In this document: one piece after another, positions 1 to 59,005 of the stretch
How positions within the stretch are numbered: the stretch's first letter is position 1
How the letters are laid out: every line of letters starts with the position of its first letter
Notes under the pieces: generated by a model
What the model was told of the DNA's origin: nothing
Database searches by the model: none
Seen by the model: the letters and a program-made list of their open reading frames with translations, nothing else
Assembly: GCA_944393745.1 (NCBI GenBank)
Contig: CALYBD010000011.1
Location: 1-59,005, forward strand
Reading direction: 5' to 3'
Length of the DNA: 59,005 nt
DNA from: an uncultured Alphaproteobacteria bacterium
GTDB taxonomy: Bacteria; Pseudomonadota; Alphaproteobacteria; CAAGCB01; CAG-977
Program-made: the position numbers and the translations under genes

Positions 1-3000
1 CGGCAAAGCGTTTTTATGGCAATAATTTCCAGCAAGTTTTCAACTTCTGCCGGCAGCGGACCGAACCGATCGGTCATTTCGCCGGCAAACGATTCGATTT
101 CGTTTAATTCCGTCATTTCCGCCAAACGTTTATATAATCCCATACGTATGCCTAAATCGCGCACGTAATTTTCCGGAATTAAAACGGGCATACCGGCATT
201 AATTTGCGGTGACCAGGAAGTTTGTTCTTCTTCCTGCGGCAGGCCGCCGCTGCGTGCTTCGGCAACGGCTTCTTCCAGCATTTTCTGATAAAGTTCAATA
301 CCGACTTCTTTAATATGCCCGGATTGTTCTTCCCCCAGCAGATTCCCTGCCCCGCGGATATCCAGATCATAGCTGGCCAGAGTAAATCCCGCGCCCAGCG
401 TATCCAGTTTTTGCATGACTTCCATACGTTTCAACGCCGTTTTGCCGACTTTTTGTTTCGGCGGCAAAGTCAGATAAGCATACCCGCGCGTTTTTGACCG
501 CCCGACACGGCCGCGCAACTGGTATAACTGCGCCAGCCCGAACATATCCGCGCGATGAATGACAATTGTATTGACCGAAGGCATATCCAAACCGGATTCA
601 ATAATTGTTGTCGACAGCAAAACATCATACTTTTTATCGGTAAAGGCTGTCATGATGTCTTCCAGTTCTTTGGGGCTCATGCGGCCGTGAGCGGCAACGA
701 CTTTGATTTCCGGGACAAGCGCTTTCAGTTTTTTCAGAACTTCGTCCATATCGGAAATCCGCGGACACACATAAAAAGTCTGTCCGCCGCGCATACGTTC
801 GCGCATTAAAGCTTCGCGGATAATCACCGGATCAAACGGCAGAACAAACGTACGCACGGCCAGCCGGTCAATCGGCGGCGTCGCTATAAGGCTGAGCTCT
901 CTGACACCGGTCAAAGCCATTTGCAGCGTTCGCGGTATCGGTGTCGCCGTCAGCGTTAAGACATGAACGTCGGAACGTAATTGTTTCAGCCGTTCTTTGT
1001 GTGCCACGCCGAAATGCTGTTCTTCATCAACAATTAAAAGACCTAAGTGCTTAAAAGTAATATTTTTTGCCAACAACGCATGTGTCCCGACGACAATATC
1101 CAGACTGCCGTCCGCCAGTTCTTTTTTAACGGCGGCGGCCTGACGCGAACCGGTCAGACGTGATAACTGGGCAACGCGCAAAGGAAAGCCAGCCAAACGT
1201 TTTGAAAACGTTTCGTAATGCTGTCGTGCCAACAGAGTTGTCGGCACGACCACCGCCGTCTGAACGCCGTTCATTGCAGCCGTAAAGGCCGCACGCAAAG
1301 CCACTTCTGTCTTGCCGAAGCCGACATCGCCGCAAATCAGGCGATCCATCGGCCGTCCCGCGGTCAAATCGTTCAGGACGTCCTGTATGCTTTTTTCCTG
1401 ATCTTCTGTTTCGGCATAAGGGAAACGAGCGCAAAAATCATCATAAACACCGGCCGTGACAGGCAATACGTCTGCTTTTTTCAAATAACGTTGTGCAGCC
1501 ACTTTAATCAAAGAATCCGCCATATCACGGATACGTTTTTTCAGCCGTGACTTTCTGGCCTGCCAGGCTGCACCGCCCAGTTTATCCAGCAAAACGCCTG
1601 CCTGTTCAGAACCGTAACGCGATAATACTTCGATATTTTCCACAGGCACAAACAACTTGTCGTCATCGGCATAAAGCAGACAAACACAGTCATGCGGTGC
1701 CCCGCCGACCTGCAATGTTTCCAATCCTTTATAACGGCCGATTCCGTGGTCAATATGAACAACCAAATCTCCTTCGTTTAAGGCCGAAACATCGGAAATA
1801 AACTGATCGCCGCGTTTTTTGCGTTTGACGGCACGGATCAATCTGTCGCCCAGAATATCCGATTCTGACAAAACGCAGATTTGATCCGTCCTGAACCCCT
1901 GATCCAAAGGCAAAACAACAAAAGGCGTGCCGTCTTTTGTCTTTAATGCCTGATCCCATGTTTCGATTTCGACCGTCGGGGCCCCGCGTTCTTTTAACAA
2001 AGAAGAAATCCGCGCGCGCGATCCTGTCGAAAAAGCGCATAAGACGACTTGTTTTTTATGCAGACGTTCTTCAACGATAAATTTGCGCACGGCTTCGTAA
2101 ATATCAGTGTCCGGCACTGCGCGTTCGGCTGAAAAATCGCGTCCGGCCCGACCGCCGGCGTCAATGACGTCATCTTCTCCGTTGCTTTCCGGTGCGGCAA
2201 AGGGAAACTGGTTATATACTGCCCTGCCCGTCAACAAACGATTCAGTTCTGCCTGATCCAAAAACAGCCGTTCTGGCGGAACGGGGTGATAAATCATGCC
2301 GCCTTCGGACAGGCCGTTTTGTTCAGCCTCCTGACGTGCCTGATAAAATTCCAAAATCTGTTCAAAACGTGCCCGAGCCGCTTCTTCAGCCTGATAGTCC
2401 AAAGAAATCACGGCTTCCGGTGCAAAAGCAAAAAAAGTATCCATACCGTCGTGGAACAGTGGCAGCCAGTGTTCCATGCCCTGAAAACGCCGGCCTTCCG
2501 AAATGCTTTCGTACAAAATATCGTTCGATCCCAAACCGAATAATTCGCGATAATTTGTCCGAAAACGCGAAACGGCTTCGGCGTCCAGAGCGACTTCGCT
2601 GACCGGTTTAAAAGTAAAACGATCCAGTTTGCCGGTCGTCCGCTGCGTCATCGGATCAAACGTACGAATTGTTTCCAGCTCGTCTCCGAACAAATCAAGG
2701 CGCAACGGTTCCGGCGTTCCCGGAGCAAAAACATCAATAATTCCGCCACGAACGGCGTATTCTCCGGCCTCCATAACCTGTTCGGCGCGCTGGTAACCGT
2801 TTTTTTCCAAAAACCGATGAAACGTTTCTTCGTTAAATGGTTTGCCCGTTTCGGCGCACAAAGAAGACTTAAAAAAATCCGCCGGCGGCACGCGTTGCAA
2901 AACGGCGTTCACGGTCGTAACGATCAGGCGCGGCATGTCTTTTTTCCCGACACACAAATCGGATAATGTTTCCAGGCGCCGCGCCACGACGTCCGTATTC

Positions 3001-3227
3001 GGCGACACTCGGTCATACGGCACGGTATCCCATGCCGGAAAAGGCAAAATCTTCAGATCGGGAGCAAAAAATCTCAGCTGTTCCGCCAAAGCCGCCAGAC
3101 GCATATCATCGCGGCAGATATGAACGACATCTTCTGTCTGGCGGGTCATTTCCGCCAAAACCAAAGCGGAATAATTATCCGGAACGCCGGCCAGCAGATG
3201 TTTTTGAGGATTTTTTGAAAAATTCAT
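1..3227 (-). CDS. mfd: Transcription-repair coupling factor Mfd (3' end outside window)
   Basis: ATP-dependent translocase that removes stalled RNA polymerase from damaged DNA and recruits UvrA. About 1075 codons are present; the C-terminal end (roughly the last 80 residues, by family length) lies outside the window. In order, the translation shows the UvrB-like N-terminal domain (residues 1-350, with FPAWDTVPYD near residue 65), the RNA polymerase-interacting segment (GDLVVHIDHGIGRYKGL, about 475-495), the superfamily 2 motor with Walker A GDVGFGKTE near 627, the DEEQ box (VDEEQHFG, about 734), TATPIPRTL, and the QLRGRVGRS motif. The start is ATG 3227, with GGAG about 10 nt upstream. It is divergent from recG with only 78 nt between them, a common alphaproteobacterial arrangement. 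Confidence 0.96.
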   Translation of the reverse strand, partial: MNFSKNPQKHLLAGVPDNYSALVLAEMTRQTEDVVHICRDDMRLAALAEQLRFFAPDLKILPFPAWDTVPYDRVSPNTDVVARRLETLSDLCVGKKDMPRLIVTTVNAVLQRVPPADFFKSSLCAETGKPFNEETFHRFLEKNGYQRAEQVMEAGEYAVRGGIIDVFAPGTPEPLRLDLFGDELETIRTFDPMTQRTTGKLDRFTFKPVSEVALDAEAVSRFRTNYRELFGLGSNDILYESISEGRRFQGMEHWLPLFHDGMDTFFAFAPEAVISLDYQAEEAARARFEQILEFYQARQEAEQNGLSEGGMIYHPVPPERLFLDQAELNRLLTGRAVYNQFPFAAPESNGEDDVIDAGGRAGRDFSAERAVPDTDIYEAVRKFIVEERLHKKQVVLCAFSTGSRARISSLLKERGAPTVEIETWDQALKTKDGTPFVVLPLDQGFRTDQICVLSESDILGDRLIRAVKRKKRGDQFISDVSALNEGDLVVHIDHGIGRYKGLETLQVGGAPHDCVCLLYADDDKLFVPVENIEVLSRYGSEQAGVLLDKLGGAAWQARKSRLKKRIRDMADSLIKVAAQRYLKKADVLPVTAGVYDDFCARFPYAETEDQEKSIQDVLNDLTAGRPMDRLICGDVGFGKTEVALRAAFTAAMNGVQTAVVVPTTLLARQHYETFSKRLAGFPLRVAQLSRLTGSRQAAAVKKELADGSLDIVVGTHALLAKNITFKHLGLLIVDEEQHFGVAHKERLKQLRSDVHVLTLTATPIPRTLQMALTGVRELSLIATPPIDRLAVRTFVLPFDPVIIREALMRERMRGGQTFYVCPRISDMDEVLKKLKALVPEIKVVAAHGRMSPKELEDIMTAFTDKKYDVLLSTTIIESGLDMPSVNTIVIHRADMFGLAQLYQLRGRVGRSKTRGYAYLTLPPKQKVGKTALKRMEVMQKLDTLGAGFTLASYDLDIRGAGNLLGEEQSGHIKEVGIELYQKMLEEAVAEARSGGLPQEEEQTSWSPQINAGMPVLIPENYVRDLGIRMGLYKRLAEMTELNEIESFAGEMTDRFGPLPAEVENLLEIIAIKTLC

Positions 3228-3305
3228 TTTAAACTTGCTCCGTCAATCAAGATAAATACAATAGGAAAAAAAGAAAATCACCTGTTATTTTTAGGAAATT
3301 TATCA

Positions 3306-5396
3306 ATGCGCCCTGAAATTTTGTTTCCGTTTTTTGCTTCGTTGGAAAGCTTGCCGGGCATTGGTAAAAAGACAGCTCTTTTGTGTGAAAAACTGTGCGG
3401 AAAATCCGTTATTGATTTATTGTTTCATATGCCGACCGGATTTATCGACCGCCGTTTAAAGACAAAAATAGCCGATGCGCCTTCCACAGGAATTGTCACA
3501 ATAGAAGTTGTTGTTGATCGGCATTATCCGCCGGCAACTCGCAAAAGCCCCTATAAAGTCGTCTGCCATGACGATACCGGCACAATCAACGTGATTTTTT
3601 TTCATGCTTACGGCAATTATCCGGCTCAGGTCTTACCGGTCGGGGAAAAACGTTTTATCAGCGGCAAAGTTGAACGTTTCGGAACAACAAAAACACAGAT
3701 TCAGATGACACACCCTGATTATATCGTTTCCGAAACGGAATTGGATAAAATCCCCGAAATCGAATGTATTTATCCTTTAACGGCAGGATTATCAGGGAAA
3801 GTTTTAAACAAAGCCATTCGTATCGGTATCGAAAAAATGCCGAATTTGCCTGATTGGCAGGACCCTGCCATGACAAAACGAGAGGGTTGGCCGGATTTTC
3901 AGACAGCTTTAAAAACCATACACTGTCCTCAAAATGAAAATGATCTGCAAAAAATTTCGGCTGCCAAACAACGCTTGGCCTATGATGAACTGTTGGCAAA
4001 CCAGCTGGCTTTAGCATTGGTTCGCAACACCATGCGTCGTGTTTCGGGACGATCCATACATGGAAACGGAAAAATTAGAAAAGCAGTACTTAATGCTTTA
4101 CCGTTTTCGTTAACAAACGCACAAATACGCGTATTAAAAGAAATCAATGCCGATATGGATTCTCCTTTGCGTATGTTACGACTGGTTCAGGGCGACGTCG
4201 GATCCGGCAAGACGATTGTGGCTTTATTTGCCATGCTGAACGCCGTTGAAACCGGCGCACAGGCCGCGTTGATGGCGCCGACGGACATTCTGGCCAATCA
4301 GCATTTCAGCTCTGTCAATAAAATTGCCGCAGCTGCCGGGGTAAACATCGTTTTGCTGACCGGACGGGACAAAGGCAAAAAAAGACAAGAACTTCTAAAT
4401 CAAATTGCTTCGGGTCAAGCACAGATCATTATCGGAACCCATGCTTTGTTTTCCGAAGATGTCGTTTTCAAAGATCTGGCTTTGACAATTGTGGACGAAC
4501 AGCACAAATTCGGCGTTCACCAACGTCTCAGTCTGTCCGAAAAAGGAAAATCGGCCGATATGCTGGTCATGACGGCAACCCCTATTCCGCGCACGCTGGC
4601 GCTGACGTATTACGGGGACATGGAAACATCACAGATTGATGAACTGCCGCCGGGACGCAAACCGATTGCCACACGGGTTTTGCCCGCCGCCCGTTTGGAC
4701 GAAGTCGCCGCCGCGCTGAACCGGACGCTGGCGGAAGGCAACAAAGTTTACTGGGTCTGCCCTTTGGTAGAAGAAAGCGAAAAAATCGATCTGGCCGCGG
4801 CGCAGGAACGCTTTGACTATTTAAACAGGCTGTTTGCCGGCCGGGTCGGGTTGGTGCACGGAAAAATGAAAGGCCCGGAAAAAGACGCCGTTATGCAAAA
4901 ATTTGCGGGAAACGAGTTGGATATTCTGGTTGCGACAACAGTCATTGAAGTCGGCGTTGATGTTCCGTCTGCCACGGTCATGGTCATAGAGCACGCGGAA
5001 CGTTTCGGATTGGCGCAGTTACACCAGCTGCGCGGACGGATCGGGCGCGGGAAAAAGGAATCAACATGTCTGCTGTTATATGCCAATCCGCTCAGCCAAA
5101 CGGCAAAAGCCCGCCTGACGGCCATGCGCGAAACGCAGGACGGTTTTAAAATCGCCGAAGAAGATCTGACCCTGCGCGGTGCAGGCGAAGTGCTGGGAAC
5201 GAAACAAAGCGGACTGCAGGAGTTTAAAATCGCCGATCTGTCCGTTGATCGCGATTTGCTGACAATGGCACGCAACGACGCCAAATATATTATGAACATA
5301 GATGACGGCCTTTCCTGCGAACGGGGAAAAGCTTTACGTCTGTTGTTGTATTTGTTTCATAAAGACGAGGCCGTCAAAACGTTAAAGGCCGGATAA
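3306..5396 (+). CDS. recG: ATP-dependent DNA helicase RecG
   Basis: Branch-migration helicase that regresses stalled replication forks and processes recombination intermediates. It has 696 residues, the usual length. The N-terminal wedge/OB region begins with LESLPGIGKKTA and contains DDTGTINVIFFHAYG. The helicase core has Walker A GDVGSGKT (about 296-303), the DEQH box in IVDEQHKFGVHQR (about 396), TATPIPRTLALTYYGD, and the C-terminal motifs EHAERFGLAQLHQLRGRIGRG and GAGEVLGTKQSG. The start ATG has AGGAAA upstream. No sdhE-like gene lies beside it, unlike many relatives. A structured terminator follows at 5482-5534. Confidence 0.97.
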   Translation: MRPEILFPFFASLESLPGIGKKTALLCEKLCGKSVIDLLFHMPTGFIDRRLKTKIADAPSTGIVTIEVVVDRHYPPATRKSPYKVVCHDDTGTINVIFFHAYGNYPAQVLPVGEKRFISGKVERFGTTKTQIQMTHPDYIVSETELDKIPEIECIYPLTAGLSGKVLNKAIRIGIEKMPNLPDWQDPAMTKREGWPDFQTALKTIHCPQNENDLQKISAAKQRLAYDELLANQLALALVRNTMRRVSGRSIHGNGKIRKAVLNALPFSLTNAQIRVLKEINADMDSPLRMLRLVQGDVGSGKTIVALFAMLNAVETGAQAALMAPTDILANQHFSSVNKIAAAAGVNIVLLTGRDKGKKRQELLNQIASGQAQIIIGTHALFSEDVVFKDLALTIVDEQHKFGVHQRLSLSEKGKSADMLVMTATPIPRTLALTYYGDMETSQIDELPPGRKPIATRVLPAARLDEVAAALNRTLAEGNKVYWVCPLVEESEKIDLAAAQERFDYLNRLFAGRVGLVHGKMKGPEKDAVMQKFAGNELDILVATTVIEVGVDVPSATVMVIEHAERFGLAQLHQLRGRIGRGKKESTCLLLYANPLSQTAKARLTAMRETQDGFKIAEEDLTLRGAGEVLGTKQSGLQEFKIADLSVDRDLLTMARNDAKYIMNIDDGLSCERGKALRLLLYLFHKDEAVKTLKAG

Positions 5397-5481
5397 ATTG
5401 ATAATGGCCAACCGGCAAAAGGATACTTTCAAAACACAGGAAAATATGGCAACTTGTCGAAGTGATTATATTACCCCTCCC

Positions 5482-5534
5482 GCCCCTTGCAAACGGTTTG
5501 CTTCTGATGTTCCGGCATCAGGGGCTTTTTCTTT
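5482..5534 (+). terminator. Three-way-junction terminator downstream of recG
   Basis: An outer stem GCCCC (5482-5486)/GGGGC (5521-5525) encloses two hairpins in tandem, GCAAAC/GTTTGC and CTGATG/CATCAG, and is followed by a T-run. This looks like an intrinsic terminator for recG built on a cloverleaf-like junction instead of one stem. It overlaps the 3' end of the uridine phosphorylase fragment on the other strand. Confidence 0.6.
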
Positions 5535-5682
5535 ACCAAGCTTGACCGTTTTCAGTCCTATCCCTTGACTGCATCGGTTTCAAAGCCGGACATTCAGCCC
5601 TCGTCTCCCCCGGTAAAATGACATAACGGCCGACATCACTTTCGACACAGTGGATATGAAACTGCTTTTCCAGTTTTTGCAT
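5533..5682 (-). pseudogene. N-terminal remnant of a uridine phosphorylase (Udp-like)
   Basis: A 49-codon frame whose first 24 or so residues (QFHIHCVESDVGRYVILPG) match the start of nucleoside/uridine phosphorylases of the Firmicutes-type (QxHI...DVGRYVILPGDPGR). After the ILPG turn the phosphate-binding GDPGR is lost and the frame ends in unrelated residues. A full enzyme is about 240-260 residues, so this is a truncated relic. An intact ATG with AGAGAGG upstream remains. Only about 280 nt separate it from recG, so the remainder has been deleted. A real short peptide cannot be excluded. Confidence 0.5.
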
Positions 5683-5807
5683 AAAAACCTCTCTTGAAAT
5701 AAAAGAACAATATGATGAATTCATATTGTTCAGATCAGTGTGTATGAAAAAAAACATAAAACAAACAGTTATTTAAAAACGAACAAAAGCGATGATTTGT
5801 TTTTTCT

Positions 5808-5835
5808 TTGACATCTTTCTTTTCTTTGATAGCAT
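5808..5835 (+). promoter_or_regulatory. Predicted sigma-70 promoter of leader RNA copy A
   Basis: A consensus -35 TTGACA (5808-5813) is followed after 16 nt by TAGCAT (5830-5835). Transcription would begin near 5842, where the first hairpin of the leader RNA starts. The same layout precedes copy C. Confidence 0.5.
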
Positions 5836-5841
5836 CTTGTC

Positions 5842-6045
5842 GTGCCGGATTTTGATCGGCACAGGGCGTCAGAAACCCTATTACATCTAGCCGCATTGTG
5901 TATGGCGGCCAATAAATTATACGCCGAATCTGTCCTTAACGGGCGGATTTCGGTGAATAAGGCTGTGTGCTGAATAAGCCGAGCCGTCTTTAGATGTAAA
6001 CGGTTTCTGAAAATCCGCCCACCTTGAAAAAGGTGGGTTTTGTTT
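5842..6045 (+). ncRNA. Structured leader RNA, copy A (novel family)
   Basis: The elements in order are: hairpin GTGCCG/CGGCAC (5842-5847/5857-5862); hairpin H1 AGGG/CCCT (5863-5866/5876-5879), whose loop TCAGAAA (5869-5875) pairs with TTTCTGA (6004-6010); long-range helix P2 TTACATCTA/TAGATGTAA (5881-5889/5991-5999); hairpin H2 GCCGC/GCGGC (5890-5894/5905-5909); H3 CCGAA/TTCGG (5924-5928/5949-5953); H4 GGCT/AGCC (5961-5964/5982-5985); and pseudoknot L3 GGGCGGATTT/AAATCCGCCC (5941-5950/6011-6020). The terminator hairpin CCCACCTT/AAGGTGGG (6018-6025/6030-6037) and TTTTGTTT follow. The last three bases of the pseudoknot strand are also the first three of the terminator. Copy B at 25106 is alignable and has compensatory changes. 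The element runs into AAAGGAT...TTCAGA and the start codon at 6071, a tail also shared with B. No known RNA class was recognised. Confidence 0.75.
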
Positions 6046-6070
6046 CATTAAATTCAAAGGATCTTCAGAA

Positions 6071-6640
6071 ATGATATCAAAATTCTTCAAAAAACTCGTT
6101 TCCGTTCACAAAACAAAGATTTACAAAAGGATACGTTTTTTCAACATCCAATGCACCATCTGGAAATATCATTATATGATACGCGAAATATACAGATATC
6201 AAAATTTCCAAAAATTATCTCAAAAGTTCAAAAACTGCGGAATTTCTTTACCGTTTGAAGCAAGCGTACTCATTGATGACGCAGAAATAGTTCATGTGCC
6301 GCTTAAAGATCTTCGCCGCGAATGGGACGGGAAACTGTACGATTTAACAGAATGTTCCCCATTCAAATATTTACAAACAAAAGATAAAAACATTTATGAG
6401 AATTATATTCAAAAACATATTGATCGAGGCCTCTTGCCGGCAGACGCCGACAAATCAACATCAAAATTTGACGCTTTAATCAAATCCATGGACGAAACAG
6501 GTTATGATCCTTCAAAATGCGTTATCGTTTTACGTAGAGACAATGTTCTTCTTGACGGTCAACATCGTGCATGTATTTTGCTGAATAAATATGGCGGCGA
6601 TTATAAAATAACCGCTATTCGTGAAAAACAATTTCGTTAA
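6071..6640 (+). CDS. 189-aa protein with a ParB-like DGQHRA motif, possibly surface-polysaccharide related
   Basis: Function unknown. The basic N-terminus (residues 1-60) is rich in aromatic and lysine residues and resembles tails of proteins from polysaccharide clusters. The C-terminal half contains SKFDALIKSMDETGYDP, CVIVLRRDNVLLDGQHRACILLNKYGG and KITAIRE. The DGQHRA box is typical of ParB/sulfiredoxin-fold domains, where it binds nucleotide; similar proteins occur in glycosyltransferase operons. No signal peptide is evident. The start is ATG 6071, with AAAGGAT upstream. It is a single-gene unit controlled by leader RNA copy A and is more AT-rich than its housekeeping neighbours, which suggests acquired DNA. 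Polysaccharide involvement is inference only. Confidence 0.6.
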   Translation: MISKFFKKLVSVHKTKIYKRIRFFNIQCTIWKYHYMIREIYRYQNFQKLSQKFKNCGISLPFEASVLIDDAEIVHVPLKDLRREWDGKLYDLTECSPFKYLQTKDKNIYENYIQKHIDRGLLPADADKSTSKFDALIKSMDETGYDPSKCVIVLRRDNVLLDGQHRACILLNKYGGDYKITAIREKQFR

Positions 6641-6651
6641 TATTTAACAAC

Positions 6652-6683
6652 AAAAGCCCTCGGATTCCCGAGGGCTTTTTCTT
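6652..6683. terminator. Bidirectional terminator between the 189-aa gene and nifJ
   Basis: The stem AAAAGCCCTCGG/CCGAGGGCTTTT has a short loop and is flanked by A- and T-runs. It serves the convergent genes on both sides. Confidence 0.85.
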
Positions 6684-6701
6684 TTACTTAACCAAAAGAA
6701 C

Positions 6702-10259
<3,558 letters not shown>

Positions 10260-10419
10260 GGATTTTTTCTCCAAGAAATAAAATGAAAAGATTGAAAAAG
10301 AAGGGAATATTTTCCGGACATCGAAATCAGACGTCAAAAAAACTCCCCCGATTTGCGCGCATAACTTTAGCGCAGAACCCCCTTGTCTTCAACCTTTTTT
10401 TTGCGATTTTTTTCCCGAT

Positions 10420-10674
10420 TTATTTTAAAGGTGCGCCGTTCGGGGTCGTATATCGGCGCGACAAAATCATCACAAGATCGAACAACGCCCACGGTCCCGA
10501 TATGATCGTGCCTATGCCGCTGAAGCCGCATAATAAAAAGAAGACGCCTTCTTTTGCGTATCCCGTATAAAAACGGTGAAGCCCCAATATTCCGAAAAAC
10601 AGGCACAGCAAAAAAGCCGGCCAAAAGCTTTTTACATATTCGGGATCCGTCGGTTTTATTCTTTGCCATATCAT
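10420..10674 (-). CDS. TM2-domain membrane protein
   Basis: An 84-residue protein with two hydrophobic helices joined by a short turn. AFLLCLFFGILGLHRFYTGY is the signature of the TM2 family, followed by FLLCGFSGIGTIISGPWALFDLVMILSRRY. Family members are small inner-membrane proteins of unknown role. It lies upstream of nifJ on the same strand, with about 160 nt between them that show no gene. No good ribosome binding site precedes ATG 10674, so the exact start is uncertain. Confidence 0.8.
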   Translation of the reverse strand: MIWQRIKPTDPEYVKSFWPAFLLCLFFGILGLHRFYTGYAKEGVFFLLCGFSGIGTIISGPWALFDLVMILSRRYTTPNGAPLK

Positions 10675-10779
10675 GGTATCAGAATGAACAATATCTTTTT
10701 GGTTCGCAAGATAAGAAAAAGTTGATCTTTTTTGTTTTTAATATAAAAATTCTTAAAAAAAAACGCAACGGATACAGCC

Positions 10780-11400
10780 ATGCCCGATTTTCAATTTGAA
10801 TCTTCTTTTTTAAGCAGTCCTTGCGATCTGATTGCCGGTATAGACGAAGCCGGCAGAGGTCCTTGGGCGGGGCCCGTCGTCGCGGGAGCCGTCATCTTTC
10901 CGCAATTAAAGATACCGGAACATCTGGCGGAAAAACTGGACGATTCAAAAAAACTTTCCGCTGTGAAACGGGAAGAATTATTTGAAGAACTGCACACCTG
11001 CGGCGCTTTGATCGGTTGCGGATCAGCCAGTGTCGAAGAAATTGATCGGCTGAATATTTTGCAAGCCACTTTTCTGGCCATGCGCCGCGCGGTTGAAAAT
11101 TTACCCGCCACACCTTCGTTTGCGATCATCGACGGCAACAAAGTCCCGTCCGGCCTGCCCTGCCCCGCCCGATCTTTGGTTAAGGGGGACACTTTAAGTT
11201 TATCCGTTGCCGCCGCATCAATCATCGCCAAAGTGACCAGAGATCGGTTAATGCGTGACTTGGCCAAAGAATTTCCTTATTACGGTTGGGAAAAAAACGC
11301 CGGCTACGGCACAAAAGCCCATCAAATCGGACTGGCGGAACACGGCATCTGCATTCATCACAGAAAATCTTATGCCCCGATTAAAAAGTATTTGACGTAA
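10780..11400 (+). CDS. rnhB: Ribonuclease HII
   Basis: Cleaves RNA in RNA-DNA hybrids and nicks at single ribonucleotides in DNA. It has 206 residues, normal for the family. GIDEAGRGPWAGPVVAGAV (about 20-38) carries the catalytic Asp-Glu pair. DDSKKLS follows, then FAIIDGNKVP with the third acidic residue, and the C-terminal SIIAKVTRDRLM. It is the immediate upstream neighbour of ccrM, a pairing common in alphaproteobacteria. Confidence 0.96.
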   Translation: MPDFQFESSFLSSPCDLIAGIDEAGRGPWAGPVVAGAVIFPQLKIPEHLAEKLDDSKKLSAVKREELFEELHTCGALIGCGSASVEEIDRLNILQATFLAMRRAVENLPATPSFAIIDGNKVPSGLPCPARSLVKGDTLSLSVAAASIIAKVTRDRLMRDLAKEFPYYGWEKNAGYGTKAHQIGLAEHGICIHHRKSYAPIKKYLT

Positions 11401-11498
11401 ATTTTTGCCCAAAAACGACCAATCGTTAAAAAAGTCTAAATATTACAAAGACTTTTTTTTAAAAATTTTACAAAAAAACCGTTTCGTTAATAAATTGA

Positions 11499-12650
<1,152 letters not shown>

Positions 12651-12660
12651 AATCAGATAA

Positions 12661-12686
12661 AAATCCCGCTTAAAGCGGGATTTTTT
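12661..12686 (+). terminator. Intrinsic terminator of ccrM
   Basis: The stem ATCCCGCT/AGCGGGAT is followed by a run of T. Confidence 0.88.
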
Positions 12687-12749
12687 CTGTTATTTGTTTT
12701 TTTTATGTTCTATAATTATTATGTTTTTTATTCGGGAGTTTTTTTTATT

Positions 12750-13847
12750 ATGTCCGTTTTGGCTCAGGCGTTTGAACATTCTTCTGCCGATAAATCCGTC
12801 AAATCAATGCTGGGAACAATTTTTTCCCTGCCTGCTTTAATTAAGACCTATTCCGACGAAAAACCGGCTGTCCCCTTAAAATTAAACGGATCAAATATTG
12901 AAAAACGACGCCTGACGCATTTAATTAACACTCTGGCGCAGTCTTCGTTGGGAAAAGAATTATTGGAAAATGCCGCCAAAGAAGGCTATACGCTCGGTTT
13001 TGAATATATGCCGGACGCCTACGGATATTGCGCCCGTGATGATAAAACAAAACATATTGCCCTTAATCCTTTATGCGGCGACAGCTCGTTGATAACGACT
13101 CTGGCTCATGAATCGCGCCACGCCATGCAATATTCACGCGGACTGCCTTTTGAGTTTTTGCAGTATAATATCGCAACAGAAGCAAAAATGTGGCGCGCTG
13201 CCGAAGCCGATGCCGAAGCTTCTGCTGCCTTTTGCGCTTTGGAGCTTCGCGCTTTAACGGGAAAAACGGCTGCCTGGAATAAATTTTCGGAAAAAACACC
13301 CAAAACAAAAAAGGCCATGAAAAAAATTCTGTCCGGTTCGGAAAGCGTTCGCCAACTGCGGGCCAAACAGGACGTGATTATGCAAACGGCTTTTAAATCC
13401 TGGTTTGAAAATACACCGATAGTGGATCTTTATGAAAAAGGGTATCTGTATTCGCAGCTGTCACGCATGACCCGTAAATCGGAAAAAGATCGCGCCGAAG
13501 ATTACAAAAAATACCCGATGAACAAGGCTTTGACATCGGCGCAAATTGTTCAAAAATATTGCCGCACCGCAGAAGGCGCCTGTTATTTCGAAAACGATCC
13601 GAACATCTTGGATACTCAACAGGAAATGAGCGGCATTACAGACGATACACGCCGCATTGCGGATAAATTTTTTCAACTGCGACAAAAAGAAACCGGGCAA
13701 GCGCCCGATACCAGTTACGAAAATCTGCCTTCTCGTTTTCGTTTATCCGGCTTATCTTTAAGCGAATATCAAAGAAACGGCTCGTTAAGTCTGTCTCAAA
13801 CAGCGGCAATGCAGATCATGCGTCATCGTCTGCGGGACAGAGGCTGA
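12750..13847 (+). CDS. Putative zinc metallopeptidase (DUF6782-like)
   Basis: A 365-residue protein of unknown role. TTLAHESRHAMQ carries an HExxH motif (residues 120-124) that would bind zinc, with the acidic stretch WRAAEADAEASAAF about 30 residues later as a candidate source of the third ligand. No signal peptide is seen, so it is probably cytoplasmic. It resembles the DUF6782 putative metallopeptidases of alphaproteobacteria; that family name comes from memory of its general look. The start is ATG 12750, with CGGGAG about 11 nt upstream; an in-frame start 45 nt earlier lacks a ribosome site. The ankyrin gene follows after 37 nt and may be co-transcribed. Confidence 0.7.
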   Translation: MSVLAQAFEHSSADKSVKSMLGTIFSLPALIKTYSDEKPAVPLKLNGSNIEKRRLTHLINTLAQSSLGKELLENAAKEGYTLGFEYMPDAYGYCARDDKTKHIALNPLCGDSSLITTLAHESRHAMQYSRGLPFEFLQYNIATEAKMWRAAEADAEASAAFCALELRALTGKTAAWNKFSEKTPKTKKAMKKILSGSESVRQLRAKQDVIMQTAFKSWFENTPIVDLYEKGYLYSQLSRMTRKSEKDRAEDYKKYPMNKALTSAQIVQKYCRTAEGACYFENDPNILDTQQEMSGITDDTRRIADKFFQLRQKETGQAPDTSYENLPSRFRLSGLSLSEYQRNGSLSLSQTAAMQIMRHRLRDRG

Positions 13848-13884
13848 TTTTATTTTCGCCTGTATCTTCAAAAGGTTGCCTGAC

Positions 13885-14295
13885 ATGTCTTTTCAACAAC
13901 AATTCAAAGATTTGATCCGAAAAACGAACTGCACGCCGACAGAATTATCCGCCGTTATTGATACAATTTTACAAAACAATGCCGATCCGGCTGTTTTGTT
14001 GTTTATGGCGGTTGAAGCCGATCATCTGCCTGCCGTGAAATATCTGATGGAAAACGGTGCCGATCCGTCCGCAATCGTTGTTGATAACCACAATGCCGTT
14101 TCTTTGGCAATTGATCAGGATAAATGGGAAATTGTCGAATATTTCCTCAGCAAAGATTTTAACCGCAGCATGATTTTTGCCGGCATAGAATACCTCAGCC
14201 CGCTGATGATTGATTATCTGGAAAGCAAATATGTCAAAGTGCCGCACGAATTAAAATCAGACGACGATCTGGATTGGGTTAATCAAATAAATTAA
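13885..14295 (+). CDS. Small ankyrin-repeat protein
   Basis: A 136-residue cytoplasmic protein. One clear ankyrin repeat is visible (AVEADHLPAVKYLMENGADPSAIVVDNHNAVSLAID) with a second weaker one (DKWEIVEYFLSKDFNRSMIF). Ankyrin repeats bind other proteins; the partner is unknown, and the upstream metallopeptidase is a candidate from position only. The start is ATG 13885, with AAAGG 9 nt upstream. Confidence 0.75.
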   Translation: MSFQQQFKDLIRKTNCTPTELSAVIDTILQNNADPAVLLFMAVEADHLPAVKYLMENGADPSAIVVDNHNAVSLAIDQDKWEIVEYFLSKDFNRSMIFAGIEYLSPLMIDYLESKYVKVPHELKSDDDLDWVNQIN

Positions 14296-14330
14296 TTTTT
14301 TATTCATTATCAATAAATTATATACATTTT

Positions 14331-14746
14331 TTAAACTGTCGCTTTAACAGCGTTTTTTCGATAAAACACAATCCCTGAATTCAGGCAGAATTGTTTTATT
14401 TCTCCCGGTGATAAATTCCGAAATACGGTCGCAACAAAAAAAACATAAGATACCCCGTTATTGTCAAACGGCCTTGGATTATTGGCCCTCGACACAAAGG
14501 GAATACCGCGGCACTTGTATTCAACGGCGGAATTCAGCCTGAAATCACGGATATCCCCGACATCTGATTACTGATCAATGCAATTTCCAATGGTATTTTT
14601 TGTTCCGGCGGCCGGATCGTATAATTTCTCTGCCGGCAAGCTGCCAGCCCGGGCAAATTTCTGAGATTAGAATATTCCCCGAACGAAATACCCTTTTTTC
14701 TTTGCAGGAAACAGGAACAGAAAAAGATAAAAAACATCTTTTTCAT
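14331..14746 (-). pseudogene. Small secreted protein gene broken by a frameshift
   Basis: The first frame (14534-14746) starts MKKMFFIFFCSCFLQ, like a signal peptide, and runs to SNQMSGISVISG. A second frame overlaps its end and continues protein-like to 14331: SDVGDIRDFRLNSAVEYK, then GIPFVSRANNPRPFDNNGVS and FRNLSPGEIKQFCLNSGI. Joining the two in the overlap gives about 135 residues of one plausible exported protein, so a one- or two-base indel is likely. No family was recognised and there is no clear ribosome site. This region otherwise holds nothing between the ankyrin gene and sufT. Confidence 0.35.
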
Positions 14747-14759
14747 GTTGAGATAGAAA

Positions 14760-15410
14760 CTAGAACAAATTTAAAGCATATTTGGCTTCATCTGTCATTT
14801 TATCAATCGTCCAGGCGGGTTCCCAGACTAATTTTACAGTTACTTTCCCTACGCCGTCCAGTTTTGAAACAGCTTCGGCGACCTGTTTCGGCATTAACCC
14901 CGCAACGGGACAAGACGGCGCCGTCACGGTCATATCGATTTCGACGTCCCCGTTTTCCAGCTGATCCAACCTGTAGATCAGTCCCAGATCATATACATTT
15001 AACATCAACTCGGGATCTTCGACCGATCGGATCGCTTCAATGATTTGGTCAACGGTCGATTGTTCCGCCCCTTCGGGCAAAGGTACCCCTTCGGTAACAA
15101 CATATTCGTCACCGAAATTAATCAGCGGAGCGTCCGGCAGATTACCGCCCCACAGCAAACTTTCAAAATCTTTAAAATCTTCGGCAGACAGACCGTTTAA
15201 TTGAGGTTCTGCGGGCATGTCTTCATCGTTTTTTTGGTCTTGCGTTGCCGCAGCATAAGAAGCGGAAGATAAAGGAATTTCAATACTGCCTGTAAAATGT
15301 TCCAGTTTTTTCAGTTCTTCTTCGGGGATCATCGGCGGTAAATTCCGGACAGTTTCCGATTTTTCAGAAGCTGCCTGCTCTGTCTGATCAGAAAATTTTT
15401 TTTCTTCCAT
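14760..15410 (-). CDS. sufT: SufT/MIP18-family Fe-S assembly factor
   Basis: Helps maturation of Fe-S proteins. The C-terminal MIP18 (DUF59) domain covers about residues 115-216 and includes IIEAIRSVEDPELMLNVYDLGLIY, DMTVTAPSCPVAG with the conserved cysteine, and VKLVWEPAWTIDKMTDEAK. The N-terminal 110 residues are acidic and low in complexity. The protein is 216 residues from ATG 15410, which has GGTGGAG upstream. It is the last gene of the suf cluster, 107 nt after sufS, and the gap may hold its own promoter. Confidence 0.88.
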   Translation of the reverse strand: MEEKKFSDQTEQAASEKSETVRNLPPMIPEEELKKLEHFTGSIEIPLSSASYAAATQDQKNDEDMPAEPQLNGLSAEDFKDFESLLWGGNLPDAPLINFGDEYVVTEGVPLPEGAEQSTVDQIIEAIRSVEDPELMLNVYDLGLIYRLDQLENGDVEIDMTVTAPSCPVAGLMPKQVAEAVSKLDGVGKVTVKLVWEPAWTIDKMTDEAKYALNLF

Positions 15411-15517
15411 TCTTTCATCTCCACCAAAAAAGAACGCTTCAAAATATATGCAACGCTTTTTGTTGATTTGCAATGCTTATCTTATTAAAGTGATTTTTTT
15501 AGTGTTATTCGGCAAAA

Positions 15518-16735
15518 TTATGCAAAAAAACGTTTTGCCTTGTCCAAAGCCCTGATAAACCCTTCAATATCGTTATCGGTATTATATACCCCCAACGAAG
15601 CCCGGACGGAAACGGAAACACCGAAACGTTCATGCAACGGCTGCGCACAATGATGTCCCGTTCGAACGGCCACACCTTCCTGATCCAACACCATGGAAAG
15701 ATCCTGGGGGTGGGCAAAATCCGTCACAAAGCTGACAACGGCGGCTTTGTGATCCGAGGTCCCGATAATTCTGACGCCCTGAATTTCTCCGACGGCTTGT
15801 TGCAGTTTGCGGCATAAAGCACGTTCATGCGCATCAATTTCGTTCATGCCGATTTGATTGACATAATCAATGGCGTGCCCCAATCCGACAGCCTGCATAA
15901 TTGCCGGCGTTCCGGCTTCAAAACGCGCAGGCGGTTCTGCCCAGACGCTTTTTTCAAAAGAAACACTTTTTATCATGTCCCCGCCGCCTTCAAACGGGGG
16001 CATTTGTTCCAACAAAGCCAGCTTTCCGTATAAAACGCCGATCCCCGTCGGGCCATAAAGCTTATGGCCGGAAAAAGCATAAAAATCGCAATCAATATCC
16101 TGCATATCAACCGGCATATGCGTCGCCGCCTGACAGCCGTCAATCAAAACAACGGCCCCCGCTTTGTGTGCGGATCGGATGATTTCTTTAACCGGGAAAA
16201 TCGTTCCCAAAACATTGGAAACATGCAATACGGAAACCAGCTTTGTTTTTTCATTCAACAGATCCAGATATTTTTCAAAAATAAAATCGCCTTTGTCGTC
16301 AACGGGAACGACTTTAATTTTAAAACCGATTCTTTGCTGTAAAATCTGCCACGGCACAATATTGGAATGATGTTCCGCCTGCGACAAAATGATCTCGTCG
16401 CCGGCTTTTAAATTCGCCGCCCCCCATGTATAAGCGACCAGATTGATCGAATCCGTCGCCCCGCGCGTAAAGATAATTTCTTTATCACTGGCCGCATTGA
16501 TAAAACGGCGCACTTTTTGACGAGCATGTTCAAAATTCAAGGTTGCTTTTTCGGATAAATCATAAATACCGCGGTGTACGTTTGCATATTCGTTTAAATA
16601 TTCTTCCCGCACAGATTCCAACACGCACAACGGTTTTTGAGCCGATGCGGCGCTGTCCAAAAAAATCAACGGTTTTCCGTGCACCGTTAAAGACAAAGCC
16701 GGAAAATCCGATCTGATTTTTTCAACGTCAAACAT
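15518..16735 (-). CDS. sufS: Cysteine desulfurase SufS
   Basis: PLP enzyme that takes sulfur from cysteine for Fe-S cluster assembly. It has 405 residues. Seen are FTRGATDSINLVAYTWG, ILSQAEHHSNIVPWQ, the PLP lysine in FSGHKLYGPTGIG (about 224), and the active-site cysteine in VRTGHHCAQPLHERFG (about 363), which fit the group II SufS type. It overlaps sufD by 8 nt, indicating translational coupling. No sufE or sufU lies in the window. Confidence 0.96.
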   Translation of the reverse strand: MFDVEKIRSDFPALSLTVHGKPLIFLDSAASAQKPLCVLESVREEYLNEYANVHRGIYDLSEKATLNFEHARQKVRRFINAASDKEIIFTRGATDSINLVAYTWGAANLKAGDEIILSQAEHHSNIVPWQILQQRIGFKIKVVPVDDKGDFIFEKYLDLLNEKTKLVSVLHVSNVLGTIFPVKEIIRSAHKAGAVVLIDGCQAATHMPVDMQDIDCDFYAFSGHKLYGPTGIGVLYGKLALLEQMPPFEGGGDMIKSVSFEKSVWAEPPARFEAGTPAIMQAVGLGHAIDYVNQIGMNEIDAHERALCRKLQQAVGEIQGVRIIGTSDHKAAVVSFVTDFAHPQDLSMVLDQEGVAVRTGHHCAQPLHERFGVSVSVRASLGVYNTDNDIEGFIRALDKAKRFFA

Positions 16736-17456
16736 TATTCTTCAATCCTTCAATTGCCGACTGCTTAAATTCTTCCCGGATTTTTTCGTCCGCAATGGTG
16801 TCCAGCACTTCATTTAAAAAAGCCGTCGTCAGCAAATTCCGCGCCTGGCTTTCATCAATGCCCCGGGTTTTCAGATAAAACAGCTGATCCGGGTCTAACG
16901 TCCCGATTGCCGAGCCATGCGCACATTTAACATCATCGGCATAAATTTCCAGTCGGGGAACGGCTTTGACCGAAGCGTCGGAACTAAGCAACAACGCCCG
17001 GTGCTGTTGAGCACCGTCAATTTCCTTTTTGTCATACGGAATAAAGATACCGCCTTCAAACACGGCTTGCCCCTGCCCGCCGACAGCGCCTTTGACCAAC
17101 TGGCGCGAAACGGTTTTATCGGCATTATGACGAACATCTGAACGAATAATCGTTTGTTGATCCGCCGTCAAAACATAAACGACATCGCTGCGACACGTTG
17201 CTCCCCTGCCCGTTAAATCAAAAGAAAACGTCAGATTTCCGTTTCCCCGATGCAACGTAATCAATTCATAGACGGCGTTTTCTTCCAAACGGACGTCCAA
17301 AGAATGATCTAAATCTTCATGCAGCCTGTAATGACGGACATGAGCCCCTTTGCCCACGACAATTTCCGTTTTTTCGGACAGTTGTTTTTCGATAAAGACT
17401 TCCGAACAGCCGGGATCAATCGTCAATAAACGCTGTTTTGAAAGAATCCGCGTCAT
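16728..17456 (-). CDS. sufD: Fe-S cluster scaffold subunit SufD
   Basis: Partner of SufB in the SufBC2D scaffold. It has 242 residues, shorter than many SufD proteins because the N-terminal helical part is reduced. The beta-helix core is recognisable, with DVRHNADKTVSRQLVKGAVGG and IYADDVKCAHGSAIGTLDPDQLFYLKTRGI, where the conserved CAHGS carries the functional histidine. It shares one base with sufC. Confidence 0.93.
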   Translation of the reverse strand: MTRILSKQRLLTIDPGCSEVFIEKQLSEKTEIVVGKGAHVRHYRLHEDLDHSLDVRLEENAVYELITLHRGNGNLTFSFDLTGRGATCRSDVVYVLTADQQTIIRSDVRHNADKTVSRQLVKGAVGGQGQAVFEGGIFIPYDKKEIDGAQQHRALLLSSDASVKAVPRLEIYADDVKCAHGSAIGTLDPDQLFYLKTRGIDESQARNLLTTAFLNEVLDTIADEKIREEFKQSAIEGLKNNV

Positions 17457-18220
17457 TATGCTACAGCCTCTTTTTGAAAAGCGGCATAACCGTTTTGATC
17501 AATTTCGTCCAACAATTCCATACCGCCGTTTGCGACAATGCGTCCGTGCACCAAAACATGGATTTTATCAGGGACAATCTGCTCTTTTAAGAATTTTATA
17601 TTATGAGAAATCACCAAAAACGATCTGTCCGGAGACCGCATAATCTTGACACCGTTACCGGCGACTTTGACGGCATCAACGTCCAAACCGGAATCCATTT
17701 CGTCCAGAATGCAAAAATCAGGTTCAAGCACGGCCATCTGAAACGTTTCCAGGCGCTTTCTTTCCCCTCCGGAAAAACCGACATTGACGGGACGCTTCAA
17801 CATTTCGTCCGATATGCCCAATGCCTGCGCCCGTACTTTTATGCGTTTCATGAAACTGACGGCGTCCAGCTCTTTTTCTCCGGCAGCTTTGCGCCGCGCG
17901 TTTAAGGCATATTTCATAAAGGTCGCCATGGAAACACCCGGCAATTCGATCGGGTGTTGAAAGGCCAGAAAAATACCGGCGCGGGCACGTTCTTCCACAC
18001 TCATTTCCAGCAGATTTTTTTCTTTAAAATCAATAAAACCGCCTGTTACCTTGTAATGTTCATCGCCGCACAAAACGTTTGACAAAGTGCTTTTTCCCGA
18101 ACCGTTCGGCCCCATGATCACGTGAACTTCTCCGGCATTTACGGATAAAGAAAGGCCGTTTAAAATCGGCTTGTCACCGACTTTAACAGTCAAGTCTTTT
18201 ATTTCCAGCCAAGCTGACAT
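17456..18220 (-). CDS. sufC: Fe-S assembly ATPase SufC
   Basis: ABC-type ATPase that drives SufBCD. It has 254 residues with Walker A GPNGSGKST (37-45), Q-loop FLAFQHPIELPGV, signature GFSGGERKR, and Walker B FCILDEMDSGLDVDAV. It lies between sufB and sufD with tight spacing. Confidence 0.97.
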   Translation of the reverse strand: MSAWLEIKDLTVKVGDKPILNGLSLSVNAGEVHVIMGPNGSGKSTLSNVLCGDEHYKVTGGFIDFKEKNLLEMSVEERARAGIFLAFQHPIELPGVSMATFMKYALNARRKAAGEKELDAVSFMKRIKVRAQALGISDEMLKRPVNVGFSGGERKRLETFQMAVLEPDFCILDEMDSGLDVDAVKVAGNGVKIMRSPDRSFLVISHNIKFLKEQIVPDKIHVLVHGRIVANGGMELLDEIDQNGYAAFQKEAVA

Positions 18221-18235
18221 TGTTTTTCTCCTTAT

Positions 18236-19681
18236 TTAACCGACGCTTCCTTCCAAAGTAACGGCAACCAGCCGTGTGGCTTCAACGGCAAACTCCATCG
18301 GCAATTTTTGCATAACGTCTTTGCAAAATCCGTTAACGATCAAAGAAACGGCTTCTTCGGCGTCCAGTCCTCTTTGCCGACAGTAAAACAACTGATCATC
18401 GCTGATTTTAGAGGTTGTCGCTTCGTGTTCGACCGAAGCCGAAGGATTACTGCTGAGCATATACGGTAAAGTATGCGCGCCGCATTGAGAACCGATCAAC
18501 AAGCTGTCGCATTGCGAAAAATTACGCGCATTGTCGGCGTTTTTGCCCATTTTAACCAAGCCGCGATACGTGTTTTGCGATTTTCCGGCAGAAATCCCCT
18601 TTGATATAATTGTAGAAGACGTGTTTTTCCCGATATGAATCATCTTTGTTCCCGTATCGGCCTGTTGATAATTGTTTGTAATCGCTACGGAATAAAACTC
18701 GCCGACCGAATTGTCCCCCATCAAAACGCATGACGGATATTTCCATGTCACCGCCGATCCCGTTTCAACCTGCGTCCAGGACAGCTTGGCATTAACGCCT
18801 TTGCACAATCCCCGTTTGGTCACAAAATTATAAATACCGCCCTTTCCGTCTTTATCGCCCGGATACCAGTTCTGAACGGTGGAATATTTGACTTCGGCAT
18901 TATCCATAACAATAATTTCGACAATGGCGGCATGCAGCTGGTTTTCATCACGCTGCGGAGCGGTGCAGCCTTCCAGATAACTGACATAGGAATTATCATC
19001 GGCAATAATCATTGTCCGTTCAAACTGTCCCGATTTTTTGGTGTTAATGCGGAAATACGTTGACAATTCCATCGGGCAGCGGATTCCTTTGGGAATATAC
19101 ACAAACGTTCCGTCCGTAAAGACGGCAGAATTCAGACAGGCAAAGAAATTGTCCGTATACGGCACGACAGAGCCCAGATATTTTCGAACCAGATCGGGGT
19201 GGTTATGAACGGCTTCGGATATGGAACAAAAAATAATCCCCTGACGCGCCAGTTTTTCACGAAAAGTCGTTGCAACGGACACGCTGTCAAAAACGGCATC
19301 AACGGCGACACCGGCCAAAATTTCGCGTTCGTGCAGGGGAACGCCCAGTTTATCATACGTTTTCAGCAATTCCGGATCGACTTCGTCCAGACTTTTCGGC
19401 CCCTTGGACGTTTTCGGCGCCGCATAATAATAAATATCCTGATAATCAATCGGCGGATAAGACACCTTTGCCCACAGGGGTTCTTTCATCGTCAACCAAT
19501 GGCGATAAGCTTTTAATCTGAATTCCAACAGCCATTCCGGTTCGTTTTTTTTGGCCGATATAAAGCGGATAATGTCTTCATTCAGCCCTTTCGGAGCAGT
19601 TTCGGCATCAATTTTTGTTTCGAATCCATAATGGTATGTATCCGAAACAGCGTCCAATGCTGAAATTTTATCCTGCGTCAT
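18236..19681 (-). CDS. sufB: Fe-S cluster scaffold subunit SufB
   Basis: Scaffold on which the nascent Fe-S cluster is built. It has 481 residues. Seen are [50 protein letters not shown], and [23 protein letters not shown] with the conserved glutamate and cysteines near the end. The start is ATG 19681, with GGAGG upstream; an in-frame start 51 nt earlier has no good ribosome site. This is the first gene of sufBCDS-sufT; no iscR or sufR lies next to it. Confidence 0.97.
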
Positions 19682-19903
19682 CAATTTTCCTCCACCCGGC
19701 TGAAGATAGCCTAATCCACAGCTTATATACAATCTTTTTTCGCATTTTGCTTTATATAACTTTTAACATAAGAATGAAATACCTCTTTTTAGCTGTGCCT
19801 TTCTGACGGATTTTCCGAAAATATGCCGATTTTTTAAAAACTGTTTGCAGAAGTAAAATAAAAAATGATAAAATTCAATAAGATAAAAACGAAAGGGGGT
19901 TGA

Positions 19904-21043
19904 ATGCCGATATCAACCGTTTTGGCGTCCGAAGCGTTGCCTTTGTCTGAAAAAGCTGCCGCACCGCCATTTTGTCCGGTATCCGTACCGGCTGTTTTAT
20001 GCTGTTTTTTATTTGTGTTTCTGTTGTATTTAATGTGGCGTTTTTCCTGTTGCCGCACTAAAAAAGCCGAATTGAAAAACAAAGTCGTCGAACTGCAAAA
20101 TGCTTTGATTTCCGCGCAAAAAGAACTGGAAGACATGAAAAAAGAAAAACACCGCCAGTTTGATCCTTATTCTTCCCCCAATACCAAAAGCTTATTTCTT
20201 TGCCTGGACAAAGACGGTAATATATTGTCCGTTAACGACTATGCCTGCGAACTTTACGGTTATGACGACAAAAACGAACTGATCGGAAAAAATATTGTCG
20301 GCACAATCGTTCCCACAAAGGATTCTCACGGCCAGACGTTAACGAATCTGGTGGATCGCATCAAAAACAATCCGCGTTTGTACGTTGACAACGAAAACGA
20401 AAACATCTGCAAAGACGGCAGACGAATTTGGGTTTCCTGGACAAACCGGATTATATACGGACCGGACGGCACGCCGGCGGAAATACGTTCTGTCGGCTTT
20501 GACATCACGCCGCGCAAACAGATGGAAGACGAGCTGCGCCAAATGACTGTCATTGATCCCGTAACGGGCGTATTAAACAGACGACAGTTTTTAGACGACG
20601 GCGCCAAAGAAATGAAACGTGCCCGCCGTTATAAACGGGATCTGTCCGTTTTGTTGATGACGATTGACAGATTCGAAGCGTTAAACAGCGAACACGGTTC
20701 GGCATTCGGTGACGAAGCCATCAAGGTTGCCGTAACGGCCTGCCAAAATTCGATCAGAGATTCCGATTATCTGGGCAGACTGGCGGATATTGAATTTGCC
20801 ATTTTGCTGCCGGAAACTTCTTTAGAAGGAGCAAAAATCGTTGCCGAGCGGATTCGTGACGAAGTCATGCGTTCTGATTTAATGGTTGATAAGGTCAAAA
20901 TTGCCGTAACGACCAGCATCAGCATAGCGACCCGCACGGAGACGGACGAAACCATTGATACGGTATTGTTGCGGGCGTTTAACGCGCTGCGTTCCAGCAA
21001 AGAAAGACAAAATAATATTGCCGTAGCAGAATCTCCGGCGTAA
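19904..21043 (+). CDS. Membrane PAS-GGDEF protein with degenerate active site
   Basis: A 379-residue signalling protein. One membrane helix lies near 29-47 (VPAVLCCFLFVFLLYLMWRF). A coiled coil (54-85) and a PAS domain follow (about 94-205, ending IRSVGFDITPRKQMEDELRQM). The C-terminal diguanylate cyclase fold begins VIDPVTGVLNRRQF and keeps the metal aspartate in MTIDRFEALN. The signature GG(D/E)EF is replaced by ADIEF (294-298), so c-di-GMP synthesis is unlikely. It may act as a sensor or by binding another protein. The start is ATG 19904, with AAAGGGGG upstream. It is divergent from sufB. Confidence 0.88.
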   Translation: MPISTVLASEALPLSEKAAAPPFCPVSVPAVLCCFLFVFLLYLMWRFSCCRTKKAELKNKVVELQNALISAQKELEDMKKEKHRQFDPYSSPNTKSLFLCLDKDGNILSVNDYACELYGYDDKNELIGKNIVGTIVPTKDSHGQTLTNLVDRIKNNPRLYVDNENENICKDGRRIWVSWTNRIIYGPDGTPAEIRSVGFDITPRKQMEDELRQMTVIDPVTGVLNRRQFLDDGAKEMKRARRYKRDLSVLLMTIDRFEALNSEHGSAFGDEAIKVAVTACQNSIRDSDYLGRLADIEFAILLPETSLEGAKIVAERIRDEVMRSDLMVDKVKIAVTTSISIATRTETDETIDTVLLRAFNALRSSKERQNNIAVAESPA

Positions 21044-21099
21044 TCTTTAACAAGAAGTACTTTCTTTTAAAAATTCAACTTATAAGGAGACGGCCTTTT

Positions 21100-22227
21100 A
21101 TGAAGTTAGCCATTCCCAAAGAATCCGCCGATGGTGAATTCCGCGTTGCCGCATCGCCCGAAACGGTCAAAAAATTGACACAGGCAGGGATATCCGTTGT
21201 TGTTCAGGCGAACGCCGGCATATCATCTGATATTTCCGACGAACAATTTTTATCAGCCGGCGCCGAGCTGGCCGCCGATTTTCAGACTGCCGTCAGCCAA
21301 GCGGATCTTATATTAAAAATTCAGCCTCCTTCATCGGAAGAAATTAAACTTTTGCCCAAAGGCTGCTGTCTTGTTTGTCTGATGAACGCACGAACGGATC
21401 CTGCCACTTTAAAAGCTGTGGCAAAGGCAGAGATTACCTGTTTTGCCATGGAGCTCCTGCCCCGAATCTCACGGGCGCAAAACATGGACGTTTTATCGTC
21501 TCAGAGCAATCTGGCCGGATATAAGGCTGTTATTGACGCCGTTAATGCCTACAAACGTGCCGTTCCGATGATGATGACCGCGGCGGGAATGATTTCGCCG
21601 GCGCAGGTTCTGGTACTGGGTGCCGGCGTTGCCGGTTTGCAGGCCATTGCGACGGCAAAACGTCTGGGGGCTGTTGTTACGGCCTTTGACGTTCGACCGG
21701 CCGTCAAAGAACAGGTCGAATCTCTGGGGGCAAAATTTTTGGAAATCGAACAAATCGAACAAACGGAAACAACCGGGGGCTATGCCAAAGAACTTGACGA
21801 ACAGTCCAAAAAAAATCAGGAAAAAGCTTTGGCTGCCGTTTTACCAAAAATGGATATGGTGATCACGACGGCTTTGATTCCTGGGAAAAAAGCGCCTGTT
21901 CTGATTACGCAGGATATGCTGAAATCCATGAAAGAAGGCAGTGTCGTTTTCGATCTGGCTGCCGAACAGGGCGGAAACTGTTACGGAACAAGTTACGGAA
22001 AAACAAAAACTCTTTACGGCGTAACGATTTTAGGGCAATCAAACGCGGCTTCCAGATTGAGTGCATCGGCCAGTCCGTTGTTTGCCAAAAACCTTTATAA
22101 TTTCATTGTTCCCCTGATTGACAAAGAATCCGTTCAACTGAAAATCAACTTTGACGATGAAATTTATAAAATGTCCTGCGTTGCCAAAGACGGCAAAGTT
22201 TTATTAAAGGAGAATGCCGATGTCTGA
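21100..22227 (+). CDS. pntAA: NAD(P) transhydrogenase subunit alpha part 1
   Basis: NAD(H)-binding domain I of the proton-translocating transhydrogenase that makes NADPH from NADH using the proton gradient. It has 375 residues with MKLAIPKESADGEFRVAASPETV at the start, RISRAQNMDVLSSQSNLAGYKAV, and the Rossmann motif VLGAGVAGLQAIATAKRLGA. The ATG has AAGGAG upstream. Splitting of alpha into pntAA and pntAB is the alphaproteobacterial form. Confidence 0.97.
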   Translation: MKLAIPKESADGEFRVAASPETVKKLTQAGISVVVQANAGISSDISDEQFLSAGAELAADFQTAVSQADLILKIQPPSSEEIKLLPKGCCLVCLMNARTDPATLKAVAKAEITCFAMELLPRISRAQNMDVLSSQSNLAGYKAVIDAVNAYKRAVPMMMTAAGMISPAQVLVLGAGVAGLQAIATAKRLGAVVTAFDVRPAVKEQVESLGAKFLEIEQIEQTETTGGYAKELDEQSKKNQEKALAAVLPKMDMVITTALIPGKKAPVLITQDMLKSMKEGSVVFDLAAEQGGNCYGTSYGKTKTLYGVTILGQSNAASRLSASASPLFAKNLYNFIVPLIDKESVQLKINFDDEIYKMSCVAKDGKVLLKENADV

Positions 22228-22657
22228 CAAAGCCGTTATTTTATCGGAACAACTTTCAGATGAACTGAGCGCTGTTGCGCAAAGTGTTTCTCAGGCAACA
22301 GATCAATTGGCAAAGGCCCGCCAGCATTTGCATGATTTAACCGAACAGGTTTTGACTGCCGCGCCGGCCGACGGCAATGAATTCGTTTTTTTATTGACGG
22401 TATTTATCCTGGCCTGTTTTGTCGGCTATTACATTATTTGGAAGGTCACGCCTGCCCTTCATTCACCCTTAATGTCCGTAACGAATGCCATTTCTTCGGT
22501 CATTATTGTCGGCGCTTTGATTGCGGCCGGGCCGGAAGAATTCTCCGCAGCGAAATGTCTGGGCTTTTTGGCCGTTTTACTGGCCTCCGTCAACATATTC
22601 GGCGGATTTGCCGTAACAGAACGAATGCTTTCCCTGTTTAAAAAGAAGAAAGGATAA
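22220..22657 (+). CDS. pntAB: NAD(P) transhydrogenase subunit alpha part 2
   Basis: Membrane part of the alpha subunit. It has 145 residues with three or four transmembrane helices: FVFLLTVFILACFVGYYIIW, SVTNAISSVIIVGALIAAG and LGFLAVLLASVNIFGGFAVT. The N-terminal 55 residues form a soluble helical stretch. The ATG at 22220 is preferred over 22214 because AAAGGAG lies 7 nt before it. It overlaps pntAA by 8 nt. Confidence 0.95.
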   Translation: MSDKAVILSEQLSDELSAVAQSVSQATDQLAKARQHLHDLTEQVLTAAPADGNEFVFLLTVFILACFVGYYIIWKVTPALHSPLMSVTNAISSVIIVGALIAAGPEEFSAAKCLGFLAVLLASVNIFGGFAVTERMLSLFKKKKG

Positions 22658-22661
22658 AAAC

Positions 22662-24056
22662 ATGACTGCAGCAAACAGCGCTTTGTTATATCTGATTTCG
22701 GCCGTTTGTTTTATTCTTTCTTTACGCGGCTTATCTTCCCCGAAAACAGCCATAAGAGGAAATATACTGGGAATCTGCGGTATGGTGATTGCCGTGGCGG
22801 CCACTTTGTTTTCGCCTTCTGTTTCTTCTTACGGGTTTATTATTGCGGCCATCGTTGCCGGAGCCGCCATCGGTCTGTTGATTGCCCGGCGAATTGCCAT
22901 GACGGCTTTGCCTCAGCTGGTTGCGGCGTTTCACAGTCTTGTGGGGTTGGCTGCCGTTTTTGTCGCTTGGGCATCTTTTTTATCGCCGGCGGCTTATGGA
23001 ATCGGAACGTCCGGACATATCGCTGTTTCCAGCCTGATTGAAATGTCTTTGGGCGTTGCGATCGGTGCCGTTACATTTTCGGGATCAGTCATTGCGTTTG
23101 CAAAACTGCAAGGACTGTTATCCGGCAAACCTCTGCGTTTCAAAGGTCAGGCGCCGTTAAACGCTGTTTTGTCCGTTGCGATTGTCATTTTGTTGATTCA
23201 CTTTACAAAAACGGAATCGGGACTGTCGTTTTTTGTTTTAACGCTTATGTCTTTTATTCTGGGCTTTTTGCTGATTCTGCCTGTCGGAGGCGCAGATATG
23301 CCGGTCGTTATCTCCATGTTGAATTCCTATTCCGGCTGGGCGGCGGCAGGCATCGGTTTTACGTTAAGGAACAGTCTGCTGGTAATCACGGGGGCTTTGG
23401 TCGGTTCTTCAGGGGCGATTTTATCCTATATCATGTGTAAAGCCATGAACCGTTCCATTTTTAACGTTTTATTCGGCGGTTTGGGGCAAAATGGAACAAA
23501 TGATGCAAACGTTTCCGAAGAAAAAACCGCAAATCTCGGTTCTGCGGAAGATGCCGCGGTCTTATTAAAAAACGCGCAAAAAGTCATTATTGTGCCGGGA
23601 TATGGTATGGCTGTGGCGCAATCGCAGTTTGCTTTGGAAGAAATGGCAGCTTTATTGAAAAAAGAAGGCATTGATGTTAAATACGCCATTCACCCTGTAG
23701 CGGGGCGTATGCCAGGGCACATGAATGTTCTATTAGCCGAAGCAAAAATTCCTTACGAAGATGTTTTTGAACTGGAAGACATTAATTCTTCTTTTGTCGA
23801 CACGGACGTTGTTTATATTATCGGGGCAAACGATGTGACCAATCCTTTGGCCAAAACGGATTCCTCCAGCCCGATTTTCGGCATGCCCGTTTTAGACGTT
23901 GAAAAAGCGAGACATATTATTGTTGTTAAACGTTCTTTAAAGGGGTTCGGTTACGCTGGTATAGATAATCCTGTTTTTTACGCACCGCAAACAATGATGC
24001 TGCTGGGTGATGCGAAAAAAGTCACCGAAGAAGTCAATCGTTGTCTGAAAGAATAA
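22662..24056 (+). CDS. pntB: NAD(P) transhydrogenase subunit beta
   Basis: Membrane channel plus NADP(H)-binding domain III. It has 464 residues. The first 270 hold about eight or nine hydrophobic helices, including the conserved VISMLNSYSGWAAAGIGF. The C-terminal domain has VIIVPGYGMAVAQSQFALEEM, HPVAGRMPGHMNVLLAEA, GANDVTNPLA and VVKRSLKGFGYAGIDNPVF, all typical. It begins 4 nt after pntAB. Confidence 0.97.
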   Translation: MTAANSALLYLISAVCFILSLRGLSSPKTAIRGNILGICGMVIAVAATLFSPSVSSYGFIIAAIVAGAAIGLLIARRIAMTALPQLVAAFHSLVGLAAVFVAWASFLSPAAYGIGTSGHIAVSSLIEMSLGVAIGAVTFSGSVIAFAKLQGLLSGKPLRFKGQAPLNAVLSVAIVILLIHFTKTESGLSFFVLTLMSFILGFLLILPVGGADMPVVISMLNSYSGWAAAGIGFTLRNSLLVITGALVGSSGAILSYIMCKAMNRSIFNVLFGGLGQNGTNDANVSEEKTANLGSAEDAAVLLKNAQKVIIVPGYGMAVAQSQFALEEMAALLKKEGIDVKYAIHPVAGRMPGHMNVLLAEAKIPYEDVFELEDINSSFVDTDVVYIIGANDVTNPLAKTDSSSPIFGMPVLDVEKARHIIVVKRSLKGFGYAGIDNPVFYAPQTMMLLGDAKKVTEEVNRCLKE

Positions 24057-24060
24057 CCAC

Positions 24061-24092
24061 AAAAGACCGGCTTAAAAACCGGCCTTTTTTTT
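24061..24092 (+). terminator. Intrinsic terminator of pntAA-pntAB-pntB
   Basis: AAGACCGG pairs with CCGGCCTT (one mismatch) across an A-rich loop and is followed by eight T residues. Confidence 0.85.
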
Positions 24093-24194
24093 GTCCATAC
24101 TTTTTAGACATCTGTTAATTTAAGCGTTTTTTTCTGGACAAAATTCTTTTTTGGGGCATACTGGTTATTATTGGCTTACAGATAAGGAAAAACA

Positions 24195-24890
24195 ATGGAA
24201 TACATTCACGCAAAGCGTAAAGGCAAGGGCAATAAATCTTTTCAAAACAACAATACCCGGGCTCAGGAAGTTGTTTTTAAATGGGTCCCCGTTAAAGGAG
24301 TTCGCCTGTCGACACAGGAAAACAGAGCTGTTTACGAAGAATATAAACAGCAGCGTGCTCAACTGCTGAAAGATACCGTCTATAATCCAGACGGTTCTGA
24401 AAACAAAGAAGGTATTTCCCGCCTGCGCCAGGCCGGTTTAAATGACAAAGCAATTTATGAAATGATCGGCAAGGGCAAAACGCCGAACGGTTATAATTAT
24501 CATCATTTGTTTCCGCGCGCGATCAGCGGTTCTTTTAAGGACGGAGGCGTTCAGTTCGGCGATGAGAAATTAACGTCCATTCATGATTGGCGCTGTATGA
24601 TGCCGTTATCCAATGCGACAGGACGCGACATTCACGGCAATGTGCACAAGGCCATGGAAGAACGCAATGGTCCCCTGCCCGAACGCCCGGGGACGAAACT
24701 GACGTATTATATTGCCATGCCGCTGTCCGCCAAAGAATACGAAATGTACAAACAAAATCCGAAATCCGTCAAAGCCGAACTGTTGATTGTCGATGCGAAC
24801 TCATATCGAACGGTTGACCAGCGTACGAACGGCGCCAAGACGATCAGTGTTGCCGATATTGCCAAATTAAAAACGGCAAAAGGGCGTTAA
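24195..24890 (+). CDS. HNH/endonuclease VII-like protein of unknown role
   Basis: A 231-residue protein. NYHHLFPRAISGS (near 95) followed by SIHDWRCMMPLSNATGRDIHGNVHKAMEE gives the paired His-His and His-x-N-x-x-H pattern seen in HNH/treble-clef nucleases, including C-terminal toxin domains. No signal peptide, membrane helix or partner immunity gene is visible. The N-terminus is very basic (HAKRKGKGNKSFQNNN). The start is ATG 24195, with AAGGA upstream. It is a single-gene unit with its own terminator. Nuclease activity is inference from the motif. Confidence 0.55.
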   Translation: MEYIHAKRKGKGNKSFQNNNTRAQEVVFKWVPVKGVRLSTQENRAVYEEYKQQRAQLLKDTVYNPDGSENKEGISRLRQAGLNDKAIYEMIGKGKTPNGYNYHHLFPRAISGSFKDGGVQFGDEKLTSIHDWRCMMPLSNATGRDIHGNVHKAMEERNGPLPERPGTKLTYYIAMPLSAKEYEMYKQNPKSVKAELLIVDANSYRTVDQRTNGAKTISVADIAKLKTAKGR

Positions 24891-24908
24891 AAAAACCGAT
24901 AATTTTAA

Positions 24909-24940
24909 AATCCCTGCATCAGATTTGCAGGGATTTTTTT
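24909..24940 (+). terminator. Intrinsic terminator of the HNH-like gene
   Basis: The stem ATCCCTGCA/TGCAGGGAT is followed by seven T residues. Confidence 0.88.
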
Positions 24941-25068
24941 ATGCCTTATTGAATAAAGGGCGATTCTGATATTTTTGTGGCCAAAAATCATACGCCGATG
25001 CCTGTCGGTGAATATACTTCTGTTTTTTCTAACAAAAGACTTGTTTGTTCATCTCAATCACGTAGTGC

Positions 25069-25097
25069 TGGCATTGAACAAACGTTTTTGCTATAAT
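25069..25097 (+). promoter_or_regulatory. Predicted sigma-70 promoter of leader RNA copy B
   Basis: A perfect -10 TATAAT (25092-25097) has a weak -35 TGGCAT 17 nt upstream. Transcription would begin near 25104, just before the first hairpin of copy B. Confidence 0.5.
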
Positions 25098-25105
25098 GGC
25101 TTCAG

Positions 25106-25308
25106 GTCGTTTCAATCAACGGCTCAGGGCGTCAGAAACCCTTTGGAATATAGTCGCAAAAGCATATAGCGACTTTAAATAACTATGCCGATTTCTGTCC
25201 TATGCAGGCGGATGTCGGCTGAATACGGCTATTCGCCCAATAGGTCGAGCCGTAAATATTCCTACGGTTTCTGAACATCCGCCTACCTTTTCGGGTAGGT
25301 TTTTGTTT
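25106..25308 (+). ncRNA. Structured leader RNA, copy B (novel family)
   Basis: It has the same order of elements as copy A. First hairpin GTCGTT/AACGGC (25106-25111/25118-25123). H1 AGGG/CCCT (25126-25129/25139-25142), whose loop TCAGAAA (25132-25138) pairs with TTTCTGA (25268-25274). P2 GGAATAT/ATATTCC (25145-25151/25256-25262). H2 GTCGC/GCGAC (25153-25157/25169-25173). H3 GCCGA/TCGGC (25187-25191/25215-25219). H4 ACGGCT/AGCCGT (25225-25230/25248-25253). Pseudoknot AGGCGGATGT/ACATCCGCCT (25206-25215/25275-25284). Terminator CCTACC/GGTAGG (25282-25287/25294-25299) then T-run. P2, H2, the first hairpin and both ends of the pseudoknot differ from copy A by paired changes. It precedes two cysteine-rich secreted proteins. 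Confidence 0.78.
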
Positions 25309-25335
25309 AACACAAGCAAAAAGGATTGTTCAGAG

Positions 25336-26166
25336 ATGAAAAAAACAACTTTAATCTTCTTTAGCGCACTGACAAGTGTTGTGCTGTTTCTTTCCCCGCC
25401 CGTAAATGCAAGGGGAACATACTATACACGTGAAGAAGCCGAAAAAGCCTGTCCCTATAGTTATGGCAATAACCGGTCAGTCTGTTTAAACAGTTCCAAC
25501 CGCACCGCATACTACACCTGTTACAAATATCGTTGTTCAACAGAACAAGACGGTGAACGGGAAGTATATGACTTTGATACGCTGGCCCAATGCCAGTGCG
25601 TATATCATTATGTATGCGTTTATTCGGCTTCTTCCGGCTATGACTGTACGCGCCCCTGTTATTTTAACGGGTCATCTTATGCGTATACTTATAAAAACGA
25701 TTCCTGCAAAGTTCCCTGCCCCGAAAACTGTACAACGTGCTCTTCGGGCGTATGTTCTGTTTGCCGCAACGGATATTTCCTCAGCAATGATAATACATGT
25801 CAAAAGGAAAAAAGCTGTTCTTCCTATTGTTCCGACTGTGACAAAACGACCGGAAAATGTTCAGCCTGTAAATCAGGGTATTACCTCAGCGATGACAACA
25901 CATGCCAAAAAGAAAAAAGCTGCACGTCCAACTGTTCCGACTGTGATAAAACCTCCGGCGTATGCTCTGCCTGCCGCAGCGGATATTACCTTTCCGGCGG
26001 CAGGTGTAATTCCTGTCCGAAAAATGCGACTTGTGACGGGAAATCATTCATCTGCAATGACGGTTACACGAAAACGAACGGAACCTGCAGACCACAGGAA
26101 ACAGTTTATTCCTGTCCGCCGCGTATGAAATTGTCAGCGGACAATTGCTGTTGTGTAAATAAATAA
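25336..26166 (+). CDS. Secreted cysteine-rich repeat protein (VSP/furin-like)
   Basis: A 276-residue protein with a signal peptide (MKKTTLIFFSALTSVVLFLSP, cleavage likely after VNA). About 40 cysteines follow. Three 35-residue repeats of the type CSDCDKTTGKCSACKSGYYLS...DNTCQKEKS resemble furin-like or Giardia variant-surface-protein repeats, where paired CxxC motifs form disulfides. The end is CCCVNK, and the next gene ends in CCCV. The start is ATG 25336, with AAAGGAT upstream, shared in sequence with the copy A leader. It is probably exported and disulfide-bonded; adhesion or host contact is conjecture. Confidence 0.75.
   Translation: MKKTTLIFFSALTSVVLFLSPPVNARGTYYTREEAEKACPYSYGNNRSVCLNSSNRTAYYTCYKYRCSTEQDGEREVYDFDTLAQCQCVYHYVCVYSASSGYDCTRPCYFNGSSYAYTYKNDSCKVPCPENCTTCSSGVCSVCRNGYFLSNDNTCQKEKSCSSYCSDCDKTTGKCSACKSGYYLSDDNTCQKEKSCTSNCSDCDKTSGVCSACRSGYYLSGGRCNSCPKNATCDGKSFICNDGYTKTNGTCRPQETVYSCPPRMKLSADNCCCVNK
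25696..26010 (+). repeat. Three in-frame 105-bp coding repeats
   Basis: The units at about 25696-25800, 25801-25905 and 25906-26010 each encode 35 residues ending in DNTCQ or an equivalent. Units 2 and 3 are the most alike at DNA level; unit 1 is more diverged. Copy number could vary by slippage or recombination without a frameshift. Confidence 0.7.
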
Positions 26167-26176
26167 GGAGGAAAAC

Positions 26177-26536
26177 ATGAAAAAAATCATCTTACTTTGC
26201 TGGGTATTGATCTGTTCCGCCTCATTTGTTCAGGCAAAGGCCGTAAAACTGGGACGCAGCACGGCAGACGGCGCCGTATGGCAGTCCACCTTAAAATCCG
26301 GCAACGGAATGTCGGAATTTGCAAAAGAATGTGACAGCAATTGCCAAAAATGTGATACGTCAACGGGGTTTTGCCTGTCGTGTTCGCCCGACCGTTATTT
26401 GTCAAACGGATTATGTCAACCTTGCCCGTCAAAACATTCCTGTGATGGCAAAAAGGCTGTTCCGAATTGCTCCGGCGTACAGTGTATAGAAGGGACTTCG
26501 CCCGTTGCCAATGCAACGGGGTGCTGTTGCGTGTAA
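26177..26536 (+). CDS. Small secreted cysteine-rich protein
   Basis: A 119-residue protein with a signal peptide MKKIILLCWVLICSASFVQA. The mature part has one copy of the same cysteine repeat (CDSNCQKCDTSTGFCLSC...DRYLS), then CQPCPSKHSCDGKK as in its upstream neighbour (CNSCPKNATCDGKS), and ends in GCCCV. It lies 10 nt after that gene, with AAGGAGG upstream, so the two form an operon of paralogues under leader RNA copy B. Confidence 0.75.
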   Translation: MKKIILLCWVLICSASFVQAKAVKLGRSTADGAVWQSTLKSGNGMSEFAKECDSNCQKCDTSTGFCLSCSPDRYLSNGLCQPCPSKHSCDGKKAVPNCSGVQCIEGTSPVANATGCCCV

Positions 26537-26543
26537 AAAATAA

Positions 26544-26578
26544 AAGGGGGCTGATCAAAATTGTCAGCCCCCTTGTTC
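26544..26578 (+). terminator. Terminator of the cysteine-rich operon
   Basis: A strong stem AAGGGGGCTGA/TCAGCCCCCTT is followed by a T-rich but interrupted tail. Confidence 0.75.
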
Positions 26579-26613
26579 GTTGTTAATAATACCAGAAAAC
26601 GTTTCTAAATTTT

Positions 26614-28671
26614 TTATTTATCCTCTTCCTTTTTGGGCATGGGCAAAGGAGCAACGGAAACCCGTTCAGGGAACATATTAATCTGACGTACGTTCTGGTA
26701 ATCTTTACATTCTTCAAAACCGTCACAACGCTGAATGACGGTAACCCGTGAATCCGGTTCTGCCCCCTGCATATCCAAAATGGTTTTATAACCGCGCATT
26801 ACCTGAACCGTTATAAAGATATATGCGCTCATCTTTCTGCGATTACGTGCCGTAATTTTAATTTCGTAGATGCCTTCCGATGTAGCCGGCGGACGTCCGG
26901 ACAGCGTAATCGTTTTGGAATCAAAAAACAGCCAGGGCAACAAAGGCGTTCCGTCACGCATTGTGGCCGTATACGTCACCTGATGTCCCAAATCGGCTTC
27001 GGCAAAAGTTGTCGGCGGAATCGTCATAATAAAGCGATTATCTTCGGTTACTTTCTGCATGGGCAGTTTTGCGTCAATATAAACCGGCGGACGATGCATC
27101 GGAACCGGCGGCAAACGCGGATAATCTTCGTTTGTAAACCGCCCCATATCCCATGCGTTCATGACGCGTTCCAATGCCCGTGCAATCGATCCCAAATCAT
27201 TCGAAGCAAAATCTTCCGGCAAAGGATCCAAACCCAATGTTACGAAAACAGAACCGGTTGCGTCCTGCAATTCGGCGAAATTCATTGCCGTACGCAATTT
27301 TGCAAACAAGGCTCTGGCCGCGGAAGATATTTTTTCGGCTTCGGCCAGAACGTCCGTCTCGGCGTTATCGGAAGCCTGCTGTGCCAATTTCTGAGCAACA
27401 TCTGAAATTTCAACACTAAGCAAATAAGTTTCTTTTGCCCCCTGATAACGTCCCCAGCTGATGTGAGTCTGCGTCAGGACCGTCATGGCTATAACCTGTC
27501 TGTTCAGATTGTCAACGGCTTCTTTGACCTCACCATAAGCCAATGTCTTTTGCATGCGTGCCGGATTGAGTAAATTCCACCCCAGCCGTGCAGCCGCCTG
27601 CAGCCAAGAGTTATTTGACAGAAAATCATCGCTGTCATAATTTGCCGATACGGAAACATTCAATCCGGGCAGCAGTTTTAATAACGCTTTTTTAGCCGCC
27701 ATACGCGTATTTTGCAATTTATAGTCTTCGGAACGCAATTCCGGTCTGTTCATTAAGGCCAGCCATTCCAACCGATCCAGACTGGATCTGATTTCAGGCA
27801 AAGCAAAATTTCCGTCCTCTGATCCGACCAGACGATAACGGGTCCCCGGCTTTAAATTCATTAATCCGGCCAATGTTTCGCGTGAAAGCATTAATTCTTT
27901 TTTCATTTCGCTTAAATCACGCATTGTTTCCATCAACCCCATTTGATAATTCAACAGGACAGACGGATCCGTCTGTTTTTCATGTTCCATTGACCGCAGG
28001 TTTTCCAAAACAAACGTTGCTTCTTCCATCAGGTCGTCTATTTCTGGAGCCAGCCGCTCGGCTGCCAAAGCCCGCCAATATGCGGCTCTGACGTCCTGCA
28101 ACAAAGCCTGAACCTGTTTTCGTCTTTGTTCCTTGGCGATCAGGATATTATTGGCGTCCTGTTTTGCCTGAAAATAACTGACACCGAAATCCAATATATT
28201 CCAACTGATACGCGCATCGGCAAAGCCATGTGATTTTGCGCTGTAAGCCTCTGATCCGGGGGACATGACGCCGGTTTGCATGGATTTTGAAACAACGGCT
28301 TCATAATTACTGCGGGCGGAATACCCGGCACCGGCGGAAACCTGCGGCAACATATCCAAGGACGTGATGTTGAACTGCTTTGTCGCCAAAGCCGTTTGCA
28401 TCATTTTCAAACGGGCATTCAGATTGTATTTTAAAGCCCGCGCCATTGCATCATACAATGTCAACGGCTCGGCGATTCTTTGCGACCGTTGATCCTGAAA
28501 CATTTCCCGAATATCCTGATCAACGCGAACGGCACGTTCCCAATCACTGATCGGTTCCGGTCTGACCGTGCAAGCGGCAATCAGCAAAACCGCCGCGGAC
28601 GCCGTAAAAAAAGACGTTCTTTTCCAGACTTTCTTTTGCATTAAAAAGGAATAAGGTAACTTTTTTTTCAT
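26614..28671 (-). CDS. TolC-family outer-membrane lipoprotein with Ig-like C-terminal domain
   Basis: A 685-residue protein. The lipobox LIAAC (about residue 34) indicates an outer-membrane lipoprotein. Residues about 70-500 form the helical TolC/OEP fold (LYDAMARALKYNLNARLKMM, DARISWNILDFGVSYFQAKQDANN, LNPGTRYRL-type turns). Residues 545-626 are an extra domain like the cadherin/He_PIG Ig fold: FIMTIPPTTFAEADLGHQVT, DGTPLLPWLFFD, ITLSGRPPATSEGIYEIKITA. A 59-residue tail follows. The start is ATG 28671, overlapping the upstream gene's stop and with AAGGA upstream. It is probably an export channel for a surface product, with the Ig-like domain perhaps binding it. This is distinct from the housekeeping TolC at 51959. 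Confidence 0.82.
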   Translation of the reverse strand: MKKKLPYSFLMQKKVWKRTSFFTASAAVLLIAACTVRPEPISDWERAVRVDQDIREMFQDQRSQRIAEPLTLYDAMARALKYNLNARLKMMQTALATKQFNITSLDMLPQVSAGAGYSARSNYEAVVSKSMQTGVMSPGSEAYSAKSHGFADARISWNILDFGVSYFQAKQDANNILIAKEQRRKQVQALLQDVRAAYWRALAAERLAPEIDDLMEEATFVLENLRSMEHEKQTDPSVLLNYQMGLMETMRDLSEMKKELMLSRETLAGLMNLKPGTRYRLVGSEDGNFALPEIRSSLDRLEWLALMNRPELRSEDYKLQNTRMAAKKALLKLLPGLNVSVSANYDSDDFLSNNSWLQAAARLGWNLLNPARMQKTLAYGEVKEAVDNLNRQVIAMTVLTQTHISWGRYQGAKETYLLSVEISDVAQKLAQQASDNAETDVLAEAEKISSAARALFAKLRTAMNFAELQDATGSVFVTLGLDPLPEDFASNDLGSIARALERVMNAWDMGRFTNEDYPRLPPVPMHRPPVYIDAKLPMQKVTEDNRFIMTIPPTTFAEADLGHQVTYTATMRDGTPLLPWLFFDSKTITLSGRPPATSEGIYEIKITARNRRKMSAYIFITVQVMRGYKTILDMQGAEPDSRVTVIQRCDGFEECKDYQNVRQINMFPERVSVAPLPMPKKEEDK

Positions 28672-29624
28672 TTTACGTCCTTGGTATTATTGCCTTTTAA
28701 GAATTTTTCCAGCCGCCTGAAAAATGCTTTTCTTCGGGAAACGGGATCCGCTTTGAGAATTTGATCATTTTTTTGCATTCTGTCAAGCAAAGAGGCTGAA
28801 CGCCTTGTGGCGGCAACGGGCTGATCCGGAAACATTTCATCGCGCGACAGCATTATCAAACCGGTTGACAGATCCATCATATCATTGATCAACAGCGCCG
28901 ACAAAACATCGTCTATTTCTTTTAATCCGCGAATTTGCCGTGTTTCCGGCGCATAGATATCCTCTGCATTTTTCAAAATTGCCTCTGAAAGCAAAGAATG
29001 CCCGATTTTTGCAAACAAATTATCCGTTTTCTGATCAGATTGACGCATCTGAGAGGCCAGCAGCTCTAATTCCATATCCGTTCGTGCCGTTTCGTTTAAT
29101 GAAAGCAAAAAAGCCTGAAAATTAAACATATCACGAACCATTTTGTCCGTTTCCCCCGCGGCATGCCGGATACGATCGCGCATATATAAATCATCTTGCC
29201 GATCGGCAGAGAACACGGCATTGACTTCCGCCTGTTCTACAATCGGAATCAATGCGTTTAAAATTTCTGAAACAGCCGACCAGTCAGCCTGCGGATCGGT
29301 CTTCGTCGTTTTTTCGAAATCCCGCAGACGATCTTGAGCCTCAAGCTGCCAGGAAACGGATTCCAGCTGGCGTTCGGCTTTTGTTTGCGGGGTCAATGCA
29401 TTCAACCAGGCGCGGCGAAATTTTTCGGATTTTGAATCCGTTTGCCACACCTGCGGAATCGGCATTTTCTGCAAAAAAGGCCTGGTTAATATTTTCTTTA
29501 AGGAATACGCGTTATCTGCCGGATTCACAAAAGAATCCGTTGCAAACCCTTTTTGCGGCACCGCAAGAAAAACAACGGCAACCGTATGAAAAAAAAGAAT
29601 TTTTGCGTTTTTTCCTGCGTTCAA
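28668..29624 (-). CDS. Periplasmic helical protein paired with TolC-like lipoprotein
   Basis: A 318-residue protein of unknown family. The N-terminal signal peptide (ILFFHTVAVVFLAVPQKGFA) is followed by long amphipathic helices rich in E, D, Q and R (for example LLASQMRQSDQKTDNLFAKIGHSLL). The start is a TTG at 29624, with AAGGA about 11 nt upstream; a start further in cannot be excluded. Its stop overlaps the start of the lipoprotein gene, so the two are translationally coupled and probably act together in export or envelope assembly. Confidence 0.6.
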   Translation of the reverse strand: MNAGKNAKILFFHTVAVVFLAVPQKGFATDSFVNPADNAYSLKKILTRPFLQKMPIPQVWQTDSKSEKFRRAWLNALTPQTKAERQLESVSWQLEAQDRLRDFEKTTKTDPQADWSAVSEILNALIPIVEQAEVNAVFSADRQDDLYMRDRIRHAAGETDKMVRDMFNFQAFLLSLNETARTDMELELLASQMRQSDQKTDNLFAKIGHSLLSEAILKNAEDIYAPETRQIRGLKEIDDVLSALLINDMMDLSTGLIMLSRDEMFPDQPVAATRRSASLLDRMQKNDQILKADPVSRRKAFFRRLEKFLKGNNTKDVK

Positions 29625-29736
29625 ATCTGTCGATATCCTTAATAAAGAAAACTTCAGCTGAAAATATTTTTTCAGATAAAAGCTAAAAAAAGGTATAAGA
29701 ATAAAGAAAAAACGATTCTTTTCAAAAGGAGATCAC

Positions 29737-30933
29737 ATGGCTTTGACGGCACCGCGCGGGGAACGATTAAACATCGGTTTGTTCGGCAGACGAAATGTCG
29801 GAAAATCGTCGTTATTAAATGCTTTATGCGCTCAACAGGTATCGATTGTTTCCGACACGCCGGGCACGACGACAGACGCCGTTTCAAAAATTTATGAACT
29901 GATTCCCGTCGGTCCCGTCACCTTTTTCGACACGGCCGGCATTGATGATTCGGGAACGATCGGAACTTTACGAACCGCCGCAACGCAAAAGATCATGAAC
30001 AAAACGGATATCGCTTTGCTGGTCACGGACGAAAACGGCATCGGAACGTATGAACACTCTTTGATGGGTACCTTGAACACCTTAAATATCCCGTTTATTC
30101 TTGTCGTCAACAAAAGCGATAAAGCCAATCCTTTGATTGCGGACAAACTGCCCTGCCCCGTTGTTCGTATCAGCGCGGCCAAAAAAGAAAACATCGAACA
30201 TTTAAAAGCCGTCATCACGGATATTGTTCCGGACTATTTAAAAACTGCCCCGGCACTGGTTCGCGATTTAATCACGCAAGGTCAAACGGTCGTTTGCATC
30301 GCCCCGATTGATTCCTCTGCCCCCAAAGGACGCCTGATCCTGCCGCAGGTTCAGGTAATCCGCGATATCTTGGACGCGCATGCTTATGCTTATGTCATTC
30401 AAAACGACCGGGAATTTTTGCAAATTCAGGAAAACTTAAAAACACCCCCTGCTTTGGTCATTACGGATTCACAGTTGATCCGATCCGTTGCCGCCGTCGT
30501 TCCGTCGGAAATCAACCTAACGACTTTTTCCACGCTTTTTGCCCGATACAAAGGGGATTTAAAGATTTTATACGATGGTGCGAAACATTTACAAAACCTG
30601 CCTGACAACGCTGAAATCCTGATCGCGGAAGCCTGTTCCCATCATGTTCAGGACGATGATATCGCCCGGGTAAAAATGCCGACGTTGATCAAAAACGTCC
30701 TAAAAAAAGAACTGCATTTTGAATGGTCGGCCGGCAGTGACTTTCCCGACGATTTAAACCGCTTTGACATTGTAATACATTGCGGGGGCTGTATGTTATC
30801 GCGTTTAGAAACGCTGCGCCGTTTAAACGAATGCGTCCGCAGCGGTGTTCCCGTTACGAACTTCGGCATGGCTCTTTCCGCCATGCAGGGGGTTCTGGAT
30901 CGTGTTATCCGGCCGTTTGGAGTACAATCATGA
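29737..30933 (+). CDS. hydF: [FeFe]-hydrogenase maturation GTPase HydF
   Basis: Scaffold and GTPase that carries the di-iron subcluster to [FeFe]-hydrogenase. It has 398 residues. The GTPase domain has P-loop GRRNVGKSS (about 17-25), DTPGTTTD, DTAG and NKSD. The dimerisation and Fe-S domains follow. The cluster ligands are seen as ACSHH (CxH) and about 45 residues later HCGGC (HCxxC), exactly the HydF pattern. HydE, HydG and the hydrogenase itself are not in the window. The gene heads a four-gene unit with tight spacing. Confidence 0.95.
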   Translation: MALTAPRGERLNIGLFGRRNVGKSSLLNALCAQQVSIVSDTPGTTTDAVSKIYELIPVGPVTFFDTAGIDDSGTIGTLRTAATQKIMNKTDIALLVTDENGIGTYEHSLMGTLNTLNIPFILVVNKSDKANPLIADKLPCPVVRISAAKKENIEHLKAVITDIVPDYLKTAPALVRDLITQGQTVVCIAPIDSSAPKGRLILPQVQVIRDILDAHAYAYVIQNDREFLQIQENLKTPPALVITDSQLIRSVAAVVPSEINLTTFSTLFARYKGDLKILYDGAKHLQNLPDNAEILIAEACSHHVQDDDIARVKMPTLIKNVLKKELHFEWSAGSDFPDDLNRFDIVIHCGGCMLSRLETLRRLNECVRSGVPVTNFGMALSAMQGVLDRVIRPFGVQS

Positions 30934-31205
30934 AAAAAACATTGTTTTTGCTTTTATTTATTCTTTCCGGCTGTCTGCCGTTGCACACTTTATCAAACCC
31001 CGAACACCACCATTTTTACGAACGGGAATACGCTTTGCCCGATGAAGCGCGAAAATGGGCGGAAGGTGCCTCTTTGGAAGATTTATGCCAGGGAACAAAA
31101 AACTGGCGTCACGAACATATTCGAAAAGCCGCACTGCACGAAATAACAACAAGAAACATTGATACACGACAATGTTATTATGTCGGCATGGAATTAACGC
31201 CGTAA
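30930..31205 (+). CDS. Small lipoprotein
   Basis: A 91-residue protein with a lipoprotein signal (MKKTLFLLLFILSGC, Cys at 15). The mature part is charged and has two more cysteines (DLCQGT, DTRQCYY). No family was recognised. The start overlaps the hydF stop as ATGA, so it is translationally coupled to hydF. Confidence 0.65.
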   Translation: MKKTLFLLLFILSGCLPLHTLSNPEHHHFYEREYALPDEARKWAEGASLEDLCQGTKNWRHEHIRKAALHEITTRNIDTRQCYYVGMELTP

Positions 31206-31215
31206 GGAGGAAACG

Positions 31216-31461
31216 ATGTCTTGGTTGGAAGAAGCTCAGCAAAAAATCAAACAAAAACAGGAAAATGCCCGGACTGAAGATACGTTTTGTCCGGATAATT
31301 CCGAAGAACGCGAAAAGCTGGTCAATCGACTGAAAATGATGTATGACAATGCAACGGAACGCGAAATCAACAAAGCCTTGGACGAAGCTTTGGAAAAATT
31401 TGATCCGCCCTACGATGAAAAAGATTTTATGTTCTTTTTGCGTACAAAGTTAGAGGATTGA
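31216..31461 (+). CDS. Small acidic helical protein, unknown
   Basis: An 81-residue cytoplasmic protein, highly charged and helical (WLEEAQQKIKQKQENARTED; EREINKALDEALEKFD). The start has AAGGAGG upstream. It lies 10 nt after the lipoprotein gene and just before the TPR gene, so it is part of the hydF unit. No known family. Confidence 0.6.
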   Translation: MSWLEEAQQKIKQKQENARTEDTFCPDNSEEREKLVNRLKMMYDNATEREINKALDEALEKFDPPYDEKDFMFFLRTKLED

Positions 31462-31463
31462 TC

Positions 31464-32159
31464 ATGAACGAGACACTGAGCGAAAAACTTAACCGAGCCC
31501 GGTTATTAAAACGACATTTCAAACTGCCCGAAACCATTGCCGTTTTAAAAGAATGCCTGCAAATAGATCCGGATTGTCTGATTGCCGCCGCCCAGGCCGG
31601 TTTATGCCTGCTTTTATCGGGAAAGGCTCAGGAAGCAGAACTTTTTTTTCAAAAAGCTTTTGACGGATCCGGAAAAAAAGATTTGCCGGTCGGCGCCTAT
31701 CTGGCTGCCTGTATGACAGCATCGGACAAAGACAACGAAGCCGAAAACCTGTTAAAAACGCTTCATGACAAACAACCGGACTTTTCTGCCGCATCAACCT
31801 ATATGCTGGCCGCAGAAATGCTGGCGGAAAAAAAACAGTATGAACAAGCCGTCCGACTGATCAACGCTTTATCCGTTCATTTCGGCGGTGATGCCTTTTT
31901 TACACAACCGGTCAATCATTACCGCATGATCCGCGTTTTATCGCTGGCCGGACTGATTGATATTGCCGAACAATTGGCGGAAGCTTTAAAACAAAAAACA
32001 CCTGACGGCTGGGAAGGATCGGCAGCCGAAGCCTCTGTCGCCATGGCAAAAAAAGAATATGAAAAAGCCTATACACTGACCGTTCGCGCACTGCAAAGCG
32101 GCGGTGCTTCCTATCCTTTATTAGCGGCTCAACAACATTGGCTGGCATTAAACAAATAA
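31464..32159 (+). CDS. TPR-repeat protein
   Basis: A 231-residue cytoplasmic protein built of tetratricopeptide-like helix pairs, for example PETIAVLKECLQIDPDCLIAAAQAGLCLLLSGKAQEA (split here only by reading) and KKQYEQAVRLINALS. Such folds mediate protein contacts. The start is ATG 31464, with AGAGG 7 nt upstream. It is the last gene of the hydF unit and convergent with surE. Confidence 0.72.
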   Translation: MNETLSEKLNRARLLKRHFKLPETIAVLKECLQIDPDCLIAAAQAGLCLLLSGKAQEAELFFQKAFDGSGKKDLPVGAYLAACMTASDKDNEAENLLKTLHDKQPDFSAASTYMLAAEMLAEKKQYEQAVRLINALSVHFGGDAFFTQPVNHYRMIRVLSLAGLIDIAEQLAEALKQKTPDGWEGSAAEASVAMAKKEYEKAYTLTVRALQSGGASYPLLAAQQHWLALNK

Positions 32160-32175
32160 GGAACAAAACCTTTTT

Positions 32176-32949
32176 TTAAGGCAAAAAACGGTTTTTTAAA
32201 ACCGTCAGATAAGCATCGTTTGTCATATCGACACAAACGGGTGTGACGGAAATAAAGCCGTGCTGAACGGCATACGTATCTGAATTTTCTTCAATCATTC
32301 CGTTTCTGTCATAACCGATTTTAAAAGAACAGGCCCGATCCGAACGATCAAGAATTTGAATTTCATCGCCGATTTTTCGCGAACTGAAGCGCGTTATTTG
32401 AATACCGGCGACCTCTTTTGGGGCACATTCCGGGAAATTAATATTCAAAAATGTATGCTTCGGCCAGTTCATTGTTGCTGTTTTTTCAACCATCGGTACA
32501 ATCAGTTCCGGCAGCGTCGGCCAATATTCGGATCCGTGTTTGGCACCGTACAAGCTGAATGCAAAAGACTTGATTCCTTGCAGCGTGCCTTCAATGGCCG
32601 CACCGGCTGTTCCGGAATAAAGGACGTCAAGCCCCAGATTTGAGCCGTGATTAACACCCGAAAAAACGAAATCAGGACGATGATCTTTTAACAAAACGTT
32701 ACACGCAAACAGCACACAGTCCGTCGGCGTCCCGTCAACGCAAAAATGACGATCGTCTTTTTTTAAAGCGTTTAAAGCGCCCTTTGCCGTAAAAGAATGG
32801 GCTTTTCCGCTTTGTTCCGTTGCCGGCGCGATAACCCATACATCATCGGACAGACAACGGGCGGCCTGTTCCAAGACACGAATCCCCCGTGCTTCAATAC
32901 CATCATCATTGCAGATCAGGATTCTGGCCTGTTTCAAACCGCCCGTCAA
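32176..32949 (-). CDS. surE: 5'/3'-nucleotidase SurE
   Basis: Metal-dependent nucleoside monophosphatase linked to stationary-phase survival. It has 257 residues with the metal site ILICNDDGIEARGI, APATEQSGKAHSFT, GTPTDCVLFA and FSGVNHGSNLGLDVLYSGTAGAA. The start is TTG 32949, with AAAGG upstream; a second TTG four codons on is possible. It lies 12 nt after serS, the usual order. Confidence 0.95.
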   Translation of the reverse strand: MTGGLKQARILICNDDGIEARGIRVLEQAARCLSDDVWVIAPATEQSGKAHSFTAKGALNALKKDDRHFCVDGTPTDCVLFACNVLLKDHRPDFVFSGVNHGSNLGLDVLYSGTAGAAIEGTLQGIKSFAFSLYGAKHGSEYWPTLPELIVPMVEKTATMNWPKHTFLNINFPECAPKEVAGIQITRFSSRKIGDEIQILDRSDRACSFKIGYDRNGMIEENSDTYAVQHGFISVTPVCVDMTNDAYLTVLKNRFLP

Positions 32950-32961
32950 TTTTTCAAGCCT

Positions 32962-34239
32962 TTATTTTTTCGCGGAAATAACCGTCTGGCCGCCCATATA
33001 CTTTTGCAGCACTTCGGGAACAGCCACAGAGCCGTCCGCCTGCTGGTAATTTTCCATCACGGCAATCATTGCACGGCCGACCGCAACGCCCGAACCGTTC
33101 AACGTATGCACAAAACGGGTTCCTTTCTGCGTTTTTGTTTTACACCGGGCGTCCATACGGCGCGCCTGGAAATCCCAGCAATTTGAAACACTGGAAATTT
33201 CACGGTATTTATTCTGACCGGGCATCCAGACTTCCAAATCGTGTGTTTTACGCGAAGAAAAGCCCATATCGCCTGCCGACAGACACATGACACGGTACGG
33301 TAAATTTAACCCCTTCAGAACATCTTCGGCGCAATTTGTCATATGTTCATGTTCTTCCCAGGATTTTTCCGGCGTTGTAACGGCAACCATTTCAACTTTG
33401 TAGAACTGATGCTGACGGATCATGCCGCGCGTATCCTTTCCCGCTGCCCCGGCTTCGGAACGAAAACACGGCGTCAAAGCCGTTAAACGTAACGGCAGCA
33501 TTTCTTCGTCCAAAGCTTTTCCCGCGACAAAGTTTGTCAGACTGACCTCTGCCGTCGGGATCAGCCAATAACCGTCCGTTGTATGATACAAATCTTCGGC
33601 AAATTTCGGCAACTGCGCCGTTCCGTAAACCGCGCTGCTGTTCACCATCAAAGGTACTTCCATTTCCGTATAGCCGTGTTTTTCACGGTGCAAATCCAGC
33701 ATATACTGCGCCAAAGCCCGTTCCAGACGCGCCAGATCACCCATCAGGTAAACAAAGCGGGCCCCGGATACTTTTGCCGCCTGATCAAAATCCATCATAC
33801 CCAGTTTGGCACCGATTTCATCATGTTCCAACGGCTTGAATTCGAACCGGCGCGGTTCACCCCAACGGCGAATTTCGCGGTTTGTCGTATCGTCTAATCC
33901 GTCCGGAATATCATCTGCCGGTCTGTTGGGCAAGGTTTCCAGAACGGCATCAATTTGTTCGCACAAAGAACGGACATCTTCTTCGGCATCGGCCATACTG
34001 CGTTTTAACGCGCCGACTTCATGCATCAGAACATCAGCATCGCCGCCTGATTTTTTCAGTTCGGCGACCTGACGGGACAAATCATTGCGGCGAGACTGCA
34101 TTTCCTGCAGATCCGTCTGTGCCGCACGATATTTCTTATCCAATTCCAATATTTCGGCCGAACGCGGCTGAATACCGCGGCGTTCCAACCCCTTATCAAA
34201 CAAAGCGGGATTTTCCCTGATCCATTTTATGTCGTACAT
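32962..34239 (-). CDS. serS: Seryl-tRNA synthetase
   Basis: Charges tRNA-Ser. It has 425 residues. The N-terminal long coiled-coil arm (about 30-105, [20 protein letters not shown]) is followed by the class II core: motif 2 [30 protein letters not shown], and motif 3 [21 protein letters not shown]. It lies between tatC and surE as in other alphaproteobacteria. Confidence 0.97.
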
Positions 34240-34264
34240 AATGACTCCTAAAGAAAAAATTTAA

Positions 34265-35077
34265 TTACTTATAGTCCCGATCCGTTTTCTTTTCAAGGCC
34301 TTGAATGTACCAAACAGCGCTTTCGTACAAAAGAAGCAACGGCAATGCCAGTGCAAACTGGCTGATGACGTCAGGCGGCGTTAAAACAGCGGCAACAATA
34401 AAAATAAAAACGATCGCATAACGGCGAAAGTCTTTCAGATTTTGGGCACTGATTATCCCCAGACGCCCCAATACGACCAAGACGACCGGCAACTGAAAAC
34501 TGATGCCGAAAGCCAGAATTAAGCTCATTAAAAAAGACAGGTATTCGCTTAATCTGGCTTCCAATACAATCGGCAGCGTATTTTCCGGCGCGCTCAGTTG
34601 CTGAAAAGACAGCAAGAATTTAAACGCTATCGGTGTTAATACAAAAAAAACAAACAAGCCGCCGCAAACAAACAATACCGGAGAAGAAATAAAAATCGGA
34701 GAAACAAATTTTCTTTCATTCGGATATAATCCGGGAGCCACAAAGCGCCAAACCTGAAAAGCCGCAAACGGAAAACAAAGAACGGCCGCACCGAACGCCG
34801 CTAATTTTAAATGCGTCAAAAACCCTTCGGCCAACCCGGTAAAAATAACACGCTGAGAACCGCCCGTTTTTTCCATCGCTTGCGCCAAAGGATACATCAA
34901 TACATCTAAAATTCTGCCGGCACAGGGATATAGCACCAAAAACAACAGCGCAAAAAACAACAGAATTTTTAACAAACGGGCACGCAGTTCGGTTAAATGC
35001 CCCGTCCACGTCATCACGCTTTGTTCGTTTTCCGTTTCGTTATCGGATAAATCCGGCGGTAAAAAATCATTTGTCAT
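34265..35077 (-). CDS. tatC: Twin-arginine translocase subunit TatC
   Basis: Six-helix inner-membrane receptor for twin-arginine signal peptides. It has 270 residues. Seen are HLTELRARLLKILLFFALLFL, GLAEGFLTHLKLAAFGAAVLCFPFAAFQVWRFVAPGLYPNERK (read across the second and third helices), and the C-terminal FRRYAIVFIFIVAAVLTPPDVISQ with conserved TPPD. The ATG lies inside the tatB end, an 11-nt overlap. Confidence 0.97.
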   Translation of the reverse strand: MTNDFLPPDLSDNETENEQSVMTWTGHLTELRARLLKILLFFALLFLVLYPCAGRILDVLMYPLAQAMEKTGGSQRVIFTGLAEGFLTHLKLAAFGAAVLCFPFAAFQVWRFVAPGLYPNERKFVSPIFISSPVLFVCGGLFVFFVLTPIAFKFLLSFQQLSAPENTLPIVLEARLSEYLSFLMSLILAFGISFQLPVVLVVLGRLGIISAQNLKDFRRYAIVFIFIVAAVLTPPDVISQFALALPLLLLYESAVWYIQGLEKKTDRDYK

Positions 35078-35330
35078 CAGCCGTTATATCCTTTTTCTTT
35101 TCTGCCGGACGACCCTGATCTTGCATCAGGGCTTTTTCCGCTTTTTCAGCTATTTTATCGGCGTCATATAAAACATCATCAACGACTTGTGAGGTTTTCT
35201 TGAGAAAATGGTTTAACTTGCGATAAAAGCGCCCGAATGTCCGCAGAACCTCCGGCAGCTGCTTCGGGCCGACAACCAGCAAAGCAATGACCAAAATGAC
35301 TCCGAATTCTGCCGAACTGATCCCGAACAC
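35067..35330 (-). CDS. tatB: Twin-arginine translocase subunit TatB
   Basis: An 87-residue protein with the N-terminal membrane helix FGISSAEFGVILVIALLVVGPKQLPEV, the Tat signature with the glutamate in the helix and GP hinge, then an amphipathic helix and charged tail. The start codon is GTG 35330, only 3 nt after the tatA stop. It is somewhat shorter than usual TatB, but position and GPKQLPE support TatB. Confidence 0.94.
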   Translation of the reverse strand: MFGISSAEFGVILVIALLVVGPKQLPEVLRTFGRFYRKLNHFLKKTSQVVDDVLYDADKIAEKAEKALMQDQGRPAEKKKDITADDK

Positions 35331-35333
35331 CGG

Positions 35334-35531
35334 TTATGCGTCCTTTGACGGATCCGTATCGTTTTGTTTGGCTTCGGGTTCCGGTTCTTTTTCTTTATCT
35401 TCGCTTAAGCCTTTTTTAAAGGAACTGACACTTTTTCCCAAATCCTCGGCCAAAGCCGGCAACTTTCCGCGCCCGAACAAGACCAGAATAATCAATAAAA
35501 TAACCAGCAGCTGGAAAAAACCGACACTCAT
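35334..35531 (-). CDS. tatA: TatA from an internal start within the fusion frame
   Basis: A 65-residue pore-forming Tat subunit. The N-terminal helix SVGFFQLLVILLIILVLFG, the FG hinge and amphipathic helix GKLPALAEDLGKSVSSFKKG are textbook TatA. ATG 35531 has AAGGAG (35540-35545) at 8-nt spacing, so independent translation is likely, which would supply the many copies TatA needs. It shares frame and stop with the site-2 protease fusion and precedes tatB and tatC. Confidence 0.88.
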   Translation of the reverse strand: MSVGFFQLLVILLIILVLFGRGKLPALAEDLGKSVSSFKKGLSEDKEKEPEPEAKQNDTDPSKDA

Positions 35532-36233
35532 GACCCCATCTCCTTGTGTCAAGCCGAAAAAACCGGCGAAAAAAACAAACATTTTTTGAACGGCAAAAGC
35601 CAATAAACGTGAAATAAAATCAAAATCACGTCCTATATAATTGCCCAAAACCGGCAAAAAAATCAATAATAAAGCAATAATGCCGAAACCGTAGCGTTCC
35701 GTTTTTGCAAACCGTATCGCCCAAGGCAACGGCAACAAACCGGTCACAATTCTGCCCCCGTCCATCGGCAAAACGGGAATCAGATTAAACGTCATGATTG
35801 AAAAATTAAAAACAATCATGTTCAATAACAGCCGCAAAAACACGTCCGAAGGCAGAAAATGAAAAATATTTTTGCATACGCTTAAGACGGCAAAAGATCC
35901 CAGAGCCAGACAAAAATTCATCACCGGGCCGGCCAGAGCCACCCACACCATATCTTTTTTCGGATTTTTCAGACGCCTGAAATCCACGGGAACGGGTTTT
36001 GCCCACCCGAACATAAACGGAGTGCCGGAAAAAAACAAAATCAACGGAAACAGAATTGTTCCGACAGGATCAACGTGACGTAAAGGATTTAAAGACAGTC
36101 GCCCGCTGTCACGTGCCGTCGTGTCCCCTAAAAAAAACGCCGCACAGCCATGAGCCGTTTCATGCAGCACAATTGCCAGCACAACGGGGATTCCCCATTC
36201 CAGCCAAGGCAAAACCGCATCCAAAGCGCTCAT
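35334..36233 (-). CDS. Site-2 protease (M50) fused in frame to TatA
   Basis: A 299-residue frame. Residues 1-234 are a complete rhomboid-independent site-2 protease: zinc motif HETAH (24-28), NPLRHVDPVGTILFPL, and the second metal motif NLIPVLPMDGGR, among about five or six membrane helices. Residues 235-299 are a complete TatA (MSVGFFQLLVILLIILVLFG, GKLPALAEDLGKSVSSFKKG, acidic tail). No stop separates them. The junction reads LTQGDGV-MSV; the CAA for Gln (35544-35546) is one transition from TAA. The AAGGAG of tatA lies across these codons. The protease sits where scpA-scpB usually lie. Either a true fusion plus free TatA is made, or a recent stop-loss or sequence error is present. Confidence 0.88.
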   Translation of the reverse strand: MSALDAVLPWLEWGIPVVLAIVLHETAHGCAAFFLGDTTARDSGRLSLNPLRHVDPVGTILFPLILFFSGTPFMFGWAKPVPVDFRRLKNPKKDMVWVALAGPVMNFCLALGSFAVLSVCKNIFHFLPSDVFLRLLLNMIVFNFSIMTFNLIPVLPMDGGRIVTGLLPLPWAIRFAKTERYGFGIIALLLIFLPVLGNYIGRDFDFISRLLAFAVQKMFVFFAGFFGLTQGDGVMSVGFFQLLVILLIILVLFGRGKLPALAEDLGKSVSSFKKGLSEDKEKEPEPEAKQNDTDPSKDA

Positions 36234-36238
36234 TGGAT

Positions 36239-37270
36239 TCAGGCCATTTTTTCCAGCAGCCAGGCCCTGGTCGTTTCGTAATCAAAAGCCGGCGCATGTT
36301 CCAAAGCGCGTTTACGCATTTCCTGTCCGCGGACGAAACGTTCCATAGCCCGGGCGGACAACGGTTCAACCACCGATGCGATCATGTCCATTTCGTCCAT
36401 ATTGCCGTTACAGTGCAACACGGCATCACAGCCGGCCGATACGGCTTCAAGAGTTAAATCAGACAACGTTCCCGTCAAGGCCTTCATGGACAAATCGTCA
36501 CAGATCAAAAACCCTTTAAATCCGATCTCGTCACGAATAATATCCTGAATGATTTTTTCGGAAAGAGACGCCGGTTTATCCGCATCAAGCGCGGTATATA
36601 AAACATGAGCCGTCATTCCCCACGGAGCAGAAGCCAAATACTTAAACGGCATAAAATCCGTTTTTTTCAATGTTTCCAAATCCGCATCAACTTCCGGCAG
36701 TTCAAAATGACTGTCCACGCGGGCGCGGCCATGTCCGGGCATGTGTTTGACAACAGGCAAAACACCTTCTTCCAGCAGGCCTTCACAAATAGACGCCCCC
36801 AAAGCGCCGACGGTATGCGGGTTACGCGCGAACGTTCTGTCGCCCAGAATTTTATCGTTTGATCCTTCAACAGGCACATCCAAAACCGGTGCGCAATCAA
36901 CATTAATACCGATTTCACGCAAATCACGCCCCATCAGACGCGACGTACCGTGCGCAGCCTTTAAAGCGGCCAGCGCCCCTTTTTCATACATATCGCCGAA
37001 CACCTGAACGGGCGGATACTGTTGCCAATACGTTGATTTCAAACGTGACACCCGTCCGCCTTCCTGATCAATTAAAACAGGCGCATCTTCACGATCCACC
37101 GTTTCACGCAAAGACTGAACCAACGTTTTTAACTGTTCCGGTGTCGCGATATTGCGTGAAAACAAAATAAAGCCTAACGGATTAACCCGTTCAAAGAATT
37201 CTTTTTCTTCATCACTCAGAGCCAGGCCCGAGCAGCCGAAAATAACGGCTGATGGATATTCATTTGACAA
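36239..37270 (-). CDS. nagZ: Beta-N-acetylhexosaminidase NagZ
   Basis: Glycoside hydrolase family 3 enzyme that removes N-acetylglucosamine from muropeptides during cell-wall recycling. It has 343 residues with GFILFSRNI near the start, LIDQEGGRVSRLK, VLDVPVEGSNDKILGDRTFA, the catalytic HMPGHGRARVDSH loop, and the nucleophile region LICDDLSMKALTG. It overlaps the SPOR gene by 11 nt. Confidence 0.96.
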   Translation of the reverse strand: MSNEYPSAVIFGCSGLALSDEEKEFFERVNPLGFILFSRNIATPEQLKTLVQSLRETVDREDAPVLIDQEGGRVSRLKSTYWQQYPPVQVFGDMYEKGALAALKAAHGTSRLMGRDLREIGINVDCAPVLDVPVEGSNDKILGDRTFARNPHTVGALGASICEGLLEEGVLPVVKHMPGHGRARVDSHFELPEVDADLETLKKTDFMPFKYLASAPWGMTAHVLYTALDADKPASLSEKIIQDIIRDEIGFKGFLICDDLSMKALTGTLSDLTLEAVSAGCDAVLHCNGNMDEMDMIASVVEPLSARAMERFVRGQEMRKRALEHAPAFDYETTRAWLLEKMA

Positions 37271-38108
37271 CGAAACACTCCTGTTTTTTCTGTTTCAACT
37301 GATTACACAACGCCTTTGCTTCTTCTTGTTTTTTAAACTGTCCGACACGCAGGCGATAAAAGGTGCCGCTGGCCACAACGGTCTTGGATATAAAATAAGG
37401 CTGATCGGCAATAATCTCTTTAAACTTTTTGGATAAGCGCTTCCATTCGCTTTCCGCCGCGCTGTTTGAACGGGTGGAAACCAGCTGTACCGTATAAAAG
37501 CCTTCTTTCGTTTCCCGGGATTTTTGTTCTTTTGTTTTCGCGGTTTTCCCTGTCTGTTCAACAACGGCCGGCTGTTCTTTTTCCAAAACCGGCATAACGG
37601 CAACCTGCTCTGTTTCTTTAAACATGACCTCAACGGGTGTGCCGTCGTCTTCATAAACAACGGCCGCAGCCGGTTGCAAATCCTGCTCAAGAATATCGGC
37701 AGCCAGTTCTCCGATCGGATCCGGTTGTTTTTCTTCCGATGCCAACGGCGGAGAAGCCGGCTTTTCTGCTGCCGGCAGCAACCGTTCGACAGGCAGTTCC
37801 GTATTGCTTTGACGCAGACGTTCATAAACCAGCTTGTCCCGATTGGGGACTTCCATACCGCCCGGAGTTTCCGGTTTCATACCGTCAGCCGAAGAATCGG
37901 CCCGGATAACCGGCAGATCACCGCTGTCTGCTCCGTAATAAACCGAAACATACTTGCCGAAAGTCAGCCACCCGATTCCGACAGCGCCGACGATACCGAT
38001 CAGAATACCGATTAAAATCGCCGGCCGTTTTTTACGCTGTTCCAGACGTTCTTCCCGGAAAGAAGCCAGAATGTCTTCCTGTGACGTATCTGTATCCTGC
38101 GGTTGCAT
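37260..38108 (-). CDS. SPOR-domain membrane protein
   Basis: A 282-residue protein. A cytoplasmic N-terminus (about 30 residues) is followed by one membrane helix (PAILIGILIGIVGAVGIGWL), a long proline/glutamate-rich periplasmic linker, and a C-terminal SPOR domain (KEGFYTVQLVSTRSNSAAES ... FYRLRVGQFKKQEEAKALC). SPOR domains bind denuded septal peptidoglycan, so a division or wall role is likely. The start is ATG 38108, with GAGGAG upstream; the argS stop lies just before it. The argS-SPOR-nagZ order is class-typical. Confidence 0.88.
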   Translation of the reverse strand: MQPQDTDTSQEDILASFREERLEQRKKRPAILIGILIGIVGAVGIGWLTFGKYVSVYYGADSGDLPVIRADSSADGMKPETPGGMEVPNRDKLVYERLRQSNTELPVERLLPAAEKPASPPLASEEKQPDPIGELAADILEQDLQPAAAVVYEDDGTPVEVMFKETEQVAVMPVLEKEQPAVVEQTGKTAKTKEQKSRETKEGFYTVQLVSTRSNSAAESEWKRLSKKFKEIIADQPYFISKTVVASGTFYRLRVGQFKKQEEAKALCNQLKQKKQECFVVK

Positions 38109-38110
38109 AA

Positions 38111-39862
38111 TCACATCTCCTCTGCGGGAATAACGCCGAACACGCCCAAACCGGATCGAATAACCGTTGCCACGGCTTCAACCAGCGCCAGACGAGCCAA
38201 AGACAGATCCGGTTTTTCCTGTTCCAAAAAACGCAGCTCCGTATTGTCCCGCCCTTTATTCCACAACCCGTGAAATTCGGCAGCCGTATCATTCAAATAA
38301 TACGCAATCCGATGGGGTTCGTGCGCGGCGGCGGCAATTTCAATCTGGCGCGGAAAATCTGCCAGCCGGCGAATTAAAGCGATTTCCGATTCATCTGTCA
38401 ACAATGAAAAGTCGGCTTTGGCCAAAGCCGGCAGGCTTAAATCCGCCGCAGGAAACATTTCCGCGGCTCTGCGGCGTACGGAACAAGCGCGGGCAAAAGC
38501 GTAATTTACATAAAAAACGGGATTATCCTTTGATTGTTCTTTGACCTTTTCGACATCAAAGTCCAAATGTGCATCATTTTTGCGCGTCAGCATAATAAAG
38601 CGCATCACATCTTTGCCCACAGCGTCTACCATATCGCGCAAAGTAACAAATCGCCCTGCCCGTTTAGACATTTTCATCGGTTCGCCGTTGCACATCAGGT
38701 TGACCATCTGGCATAATCTGACATCCAGCTTGGCCTTTCCGTCGGTCAGGGCTTTGACGGCCGCCATCATGCGTCTGACATATCCCGCATGATCCGCGCC
38801 CCAAACATCAATCATATCGTCAAAACCGCGACGATATTTATCCAGATGATAAGCCATATCGGAAGCAAAATACGTCTGAAAACCGTTTGATTTTTTCAGT
38901 GCACGGTCCACGTCGTCGCCGAACAAAGTCGCCTTAAACAACGTCTGCGGGCGAGGTTCCCAATCATCGGGCAATTTACCTTTCGGCGGTTCCAAAACGC
39001 CTTCATAGATCAGTCCTTTGGCGCGCAAAAATTCAATTACTTCTTCAACTTTTCCGGATTCGACCAAGGCCCGTTCCGATGAAAACACGTCAAATTTTAT
39101 TCCCAAAGCCGCCAAATCATCGCGAATCATATCCATCATTTTATTGATGGCAAACGAACGAAAATAAGCCAGCCATTCCGATTCAGGCTTATCCAGCCAT
39201 TTTCCGCCGTCTTTTTCGGCCAGTTCCTTGCCGACGGGGATCAGGTATTCGCCGGGATAAAGTCCTTCGGGGATTTGCCCGATTTGTTCGCCCAACGCCT
39301 CTTTGTACCGCAAGAAAACCGACCGGGCCAACACGTCAACCTGTGCCCCGGCATCATTAATGTAATATTCGCGGGTGACCTCATAACCGGCCTTTTCCAG
39401 CAAAGACGCCAAAGCATCACCGAAAACGGCCCCGCGGCTGTGTCCGATATGCATAGGTCCCGTCGGATTGGCAGAAACAAATTCAACGTTTTTCTTTTGC
39501 CCTTTTCCGATATCCGAAGAACCGAAAGCCTCACCCTTTTCAAGAATGTTTTTTAAACAACCGTCCCAAAAAGCTTTGGACAAACGCAAATTAACAAAGC
39601 CCGGACCGGCGACTTCCGCGGTATCAACGATCGGCAGATTTTTTAATTCTGCCGCCAGAATTTCGGCGAAATCCCGCGGTTTCATACCGACCTGCCCCGC
39701 CAAAATCATGGCAGCGTTCGTCGCGGCATCACCGTGATTAACGTCCCGAGGCGGTTCGGCCACCAGGCGTGAAGTATTCAGTCCGGACGGAATCTTTCCG
39801 TCTTTTTCCAGTTTTTCCAAAGTCTCAATGATATTGTTTCGGATTTGTGTAAAAATATTCAT
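38111..39862 (-). CDS. argS: Arginyl-tRNA synthetase
   Basis: Class I synthetase that charges tRNA-Arg. It has 583 residues with the N-terminal Add-1 domain, [21 protein letters not shown] (HIGH near 136), the KMSKRAG motif near 397, and the DALR anticodon-binding domain at the C-terminus ([15 protein letters not shown] onward). It lies directly before the SPOR gene. Confidence 0.97.
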
Positions 39863-39863
39863 A

Positions 39864-41075
39864 TTAAAGTCTCACCTGCGGATCAAAAAGCCGCATATGC
39901 AGTTCAATGGCAGATGCGTCTGTCAGTCCGGCAATAAAATCAGCGATCAGCCGGGCTTTTTGTTTTTGCCCCTCCGCGTTTTGAGGACAAAGACGCAATT
40001 TCTGCTGCCAATGCGGCGGTAAAATGTTGTTTTCGGCAAACAGCAAAGAAAATAAATCCCTGATAATTCTTTTTCCTTTGCTGGTCATGCGGTTAATTTT
40101 ATAGTGGCGATACATATTCGGAAACAAAAAGCCCTTCAGACTGCGCATCTGTGCCTTCATATTTTCCGAAAAATCGATAACGCAACGGCCGCAGGATCTG
40201 ATGTCTTCAACGCTTTGCGGCTGCAATTCCGACAGATTACGCCGAGACGTATCGGCAACGTCCAAAATCATATCATTAATCATGCGCCGTACCGTTTCGG
40301 CAACAATTCTGGAATGTTCCACTGTCGGGTATTCTTCTGCAACCTGATCATAGTGGCGTTTAAAAAAGTCAACCTGCGACATTTCTTCGGCGCTGATCAA
40401 CCCTGTTTTTAAGCCGTCGTCCGTATCATGATTGGAATAAGCAATATCATCGGCCAAAGAAGCGATCTGCGCTTCCGCCCCCGGAAAACCGTCCAGTTCC
40501 AGATCCTGCAATGCATTATATTCCGCGATTTCCAGCGGCAGAGGCTTTTTCCCCGCCCCGACCAAAGGCCCGTTATGTTTTACCAGCCCTTCCAACGTTT
40601 CCCAAGATAAGTTAATCCCGTCAAAACGCGGATATTTCTGTTCCAGTTTTGTAACGATTTTCAAAGAATGGGCATTATGGTCAAAACCGCCGTAATCCTG
40701 CATGCATTCATTCAAGGCCATCTCGCCGGCGTGTCCGAAAGGAGTATGTCCCAAATCATGCGCCAAAGCCAGCGCTTCGCCCAAATCTCCGTCCAAATTC
40801 AACATACGGCACAGCGACCGGGTAATCTGGGATACCTCCAGCGAATGCGTCAAACGGGTGCGCAGGCTGGTTCCTTCATGATAAACGAACACCTGCGTTT
40901 TTGATTCCAGACGGCGAAAAGCCTCCGAATGAATAATTCTGTCCCTGTCGCGTTGAAAACACGTCCGATAAGGCGCTTCTTTTTCGGGATAAAGCCTGCC
41001 GCGTGTTTTTTCTGCCAGCGTTGCATAAGGGGCTAATACCATAGACACCTGCGCATTTAAAAAATTCGAGGGCAT
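39864..41075 (-). CDS. Deoxyguanosinetriphosphate triphosphohydrolase-like protein
   Basis: HD-domain dNTPase (Dgt family) that removes triphosphate from dNTPs. It has 403 residues. Seen are [35 protein letters not shown] with the first His, [16 protein letters not shown] with the HD pair, and DDIAYSNHD with the last ligand. ATG 41075 lacks a ribosome site; an internal ATG at 41042 (MVLAPYATL), with AGG upstream, matches homologues better. It lies upstream of argS with a 1-nt gap, the usual alphaproteobacterial order. Confidence 0.94.
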
Positions 41076-41103
41076 TATAACAAAACCAAATCAAAAAGCT
41101 ATT

Positions 41104-42735
41104 TTATTTTGAATTTTCGGTTGCTTTTGTGTCCCGGGTCATTGAACCGTGATCGTCCGAAAATATTTGATGGTAAGTATTTATTATATTTTTCAAAAAG
41201 TTATCAAATTTTTCCTTCAACTGAAACTCGTCCATCATTCTGATCGCAAAACGTTTAATCAGTTGCGTATAGTATCTGTCATATCTGCCCATTACGGGTT
41301 TTTGATCTGCCGCAACGGACTGATCTGCCGGTATTTCGGCAATTTCTGTTTTTTCAGGCACTTTTGTTATTTCTGATACCGCGGGCGTCTTTGTTTTTTC
41401 CAACGTCTCGGATCTCTTTGCGTTTTCGGGTGTTTTTTCCTTAACACGCGGAAAGGCCGGGCGAAGTCTTGTTGAAAAAGTTTTTCCGGAGTGAATCGAA
41501 GACGTCTGAATGACTTCTTCAATCCCCGGAATCTGATTAAAAATAAACGGCATTTTTACATTCGACGCTGTTTTCCGCTGTTCGGCAATTATTTCTTTTT
41601 GGCGTTTTTTTGTTTTCTGCAAAGCGGCATAGGCTCTCATATCTTTTTCAAAATACTGCCGCCACAACGGAACGGCGTCCCCCATTATTTTGTTTTGTTG
41701 AACCACTTCTTCGGAAATTTTTTGCTGATAAGCAGCCATTCTTTTATTCAGCGAATAACGTATATCCCTGCACAAAACACCGTTTTTGGCCAGACGTTCG
41801 TATACTTTTGCGACGTCCGCTTTAATTCTGCCCGGAACATTCCGAGCACGCTGTTCCAGCAGGCTGACACGCTGCGACAGGCTGTCCATTAAATAATCAT
41901 ACAAAAATGTCCCCCGTTTTTCGTTAAATGTAATTGTCGTTAAAAATCCCAATTCCAGACGGATTTCACCGCTTTGACATTCCAAAAACAAATTTGCCCG
42001 GTCCAATTCAAGTGAAGCGCCCGTTACCAGATTTTTTAAAATGCCCTCTCCTTGGGCCTGCGGATCCGATGACTTGTCTACTTTGATGTTATCCGGAGGA
42101 GATATATTATACACACGCCTTGTTTCCAGCATGACCAGTTCGACTTTTGCCCGGGGCGCTGCTTTTTCCTTTATCGCCTCTTCATTTTTTACGACCTGTG
42201 CCCATTGATAAGCATAGTTTTCTTCACCATCTATCAGGTTATTTTGTTTTTCACATTCATTGATCATACGATTCAAATAATCATATAAAACGTTATAAAC
42301 GTCCAAATGGATCTGATAACAGCCTTTTCCCTGGGCCCGAGATTCTTCAAAACGCATCAAAACTGCCGTAGAAATCGGCTGATAAAATTTTTCGATAACC
42401 CCTTTATACAAAGCAACATGCGTTAATTCATGCTTTAAAATATGATCAAATTGCGCTGTTCCTTTTTTATACCGATTAACGATTTGAACCTCAAATTCAA
42501 AATTACTGAAATCCAGGATAATTTTCCCGGTATTGCAGTCTATTTGAATGTTCGGAATATAAGATACGGGAACAGTACATCCGGCAGCACCGATACCGCA
42601 TCTTGTCAAGGGATCCGAAATTCTGAAAGTGATTTTTTCCTCAATCGGTATAATCGAAACTTCCGATTGACCGAATGCCGGAAAAGAGAAAAGAAACACA
42701 AGAAAAAAGAAAACAAACTGCCGGCTGTTATTCAT
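41104..42735 (-). CDS. Secreted HExxH putative metalloprotease, large paralogue
   Basis: A 543-residue exported protein with signal peptide (MNNSRQFVFFFLVFLFSFPAFG). The family core is KKGTAQFDHILKHELTHVALY with HELTH at 102-106, which would bind zinc. A central region repeats part of the fold without HExxH (GFLTTITFNEKRGTFLYDYLMDS). Coiled-coil and a P/E/T-rich stretch (about 420-480) follow. Two smaller relatives with the same LKHELTH motif lie directly upstream. Family name and substrate are unknown. It overlaps its upstream neighbour by 8 nt. Confidence 0.7.
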   Translation of the reverse strand: MNNSRQFVFFFLVFLFSFPAFGQSEVSIIPIEEKITFRISDPLTRCGIGAAGCTVPVSYIPNIQIDCNTGKIILDFSNFEFEVQIVNRYKKGTAQFDHILKHELTHVALYKGVIEKFYQPISTAVLMRFEESRAQGKGCYQIHLDVYNVLYDYLNRMINECEKQNNLIDGEENYAYQWAQVVKNEEAIKEKAAPRAKVELVMLETRRVYNISPPDNIKVDKSSDPQAQGEGILKNLVTGASLELDRANLFLECQSGEIRLELGFLTTITFNEKRGTFLYDYLMDSLSQRVSLLEQRARNVPGRIKADVAKVYERLAKNGVLCRDIRYSLNKRMAAYQQKISEEVVQQNKIMGDAVPLWRQYFEKDMRAYAALQKTKKRQKEIIAEQRKTASNVKMPFIFNQIPGIEEVIQTSSIHSGKTFSTRLRPAFPRVKEKTPENAKRSETLEKTKTPAVSEITKVPEKTEIAEIPADQSVAADQKPVMGRYDRYYTQLIKRFAIRMMDEFQLKEKFDNFLKNIINTYHQIFSDDHGSMTRDTKATENSK

Positions 42736-43429
42736 GTTGTTGCTGTTCGCAGATATCCGTATTATATAAATGGTCTCCCTGCGGCGAATCTATTTTTGCG
42801 TTTTCCGCTGCGGCAGCCTTGGCATATGACTTGGCGGCTTCCTGTGCTGTTTTTGCAATGCGTTGTTGAATTTCTTCACAACCTTTTGAGGTGTCCTGTC
42901 CTTCTTCGTATGCCAAAATCATATCCTGCGCCGTTTTATTGAGATAGGAAGTCAGCACTTTTCTGTAAATTTTTTCATGGGTCAATTCATGTTTTAAGAT
43001 CTGATCGAAAAAACAGGTCCCTTTTTCGTATGCTGAAGAAATCGAAATCATCATCGCCTGTGTTTCCGCGACGTTCAATACGATCTTTGATGTTTCACAG
43101 TCTGTTTCGGCGCTGAAAGAAACACCGAAAGTCGTACAGCTGAACTTGTTTTTTGCATGACAGGACACCTGATCTGAATCCGTGCGAAAAACCGTTTGTC
43201 CGGGAACATAGTTTACTTTTACGGTCGGTCTTTCCCGGTTAACCTGCAGGTATGCATTGGCAACGGGCAGATCCTGTTTTTGGAAATAAGAATCTTTCTT
43301 TTGAACATATGTATTTTTTTTCTGATAACGGCGGGTATATTTTTGTTTTGCGCCAAAAGCTTCGGACGGAACCGATCCGACCGCAACCAGCATACAGATC
43401 AAGCAGAATATTTGTCTTATTTTGCGCAT
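42728..43429 (-). CDS. Secreted HExxH putative metalloprotease, second paralogue
   Basis: A 233-residue exported protein with signal peptide (FCLICMLVAVGSVPSEAFG). A basic, tyrosine-rich stretch (KYTRRYQKKNTYVQKKDSYF) precedes the core with YEKGTCFFDQILKHELTHEKIY (HELTH 147-151). The C-terminal third is helical. Its cysteines pair in pattern with the 211-residue paralogue (SCHAKNKFSC). The stop overlaps the start of the 543-residue gene, so translation is coupled. Confidence 0.68.
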   Translation of the reverse strand: MRKIRQIFCLICMLVAVGSVPSEAFGAKQKYTRRYQKKNTYVQKKDSYFQKQDLPVANAYLQVNRERPTVKVNYVPGQTVFRTDSDQVSCHAKNKFSCTTFGVSFSAETDCETSKIVLNVAETQAMMISISSAYEKGTCFFDQILKHELTHEKIYRKVLTSYLNKTAQDMILAYEEGQDTSKGCEEIQQRIAKTAQEAAKSYAKAAAAENAKIDSPQGDHLYNTDICEQQQHE

Positions 43430-43630
43430 TTTCTTTTCAACTCTGACGGAGTAATCGGTTTAACCTGCTCTTTTAGAATCCATTGTATCCGGATAACTGC
43501 ACACAATCAATTGAATTTCCGAATACAAATTTGCGTTAAAAGCATTGACAATCCGACAGCCTTTTTTGAACAACTGTATCCAAAATGCCGGCGTGCAAAT
43601 CCGGCATGCCGAATGCCCAAGTATCACGCT

Positions 43631-44266
43631 TTATTCTTCGCACTGTTTTTGTAAATGCAGATAAGCGTCCTGCGAATCCATCAGTTCGTTTTGTCTTGTA
43701 TCTTCGGCCATCATGCGGGAAACAAACCCGTTTAAAACCTTATTGATTTTATTGATATGCGCCTGCGTCAAGGGCGCCGGAAAAGCTTCAATAACCGCCA
43801 AAACGGCTTTGGCGATTTCGGGAGCAAACCGATTTAATATGCGTCGGTGCAGCGCCAAATGCGTTAATTCATGTTTTAAAACCGCATCAAACAAACAGGA
43901 TCCTTTTTTTAAATCAGAAGAAATTTCCACTTCGATTTTTTGTAACCCGATCTGCAGGTCGATTTTCCGGATTGATCCGATCGGAGTCAATTCCAAATTC
44001 CCGATTGAAGCGTAAAAAACAACGCGCGTACACCCGCCGCCGTGGTTAACGGCGCCGGAACAATCAAATTTTCTGTTTTTATGGATATACACCGGCCGGC
44101 CTTCATCAATCCGTACCGACATTTTTGGTTTTTCCGCATCGACCGGATCCCCTGATACCGAAACGGACAAAGGAATTTTCCGACTGATTTTCTGTACGCC
44201 AAAAACCTGATCGGCAAAACAAAACGTCAAAAACAACACCGTAAAAAAAATCAGCCCGGATTTCAT
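43631..44266 (-). CDS. Secreted HExxH putative metalloprotease, third paralogue
   Basis: A 211-residue exported protein with signal peptide (LIFFTVLFLTFCFADQVFG). The core LKKGSCLFDAVLKHELTHLALH (HELTH 132-136, read in two parts) is nearly the same as in the two downstream genes. It ends in a helical tail (MMAEDTRQNELMDSQDAY), also similar to the 543-residue paralogue (NECEKQNNLIDGEENYAY). The start is ATG 44266, with AAAGGA upstream. It is the first of three in a row; 200 nt with no gene separate it from the second. Confidence 0.68.
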   Translation of the reverse strand: MKSGLIFFTVLFLTFCFADQVFGVQKISRKIPLSVSVSGDPVDAEKPKMSVRIDEGRPVYIHKNRKFDCSGAVNHGGGCTRVVFYASIGNLELTPIGSIRKIDLQIGLQKIEVEISSDLKKGSCLFDAVLKHELTHLALHRRILNRFAPEIAKAVLAVIEAFPAPLTQAHINKINKVLNGFVSRMMAEDTRQNELMDSQDAYLHLQKQCEE

Positions 44267-44414
44267 TTTTCCTTTCCGAATAATATTTTTATTTAAACAG
44301 ACCGCCAAAGAAAAAACAATCCCTCCCGTTTACTTATTTTCCTGTAGATCCGCTTTATTTTTTCCTGTATAACAATGTAATCAAACAAAAAATACCAAAG
44401 GTCGTCTTTTTAAA

Positions 44415-45287
44415 ATGAGCGGTAATTTTCACAATTGCGCCGAATCGTTGTCTTCTTTTGTTCAAAACGAACAAAAAAAGATTTGCGTGTCGACATGGAA
44501 CGTCAATTCGGTCAAGGCGCGGTTGCCGATTTTAACGACCTACCTGCAGGAAAAAAAGCCCGACATCATTATGATGCAGGAAATCAAGACGGAAACGGAA
44601 AATTTCCCCGCTTTTGAACTGAGCTGCATCGGCTATCATTCTGTGGCCAAAGGACAGAAAAGCTATAACGGCGTGGCATTGGCAGCGGTCTATCCGCTGG
44701 AATTGATCCGGGAATCTTTGCCCGGCGCGCCGGATAACGGAGAACAATCCCGTTTTATCGAAGCCTATTGTCCGGCATTAAAAACCCGATTAATCAGCGT
44801 TTATGTCCCGAACGGGGAACCGCCGCCGACAGATCCCGGCAATACGGCCAGACTGGAATATAAGTTGGCCTGGCTGGACGCTTTGGCGGCCTATGCCGAA
44901 CAACTGATGAATCAGGACGATCCGTTTATTATCGGCGGAGACTTTAACGTCATAGAATATGATGACGATGTTTATGATCCGTCGGCTTTTAAAAACACAG
45001 CGTTTACATTGTCGTCCGTCAGACAACGTTTCCGGGCGTTTTATTATACCGGCCTGACAAACGCTTTGCGCCGCACGCAGGCTGATTCTGCCGGCCGGCC
45101 GCTGTATTCCTATTGGGATTACCGCGGCGGAGCATGGGAAAAAAACAACGGTATTTTGCTTGATCATTTGTTTTTGTCCCCCGTATGGGCGGACAAACTG
45201 ATTTCGTCATGTGTTGACAGCGAAACCCGCAGCGAGCAGAAAGCCTCTGATCACGCGCCCGTGCGCTGCCTTTTATCTTCAGTATAA
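44415..45287 (+). CDS. xth: Exodeoxyribonuclease III
   Basis: AP endonuclease and 3'-exonuclease in base excision repair. It has 290 residues with STWNVNSVKARLP, IIMMQEIKTE (metal-binding Glu), VYVPNGEPP, IIGGDFNVI (catalytic Asp-Asn), and the C-terminal SDHAPVRC. About 22 residues before KICVSTWN are extra relative to most homologues, so the true start might be further in. Confidence 0.94.
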   Translation: MSGNFHNCAESLSSFVQNEQKKICVSTWNVNSVKARLPILTTYLQEKKPDIIMMQEIKTETENFPAFELSCIGYHSVAKGQKSYNGVALAAVYPLELIRESLPGAPDNGEQSRFIEAYCPALKTRLISVYVPNGEPPPTDPGNTARLEYKLAWLDALAAYAEQLMNQDDPFIIGGDFNVIEYDDDVYDPSAFKNTAFTLSSVRQRFRAFYYTGLTNALRRTQADSAGRPLYSYWDYRGGAWEKNNGILLDHLFLSPVWADKLISSCVDSETRSEQKASDHAPVRCLLSSV

Positions 45288-45298
45288 CAGAGGAAAAG

Positions 45299-46648
45299 AT
45301 GGAGTCTCCTTCGTCATATACATTTTTAAAACTTTTTTCCGCGTTTGTTTTTGTGGCGATTAATGCTTTTTTCGTTGCGGCCGAATTTTCAATTGTTAAA
45401 ATCCGCCGGTCCCGGTTGGAAGAAATCGAAGCCCACGGCAATAAAAAAGCCAAACTGGCCATTAAAGTAACATCTGCTTTGGATTCTTACCTCAGCGCAA
45501 CACAGCTGGGAATTACTTTGGCCTCTTTGGCTTTGGGGTGGATCGGGGAACCGGCTCTGGCGGTTATTATTGATCCGTTATTCGGTCCGTGGTTAAAAGA
45601 CGATCCGATTTTAATGCATTCCGTCAGCATAGCGACCGCCTTTACGATTATTACGTTGCTGCACGTGGTGTTCGGGGAATTGGTTCCGAAATCCATTGCC
45701 ATTCAGAAAACAGAAACGGCAGTCATGCTGGTTGTCAGACCGTTATATGTGTTTGCGCAGATTTTCCGTCCGATTATTTATGTTTTCGATCATCTGGCAG
45801 CGTTTGCGCTGAAAATCATCGGGATCCAGCCGGCTCATGACAGCGATCTGGTTCATTCCGAAGAAGAAATCAAACTGATCGCCGGAGCGTCTCAGCGCGG
45901 CGGAATAATTGATAAAACGGAAAGCGAAATTATTAAAAACGCCGTTGATTTTTCCGATAAAATTGCCCGTGAAATCATGGTTCCGCGGCAGGACATGGAA
46001 TGTTTGTATTTAGAAAATACGTATGACGAAAATTTTGATATTGTCAAAAAAAGCAATCATACGCGTTATCCCGTCTGCGATGACGACAAAGACAACATCG
46101 TCGGAATGGTTCATTTGCGCGATCTGTTGATGAAGGCCGGAGAAAAAGACATTACAAAAATGCTGCGGGAAGTTCTGTTCGTCCCCGAAAGCCTTTCTGT
46201 TTCCGAAGTCCTGCATACCATGAAAAAACGCCATATTCACATGGCCATTGTCATTGACGAATACGGCGGTACTTCCGGTTTGATTTCAATGGAAGACGTG
46301 CTGGAAGAACTGGTCGGCGACATTCAGGACGAACATGATACGACCGATGATGTCTATGAAAAACGGTTGGAAGACGGATCATTTGAATTTCAAGGTATGA
46401 CTTTGCTGGACGAAGCCATGGAGTATATGGGCTTGCGTACTTTGGACGAACACGAAGAAGACACGATCGGAGGTTACGTCTTCGGATTGTTGGCGCGCAA
46501 ACCGAAAGTCGGTGATGTCGTTGATTGTCCGTTATGCAGCTTTGAAATTCTGGAAATTGACGGTTTCCGCGTTAAAAAAGTCAAAGCTTTTCTGAAAAAA
46601 AATGATGCGGAAGAAGACTCCGTCAAAACCGAAGAAAAAATCGATTAA
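45299..46648 (+). CDS. HlyC/CorC-family membrane protein (DUF21-CBS-CorC)
   Basis: A 449-residue inner-membrane protein. The N-terminal DUF21 domain (1-190) has four hydrophobic helices and ATQLGITLASLALGWIGEPA. Two CBS domains follow (IMVPRQDMECLYLENTYDEN; VLFVPESLSVSEVLHTMKKR and IVIDEYGGTSGLISMEDVLEELVGDIQDEHD), then the CorC_HlyC domain at the end. The family is linked to magnesium or cobalt efflux; a haemolysin role is historical. It lies 11 nt after xth, with AGAGGA upstream. Confidence 0.92.
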   Translation: MESPSSYTFLKLFSAFVFVAINAFFVAAEFSIVKIRRSRLEEIEAHGNKKAKLAIKVTSALDSYLSATQLGITLASLALGWIGEPALAVIIDPLFGPWLKDDPILMHSVSIATAFTIITLLHVVFGELVPKSIAIQKTETAVMLVVRPLYVFAQIFRPIIYVFDHLAAFALKIIGIQPAHDSDLVHSEEEIKLIAGASQRGGIIDKTESEIIKNAVDFSDKIAREIMVPRQDMECLYLENTYDENFDIVKKSNHTRYPVCDDDKDNIVGMVHLRDLLMKAGEKDITKMLREVLFVPESLSVSEVLHTMKKRHIHMAIVIDEYGGTSGLISMEDVLEELVGDIQDEHDTTDDVYEKRLEDGSFEFQGMTLLDEAMEYMGLRTLDEHEEDTIGGYVFGLLARKPKVGDVVDCPLCSFEILEIDGFRVKKVKAFLKKNDAEEDSVKTEEKID

Positions 46649-46654
46649 TTCATT

Positions 46655-46682
46655 ACAAAAAGGGGCCTAGGCTCCTTTTTTT
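46655..46682. terminator. Terminator between the CorC-like and acetyltransferase genes
   Basis: AAAAGGGGCCTAGG pairs with itself as AAAAGGRGCCTAGGCYCCTTTT and is followed by T residues. It serves the convergent genes on both sides. Confidence 0.7.
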
Positions 46683-47238
46683 ATTCACACGGCCTGATTA
46701 CTTTGCACGGATTGCCGGCGGCAATGACACCCGCCGGGATATCTTTAACCACAACACTGCCTGCCCCGATAACACTGTTATCCCCGATCGTTACGCCGGG
46801 TAAAATAACAACCGCCCCGCCGATCCAAACGTCTTTCCCGATCGTAATCGGTTGTGCTTTCTCCAACCCTTTACGGCGCTGTTCGGCATTCAACGGGTGA
46901 TTAACCGTATAAAACTGAACTTTCGGACCGATAAAACACCCCTGCCCGATACGCACATACCCGGCATCCAAAAATACACTGCCCGTATTGATATAAACGT
47001 CATCTTCCAAAAACAAATGACAACCGTAATCGCAATATAGCGGCGGCGTAACCGTCACGTTTTTTCCGACAGAGCCCGTTATTTCCTTTAATAAAGCCCG
47101 ACGTTTTTCCTGTTCCGAAACATCAGTGGCGTTATATTCTTGCAACAAACGCTGCACTTTGACATAAAAAACAGACAATTCTTCACAGGTCGCATCAAAC
47201 CATTCGCCGCGGCGTTGTTTTTGATATTCAGTTTCCAT
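46681..47238 (-). CDS. Maltose/galactoside-type O-acetyltransferase
   Basis: A left-handed beta-helix acetyltransferase of the Maa/LacA/NodL type that moves acetyl from acetyl-CoA to a sugar. It has 185 residues with the N-terminal helical MAC domain (EYQKQRRGEWFDATCEEL), hexapeptide repeats, the catalytic YTVNHPLNAEQRR (His), and DVWIGGAVVILPGVTIGDNS, then AAGNPCKVIRP. The exact sugar is unknown. About 200 nt upstream hold no gene apart from a terminator of the next operon. Confidence 0.9.
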   Translation of the reverse strand: METEYQKQRRGEWFDATCEELSVFYVKVQRLLQEYNATDVSEQEKRRALLKEITGSVGKNVTVTPPLYCDYGCHLFLEDDVYINTGSVFLDAGYVRIGQGCFIGPKVQFYTVNHPLNAEQRRKGLEKAQPITIGKDVWIGGAVVILPGVTIGDNSVIGAGSVVVKDIPAGVIAAGNPCKVIRPCE

Positions 47239-47358
47239 TGTTCCTGCCTTTTTGTGACCGACGGCAGTATAAAAAACAGAAAAATCAAAGTCAAATTCAA
47301 TAGCGTGCCTTCCAAAGAAGAAGCTTTACTCGTCCCGAACACAGCACATTCCAAGATA

Positions 47359-47391
47359 AAAAAACGGACACGAGAGAAGCCTCATATCCGT
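47359..47391 (-). terminator. Intrinsic terminator of the 322-aa gene
   Basis: On the minus strand ACGGATA pairs with TGTCCGT and is followed by seven T residues. Confidence 0.6.
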
Positions 47392-47446
47392 TCGGGGAAA
47401 TTTTTATATCTGTTTTTCACCGGATCAGAAAACAGATCGGTCTTTA

Positions 47447-48415
47447 TTAATCAAAAAAGCGATATAAGATATTTTCTGTATTTTCTTCCTCAACGGGATC
47501 TTCTTTTTCTTCGGAGGAGGCGTCGGCCGATTTGTTTTTCTTTGACGTATCCAGCGTATAAACGACAGCTCCCAATCTTTGACCGTTCAATCCCGATAAA
47601 GACAAAGCGCCGCCGGATAAGTTCAGTTCCGGCAAAACAAAATGCCCGGTTTGATCCGACATTGACAACAGTTTTTTCTGTTGTTTTTTCGCCAAGCTTT
47701 CCCCCGTTCCGATCGATGTCAAAAAAGCCAGATTTTCTGCCGTGCACCAGCCGGAATATTTTGTTCTGTTCGGTTCGCTCCTCCGCATTTTAAACCAAGA
47801 TATTTTTTTTAATCCCGTTTTATCCAGCGCCGTATAAATACGCACTTTGCCATATTGGGACAACGCGTCCGGAATATTTCCCACCATACGGGTTAATTTT
47901 TTGGATATTTTCAGGTATCCCGTCTTTTCCCCGTCGATTTTCATCAAAACGCTGTAAACAAGGTCTTGGGAAGGCAGTCTTTCCCAAAAACAGGCGGACG
48001 ACGAATCGATCAAATCTGCCGGCAAACGCATTCTGCCGCGATAATTTTTATCGTTAATGCGAACAAAAAAACGCGTGTTCGGGTGATAAAAAACAAAATC
48101 CGCGTCATAATCTTTAGCCAAAGCTTTTGCATACTTTGAGGCTGCTTTAACAACGCGGCGCGTGCTGCGATCCCGAGCGGCTTCCATAAATTTTTGATCC
48201 GAAAAGATCTGTTCTTTGGCAAAAGTCCGCAATTCGGTACATACGCGCGCTTCTTCCGAATGAAAGAAATCTTTCATTTTTTCATCGGGCGTTTGCTCTG
48301 TAACCGTGGCGACAACCGGCGTTTCAACTTTTATCACCTGTTGAGCCTCAGCCGAAACGGCAATATTGCCAAATAAAAAAGAAAAAATCAGGAACAAGCT
48401 TGTTTTTTTCATCAA
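47447..48415 (-). CDS. Periplasmic protein with a Cache-like sensor fold
   Basis: A 322-residue exported protein (signal peptide FLIFSFLFGNIAVSAEA). A helical part leads to DADFVFYHPNTRFFVRINDK and KIDGEKTGYLKISKKL, which resemble periplasmic Cache domains of chemoreceptors, but no transmembrane or output domain follows. The last 50 residues are charged. It might bind a small molecule; the call rests on a weak resemblance. It lies 14 nt after valS and may be co-transcribed with it. Confidence 0.5.
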   Translation of the reverse strand: MMKKTSLFLIFSFLFGNIAVSAEAQQVIKVETPVVATVTEQTPDEKMKDFFHSEEARVCTELRTFAKEQIFSDQKFMEAARDRSTRRVVKAASKYAKALAKDYDADFVFYHPNTRFFVRINDKNYRGRMRLPADLIDSSSACFWERLPSQDLVYSVLMKIDGEKTGYLKISKKLTRMVGNIPDALSQYGKVRIYTALDKTGLKKISWFKMRRSEPNRTKYSGWCTAENLAFLTSIGTGESLAKKQQKKLLSMSDQTGHFVLPELNLSGGALSLSGLNGQRLGAVVYTLDTSKKNKSADASSEEKEDPVEEENTENILYRFFD

Positions 48416-48429
48416 CTTTCTCCGAACCC

Positions 48430-51075
48430 TTACAGAGAACTTAATCGTAACAGAGCTCCGTTAACATTGTCCAATGCTGTTTTTGCTTCGTTTAAACGCA
48501 CTTTTTGTTCTTCAATGACCTTTGCCGGCGCTTTGGCTATAAAAGCTTCATTGCCTAAACGGGCATTCAAAGAAGAAATGACTTTTTCAAGATTGGCTTT
48601 TTCTTTATTTAAACGTTCCGTTTCTTTGGCAACATCAATCACTCCGGCCAGCGGCAGCAAAATTTCCGCCGTCCCGAAAACAGCCTGAGCCGACCCTTTG
48701 GCATCATCGACAGATGTTGAAATTTCCGCTTTTTCCAAACGCGCCAACGTTTTGATCAACGTGTTAAACGTTGCCAAACGTTCCTGTTCGGTTTGAGAAG
48801 CCTTGCCCAGCAACATCGTTATTTTGGCCGACGGCGCAATATTCATTTCCGAACGCAAAGACCGAACGGCAGCCACCAAATCCACAACCCAGTCCAGATC
48901 TTCTTCCGCCTTTAAATCAACCAAAGCGGACAGATCTGACCACGGCGTAACAATCAGCATCTGATCACGATCAAATCTGCTCCACAATTCTTCGGTCACA
49001 AAAGGCATCATCGGATGCAGCATAATCAGAATACGATCAAAAACCCATGCCGCCGTGGCACGCGTTTCGGCCTTAACGGCTTCATCATTTCCGAAAAACA
49101 GCGGCTTGGCAAATTCCAGATACCAGTCGCAAAACGTTCCCCAAACAAACTGATATGCCGCATTGGCCGCTTCGTTGAATTTATATTCGTCAAAAGCCGT
49201 CGTAACCTTTGCATGCGCTTGCGCCATCTTGGAAATAATCCATTTATTCAACGGCTCCTTCACCGCTTTCGGATCAAATCCTTTGACGGGTTCACAAGAA
49301 TTCATCTCGCAAAAACGCGCCGCATTCCACAGCTTTGTTACAAAATTGCGATACCCTTCGACGCGGCTTTCCCCCAGCAGCACATCACGCCCCTGAGCCG
49401 ACATGGCAACCAACGTAAATCGCATGGCATCAACACCATACTTATCCGCCAAAACCAAAGGATCAATAACGTTTCCTTTCGACTTTGACATCTTTCGCCC
49501 TTGTTCGTCACGAACCAAAGCGTGAATATAAACCGTTTTGAACGGAATTTCTTTCATAAAGAACATTCCCAGCATGACCATTCTGGCCACCCAGAAAAAG
49601 ATAATATCAAATCCCGTCACCAGAACACTGGTCGGATAATAGCGTTTCAGTTCTTTTGTTTCATCGGGCCAGCCTAATGTTGAAAACGGCCAGATTCCCG
49701 AAGAAAACCACGTGTCAAACACATCGGGATCTTGGGTCAATTCGACATGTTTGCCGTAATACTGATCTGCTTCGGCCTGAGCCAGATCGATATTTTCTTC
49801 GACAAAGAAATGGCCGTCCGGTCCATACCAAACCGGAATCTGATGGCCCCACCATAACTGACGGGAAACACACCACGGCTGAATGTTGCGCATCCATTCA
49901 AAATAGGTTTTTTCCCAAACCTTCGGAACAAACTGTAATCGACCGTCTTCCACGACCTTAATGGCTTCAACAGCCAGTTTCGGCGCATCGACAAACCATT
50001 GATCCGTCAGCCACGGTTCAATGACGACGCCGGATCTGTCTCCGTACGGAATAGTCATGGGATTGTCTTCTTCTTTAACGAACAAACCTGCCGCTTTGAC
50101 GTCCGTCAGAACTTTTTCTCTGGCTTCGGCCGTTGTCAGGCCTTGGTATGCTTGCGGTACGTTTTCGTTTAAATGCGCCGTGGAATCCAAAATATTAATC
50201 ATCGGCAAATTATGACGTTTACCGACCTCATAGTCGTTAAAATCATGTGCCGGCGTAATCTTAACGGCCCCCGTCCCTTTTGTCGGATCGGCGTGTTCAT
50301 CGGCAATTACCGGTATTGCCCGGTTGCAAATCGGAATAATAACGTTCTTACCGATAATATCTTTGTAACGTTCATCTTCATCACTGACAGCAACGGCCGT
50401 ATCGCCGAACAACGTTTCCGGACGTGTTGTCGCAATTGTGATAAAGCGATCCTTTTCCCCTTCGACAGGGTAATTAAAATACCACATTTTGCCGACAACT
50501 TCGCGCTGTTCGACTTCCAGATCGGAAATGGCCGTCTGCAAATACGGATCCCAGTTCACCAAACGTTTTGCGCGATAGACCAAGCCTTTTTTATATAACG
50601 TCACAAATTCCTGGCGAACGGCACGACACAAGCCTTCGTCCATGGTAAAACGTTCGCGCGGCCAGTCTAAAGAAGCGCCCAAACGGCGCAATTGATTCGT
50701 AATTTGTCCGCCGGATTTGGCTTTCCATTCCCAGACTTTTTCAACAAATTTTTCACGTCCTAAATCGTGTCTGGAAATACCGTCTTTGGCCAGCAGGCGT
50801 TCAACAACCATTTGCGTGGCGATACCGGCATGATCCGTCCCCGGTTGCCACAAGACATCTTTGCCTTTCATGCGTTGATAACGAATCAAAGTATCCTGAA
50901 TCGTAAAAGTCAAAGCATGCCCGATATGCAGATTTCCCGTTACATTGGGCGGAGGAATCATAATGCAATACGGTTCTTTATCCGAATCGGGATTGCAGGC
51001 AAAAGCACCTGCCTTTTCCCATTTATCATAACATTTTGTTTCGACTGCGGCCGGGTTATACGTTTTATCCAGCAT
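48430..51075 (-). CDS. valS: Valyl-tRNA synthetase
   Basis: Class I synthetase that charges tRNA-Val and edits misloaded threonine. It has 881 residues with PPPNVTGNLHIGHALT (HIGH near 52), the editing domain (TTRPETLFGDTAVAV), RKMSKSKGNVIDPL (near 527), and the C-terminal coiled-coil arm (VDVAKETERLNKEKANLEKVI). It follows popZ as in other alphaproteobacteria. A terminator at 51120 separates the two. Confidence 0.98.
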   Translation of the reverse strand: MLDKTYNPAAVETKCYDKWEKAGAFACNPDSDKEPYCIMIPPPNVTGNLHIGHALTFTIQDTLIRYQRMKGKDVLWQPGTDHAGIATQMVVERLLAKDGISRHDLGREKFVEKVWEWKAKSGGQITNQLRRLGASLDWPRERFTMDEGLCRAVRQEFVTLYKKGLVYRAKRLVNWDPYLQTAISDLEVEQREVVGKMWYFNYPVEGEKDRFITIATTRPETLFGDTAVAVSDEDERYKDIIGKNVIIPICNRAIPVIADEHADPTKGTGAVKITPAHDFNDYEVGKRHNLPMINILDSTAHLNENVPQAYQGLTTAEAREKVLTDVKAAGLFVKEEDNPMTIPYGDRSGVVIEPWLTDQWFVDAPKLAVEAIKVVEDGRLQFVPKVWEKTYFEWMRNIQPWCVSRQLWWGHQIPVWYGPDGHFFVEENIDLAQAEADQYYGKHVELTQDPDVFDTWFSSGIWPFSTLGWPDETKELKRYYPTSVLVTGFDIIFFWVARMVMLGMFFMKEIPFKTVYIHALVRDEQGRKMSKSKGNVIDPLVLADKYGVDAMRFTLVAMSAQGRDVLLGESRVEGYRNFVTKLWNAARFCEMNSCEPVKGFDPKAVKEPLNKWIISKMAQAHAKVTTAFDEYKFNEAANAAYQFVWGTFCDWYLEFAKPLFFGNDEAVKAETRATAAWVFDRILIMLHPMMPFVTEELWSRFDRDQMLIVTPWSDLSALVDLKAEEDLDWVVDLVAAVRSLRSEMNIAPSAKITMLLGKASQTEQERLATFNTLIKTLARLEKAEISTSVDDAKGSAQAVFGTAEILLPLAGVIDVAKETERLNKEKANLEKVISSLNARLGNEAFIAKAPAKVIEEQKVRLNEAKTALDNVNGALLRLSSL

Positions 51076-51119
51076 CGCCGATCCTCCCTTTCTTTTTCAG
51101 ACATTACATTATAAAAATA

Positions 51120-51148
51120 TTCCTCAAGCTGTTTTCAGGCTTGAGGAA
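51120..51148 (-). terminator. Terminator between popZ and valS
   Basis: On the minus strand CCTCAAGC pairs with GCTTGAGG and is followed by an A/T-rich tail. It probably ends popZ transcription, so valS is likely to have its own promoter in the 70 nt that follow. Confidence 0.65.
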
Positions 51149-51167
51149 ATAAAAACACCGCAAAAAA

Positions 51168-51869
51168 TTATTTCAAATCCAGCCTGTCCATGACGTGCGC
51201 GATTTCTTTTTTTACGACTCGTTCTACGATATCGGGCAAATTGATATCAAGCCATTCTTTCAAATAAGGCTTTAACGTTTCGCGTACGATCATTTCGATT
51301 GTCATATCGCCTTTACCTAAGCTCAGACGTTTTTCAGAGGCAATATCCCGTAAATGAGATAAAGATTCCGTTGTCGCCGCAAGCGTTGGTTCCGCCAGCA
51401 GAGAATCGTCTTCTTGCAAACGGCGACCGGCTGTTTCTTTGATCAGATCCGTCAAAGTTTCTTCTTTCATCGGTTCCTGAGGAATAACAGGTTCCGGCGT
51501 AAAATCGTCTTCGTCTTCTTCTTCGTCATCGGCAGAAATTTCCTGAATATCCGGCTGCGGCTGAGGCACCATCATTTCAGCAGTCAGATCAACAATATCA
51601 TCTTGCTTTTTTTCCGCAGTCGTCGCGGATTGATCTGCGGAAAGTTCTACAGACGGCTGATTTTGAAATGTTTTTGGTTCAAAATCTGAATCAACAGAAA
51701 CCGAATCCGCATTATTCCGCGCAACGGCAACAGGTTCCTTTGCCGTATTCTGAACGACCGTATCGTCTTTGATGTTTTCCTCTTTAGGATTTTGCCCCTC
51801 ATCTTCCGCCAAGATATTGCGGATAGAAGCAAGAATATCTTCCATAGACGGTTCGTTTTGTTCTGTCAT
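51168..51869 (-). CDS. popZ: Polar organizing protein PopZ (DUF2497)
   Basis: Self-assembling pole-organising protein that anchors ParB-parS and cell-cycle regulators. It has 233 residues. The N-terminal helix PSMEDILASIRNILAEDE, the long acidic disordered middle (about 30-150), and the C-terminal oligomerisation helices (IVRETLKPYLKEWLDINLPDIVERVVKKEI, seen in two parts) match the family. Its place between tolC and valS is also diagnostic. Confidence 0.92.
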   Translation of the reverse strand: MTEQNEPSMEDILASIRNILAEDEGQNPKEENIKDDTVVQNTAKEPVAVARNNADSVSVDSDFEPKTFQNQPSVELSADQSATTAEKKQDDIVDLTAEMMVPQPQPDIQEISADDEEEDEDDFTPEPVIPQEPMKEETLTDLIKETAGRRLQEDDSLLAEPTLAATTESLSHLRDIASEKRLSLGKGDMTIEMIVRETLKPYLKEWLDINLPDIVERVVKKEIAHVMDRLDLK

Positions 51870-51958
51870 TATCCCGCTCTTACAATTTAGTTTATCTGCT
51901 TAATATAGCATCTCTTCAAAAAGGAGCAAGCTGATATTTTCTTTTTCAGGGTAAGCAC

Positions 51959-53482
51959 TTATCCTGCCCGGGCATCCGATTCGGCGGCCGGCACCGGCTG
52001 ATTTTGTTCAGGTTGATCCTGATCCGCCTGATCCTGCCGAGGTTGTGTTTGCTGCGTTTGCGCGCTTTCAGATTGTGCTGCGGCAGGTTTTTTGCGGTAT
52101 CTGGCAATATCCAGCCCCAGTCCGGACGGGGTCATCAACCCCATTGAAGCAATCAGCTGATAAGAGGCGTCTATCAGATTTTTCTTTGCCGTTACGACAC
52201 TGACACGAGCATCCAGCAATTCCTGTTCTGCATTTAAAACGTCCAGAATCGTTCTGGTGCCGGCCTGTTCTTCATAACGCACCCCCTCCAAAGCCAAAGC
52301 CGAAGCCCTTACCTGTTCTTCCAAAGAAGCCAAAGAAGCCAGAGTCGACTGATAATTTTCCCAGGCCTGCGTCGTATCGCGCACAACATCGCGTTTAACG
52401 GCATTGACGTTAATTCTGGCCTGACCGGCAATATACTTTGATTCGCGCACTTTGGATGATGTATTGCCCGCACGGTATAACGGAACGTCCATTACCAGCA
52501 TGACCGAAGTATCTTCTTCTCTGGCGCGTCCGGTTTCAACCGTCCCTGCCCCCAGATCATATGATCCGTGAGCCCCCGCCTTCATATTTCTGTAAGAAGC
52601 CTGAATATCCACGGACGGATAATAATCCGACTGAGCAACATCTATCGAACTTAAAGCACTGTTCGCCTGCATTTCTGCCGATTGAAGCAGCGGATTGCTT
52701 TTCAGTGCGATTTCCAAAGCATCGTCCAACGTCTGCGGCAGTTTTGCCGTCGGGACTTCCGGTTCATAAATCTTGTCGGGCATTTTGCCGATTGCCTTTT
52801 TATAAACGGCATAAGCCACTTTCAGATCGCCTTCTGCCGAAATACGTCCGGCAACGGCGCCGGCATGACGGGCTTCGGCCTGAGCAACGTCCGTTTTTGT
52901 CAGTTCTCCGACACGGAAACGATCCTGCGTATACTCCAGCTGTCTTTGCAAAACGGCTTCGTTATTCTGATTTAACTTTAAAACCGCCAAAGCCCGGATA
53001 ACATCGGTATAAGCCGCAACGGAATTCACCAAAGAAGATTGTTCAACATTGCGCAAATTGGCGCGTTCCGCTTCGAACTGGGCTTTGGCCGCCTTAACCG
53101 AAGCCGAAGTACCGAAACCCGAAAATACCGGCTGAACGGCATTCACTCCGAACGTAAAGGGCATGCTTTCTTCTTCGTTAAAAACAGGCGAGGATTTTGT
53201 CCTGGTATAAGAGTACCCGTAAGACGCTTCGCCGGACAAAGTCGGTTTATATCCGGAAAAGCTCTGTGTAATTTTTTCATAAACTGATCTTAAATATGCC
53301 CTTTGGGACAGAATCGTCGGATTAGCCACATACGTATAAGCCAAAGCTTCCTCCAGCGTTTCCGCCTGAACCGGTGTTCCCAACAGAACGGCAGACAAAG
53401 ATACCCCAGACAAAATTCCTTTTAACTTCAAATGATTCAGCACAATACGCCCCCTTGAAAATTTGGGAATCCCACTAAACAT
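51959..53482 (-). CDS. tolC: TolC-family outer-membrane channel
   Basis: Outer-membrane exit duct for type I secretion and efflux pumps. It has 507 residues with a signal peptide (GILSGVSLSAVLLGTPVQA), TLEEALAYTYVANPTILSQRA, the paired helical repeats of the TolC barrel, and GVRYEEQAGTRTILDVLNAEQELLDARV, the conserved motif of the type I subgroup. The C-terminal 40 residues are Q/D/P-rich. A start nearer LNHLKLKG is possible. It lies downstream of pcm, as usual. Confidence 0.93.
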   Translation of the reverse strand: MFSGIPKFSRGRIVLNHLKLKGILSGVSLSAVLLGTPVQAETLEEALAYTYVANPTILSQRAYLRSVYEKITQSFSGYKPTLSGEASYGYSYTRTKSSPVFNEEESMPFTFGVNAVQPVFSGFGTSASVKAAKAQFEAERANLRNVEQSSLVNSVAAYTDVIRALAVLKLNQNNEAVLQRQLEYTQDRFRVGELTKTDVAQAEARHAGAVAGRISAEGDLKVAYAVYKKAIGKMPDKIYEPEVPTAKLPQTLDDALEIALKSNPLLQSAEMQANSALSSIDVAQSDYYPSVDIQASYRNMKAGAHGSYDLGAGTVETGRAREEDTSVMLVMDVPLYRAGNTSSKVRESKYIAGQARINVNAVKRDVVRDTTQAWENYQSTLASLASLEEQVRASALALEGVRYEEQAGTRTILDVLNAEQELLDARVSVVTAKKNLIDASYQLIASMGLMTPSGLGLDIARYRKKPAAAQSESAQTQQTQPRQDQADQDQPEQNQPVPAAESDARAG

Positions 53483-53522
53483 TCTTTTTTAACGTTAATT
53501 CCATTTCAATATCAACAATTAT

Positions 53523-54212
53523 TTAAGAAACCGTCTCAAAAATAAAATTTTTATAAAACGGTTGGCGAAAAACTCCGCTGAAATTCACATCAAAAGGCGT
53601 CATATAAGATAAACTCCCGTTATTTTTTACAACTTTAGTTGCCTTTCCGGTCGTTTCGGAATCTTTTGCCACAACGCAAACCAGCCGACCGTTTTCGGCC
53701 AATTGAGCCAGTAACGGCTCCGGAATCTGAGGGACGATACCGTCAATAAAAATAACGTCAAACGGCGCCTGAGAGGCGAATCCCTGATCAGGGGTTTGGT
53801 TAAAAACCGCAACGTTGTCAATTTCAGAATCGATTAAAATCTGCTGCGCCGTTTCACACATGGCCGGATCATTTTCCAAAGCAACAACAGCCTGCGCCAT
53901 ATTTGCCAGAACGGCCGCCGAATAACCGGTAGCCGATTTAACATTCAGAACAAAATCGCTTTTTTGCGGATTCGCCAACAGCAGTAAATTGGCAAAGACT
54001 CTGGGCGAAAACATAATCGTGTGCGCATTCAGACAAACAGGTTCATCGGCATAAGCGCGGCTTTTTAAATGATCGGGCAAGAACAGTTCTCTGGCAACGG
54101 ATTCTATTGCCGTTAACATCTGGGCATCGTGAATCCGATTGGGAATCAGCTGTCCCAACAGCATATTTCTGCGCGCCGCATCATATTCGTTTTCAATTAA
54201 ATTCCCGGGCAT
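53523..54212 (-). CDS. Protein-L-isoaspartate O-methyltransferase-like protein
   Basis: A 229-residue protein of the PIMT family (ENEYDAARRNMLLGQLIPNRI, IESVARELFLPDHLKSRAYADEPV). The AdoMet motif I, normally VLEIGTGSGYQ, reads VLNVKSATGYS, with two glycines lost, so catalysis is doubtful. This degenerate type is usual next to tolC in alphaproteobacteria. The start is ATG 54212, with AGAGGA upstream; the frame is open to 54515 but would cross two tRNA genes on the other strand. Confidence 0.85.
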   Translation of the reverse strand: MPGNLIENEYDAARRNMLLGQLIPNRIHDAQMLTAIESVARELFLPDHLKSRAYADEPVCLNAHTIMFSPRVFANLLLLANPQKSDFVLNVKSATGYSAAVLANMAQAVVALENDPAMCETAQQILIDSEIDNVAVFNQTPDQGFASQAPFDVIFIDGIVPQIPEPLLAQLAENGRLVCVVAKDSETTGKATKVVKNNGSLSYMTPFDVNFSGVFRQPFYKNFIFETVS

Positions 54213-54351
54213 GATTTCCTCTTTTTTCAATATGGTTATACAATAAGCACACCTTTTGAAAAAAATTAAGAAAAAAACTTTTAATTTTCTATTGACGCCA
54301 AAAAAAACTACGGCTATAAGGGACTTGTCGCAGAGACAAAACCGCGTTCGG

Positions 54352-54425
54352 GGCCGAATGGCAGAATGGTTATGCAGAGGACTGCAAATCCTTGTATATC
54401 GGTTCGATTCCGGTTTCGGCCTCCA
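54352..54425 (+). tRNA. tRNA-Cys (GCA)
   Basis: Acceptor GGCCGAA/TTCGGCC, anticodon stem GAGGA/TCCTT with loop CTGCAAA, T arm ATCGG/CCGGT, discriminator T and encoded CCA. All arms fold. Confidence 0.97.
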
Positions 54426-54433
54426 GAGTTTAT

Positions 54434-54508
54434 TCCGCGATAGCTCAGCGGTAGAGCAATCGGCTGTTAACCGATTGGTCGTAGGTTCGAATCCTACTCG
54501 CGGAGCCA
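54434..54508 (+). tRNA. tRNA-Asn (GTT)
   Basis: Acceptor TCCGCGA/TCGCGGA, anticodon loop CTGTTAA, T arm GTAGG/CCTAC and encoded CCA. It lies 8 nt after tRNA-Cys and shares its transcript. Confidence 0.97.
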
Positions 54509-54518
54509 AAAACAAGAA

Positions 54519-54546
54519 AAACCTGCCTTTACGGGCAGGTTTTTTT
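54519..54546 (+). terminator. Terminator of the tRNA-Cys-tRNA-Asn operon
   Basis: The stem AACCTGCC/GGCAGGTT has a short loop and a seven-T tail. Confidence 0.88.
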
Positions 54547-54681
54547 GTTTTTATTTACAAGAGTTGATGCGAACCGAAGAAGTAGGTTCGGTCAGTGTCG
54601 CGCGACCATTATTTGGGGGCAACCTTATATAAGGAATTACGAATCCATAATAAAAAAAGACCTGCGCCCTCAAACGGCTTG

Positions 54682-55095
54682 CTAGTCTAAAAAAGATTTT
54701 AAGACTTTGATCTGATCCAAACCCAAAATAAAAGAAAAATCAGAAAACGGATTAAAAATAACCCCTTCGTTGTTCTTTAACCGCCTCAAATTGATCCAAT
54801 CGCGACAGTGCATAAAAACGATTTTTTGAGGCTTATACGTATCCGGTATTTCTTCCGCGCTTGAAAAAACAGGCATCAGATATTTCTTTAATTTGGGAAA
54901 ATACACGATATCCGGTTTAAAATCCTCTTTTAAAACGCCTTGATTTCCGAAATCAAACTCGGTCATTTCATCTGACACCAACGGCACCAAAACATCCGTA
55001 TAACGAAAAGCATCAAGCAATCGAATATAATTTTCTTTGCTTTTTTCCTTCGCAAAAATTTCCAAATACTTCTTGATCCGATTGTCACTTGACAT
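54682..55095 (-). CDS. SseB-like protein
   Basis: A 137-residue cytoplasmic protein. LLDAFRYTDVLVPLVSDE, YLMPVFSSAEEIPDTYKPQ and VIFNPFSDFSFIL match the SseB N-terminal domain (enhanced serine sensitivity family), whose role is unclear. The start is ATG 55095, with AAGGAAG upstream. It is divergent from leader RNA copy C. Confidence 0.72.
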   Translation of the reverse strand: MSSDNRIKKYLEIFAKEKSKENYIRLLDAFRYTDVLVPLVSDEMTEFDFGNQGVLKEDFKPDIVYFPKLKKYLMPVFSSAEEIPDTYKPQKIVFMHCRDWINLRRLKNNEGVIFNPFSDFSFILGLDQIKVLKSFLD

Positions 55096-55169
55096 AAAAA
55101 GCTCTTCCTTAAAATCTCAATATGCCTTTTTGATTTTTCGAAATAAAGATAAAAAGCTTTTTTTAATTA

Positions 55170-55199
55170 TTGACATAATGAGCACCTCTCTTTTAGTCT
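55170..55199 (+). promoter_or_regulatory. Predicted sigma-70 promoter of leader RNA copy C
   Basis: A perfect -35 TTGACA (55170-55175) has TAGTCT (55194-55199) 18 nt on. The layout resembles that before copy A. Confidence 0.5.
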
Positions 55200-55205
55200 A
55201 TCGGT

Positions 55206-55463
55206 GTGCCTTGGCAGGTGCGGAGCCTTGAACAGCTCTTTCAATCTAGTCGGCGTATAGATATACGTCGTTATCCGTTTTGTATATGGCAAAAACGGAA
55301 AATATCCCCGACTTTCATTGTGATGGTCGGGGAGCTTTTGGTATATGTCCAAAATACCCGTCCTTATCTCTGAAAAAACGGGATATTCAAAAACCAAAAG
55401 GATCATTACTAGATTATGGTTGTTCAACTCCCCGACCGCCTGTTGAGGCGGTTTTTTCTTTTT
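55206..55463 (+). ncRNA. Structured leader RNA, copy C (same fold, different sequence)
   Basis: H1 GAGC/GCTC (55223-55226/55235-55238) has a loop TTGAACA (55228-55234) that pairs with TGTTCAA (55421-55427). P2 AATCTAG/CTAGATT (55243-55249/55409-55415). H2 CGGCGTAT/ATACGTCG (55251-55258/55263-55270, one G-T pair). An extra hairpin CCGTTTT/AAAACGG (55275-55281/55292-55298). H3 CCCCGAC/GTCGGGG (55306-55312/55326-55332). H4 CTTTTGGT/ACCAAAAG (55335-55342/55393-55400). Pseudoknot GGTCGGGGAG/CTCCCCGACC (55325-55334/55428-55437), which competes with H3. Terminator ACCGCC/GGCGGT (55435-55440/55447-55452) then T-run. The order, spacing and three-base overlap with the terminator match copies A and B though the sequence does not. 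It leads to the autotransporter start at 55481. Confidence 0.75.
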
Positions 55464-55480
55464 TATGTAAGAGGAATAAA

Positions 55481-58400
55481 ATGAAACAATCAAAGACAAC
55501 CATAAAAGAACTGACGGCGCGGTATCGGGCTGTTTTACTAAAATGTGCGTTAATCAACGCGATGATGATAATCGGAATTGGAGCGGCGAATGCGGCAGAT
55601 TTGGTAATTGATGGAACAGCAGAGAATCCATCAAAAATCATAACGTCGGCTGATCCCTCCGGTCGTGAAGATTTTGGCGCACTGAAGATGTCGGGCGGCG
55701 AATTACGTATTGAAAGAACTGGTGAAGAAAGTTCATATTCAGAACTGTATTTTACTGATGATTCAACAATTTCCGGAGGAACCATAACACTGTCGACTCC
55801 ATCAAATGGGCATGAAGACAGCGATGCGGATTTAAGCTTTGGCGGAAATTTAACCATAACAGGCGCCGATACGGTTATTGATATTTCGGGTGAAGGCGAA
55901 CTTAATAATCATGGTACATTTGCGTTAACAGATGCTGTTTTAAATATTCATGATTCAGCGAATGAAGCGATTGACGGAGGAGGAAGTTTTACTTTTACCA
56001 ATGCTAAAATAACAATTTCCAATTCTTCGTTTTCGCCATGGAGCGCAGGTTCTTATTCTTGGATTCTTATTTCCAAAGACGAATATATGACGTTATCGGA
56101 TACAGAAAAAGCCGCTTACACCCTCAATCTTCAAGACGCCTCCGGATCAACTTATAAAAAATTATTGAAAAACCCGTTGACCGAAGAATATTTTTCCGCA
56201 GAAGAAGCCGAACGATACTCTTTGTATGATCAGACCTATTCTGTCCCCGCCGATATAACAATGAACGACGGCACGCTGATTGTGGATCACGCAGATTTTT
56301 CTTCAGACAGAAATATTATAATCGATGGAACGACAGTAACCATGAAAAACGGGTCTTATATGGCTGTTATAGGTGAAGAGGAAAAATACAACGGCCTGCC
56401 GTTTCAAAAGGATTTAACCTTAAAAGGAAGCAGTTCTGTTAATGTTTCAGGGAATAGTTATATTTTTGCGGGAAATATGTTCTCAAAGTATGATGATGCC
56501 GAGGATTATCTTTTAGACACGGGAAAAATGACAGAAGCTGAAATTATGGCAGCATTTAAGCCTAATGAATCAAATGCTGATATCAATATCCAAGATTCAG
56601 CGGAGATCACTTTAAACGATACGTCAGCTATCGCCTTACTTGATAAAAACTCAGGAAAAATCAATTTAACCGGCGGTAAAGTCAATATGAATGACTCTGC
56701 GGCGATTTATGGCGCTTTGATTGTAGATGGCGGCGAATTAAACGTAAACGGTAATAATAGCATTAAAAACAACCTTAATCTGGAACCTAATTGGCTAAAC
56801 TCTGTTGATGTTAACGGTACAGCTCTTCTTCTCTTTTCCGCCGCCGAAGGAACTGCCCCCGCGATTGCTTTAAAAACCGGAACCATCAACCTGTCCGGTC
56901 GTCTTCACGCCAACATAACAGCGACGGGCGGGAATGTCGTTTTCAACAATTCCGCCGCTCGCTTGAACGGAGAATTGTCCGGCTCGGGCGTTAACCTGAC
57001 GTTTAATGACAACTACCTGTTTTCCAATATCAATAACAAAGCCAGTCTCAACACCGTTACAATCGCTGCAGGCAAAACGCTGGATATCGGCTCGGGAACG
57101 TTGACGGCGACGAACTTTACCGGCGGAACGATCTCTGCTGTCTTGACCGATGCCGCCAAAAACGCTGCCATCATTACCGGAAACGCGACCGATGTCACTT
57201 TGGCGCTCGACATGACCAATGCTTCGCGCGACGAAGTCACTCAATATCACATTACAAACGGAACGGGCTTTACGTTTGGCGATTATGCCACCAACCGTTA
57301 TGCGGTGTCGGGGACTTCGTTTGATCTTGCGGACGCTTCAAGTATAGGCGCTTTGAGCGGATGGAATGGCGGAGATCTCTACATTCTGCGTTTGGCAACG
57401 GCCGGAGAAGCCGCCGTTGAAGATTTGGAAAAAGCCGGCGTTCTTGTTTCTTTGGCGGAACAAAACGCGATTAAAGCGTTGGATCTGGCGCAAAGCGTCT
57501 TAAGCAAATTGGACGCGGCCAAGCAGGAAGCCATAGCCAAAGTCAATGATTTGCTTGATCAGGCGGCCGGCAAGGCGCAAGAAACAAAACAGATCCTGCG
57601 TGAGATTGCTCCCGACACGTCTTCTTCGGGCACCAAGACGGCTTTAAATACGGCCAAATCCGTGATTAACGTCATCGGCACCCGATTGGGCGGAGGCACT
57701 TCCGGCAACATGCGCGGTCGTTCGGGCGGAGATTATTCAGTCGGTCAGTCTTCCGTCTGGGCGCAAGGCATGTATAATTACGCAAAGCTTGATACCTCGA
57801 ACGGCTTTAAGTCCGATTCAACGGGATTTGCCGCCGGTATTGAAACCAATCTGACGGACTCGTTTAAAACCGGTATCGGGTACGCTTTTACAAAGACCGA
57901 CATTGACAGCGACCGTTCACAGACCGATGTCGATACGCATACCGGATTTATCTATGCGGAATACAAACCGAATAAGTTTTACGTCAACGCGATCGCCAGT
58001 TACGGTCATTCGGAATATGACGACACGACCAACTTAATCGGCTTGACGAGCGATTACGAAGCGGACACGATCGGCGCGCAGATTGCGACGGGATATAACT
58101 TCGGCATTTTAACGCCGGAAGCGGCTTTGCGTTATACGCACGTTAAACAAGACGATCATACCGATGCTTTGGGAGCGACGATACAGTCGAAATCGTTTGA
58201 CACATGGACTGCTGTCGGCGGAGTTAAATTGTCGAAGAAGTACGTCTTAAAATCAAATCAGCGCGTAGGCATCACGCCCGAATTAAAGTTGGCGGCGACG
58301 TATGACTTTGAACGCGATGACGAAACGAACACGGTCGTTTTGGCGGACGGTTCAAGCTATATCGTTGAAGGTGACATGATGAAGCGTTTCGGTGTTGAAG

Positions 58401-58522
58401 CGGGAGCCAATGTCGGCGTTACGATCGGGAATGATTCCGAGATTACGTTGAGCTATGAAGGCAAGTTCAAGAAGGATTATCAAGACCATACCGGTTTGAT
58501 TAACTTCAAGTACAACTTCTAA
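55481..58522 (+). CDS. Autotransporter adhesin-like protein (type Va)
   Basis: A 1013-residue outer-membrane protein. An extended signal peptide (about 1-38, ending MMIIGIGAANA) leads to a passenger (about 39-640) of short beta-strand repeats rich in N, T, S, G and D (DADLSFGGNLTITGADTVID; SGKINLTGGKVNMNDSAAIY), likely a beta-helix. A helical linker (about 645-710, AEQNAIKALDLAQSVLSKLD) is next, then a beta-barrel (about 755-1013) starting SSVWAQGMYNYAKLD and ending in KYNF with the terminal Phe used by the BAM machinery. The start is ATG 55481, with AAGAGGA upstream. Expression is probably controlled by leader RNA copy C. Few or no cysteines are seen in the passenger. The barrel coding part is richer in G+C than the passenger, hinting at passenger exchange. 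Confidence 0.9.
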   Translation: MKQSKTTIKELTARYRAVLLKCALINAMMIIGIGAANAADLVIDGTAENPSKIITSADPSGREDFGALKMSGGELRIERTGEESSYSELYFTDDSTISGGTITLSTPSNGHEDSDADLSFGGNLTITGADTVIDISGEGELNNHGTFALTDAVLNIHDSANEAIDGGGSFTFTNAKITISNSSFSPWSAGSYSWILISKDEYMTLSDTEKAAYTLNLQDASGSTYKKLLKNPLTEEYFSAEEAERYSLYDQTYSVPADITMNDGTLIVDHADFSSDRNIIIDGTTVTMKNGSYMAVIGEEEKYNGLPFQKDLTLKGSSSVNVSGNSYIFAGNMFSKYDDAEDYLLDTGKMTEAEIMAAFKPNESNADINIQDSAEITLNDTSAIALLDKNSGKINLTGGKVNMNDSAAIYGALIVDGGELNVNGNNSIKNNLNLEPNWLNSVDVNGTALLLFSAAEGTAPAIALKTGTINLSGRLHANITATGGNVVFNNSAARLNGELSGSGVNLTFNDNYLFSNINNKASLNTVTIAAGKTLDIGSGTLTATNFTGGTISAVLTDAAKNAAIITGNATDVTLALDMTNASRDEVTQYHITNGTGFTFGDYATNRYAVSGTSFDLADASSIGALSGWNGGDLYILRLATAGEAAVEDLEKAGVLVSLAEQNAIKALDLAQSVLSKLDAAKQEAIAKVNDLLDQAAGKAQETKQILREIAPDTSSSGTKTALNTAKSVINVIGTRLGGGTSGNMRGRSGGDYSVGQSSVWAQGMYNYAKLDTSNGFKSDSTGFAAGIETNLTDSFKTGIGYAFTKTDIDSDRSQTDVDTHTGFIYAEYKPNKFYVNAIASYGHSEYDDTTNLIGLTSDYEADTIGAQIATGYNFGILTPEAALRYTHVKQDDHTDALGATIQSKSFDTWTAVGGVKLSKKYVLKSNQRVGITPELKLAATYDFERDDETNTVVLADGSSYIVEGDMMKRFGVEAGANVGVTIGNDSEITLSYEGKFKKDYQDHTGLINFKYNF

Positions 58523-58545
58523 GTCGTTATTTACCTGAAATATGC

Positions 58546-58569
58546 GGGCGGGATCTAAATATCCCGCCC
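58546..58569 (+). terminator. Hairpin after the autotransporter
   Basis: A perfect stem GGGCGGGAT/ATCCCGCCC with a 6-nt loop lies 23 nt after the stop. It lacks a T-run, so it may be a processing or stability hairpin. Confidence 0.5.
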
Positions 58570-58596
58570 ATGAGATCATCATAGATCCTATTTCCC

Positions 58597-58636
58597 CAAA
58601 AAACAGAAAGAGCCTTGTGTATAGTTTCACAAGGCT
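58597..58636 (-). terminator. Intrinsic terminator of the rRNA operon
   Basis: On the minus strand the stem AGCCTTGTG/CACAAGGCT is followed by CTTTCTGTTTTTT. It lies about 50 nt after the 5S gene. Confidence 0.8.
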
Positions 58637-58687
58637 CAACGAAAGAATACGGTATAAGAATAAGGAGAGCATATTAGCATTTCTAGA

Positions 58688-58801
58688 GCCGGCAGCGACC
58701 TACTCTTCCGTGTCTTAAGACAAAGTACCATTGGCGTGAAAGGGTTTCACAGTCGAGTTCGGGATGGGATCGTGTGTATCTCCTTTGCTATAACCACCGG
58801 T
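58688..58801 (-). rRNA. rrf: 5S ribosomal RNA
   Basis: About 114 nt with closing helix CCGG/CCGG-type ends, GGTTATAGC, CCCATCCCGAACTC and GGAAGAGTAGGTCGCTGCC, the conserved 5S segments. Ends are approximate by a few bases. Confidence 0.93.
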
Positions 58802-58879
58802 TCAAGGAATGCTAATTTTTTTTAGAAAGGCAGGAAGGGGTATAAAGTATTTGAAGTAAATTAAATATACGATCGAAGA

Positions 58880-59005
58880 ACAAGTCAATCAGGCTATTAG
58901 TACCGATCGGCTACACGCTTTGCAGCGTTTTCACCCTCGGCCTATCGACGTGGTGGTCTTCCACGGCCTTAATGGGGATACCTTGTTTTAAGGGAGGCTT
59001 CCCGC
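58880..59005 (-). rRNA. rrl: 23S ribosomal RNA, 3' end (continues outside window)
   Basis: The conserved 3' portion is seen, including GGTATCCCCATTAAGGCCG, CCACCACGTCGATAGGC, GTGTAGCCGATCGGTACTA and ATAGCCTGATTGACTTG. The 3' end is placed near 58880. About 78 nt separate it from 5S. Confidence 0.93.

What the first reader, a model, noticed from the sequence alone, without database searches (positions are those of the whole stretch)
5842..6045. Unrecognised structured leader RNA (copy A), supported by covariation with copy B
Copies A and B align over about 200 nt and keep every helix by paired changes: P2 TTACATCTA/TAGATGTAA against GGAATAT/ATATTCC; H2 GCCGC/GCGGC against GTCGC/GCGAC; first hairpin GTGCCG/CGGCAC against GTCGTT/AACGGC; pseudoknot GGGCGGATTT/AAATCCGCCC against AGGCGGATGT/ACATCCGCCT. 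The unpaired strings (CAGGGCGTCAGAAACCCT, and AAAGGAT...TTCAGA before the start) are conserved. This is the signature of a selected RNA fold. I could not match it to a named riboswitch or ribozyme class.
Basis: seen in the sequence. Interest (0 to 1): 0.93.

Follow-up and report, generated by a model that had tools for sequence, protein, structure and literature searches.

The report
Phage-type antisense RNA guarding secreted-protein genes
The sequence is one of about two dozen copies in this gut bacterium of a switch-like antisense RNA, built like the one phage P1 uses to control its antirepressor, but here placed in front of genes for secreted and surface proteins, each copy matched to the ribosome-binding site of the gene behind it.

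Summary
The RNA is real and its covariation holds, but it can be recognised. It is a C4-type antisense RNA module (the type known from phages P1/P7), related to Rfam RF02221 (sRNA-Xcc1). Order: promoter, 5' hairpin, a1-b1, compact core (P1 stem, b' loop, a' strand), terminator, then Shine-Dalgarno/a2/start codon. The 'pseudoknot' is P1 of the core, competing with a1:a' and b1:b'. The genome holds 26 matches; 10 of 12 family genomes and a few other alphaproteobacterial families have it. Each a' strand fits its own gene's ribosome-binding site better than other genes' (0 of 20,000 permutations as good). a1, a' and a2 change together into several specificity classes, while b1:b' is nearly private to each copy and has no counterpart in the target. 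A blind RF02221 search lands on the same loci (58 of its best 60 hits). RF02221 loci elsewhere sit before phage antirepressor (Bro-N, KilA-N, P22_AR, Rha) and SymE genes and carry the same layout. Here the genes encode signal-peptide proteins (50 of 56, against 6 of 44 window ORFs). Translation repression and RNase P processing are inferred, not shown. It is a new chromosomal, multi-copy variant of a known kind.

The parts
5808..5835 (+). promoter of copy A: TTGACA-16-TAGCAT with extended -10 (TG)
   Evidence: an extended -10 TGNTANNNT lies upstream of 51 of 63 copies, shuffled mean 5.4
5842..5862 (+). 5' hairpin GTGCCG/CGGCAC
   Evidence: a stem of 5 or more pairs at this place in 61 of 63 copies, against 24 in shuffles
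5869..5877 (+). a1 (TCAGAAACC), decoy of the target, pairs with a'
   Evidence: helix 1, 100% of cells paired, double changes AU/GC/CG
5881..5889 (+). b1 (TTACATCTA), pairs with b'
   Evidence: 7 of 7 pairs with double changes; own against swapped 0/20000
5890..5909 (+). H2 hairpin GCCGC/GCGGC between b1 and the core
   Evidence: double changes UA to CG in 7 copies
5923..5954 (+). alternative hairpin holding the 5' strand of P1 in the precursor fold (weakly supported)
   Evidence: 94% of cells paired, few double changes
5941..6020 (+). C4-like core (about 80 nt): P1 5941-5950/6011-6020, P2, P3 with b' loop; full-length RF02221 match 5941-6028
5991..5999 (+). b' (TAGATGTAA) in the P3 loop
6004..6011 (+). 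a' (TTTCTGAA), antisense strand to the ribosome-binding site; pairing can extend into the 3' strand of P1
6017..6038 (+). intrinsic terminator directly after the core
   Evidence: terminator-like in 37 of 63 copies against 4 in shuffles
6059..6071 (+). a2 target GGATCTTCAGAAA, from the Shine-Dalgarno to the start codon
   Evidence: own pairing -15.6 kcal/mol, 8-nt perfect core
6071..6640 (+). gene behind copy A (189 aa, P0001), no Pfam family; paralogue behind copy L004, relative behind L048
25068..25097 (+). promoter of copy B, CTGGCA-18-TATAAT with extended -10
25105..25125 (+). 5' hairpin of copy B
25132..25151 (+). a1 (25132-25140) and b1 (25145-25151) of copy B
25206..25284 (+). C4-like core of copy B; b' 25256-25262, a' 25268-25277
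25281..25300 (+). terminator of copy B
25323..25334 (+). a2 target of copy B GGATTGTTCAGA, Shine-Dalgarno to start codon
   Evidence: own pairing -18.1 kcal/mol
25336..26166 (+). gene behind copy B: 276-aa signal-peptide, cysteine-rich repeat protein
   Evidence: no Pfam family

Best explanation
The element is a C4-type antisense RNA unit with its target, co-opted by the chromosome. One promoter makes a transcript holding a1-b1, the core and, past a terminator, the gene. In the unprocessed transcript a1 and b1 pair with a' and b', so the antisense strand is hidden. When the core folds on its own (P1 formed; in phage C4 released by RNase P) a' is exposed and pairs with the stretch from Shine-Dalgarno to start codon of the gene, blocking translation. 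Because a' and a2 are shared by many loci in a few specificity classes, one core RNA can probably silence several genes of its class, whereas b1:b' is nearly private to each locus and can only serve self-pairing. Shown by sequence: layout, covariation, matched a1/a'/a2, the two alternative folds, homology to RF02221. Inferred: transcription, processing, repression, action in trans.
For: Covariation of a1:a', b1:b', H2 and P1 on 34 copies. Own a'-target pairing -13.8 against -10.5 kcal/mol permuted, 0/20000. Paralogues 91% identical (L102/L112) differ mainly in a1, b1, b', a' and a2, and do so in a matched way. b1/b' own against swapped 0/20000, 53 distinct b1 in 70 copies, b' without match downstream. 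63 of 64 precursors fold with a1:a' and 60 of 60 cores alone fold with P1. Blind RF02221 search: 58 of the best 60 hits fall on these loci. R1 matches gamma loci full length (E 7e-6 to 5e-4). RF02221 loci have the same a1b1/a'b'/a2b2 self-matching (0/10000 for each) and lie before antirepressor and SymE genes. One alphaproteobacterial locus (L140) matches R1, RF02221 and, weakly, RF01695 C4 (27.4 bits). Phage P1 has the same order annotated: a1, b1, C4, a2, b2, icd.
Against: No transcript, processing or repression was measured. The Rfam C4 model itself does not match the window copies and R1 does not match phage P1. b2 is missing from the target in these alphaproteobacteria. Several copies have no or weak a2 (L122, L135, L045, L096). 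Permutation tests ignore relatedness, although specificity classes recur in distant families (L097, L098).
Confidence: 0.8

Rival explanations
1. A cis-only attenuator or riboswitch: the leader toggles between two folds in response to a ligand or translation signal and decides terminator read-through or access to the ribosome-binding site; no separate antisense RNA acts.
For: Terminator and two exclusive folds sit in one leader; b1:b' is private to each copy, as expected for cis folding.
Against: The core alone is homologous to an RNA detected as an 88-nt transcript in Xanthomonas (RF02221; PMC2996969) and has its own stable fold. No conserved unpaired pocket typical of a ligand site was identified. 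The closest relatives are phage antisense modules.
Confidence: 0.13
2. A trans-acting small RNA family that happens to lie upstream of genes and mainly regulates other genes, like the C4-like sRNAs described for Acinetobacter baumannii.
For: Many copies share a'; A. baumannii has 21 C4-like sRNAs (PMC5320573).
Against: The a' strand is matched to the gene right behind it, and the target motif is largely confined to such genes: 29 of 34 matches in 12 genomes lie behind an element.
Confidence: 0.05
3. A repetitive mobile DNA element (REP/MITE or attC-like) whose palindromes serve DNA recombination rather than RNA regulation.
For: Many dispersed copies; IS110-family insertions and integrase islands lie inside copies.
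Against: Fixed distance to Shine-Dalgarno and start codon, promoter at the 5' end (51 of 63), coevolution with the ribosome-binding site: none is explained by DNA mobility.
Confidence: 0.02

Closest known systems
C4 antisense RNA of phages P1/P7 with targets a1-b1 and a2-b2 before icd-ant (Rfam RF01695, c4-a1b1 RF03163)
   Same: Order a1, b1, core, a2, start codon; core with P1 closing two hairpins, b' in a hairpin loop, a' just 5' of the last P1 strand; a1/a' and a' complementary to the ribosome-binding region of the next gene; specificity changed by a few matched bases.
   Different: Rfam C4 model does not match; b2 missing; a2 lies between Shine-Dalgarno and start codon; a terminator-like hairpin directly follows the core; about two dozen chromosomal copies; targets are secreted or surface proteins, not antirepressors.
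sRNA-Xcc1 (Rfam RF02221)
   Same: Full-length match of the core (1-87) at 28-41 bits; blind search recovers the same loci; its loci show the same a1b1 / a2b2 layout, found here.
   Different: Below the gathering score of 53; RF02221 models only the core; its genes are SymE and phage regulators; the RF02221 loci examined usually keep b2.
C4-like Group 1 sRNAs of Acinetobacter baumannii (PMC5320573)
   Same: Many chromosomal copies of a C4-like core that varies in a'.
   Different: There they are described as sRNAs with unknown targets; here each copy carries its matched target gene.
c4-2 RNA (Rfam RF02944)
   Same: Same Rfam clan as C4.
   Different: No match to the window copies.

Membership tests
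C4 antisense RNA (RF01695) | Matches the Rfam covariance model at gathering score (45 bits) | tested here: not met
   Not reported even at E up to 10 for 5700-6100; best alphaproteobacterial relative L140 27.4 bits; phage P1 itself 68.8 bits
C4 antisense RNA (RF01695) | Core: P1 stem enclosing hairpins, b' in a loop, a' between last hairpin and P1 | tested here: met
   compared with P1 layout
C4 antisense RNA (RF01695) | a1-b1 upstream, complementary to a'-b' | tested here: met
C4 antisense RNA (RF01695) | a' complementary to the ribosome-binding region (a2) of the next gene | tested here: met
C4 antisense RNA (RF01695) | b' complementary to b2 in the target | tested here: not met
   own pairing no better than permuted
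C4 antisense RNA (RF01695) | Controls a phage antirepressor gene | tested here: not met
   Window genes are a 189-aa protein without Pfam family and a cysteine-rich secreted protein
C4 antisense RNA (RF01695) | 5' end made by RNase P; represses translation | not testable with these tools
   Only indirect: P1 begins with GG and is followed by CACC/TACC/CGCC in 58 of 63 copies
sRNA-Xcc1 (RF02221) | Matches the model at gathering score (53 bits) | tested here: not met
   29.4 bits copy A, 30.5 copy B, 40.7 best copy of this genome
sRNA-Xcc1 (RF02221) | Homology of the whole core, with significant scores in a blind search | tested here: met
   58 of the best 60 RF02221 hits in 12 genomes fall on R1 loci, all over model positions 1-87
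Known riboswitch or ribozyme class | Match to any such Rfam family | tested here: not met

The most novel reading that the evidence does not exclude
A chromosomal regulon of surface genes wired by antisense 'addresses': a' is the shared class address by which any copy can silence all genes of its class in trans, and b1:b' is a private lock that lets each transcript recognise and neutralise its own antisense strand, so that genes of a class mutually silence each other and expression can shift between surface proteins. New classes arise by matched changes at a1, a' and a2.
Probability: 0.3. Interest if true: 0.82.

Novelty: new variant of a known kind. Interest (0 to 1): 0.64.

Why it matters
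It shows a phage-immunity type of antisense RNA spread through bacterial chromosomes as a leader for secreted and surface proteins, with target recognition that can be read off the sequence. It also gives sRNA-Xcc1, studied as a virulence-linked trans-acting sRNA, a testable role: a C4-type repressor of the gene right behind it (for example symE). I found no paper in the held library that makes either link.

Tried and rejected
Known Rfam families at gathering score: none at the element. Third copy in the window: chance match at 34810. b' pairing with the target in these alphaproteobacteria: none. A large set of unlinked targets: only 5 of 34 target-motif matches lie away from an element. Phage and plasmid collections: one unannotated faecal contig with the same leader before a signal-peptide ORF, no plasmid. 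R1 against phage P1: no match. Protein structure prediction was not used: the question is about the RNA.

Full report
Observation. Copy A (window 5842-6073) and copy B (25105-25338) are real relatives (68% identity over 262 aligned positions, E 6e-26). Copy A is far more structured than shuffled sequence (z -8.4). The window holds only these two; a search of the own genome finds many more, and a covariance model of 158 positions (R1) gives 26 matches in this 2.25-Mb genome, matches in 10 of 12 genomes of the family, and in 19 of 385 genomes drawn from the class. The element is also found in 67 stretches of named public genomes, nearly all uncultured gut or rumen Alphaproteobacteria, among them Azospirillum sp. 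CAG:239.

Covariation. In an alignment of 34 copies made without structure, 12 of 29 proposed pairs show changes on both sides; 105 cells have double changes against 26.7 in shuffles, covariation score 0.300 against 0.107, and sliding the partners by 1-3 columns destroys the signal. All seven b1:b' pairs covary, with four or five pair types each. With both ends anchored, 70 copies pair 6.2 of 8 b1:b' positions with their own partner against 3.8 with others (0 of 20,000 permutations); 53 of 70 b1 sequences differ.

What it is. The core (5941-6028) gives a full-length match to RF02221 sRNA-Xcc1 (29.4 bits, gathering 53). To test whether that is more than chance I searched 12 genomes with RF02221 alone: of the 60 hits with E below 0.02, 58 fall on loci found independently by R1. 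In reverse, R1, which includes the 5' half, finds three RF02221 loci of other Pseudomonadota over all 158 positions. RF02221 occurs in 58 of 398 Pseudomonadota genomes. Reading 30 of those loci showed what Rfam's 87-position model leaves out: an upstream a1-b1 and a downstream a2-b2 around the ribosome-binding site, both complementary to the core's a'-b' strand of the same locus better than to those of other loci (0 of 10,000 permutations for each). The genes behind them include Bro-N, KilA-N, P22_AR_N, Rha and SymE proteins, and in phages Pmp1 and Rac-SA53 an antirepressor is annotated directly behind the RNA. This is the layout of the C4-icd-ant module of phage P1, whose record annotates a1, b1, C4, a2, b2 and icd in that order. 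P1 and the RF02221 loci also share the stretch after b1 (ACCGCA...TGCGGTATTTTTG; read directly).

The alphaproteobacterial variant. Here the target is one block, a2, running from the Shine-Dalgarno to the start codon (GGATNTTCAGAAATG and variants). Own a'-target pairing averages -13.8 kcal/mol, permuted -10.5 (0 of 20,000). The sequence falls into classes (TTCTGA 43, TTTCGA 13, TTCTAA 5, GTTTGA 4, TTGTAA 1, others 21), in most of which a1, a' and a2 change together; some TTTCGA copies keep a mismatch with their target. The clearest case is a pair of paralogues in one genome, L102 and L112: 90.8% identical, with differences concentrated in a1, b1, b', a' and a2, much like the few bases that separate P1 from P7 (PMC5320573). 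b2 is gone: b' shows no match to its own downstream region. So b1:b' serves only self-pairing.

Mechanism. In 63 of 64 precursors the minimum-energy fold pairs a1 with a'; in 60 of 60 cores folded alone P1 forms, leaving most of a' unpaired. A promoter with extended -10 precedes 51 of 63 copies (shuffled 5.4), a 5' hairpin 61 of 63, and a terminator-like hairpin follows in 37 of 63 by strict criteria. In phage P1 the core is released by RNase P at the 5' end of P1, and C4 blocks translation (PMC5320573, PMC12197685, citing the original work); sRNA-Xcc1 was seen as an 88-nt RNA (PMC2996969). By analogy I infer that the free core silences the gene or genes with a matching a2 and that the unprocessed transcript is self-neutralised. 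None of this is shown here.

Targets. Genes behind complete elements encode signal-peptide-like proteins in 50 of 56 cases, against 6 of 44 long ORFs of the window (crude test, genes not independent): cysteine-rich repeat proteins, outer-membrane barrels (Pfam OMP_b-brl), lipoproteins. The exact target motif occurs 34 times in 12 genomes, 29 times right behind an element, so the regulated set is essentially the set of genes that carry the element. Paralogues L001 and L004 carry different leader subtypes, which suggests that leaders are exchanged between loci.

Verdict. A new variant of a known kind: it works like C4 and shares ancestry with sRNA-Xcc1, but it is not filed as a member of RF01695, whose model and b2 feature it fails, nor does it reach RF02221's cut-off.

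Noticed in passing
G000 contig ends C5:38-68, C18:37-67, C24:38931-38961, C57:12865-12895; G000:C1:124456-124738; L156/L266 (G553:C200): An IS110-family element has inserted at the same site in at least four copies of the RNA element (after GGCGGAT in P1); the contig ends encode the last 18-19 residues of its transposase with 100% identity, and a short derivative with a long palindrome sits in a fifth copy. The non-coding end contains TGTCGGCG, which matches the target flank, as a bridge RNA would.
   Followed up: partly
L036, L050, L058, L124, L126: In five genomes the element breaks off at CGGTTTCTGA and a common sequence follows; in L050 a tyrosine integrase (Pfam Phage_integrase) lies there, so the RNA gene seems to serve as attachment site for integrative islands.
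   Followed up: partly
RF02221 loci L061-L090: sRNA-Xcc1 loci carry a1-b1 and a2-b2 sequences matched to the core, including those before SymE genes; the Rfam scans show no clan for RF02221, while C4, c4-2 and c4-a1b1 share clan CL00128.
   Followed up: yes
L138 (G003:C25:1-1490): A sub-threshold RF02221 match (27.9 bits) before a weak Bro-N (antirepressor-like) gene in the same genus, a possible source of the chromosomal variant.
   Followed up: no
L131-L134 (G007, G005, G001, G000:C35): A further subclass (a1 GGACTTCACAAT, a' GGTTTGTGAAC); L133 and L134 lie before a PD-(D/E)XK nuclease-family gene (Pfam PDDEXK_4) and L131 before an unannotated gene, possibly defence-related.
   Followed up: no
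window 6071-6640: The 189-aa protein P0001 has no Pfam family; a paralogue (L004) in this genome and a relative (L048) in another species are also behind the element, but without a signal peptide.
   Followed up: partly
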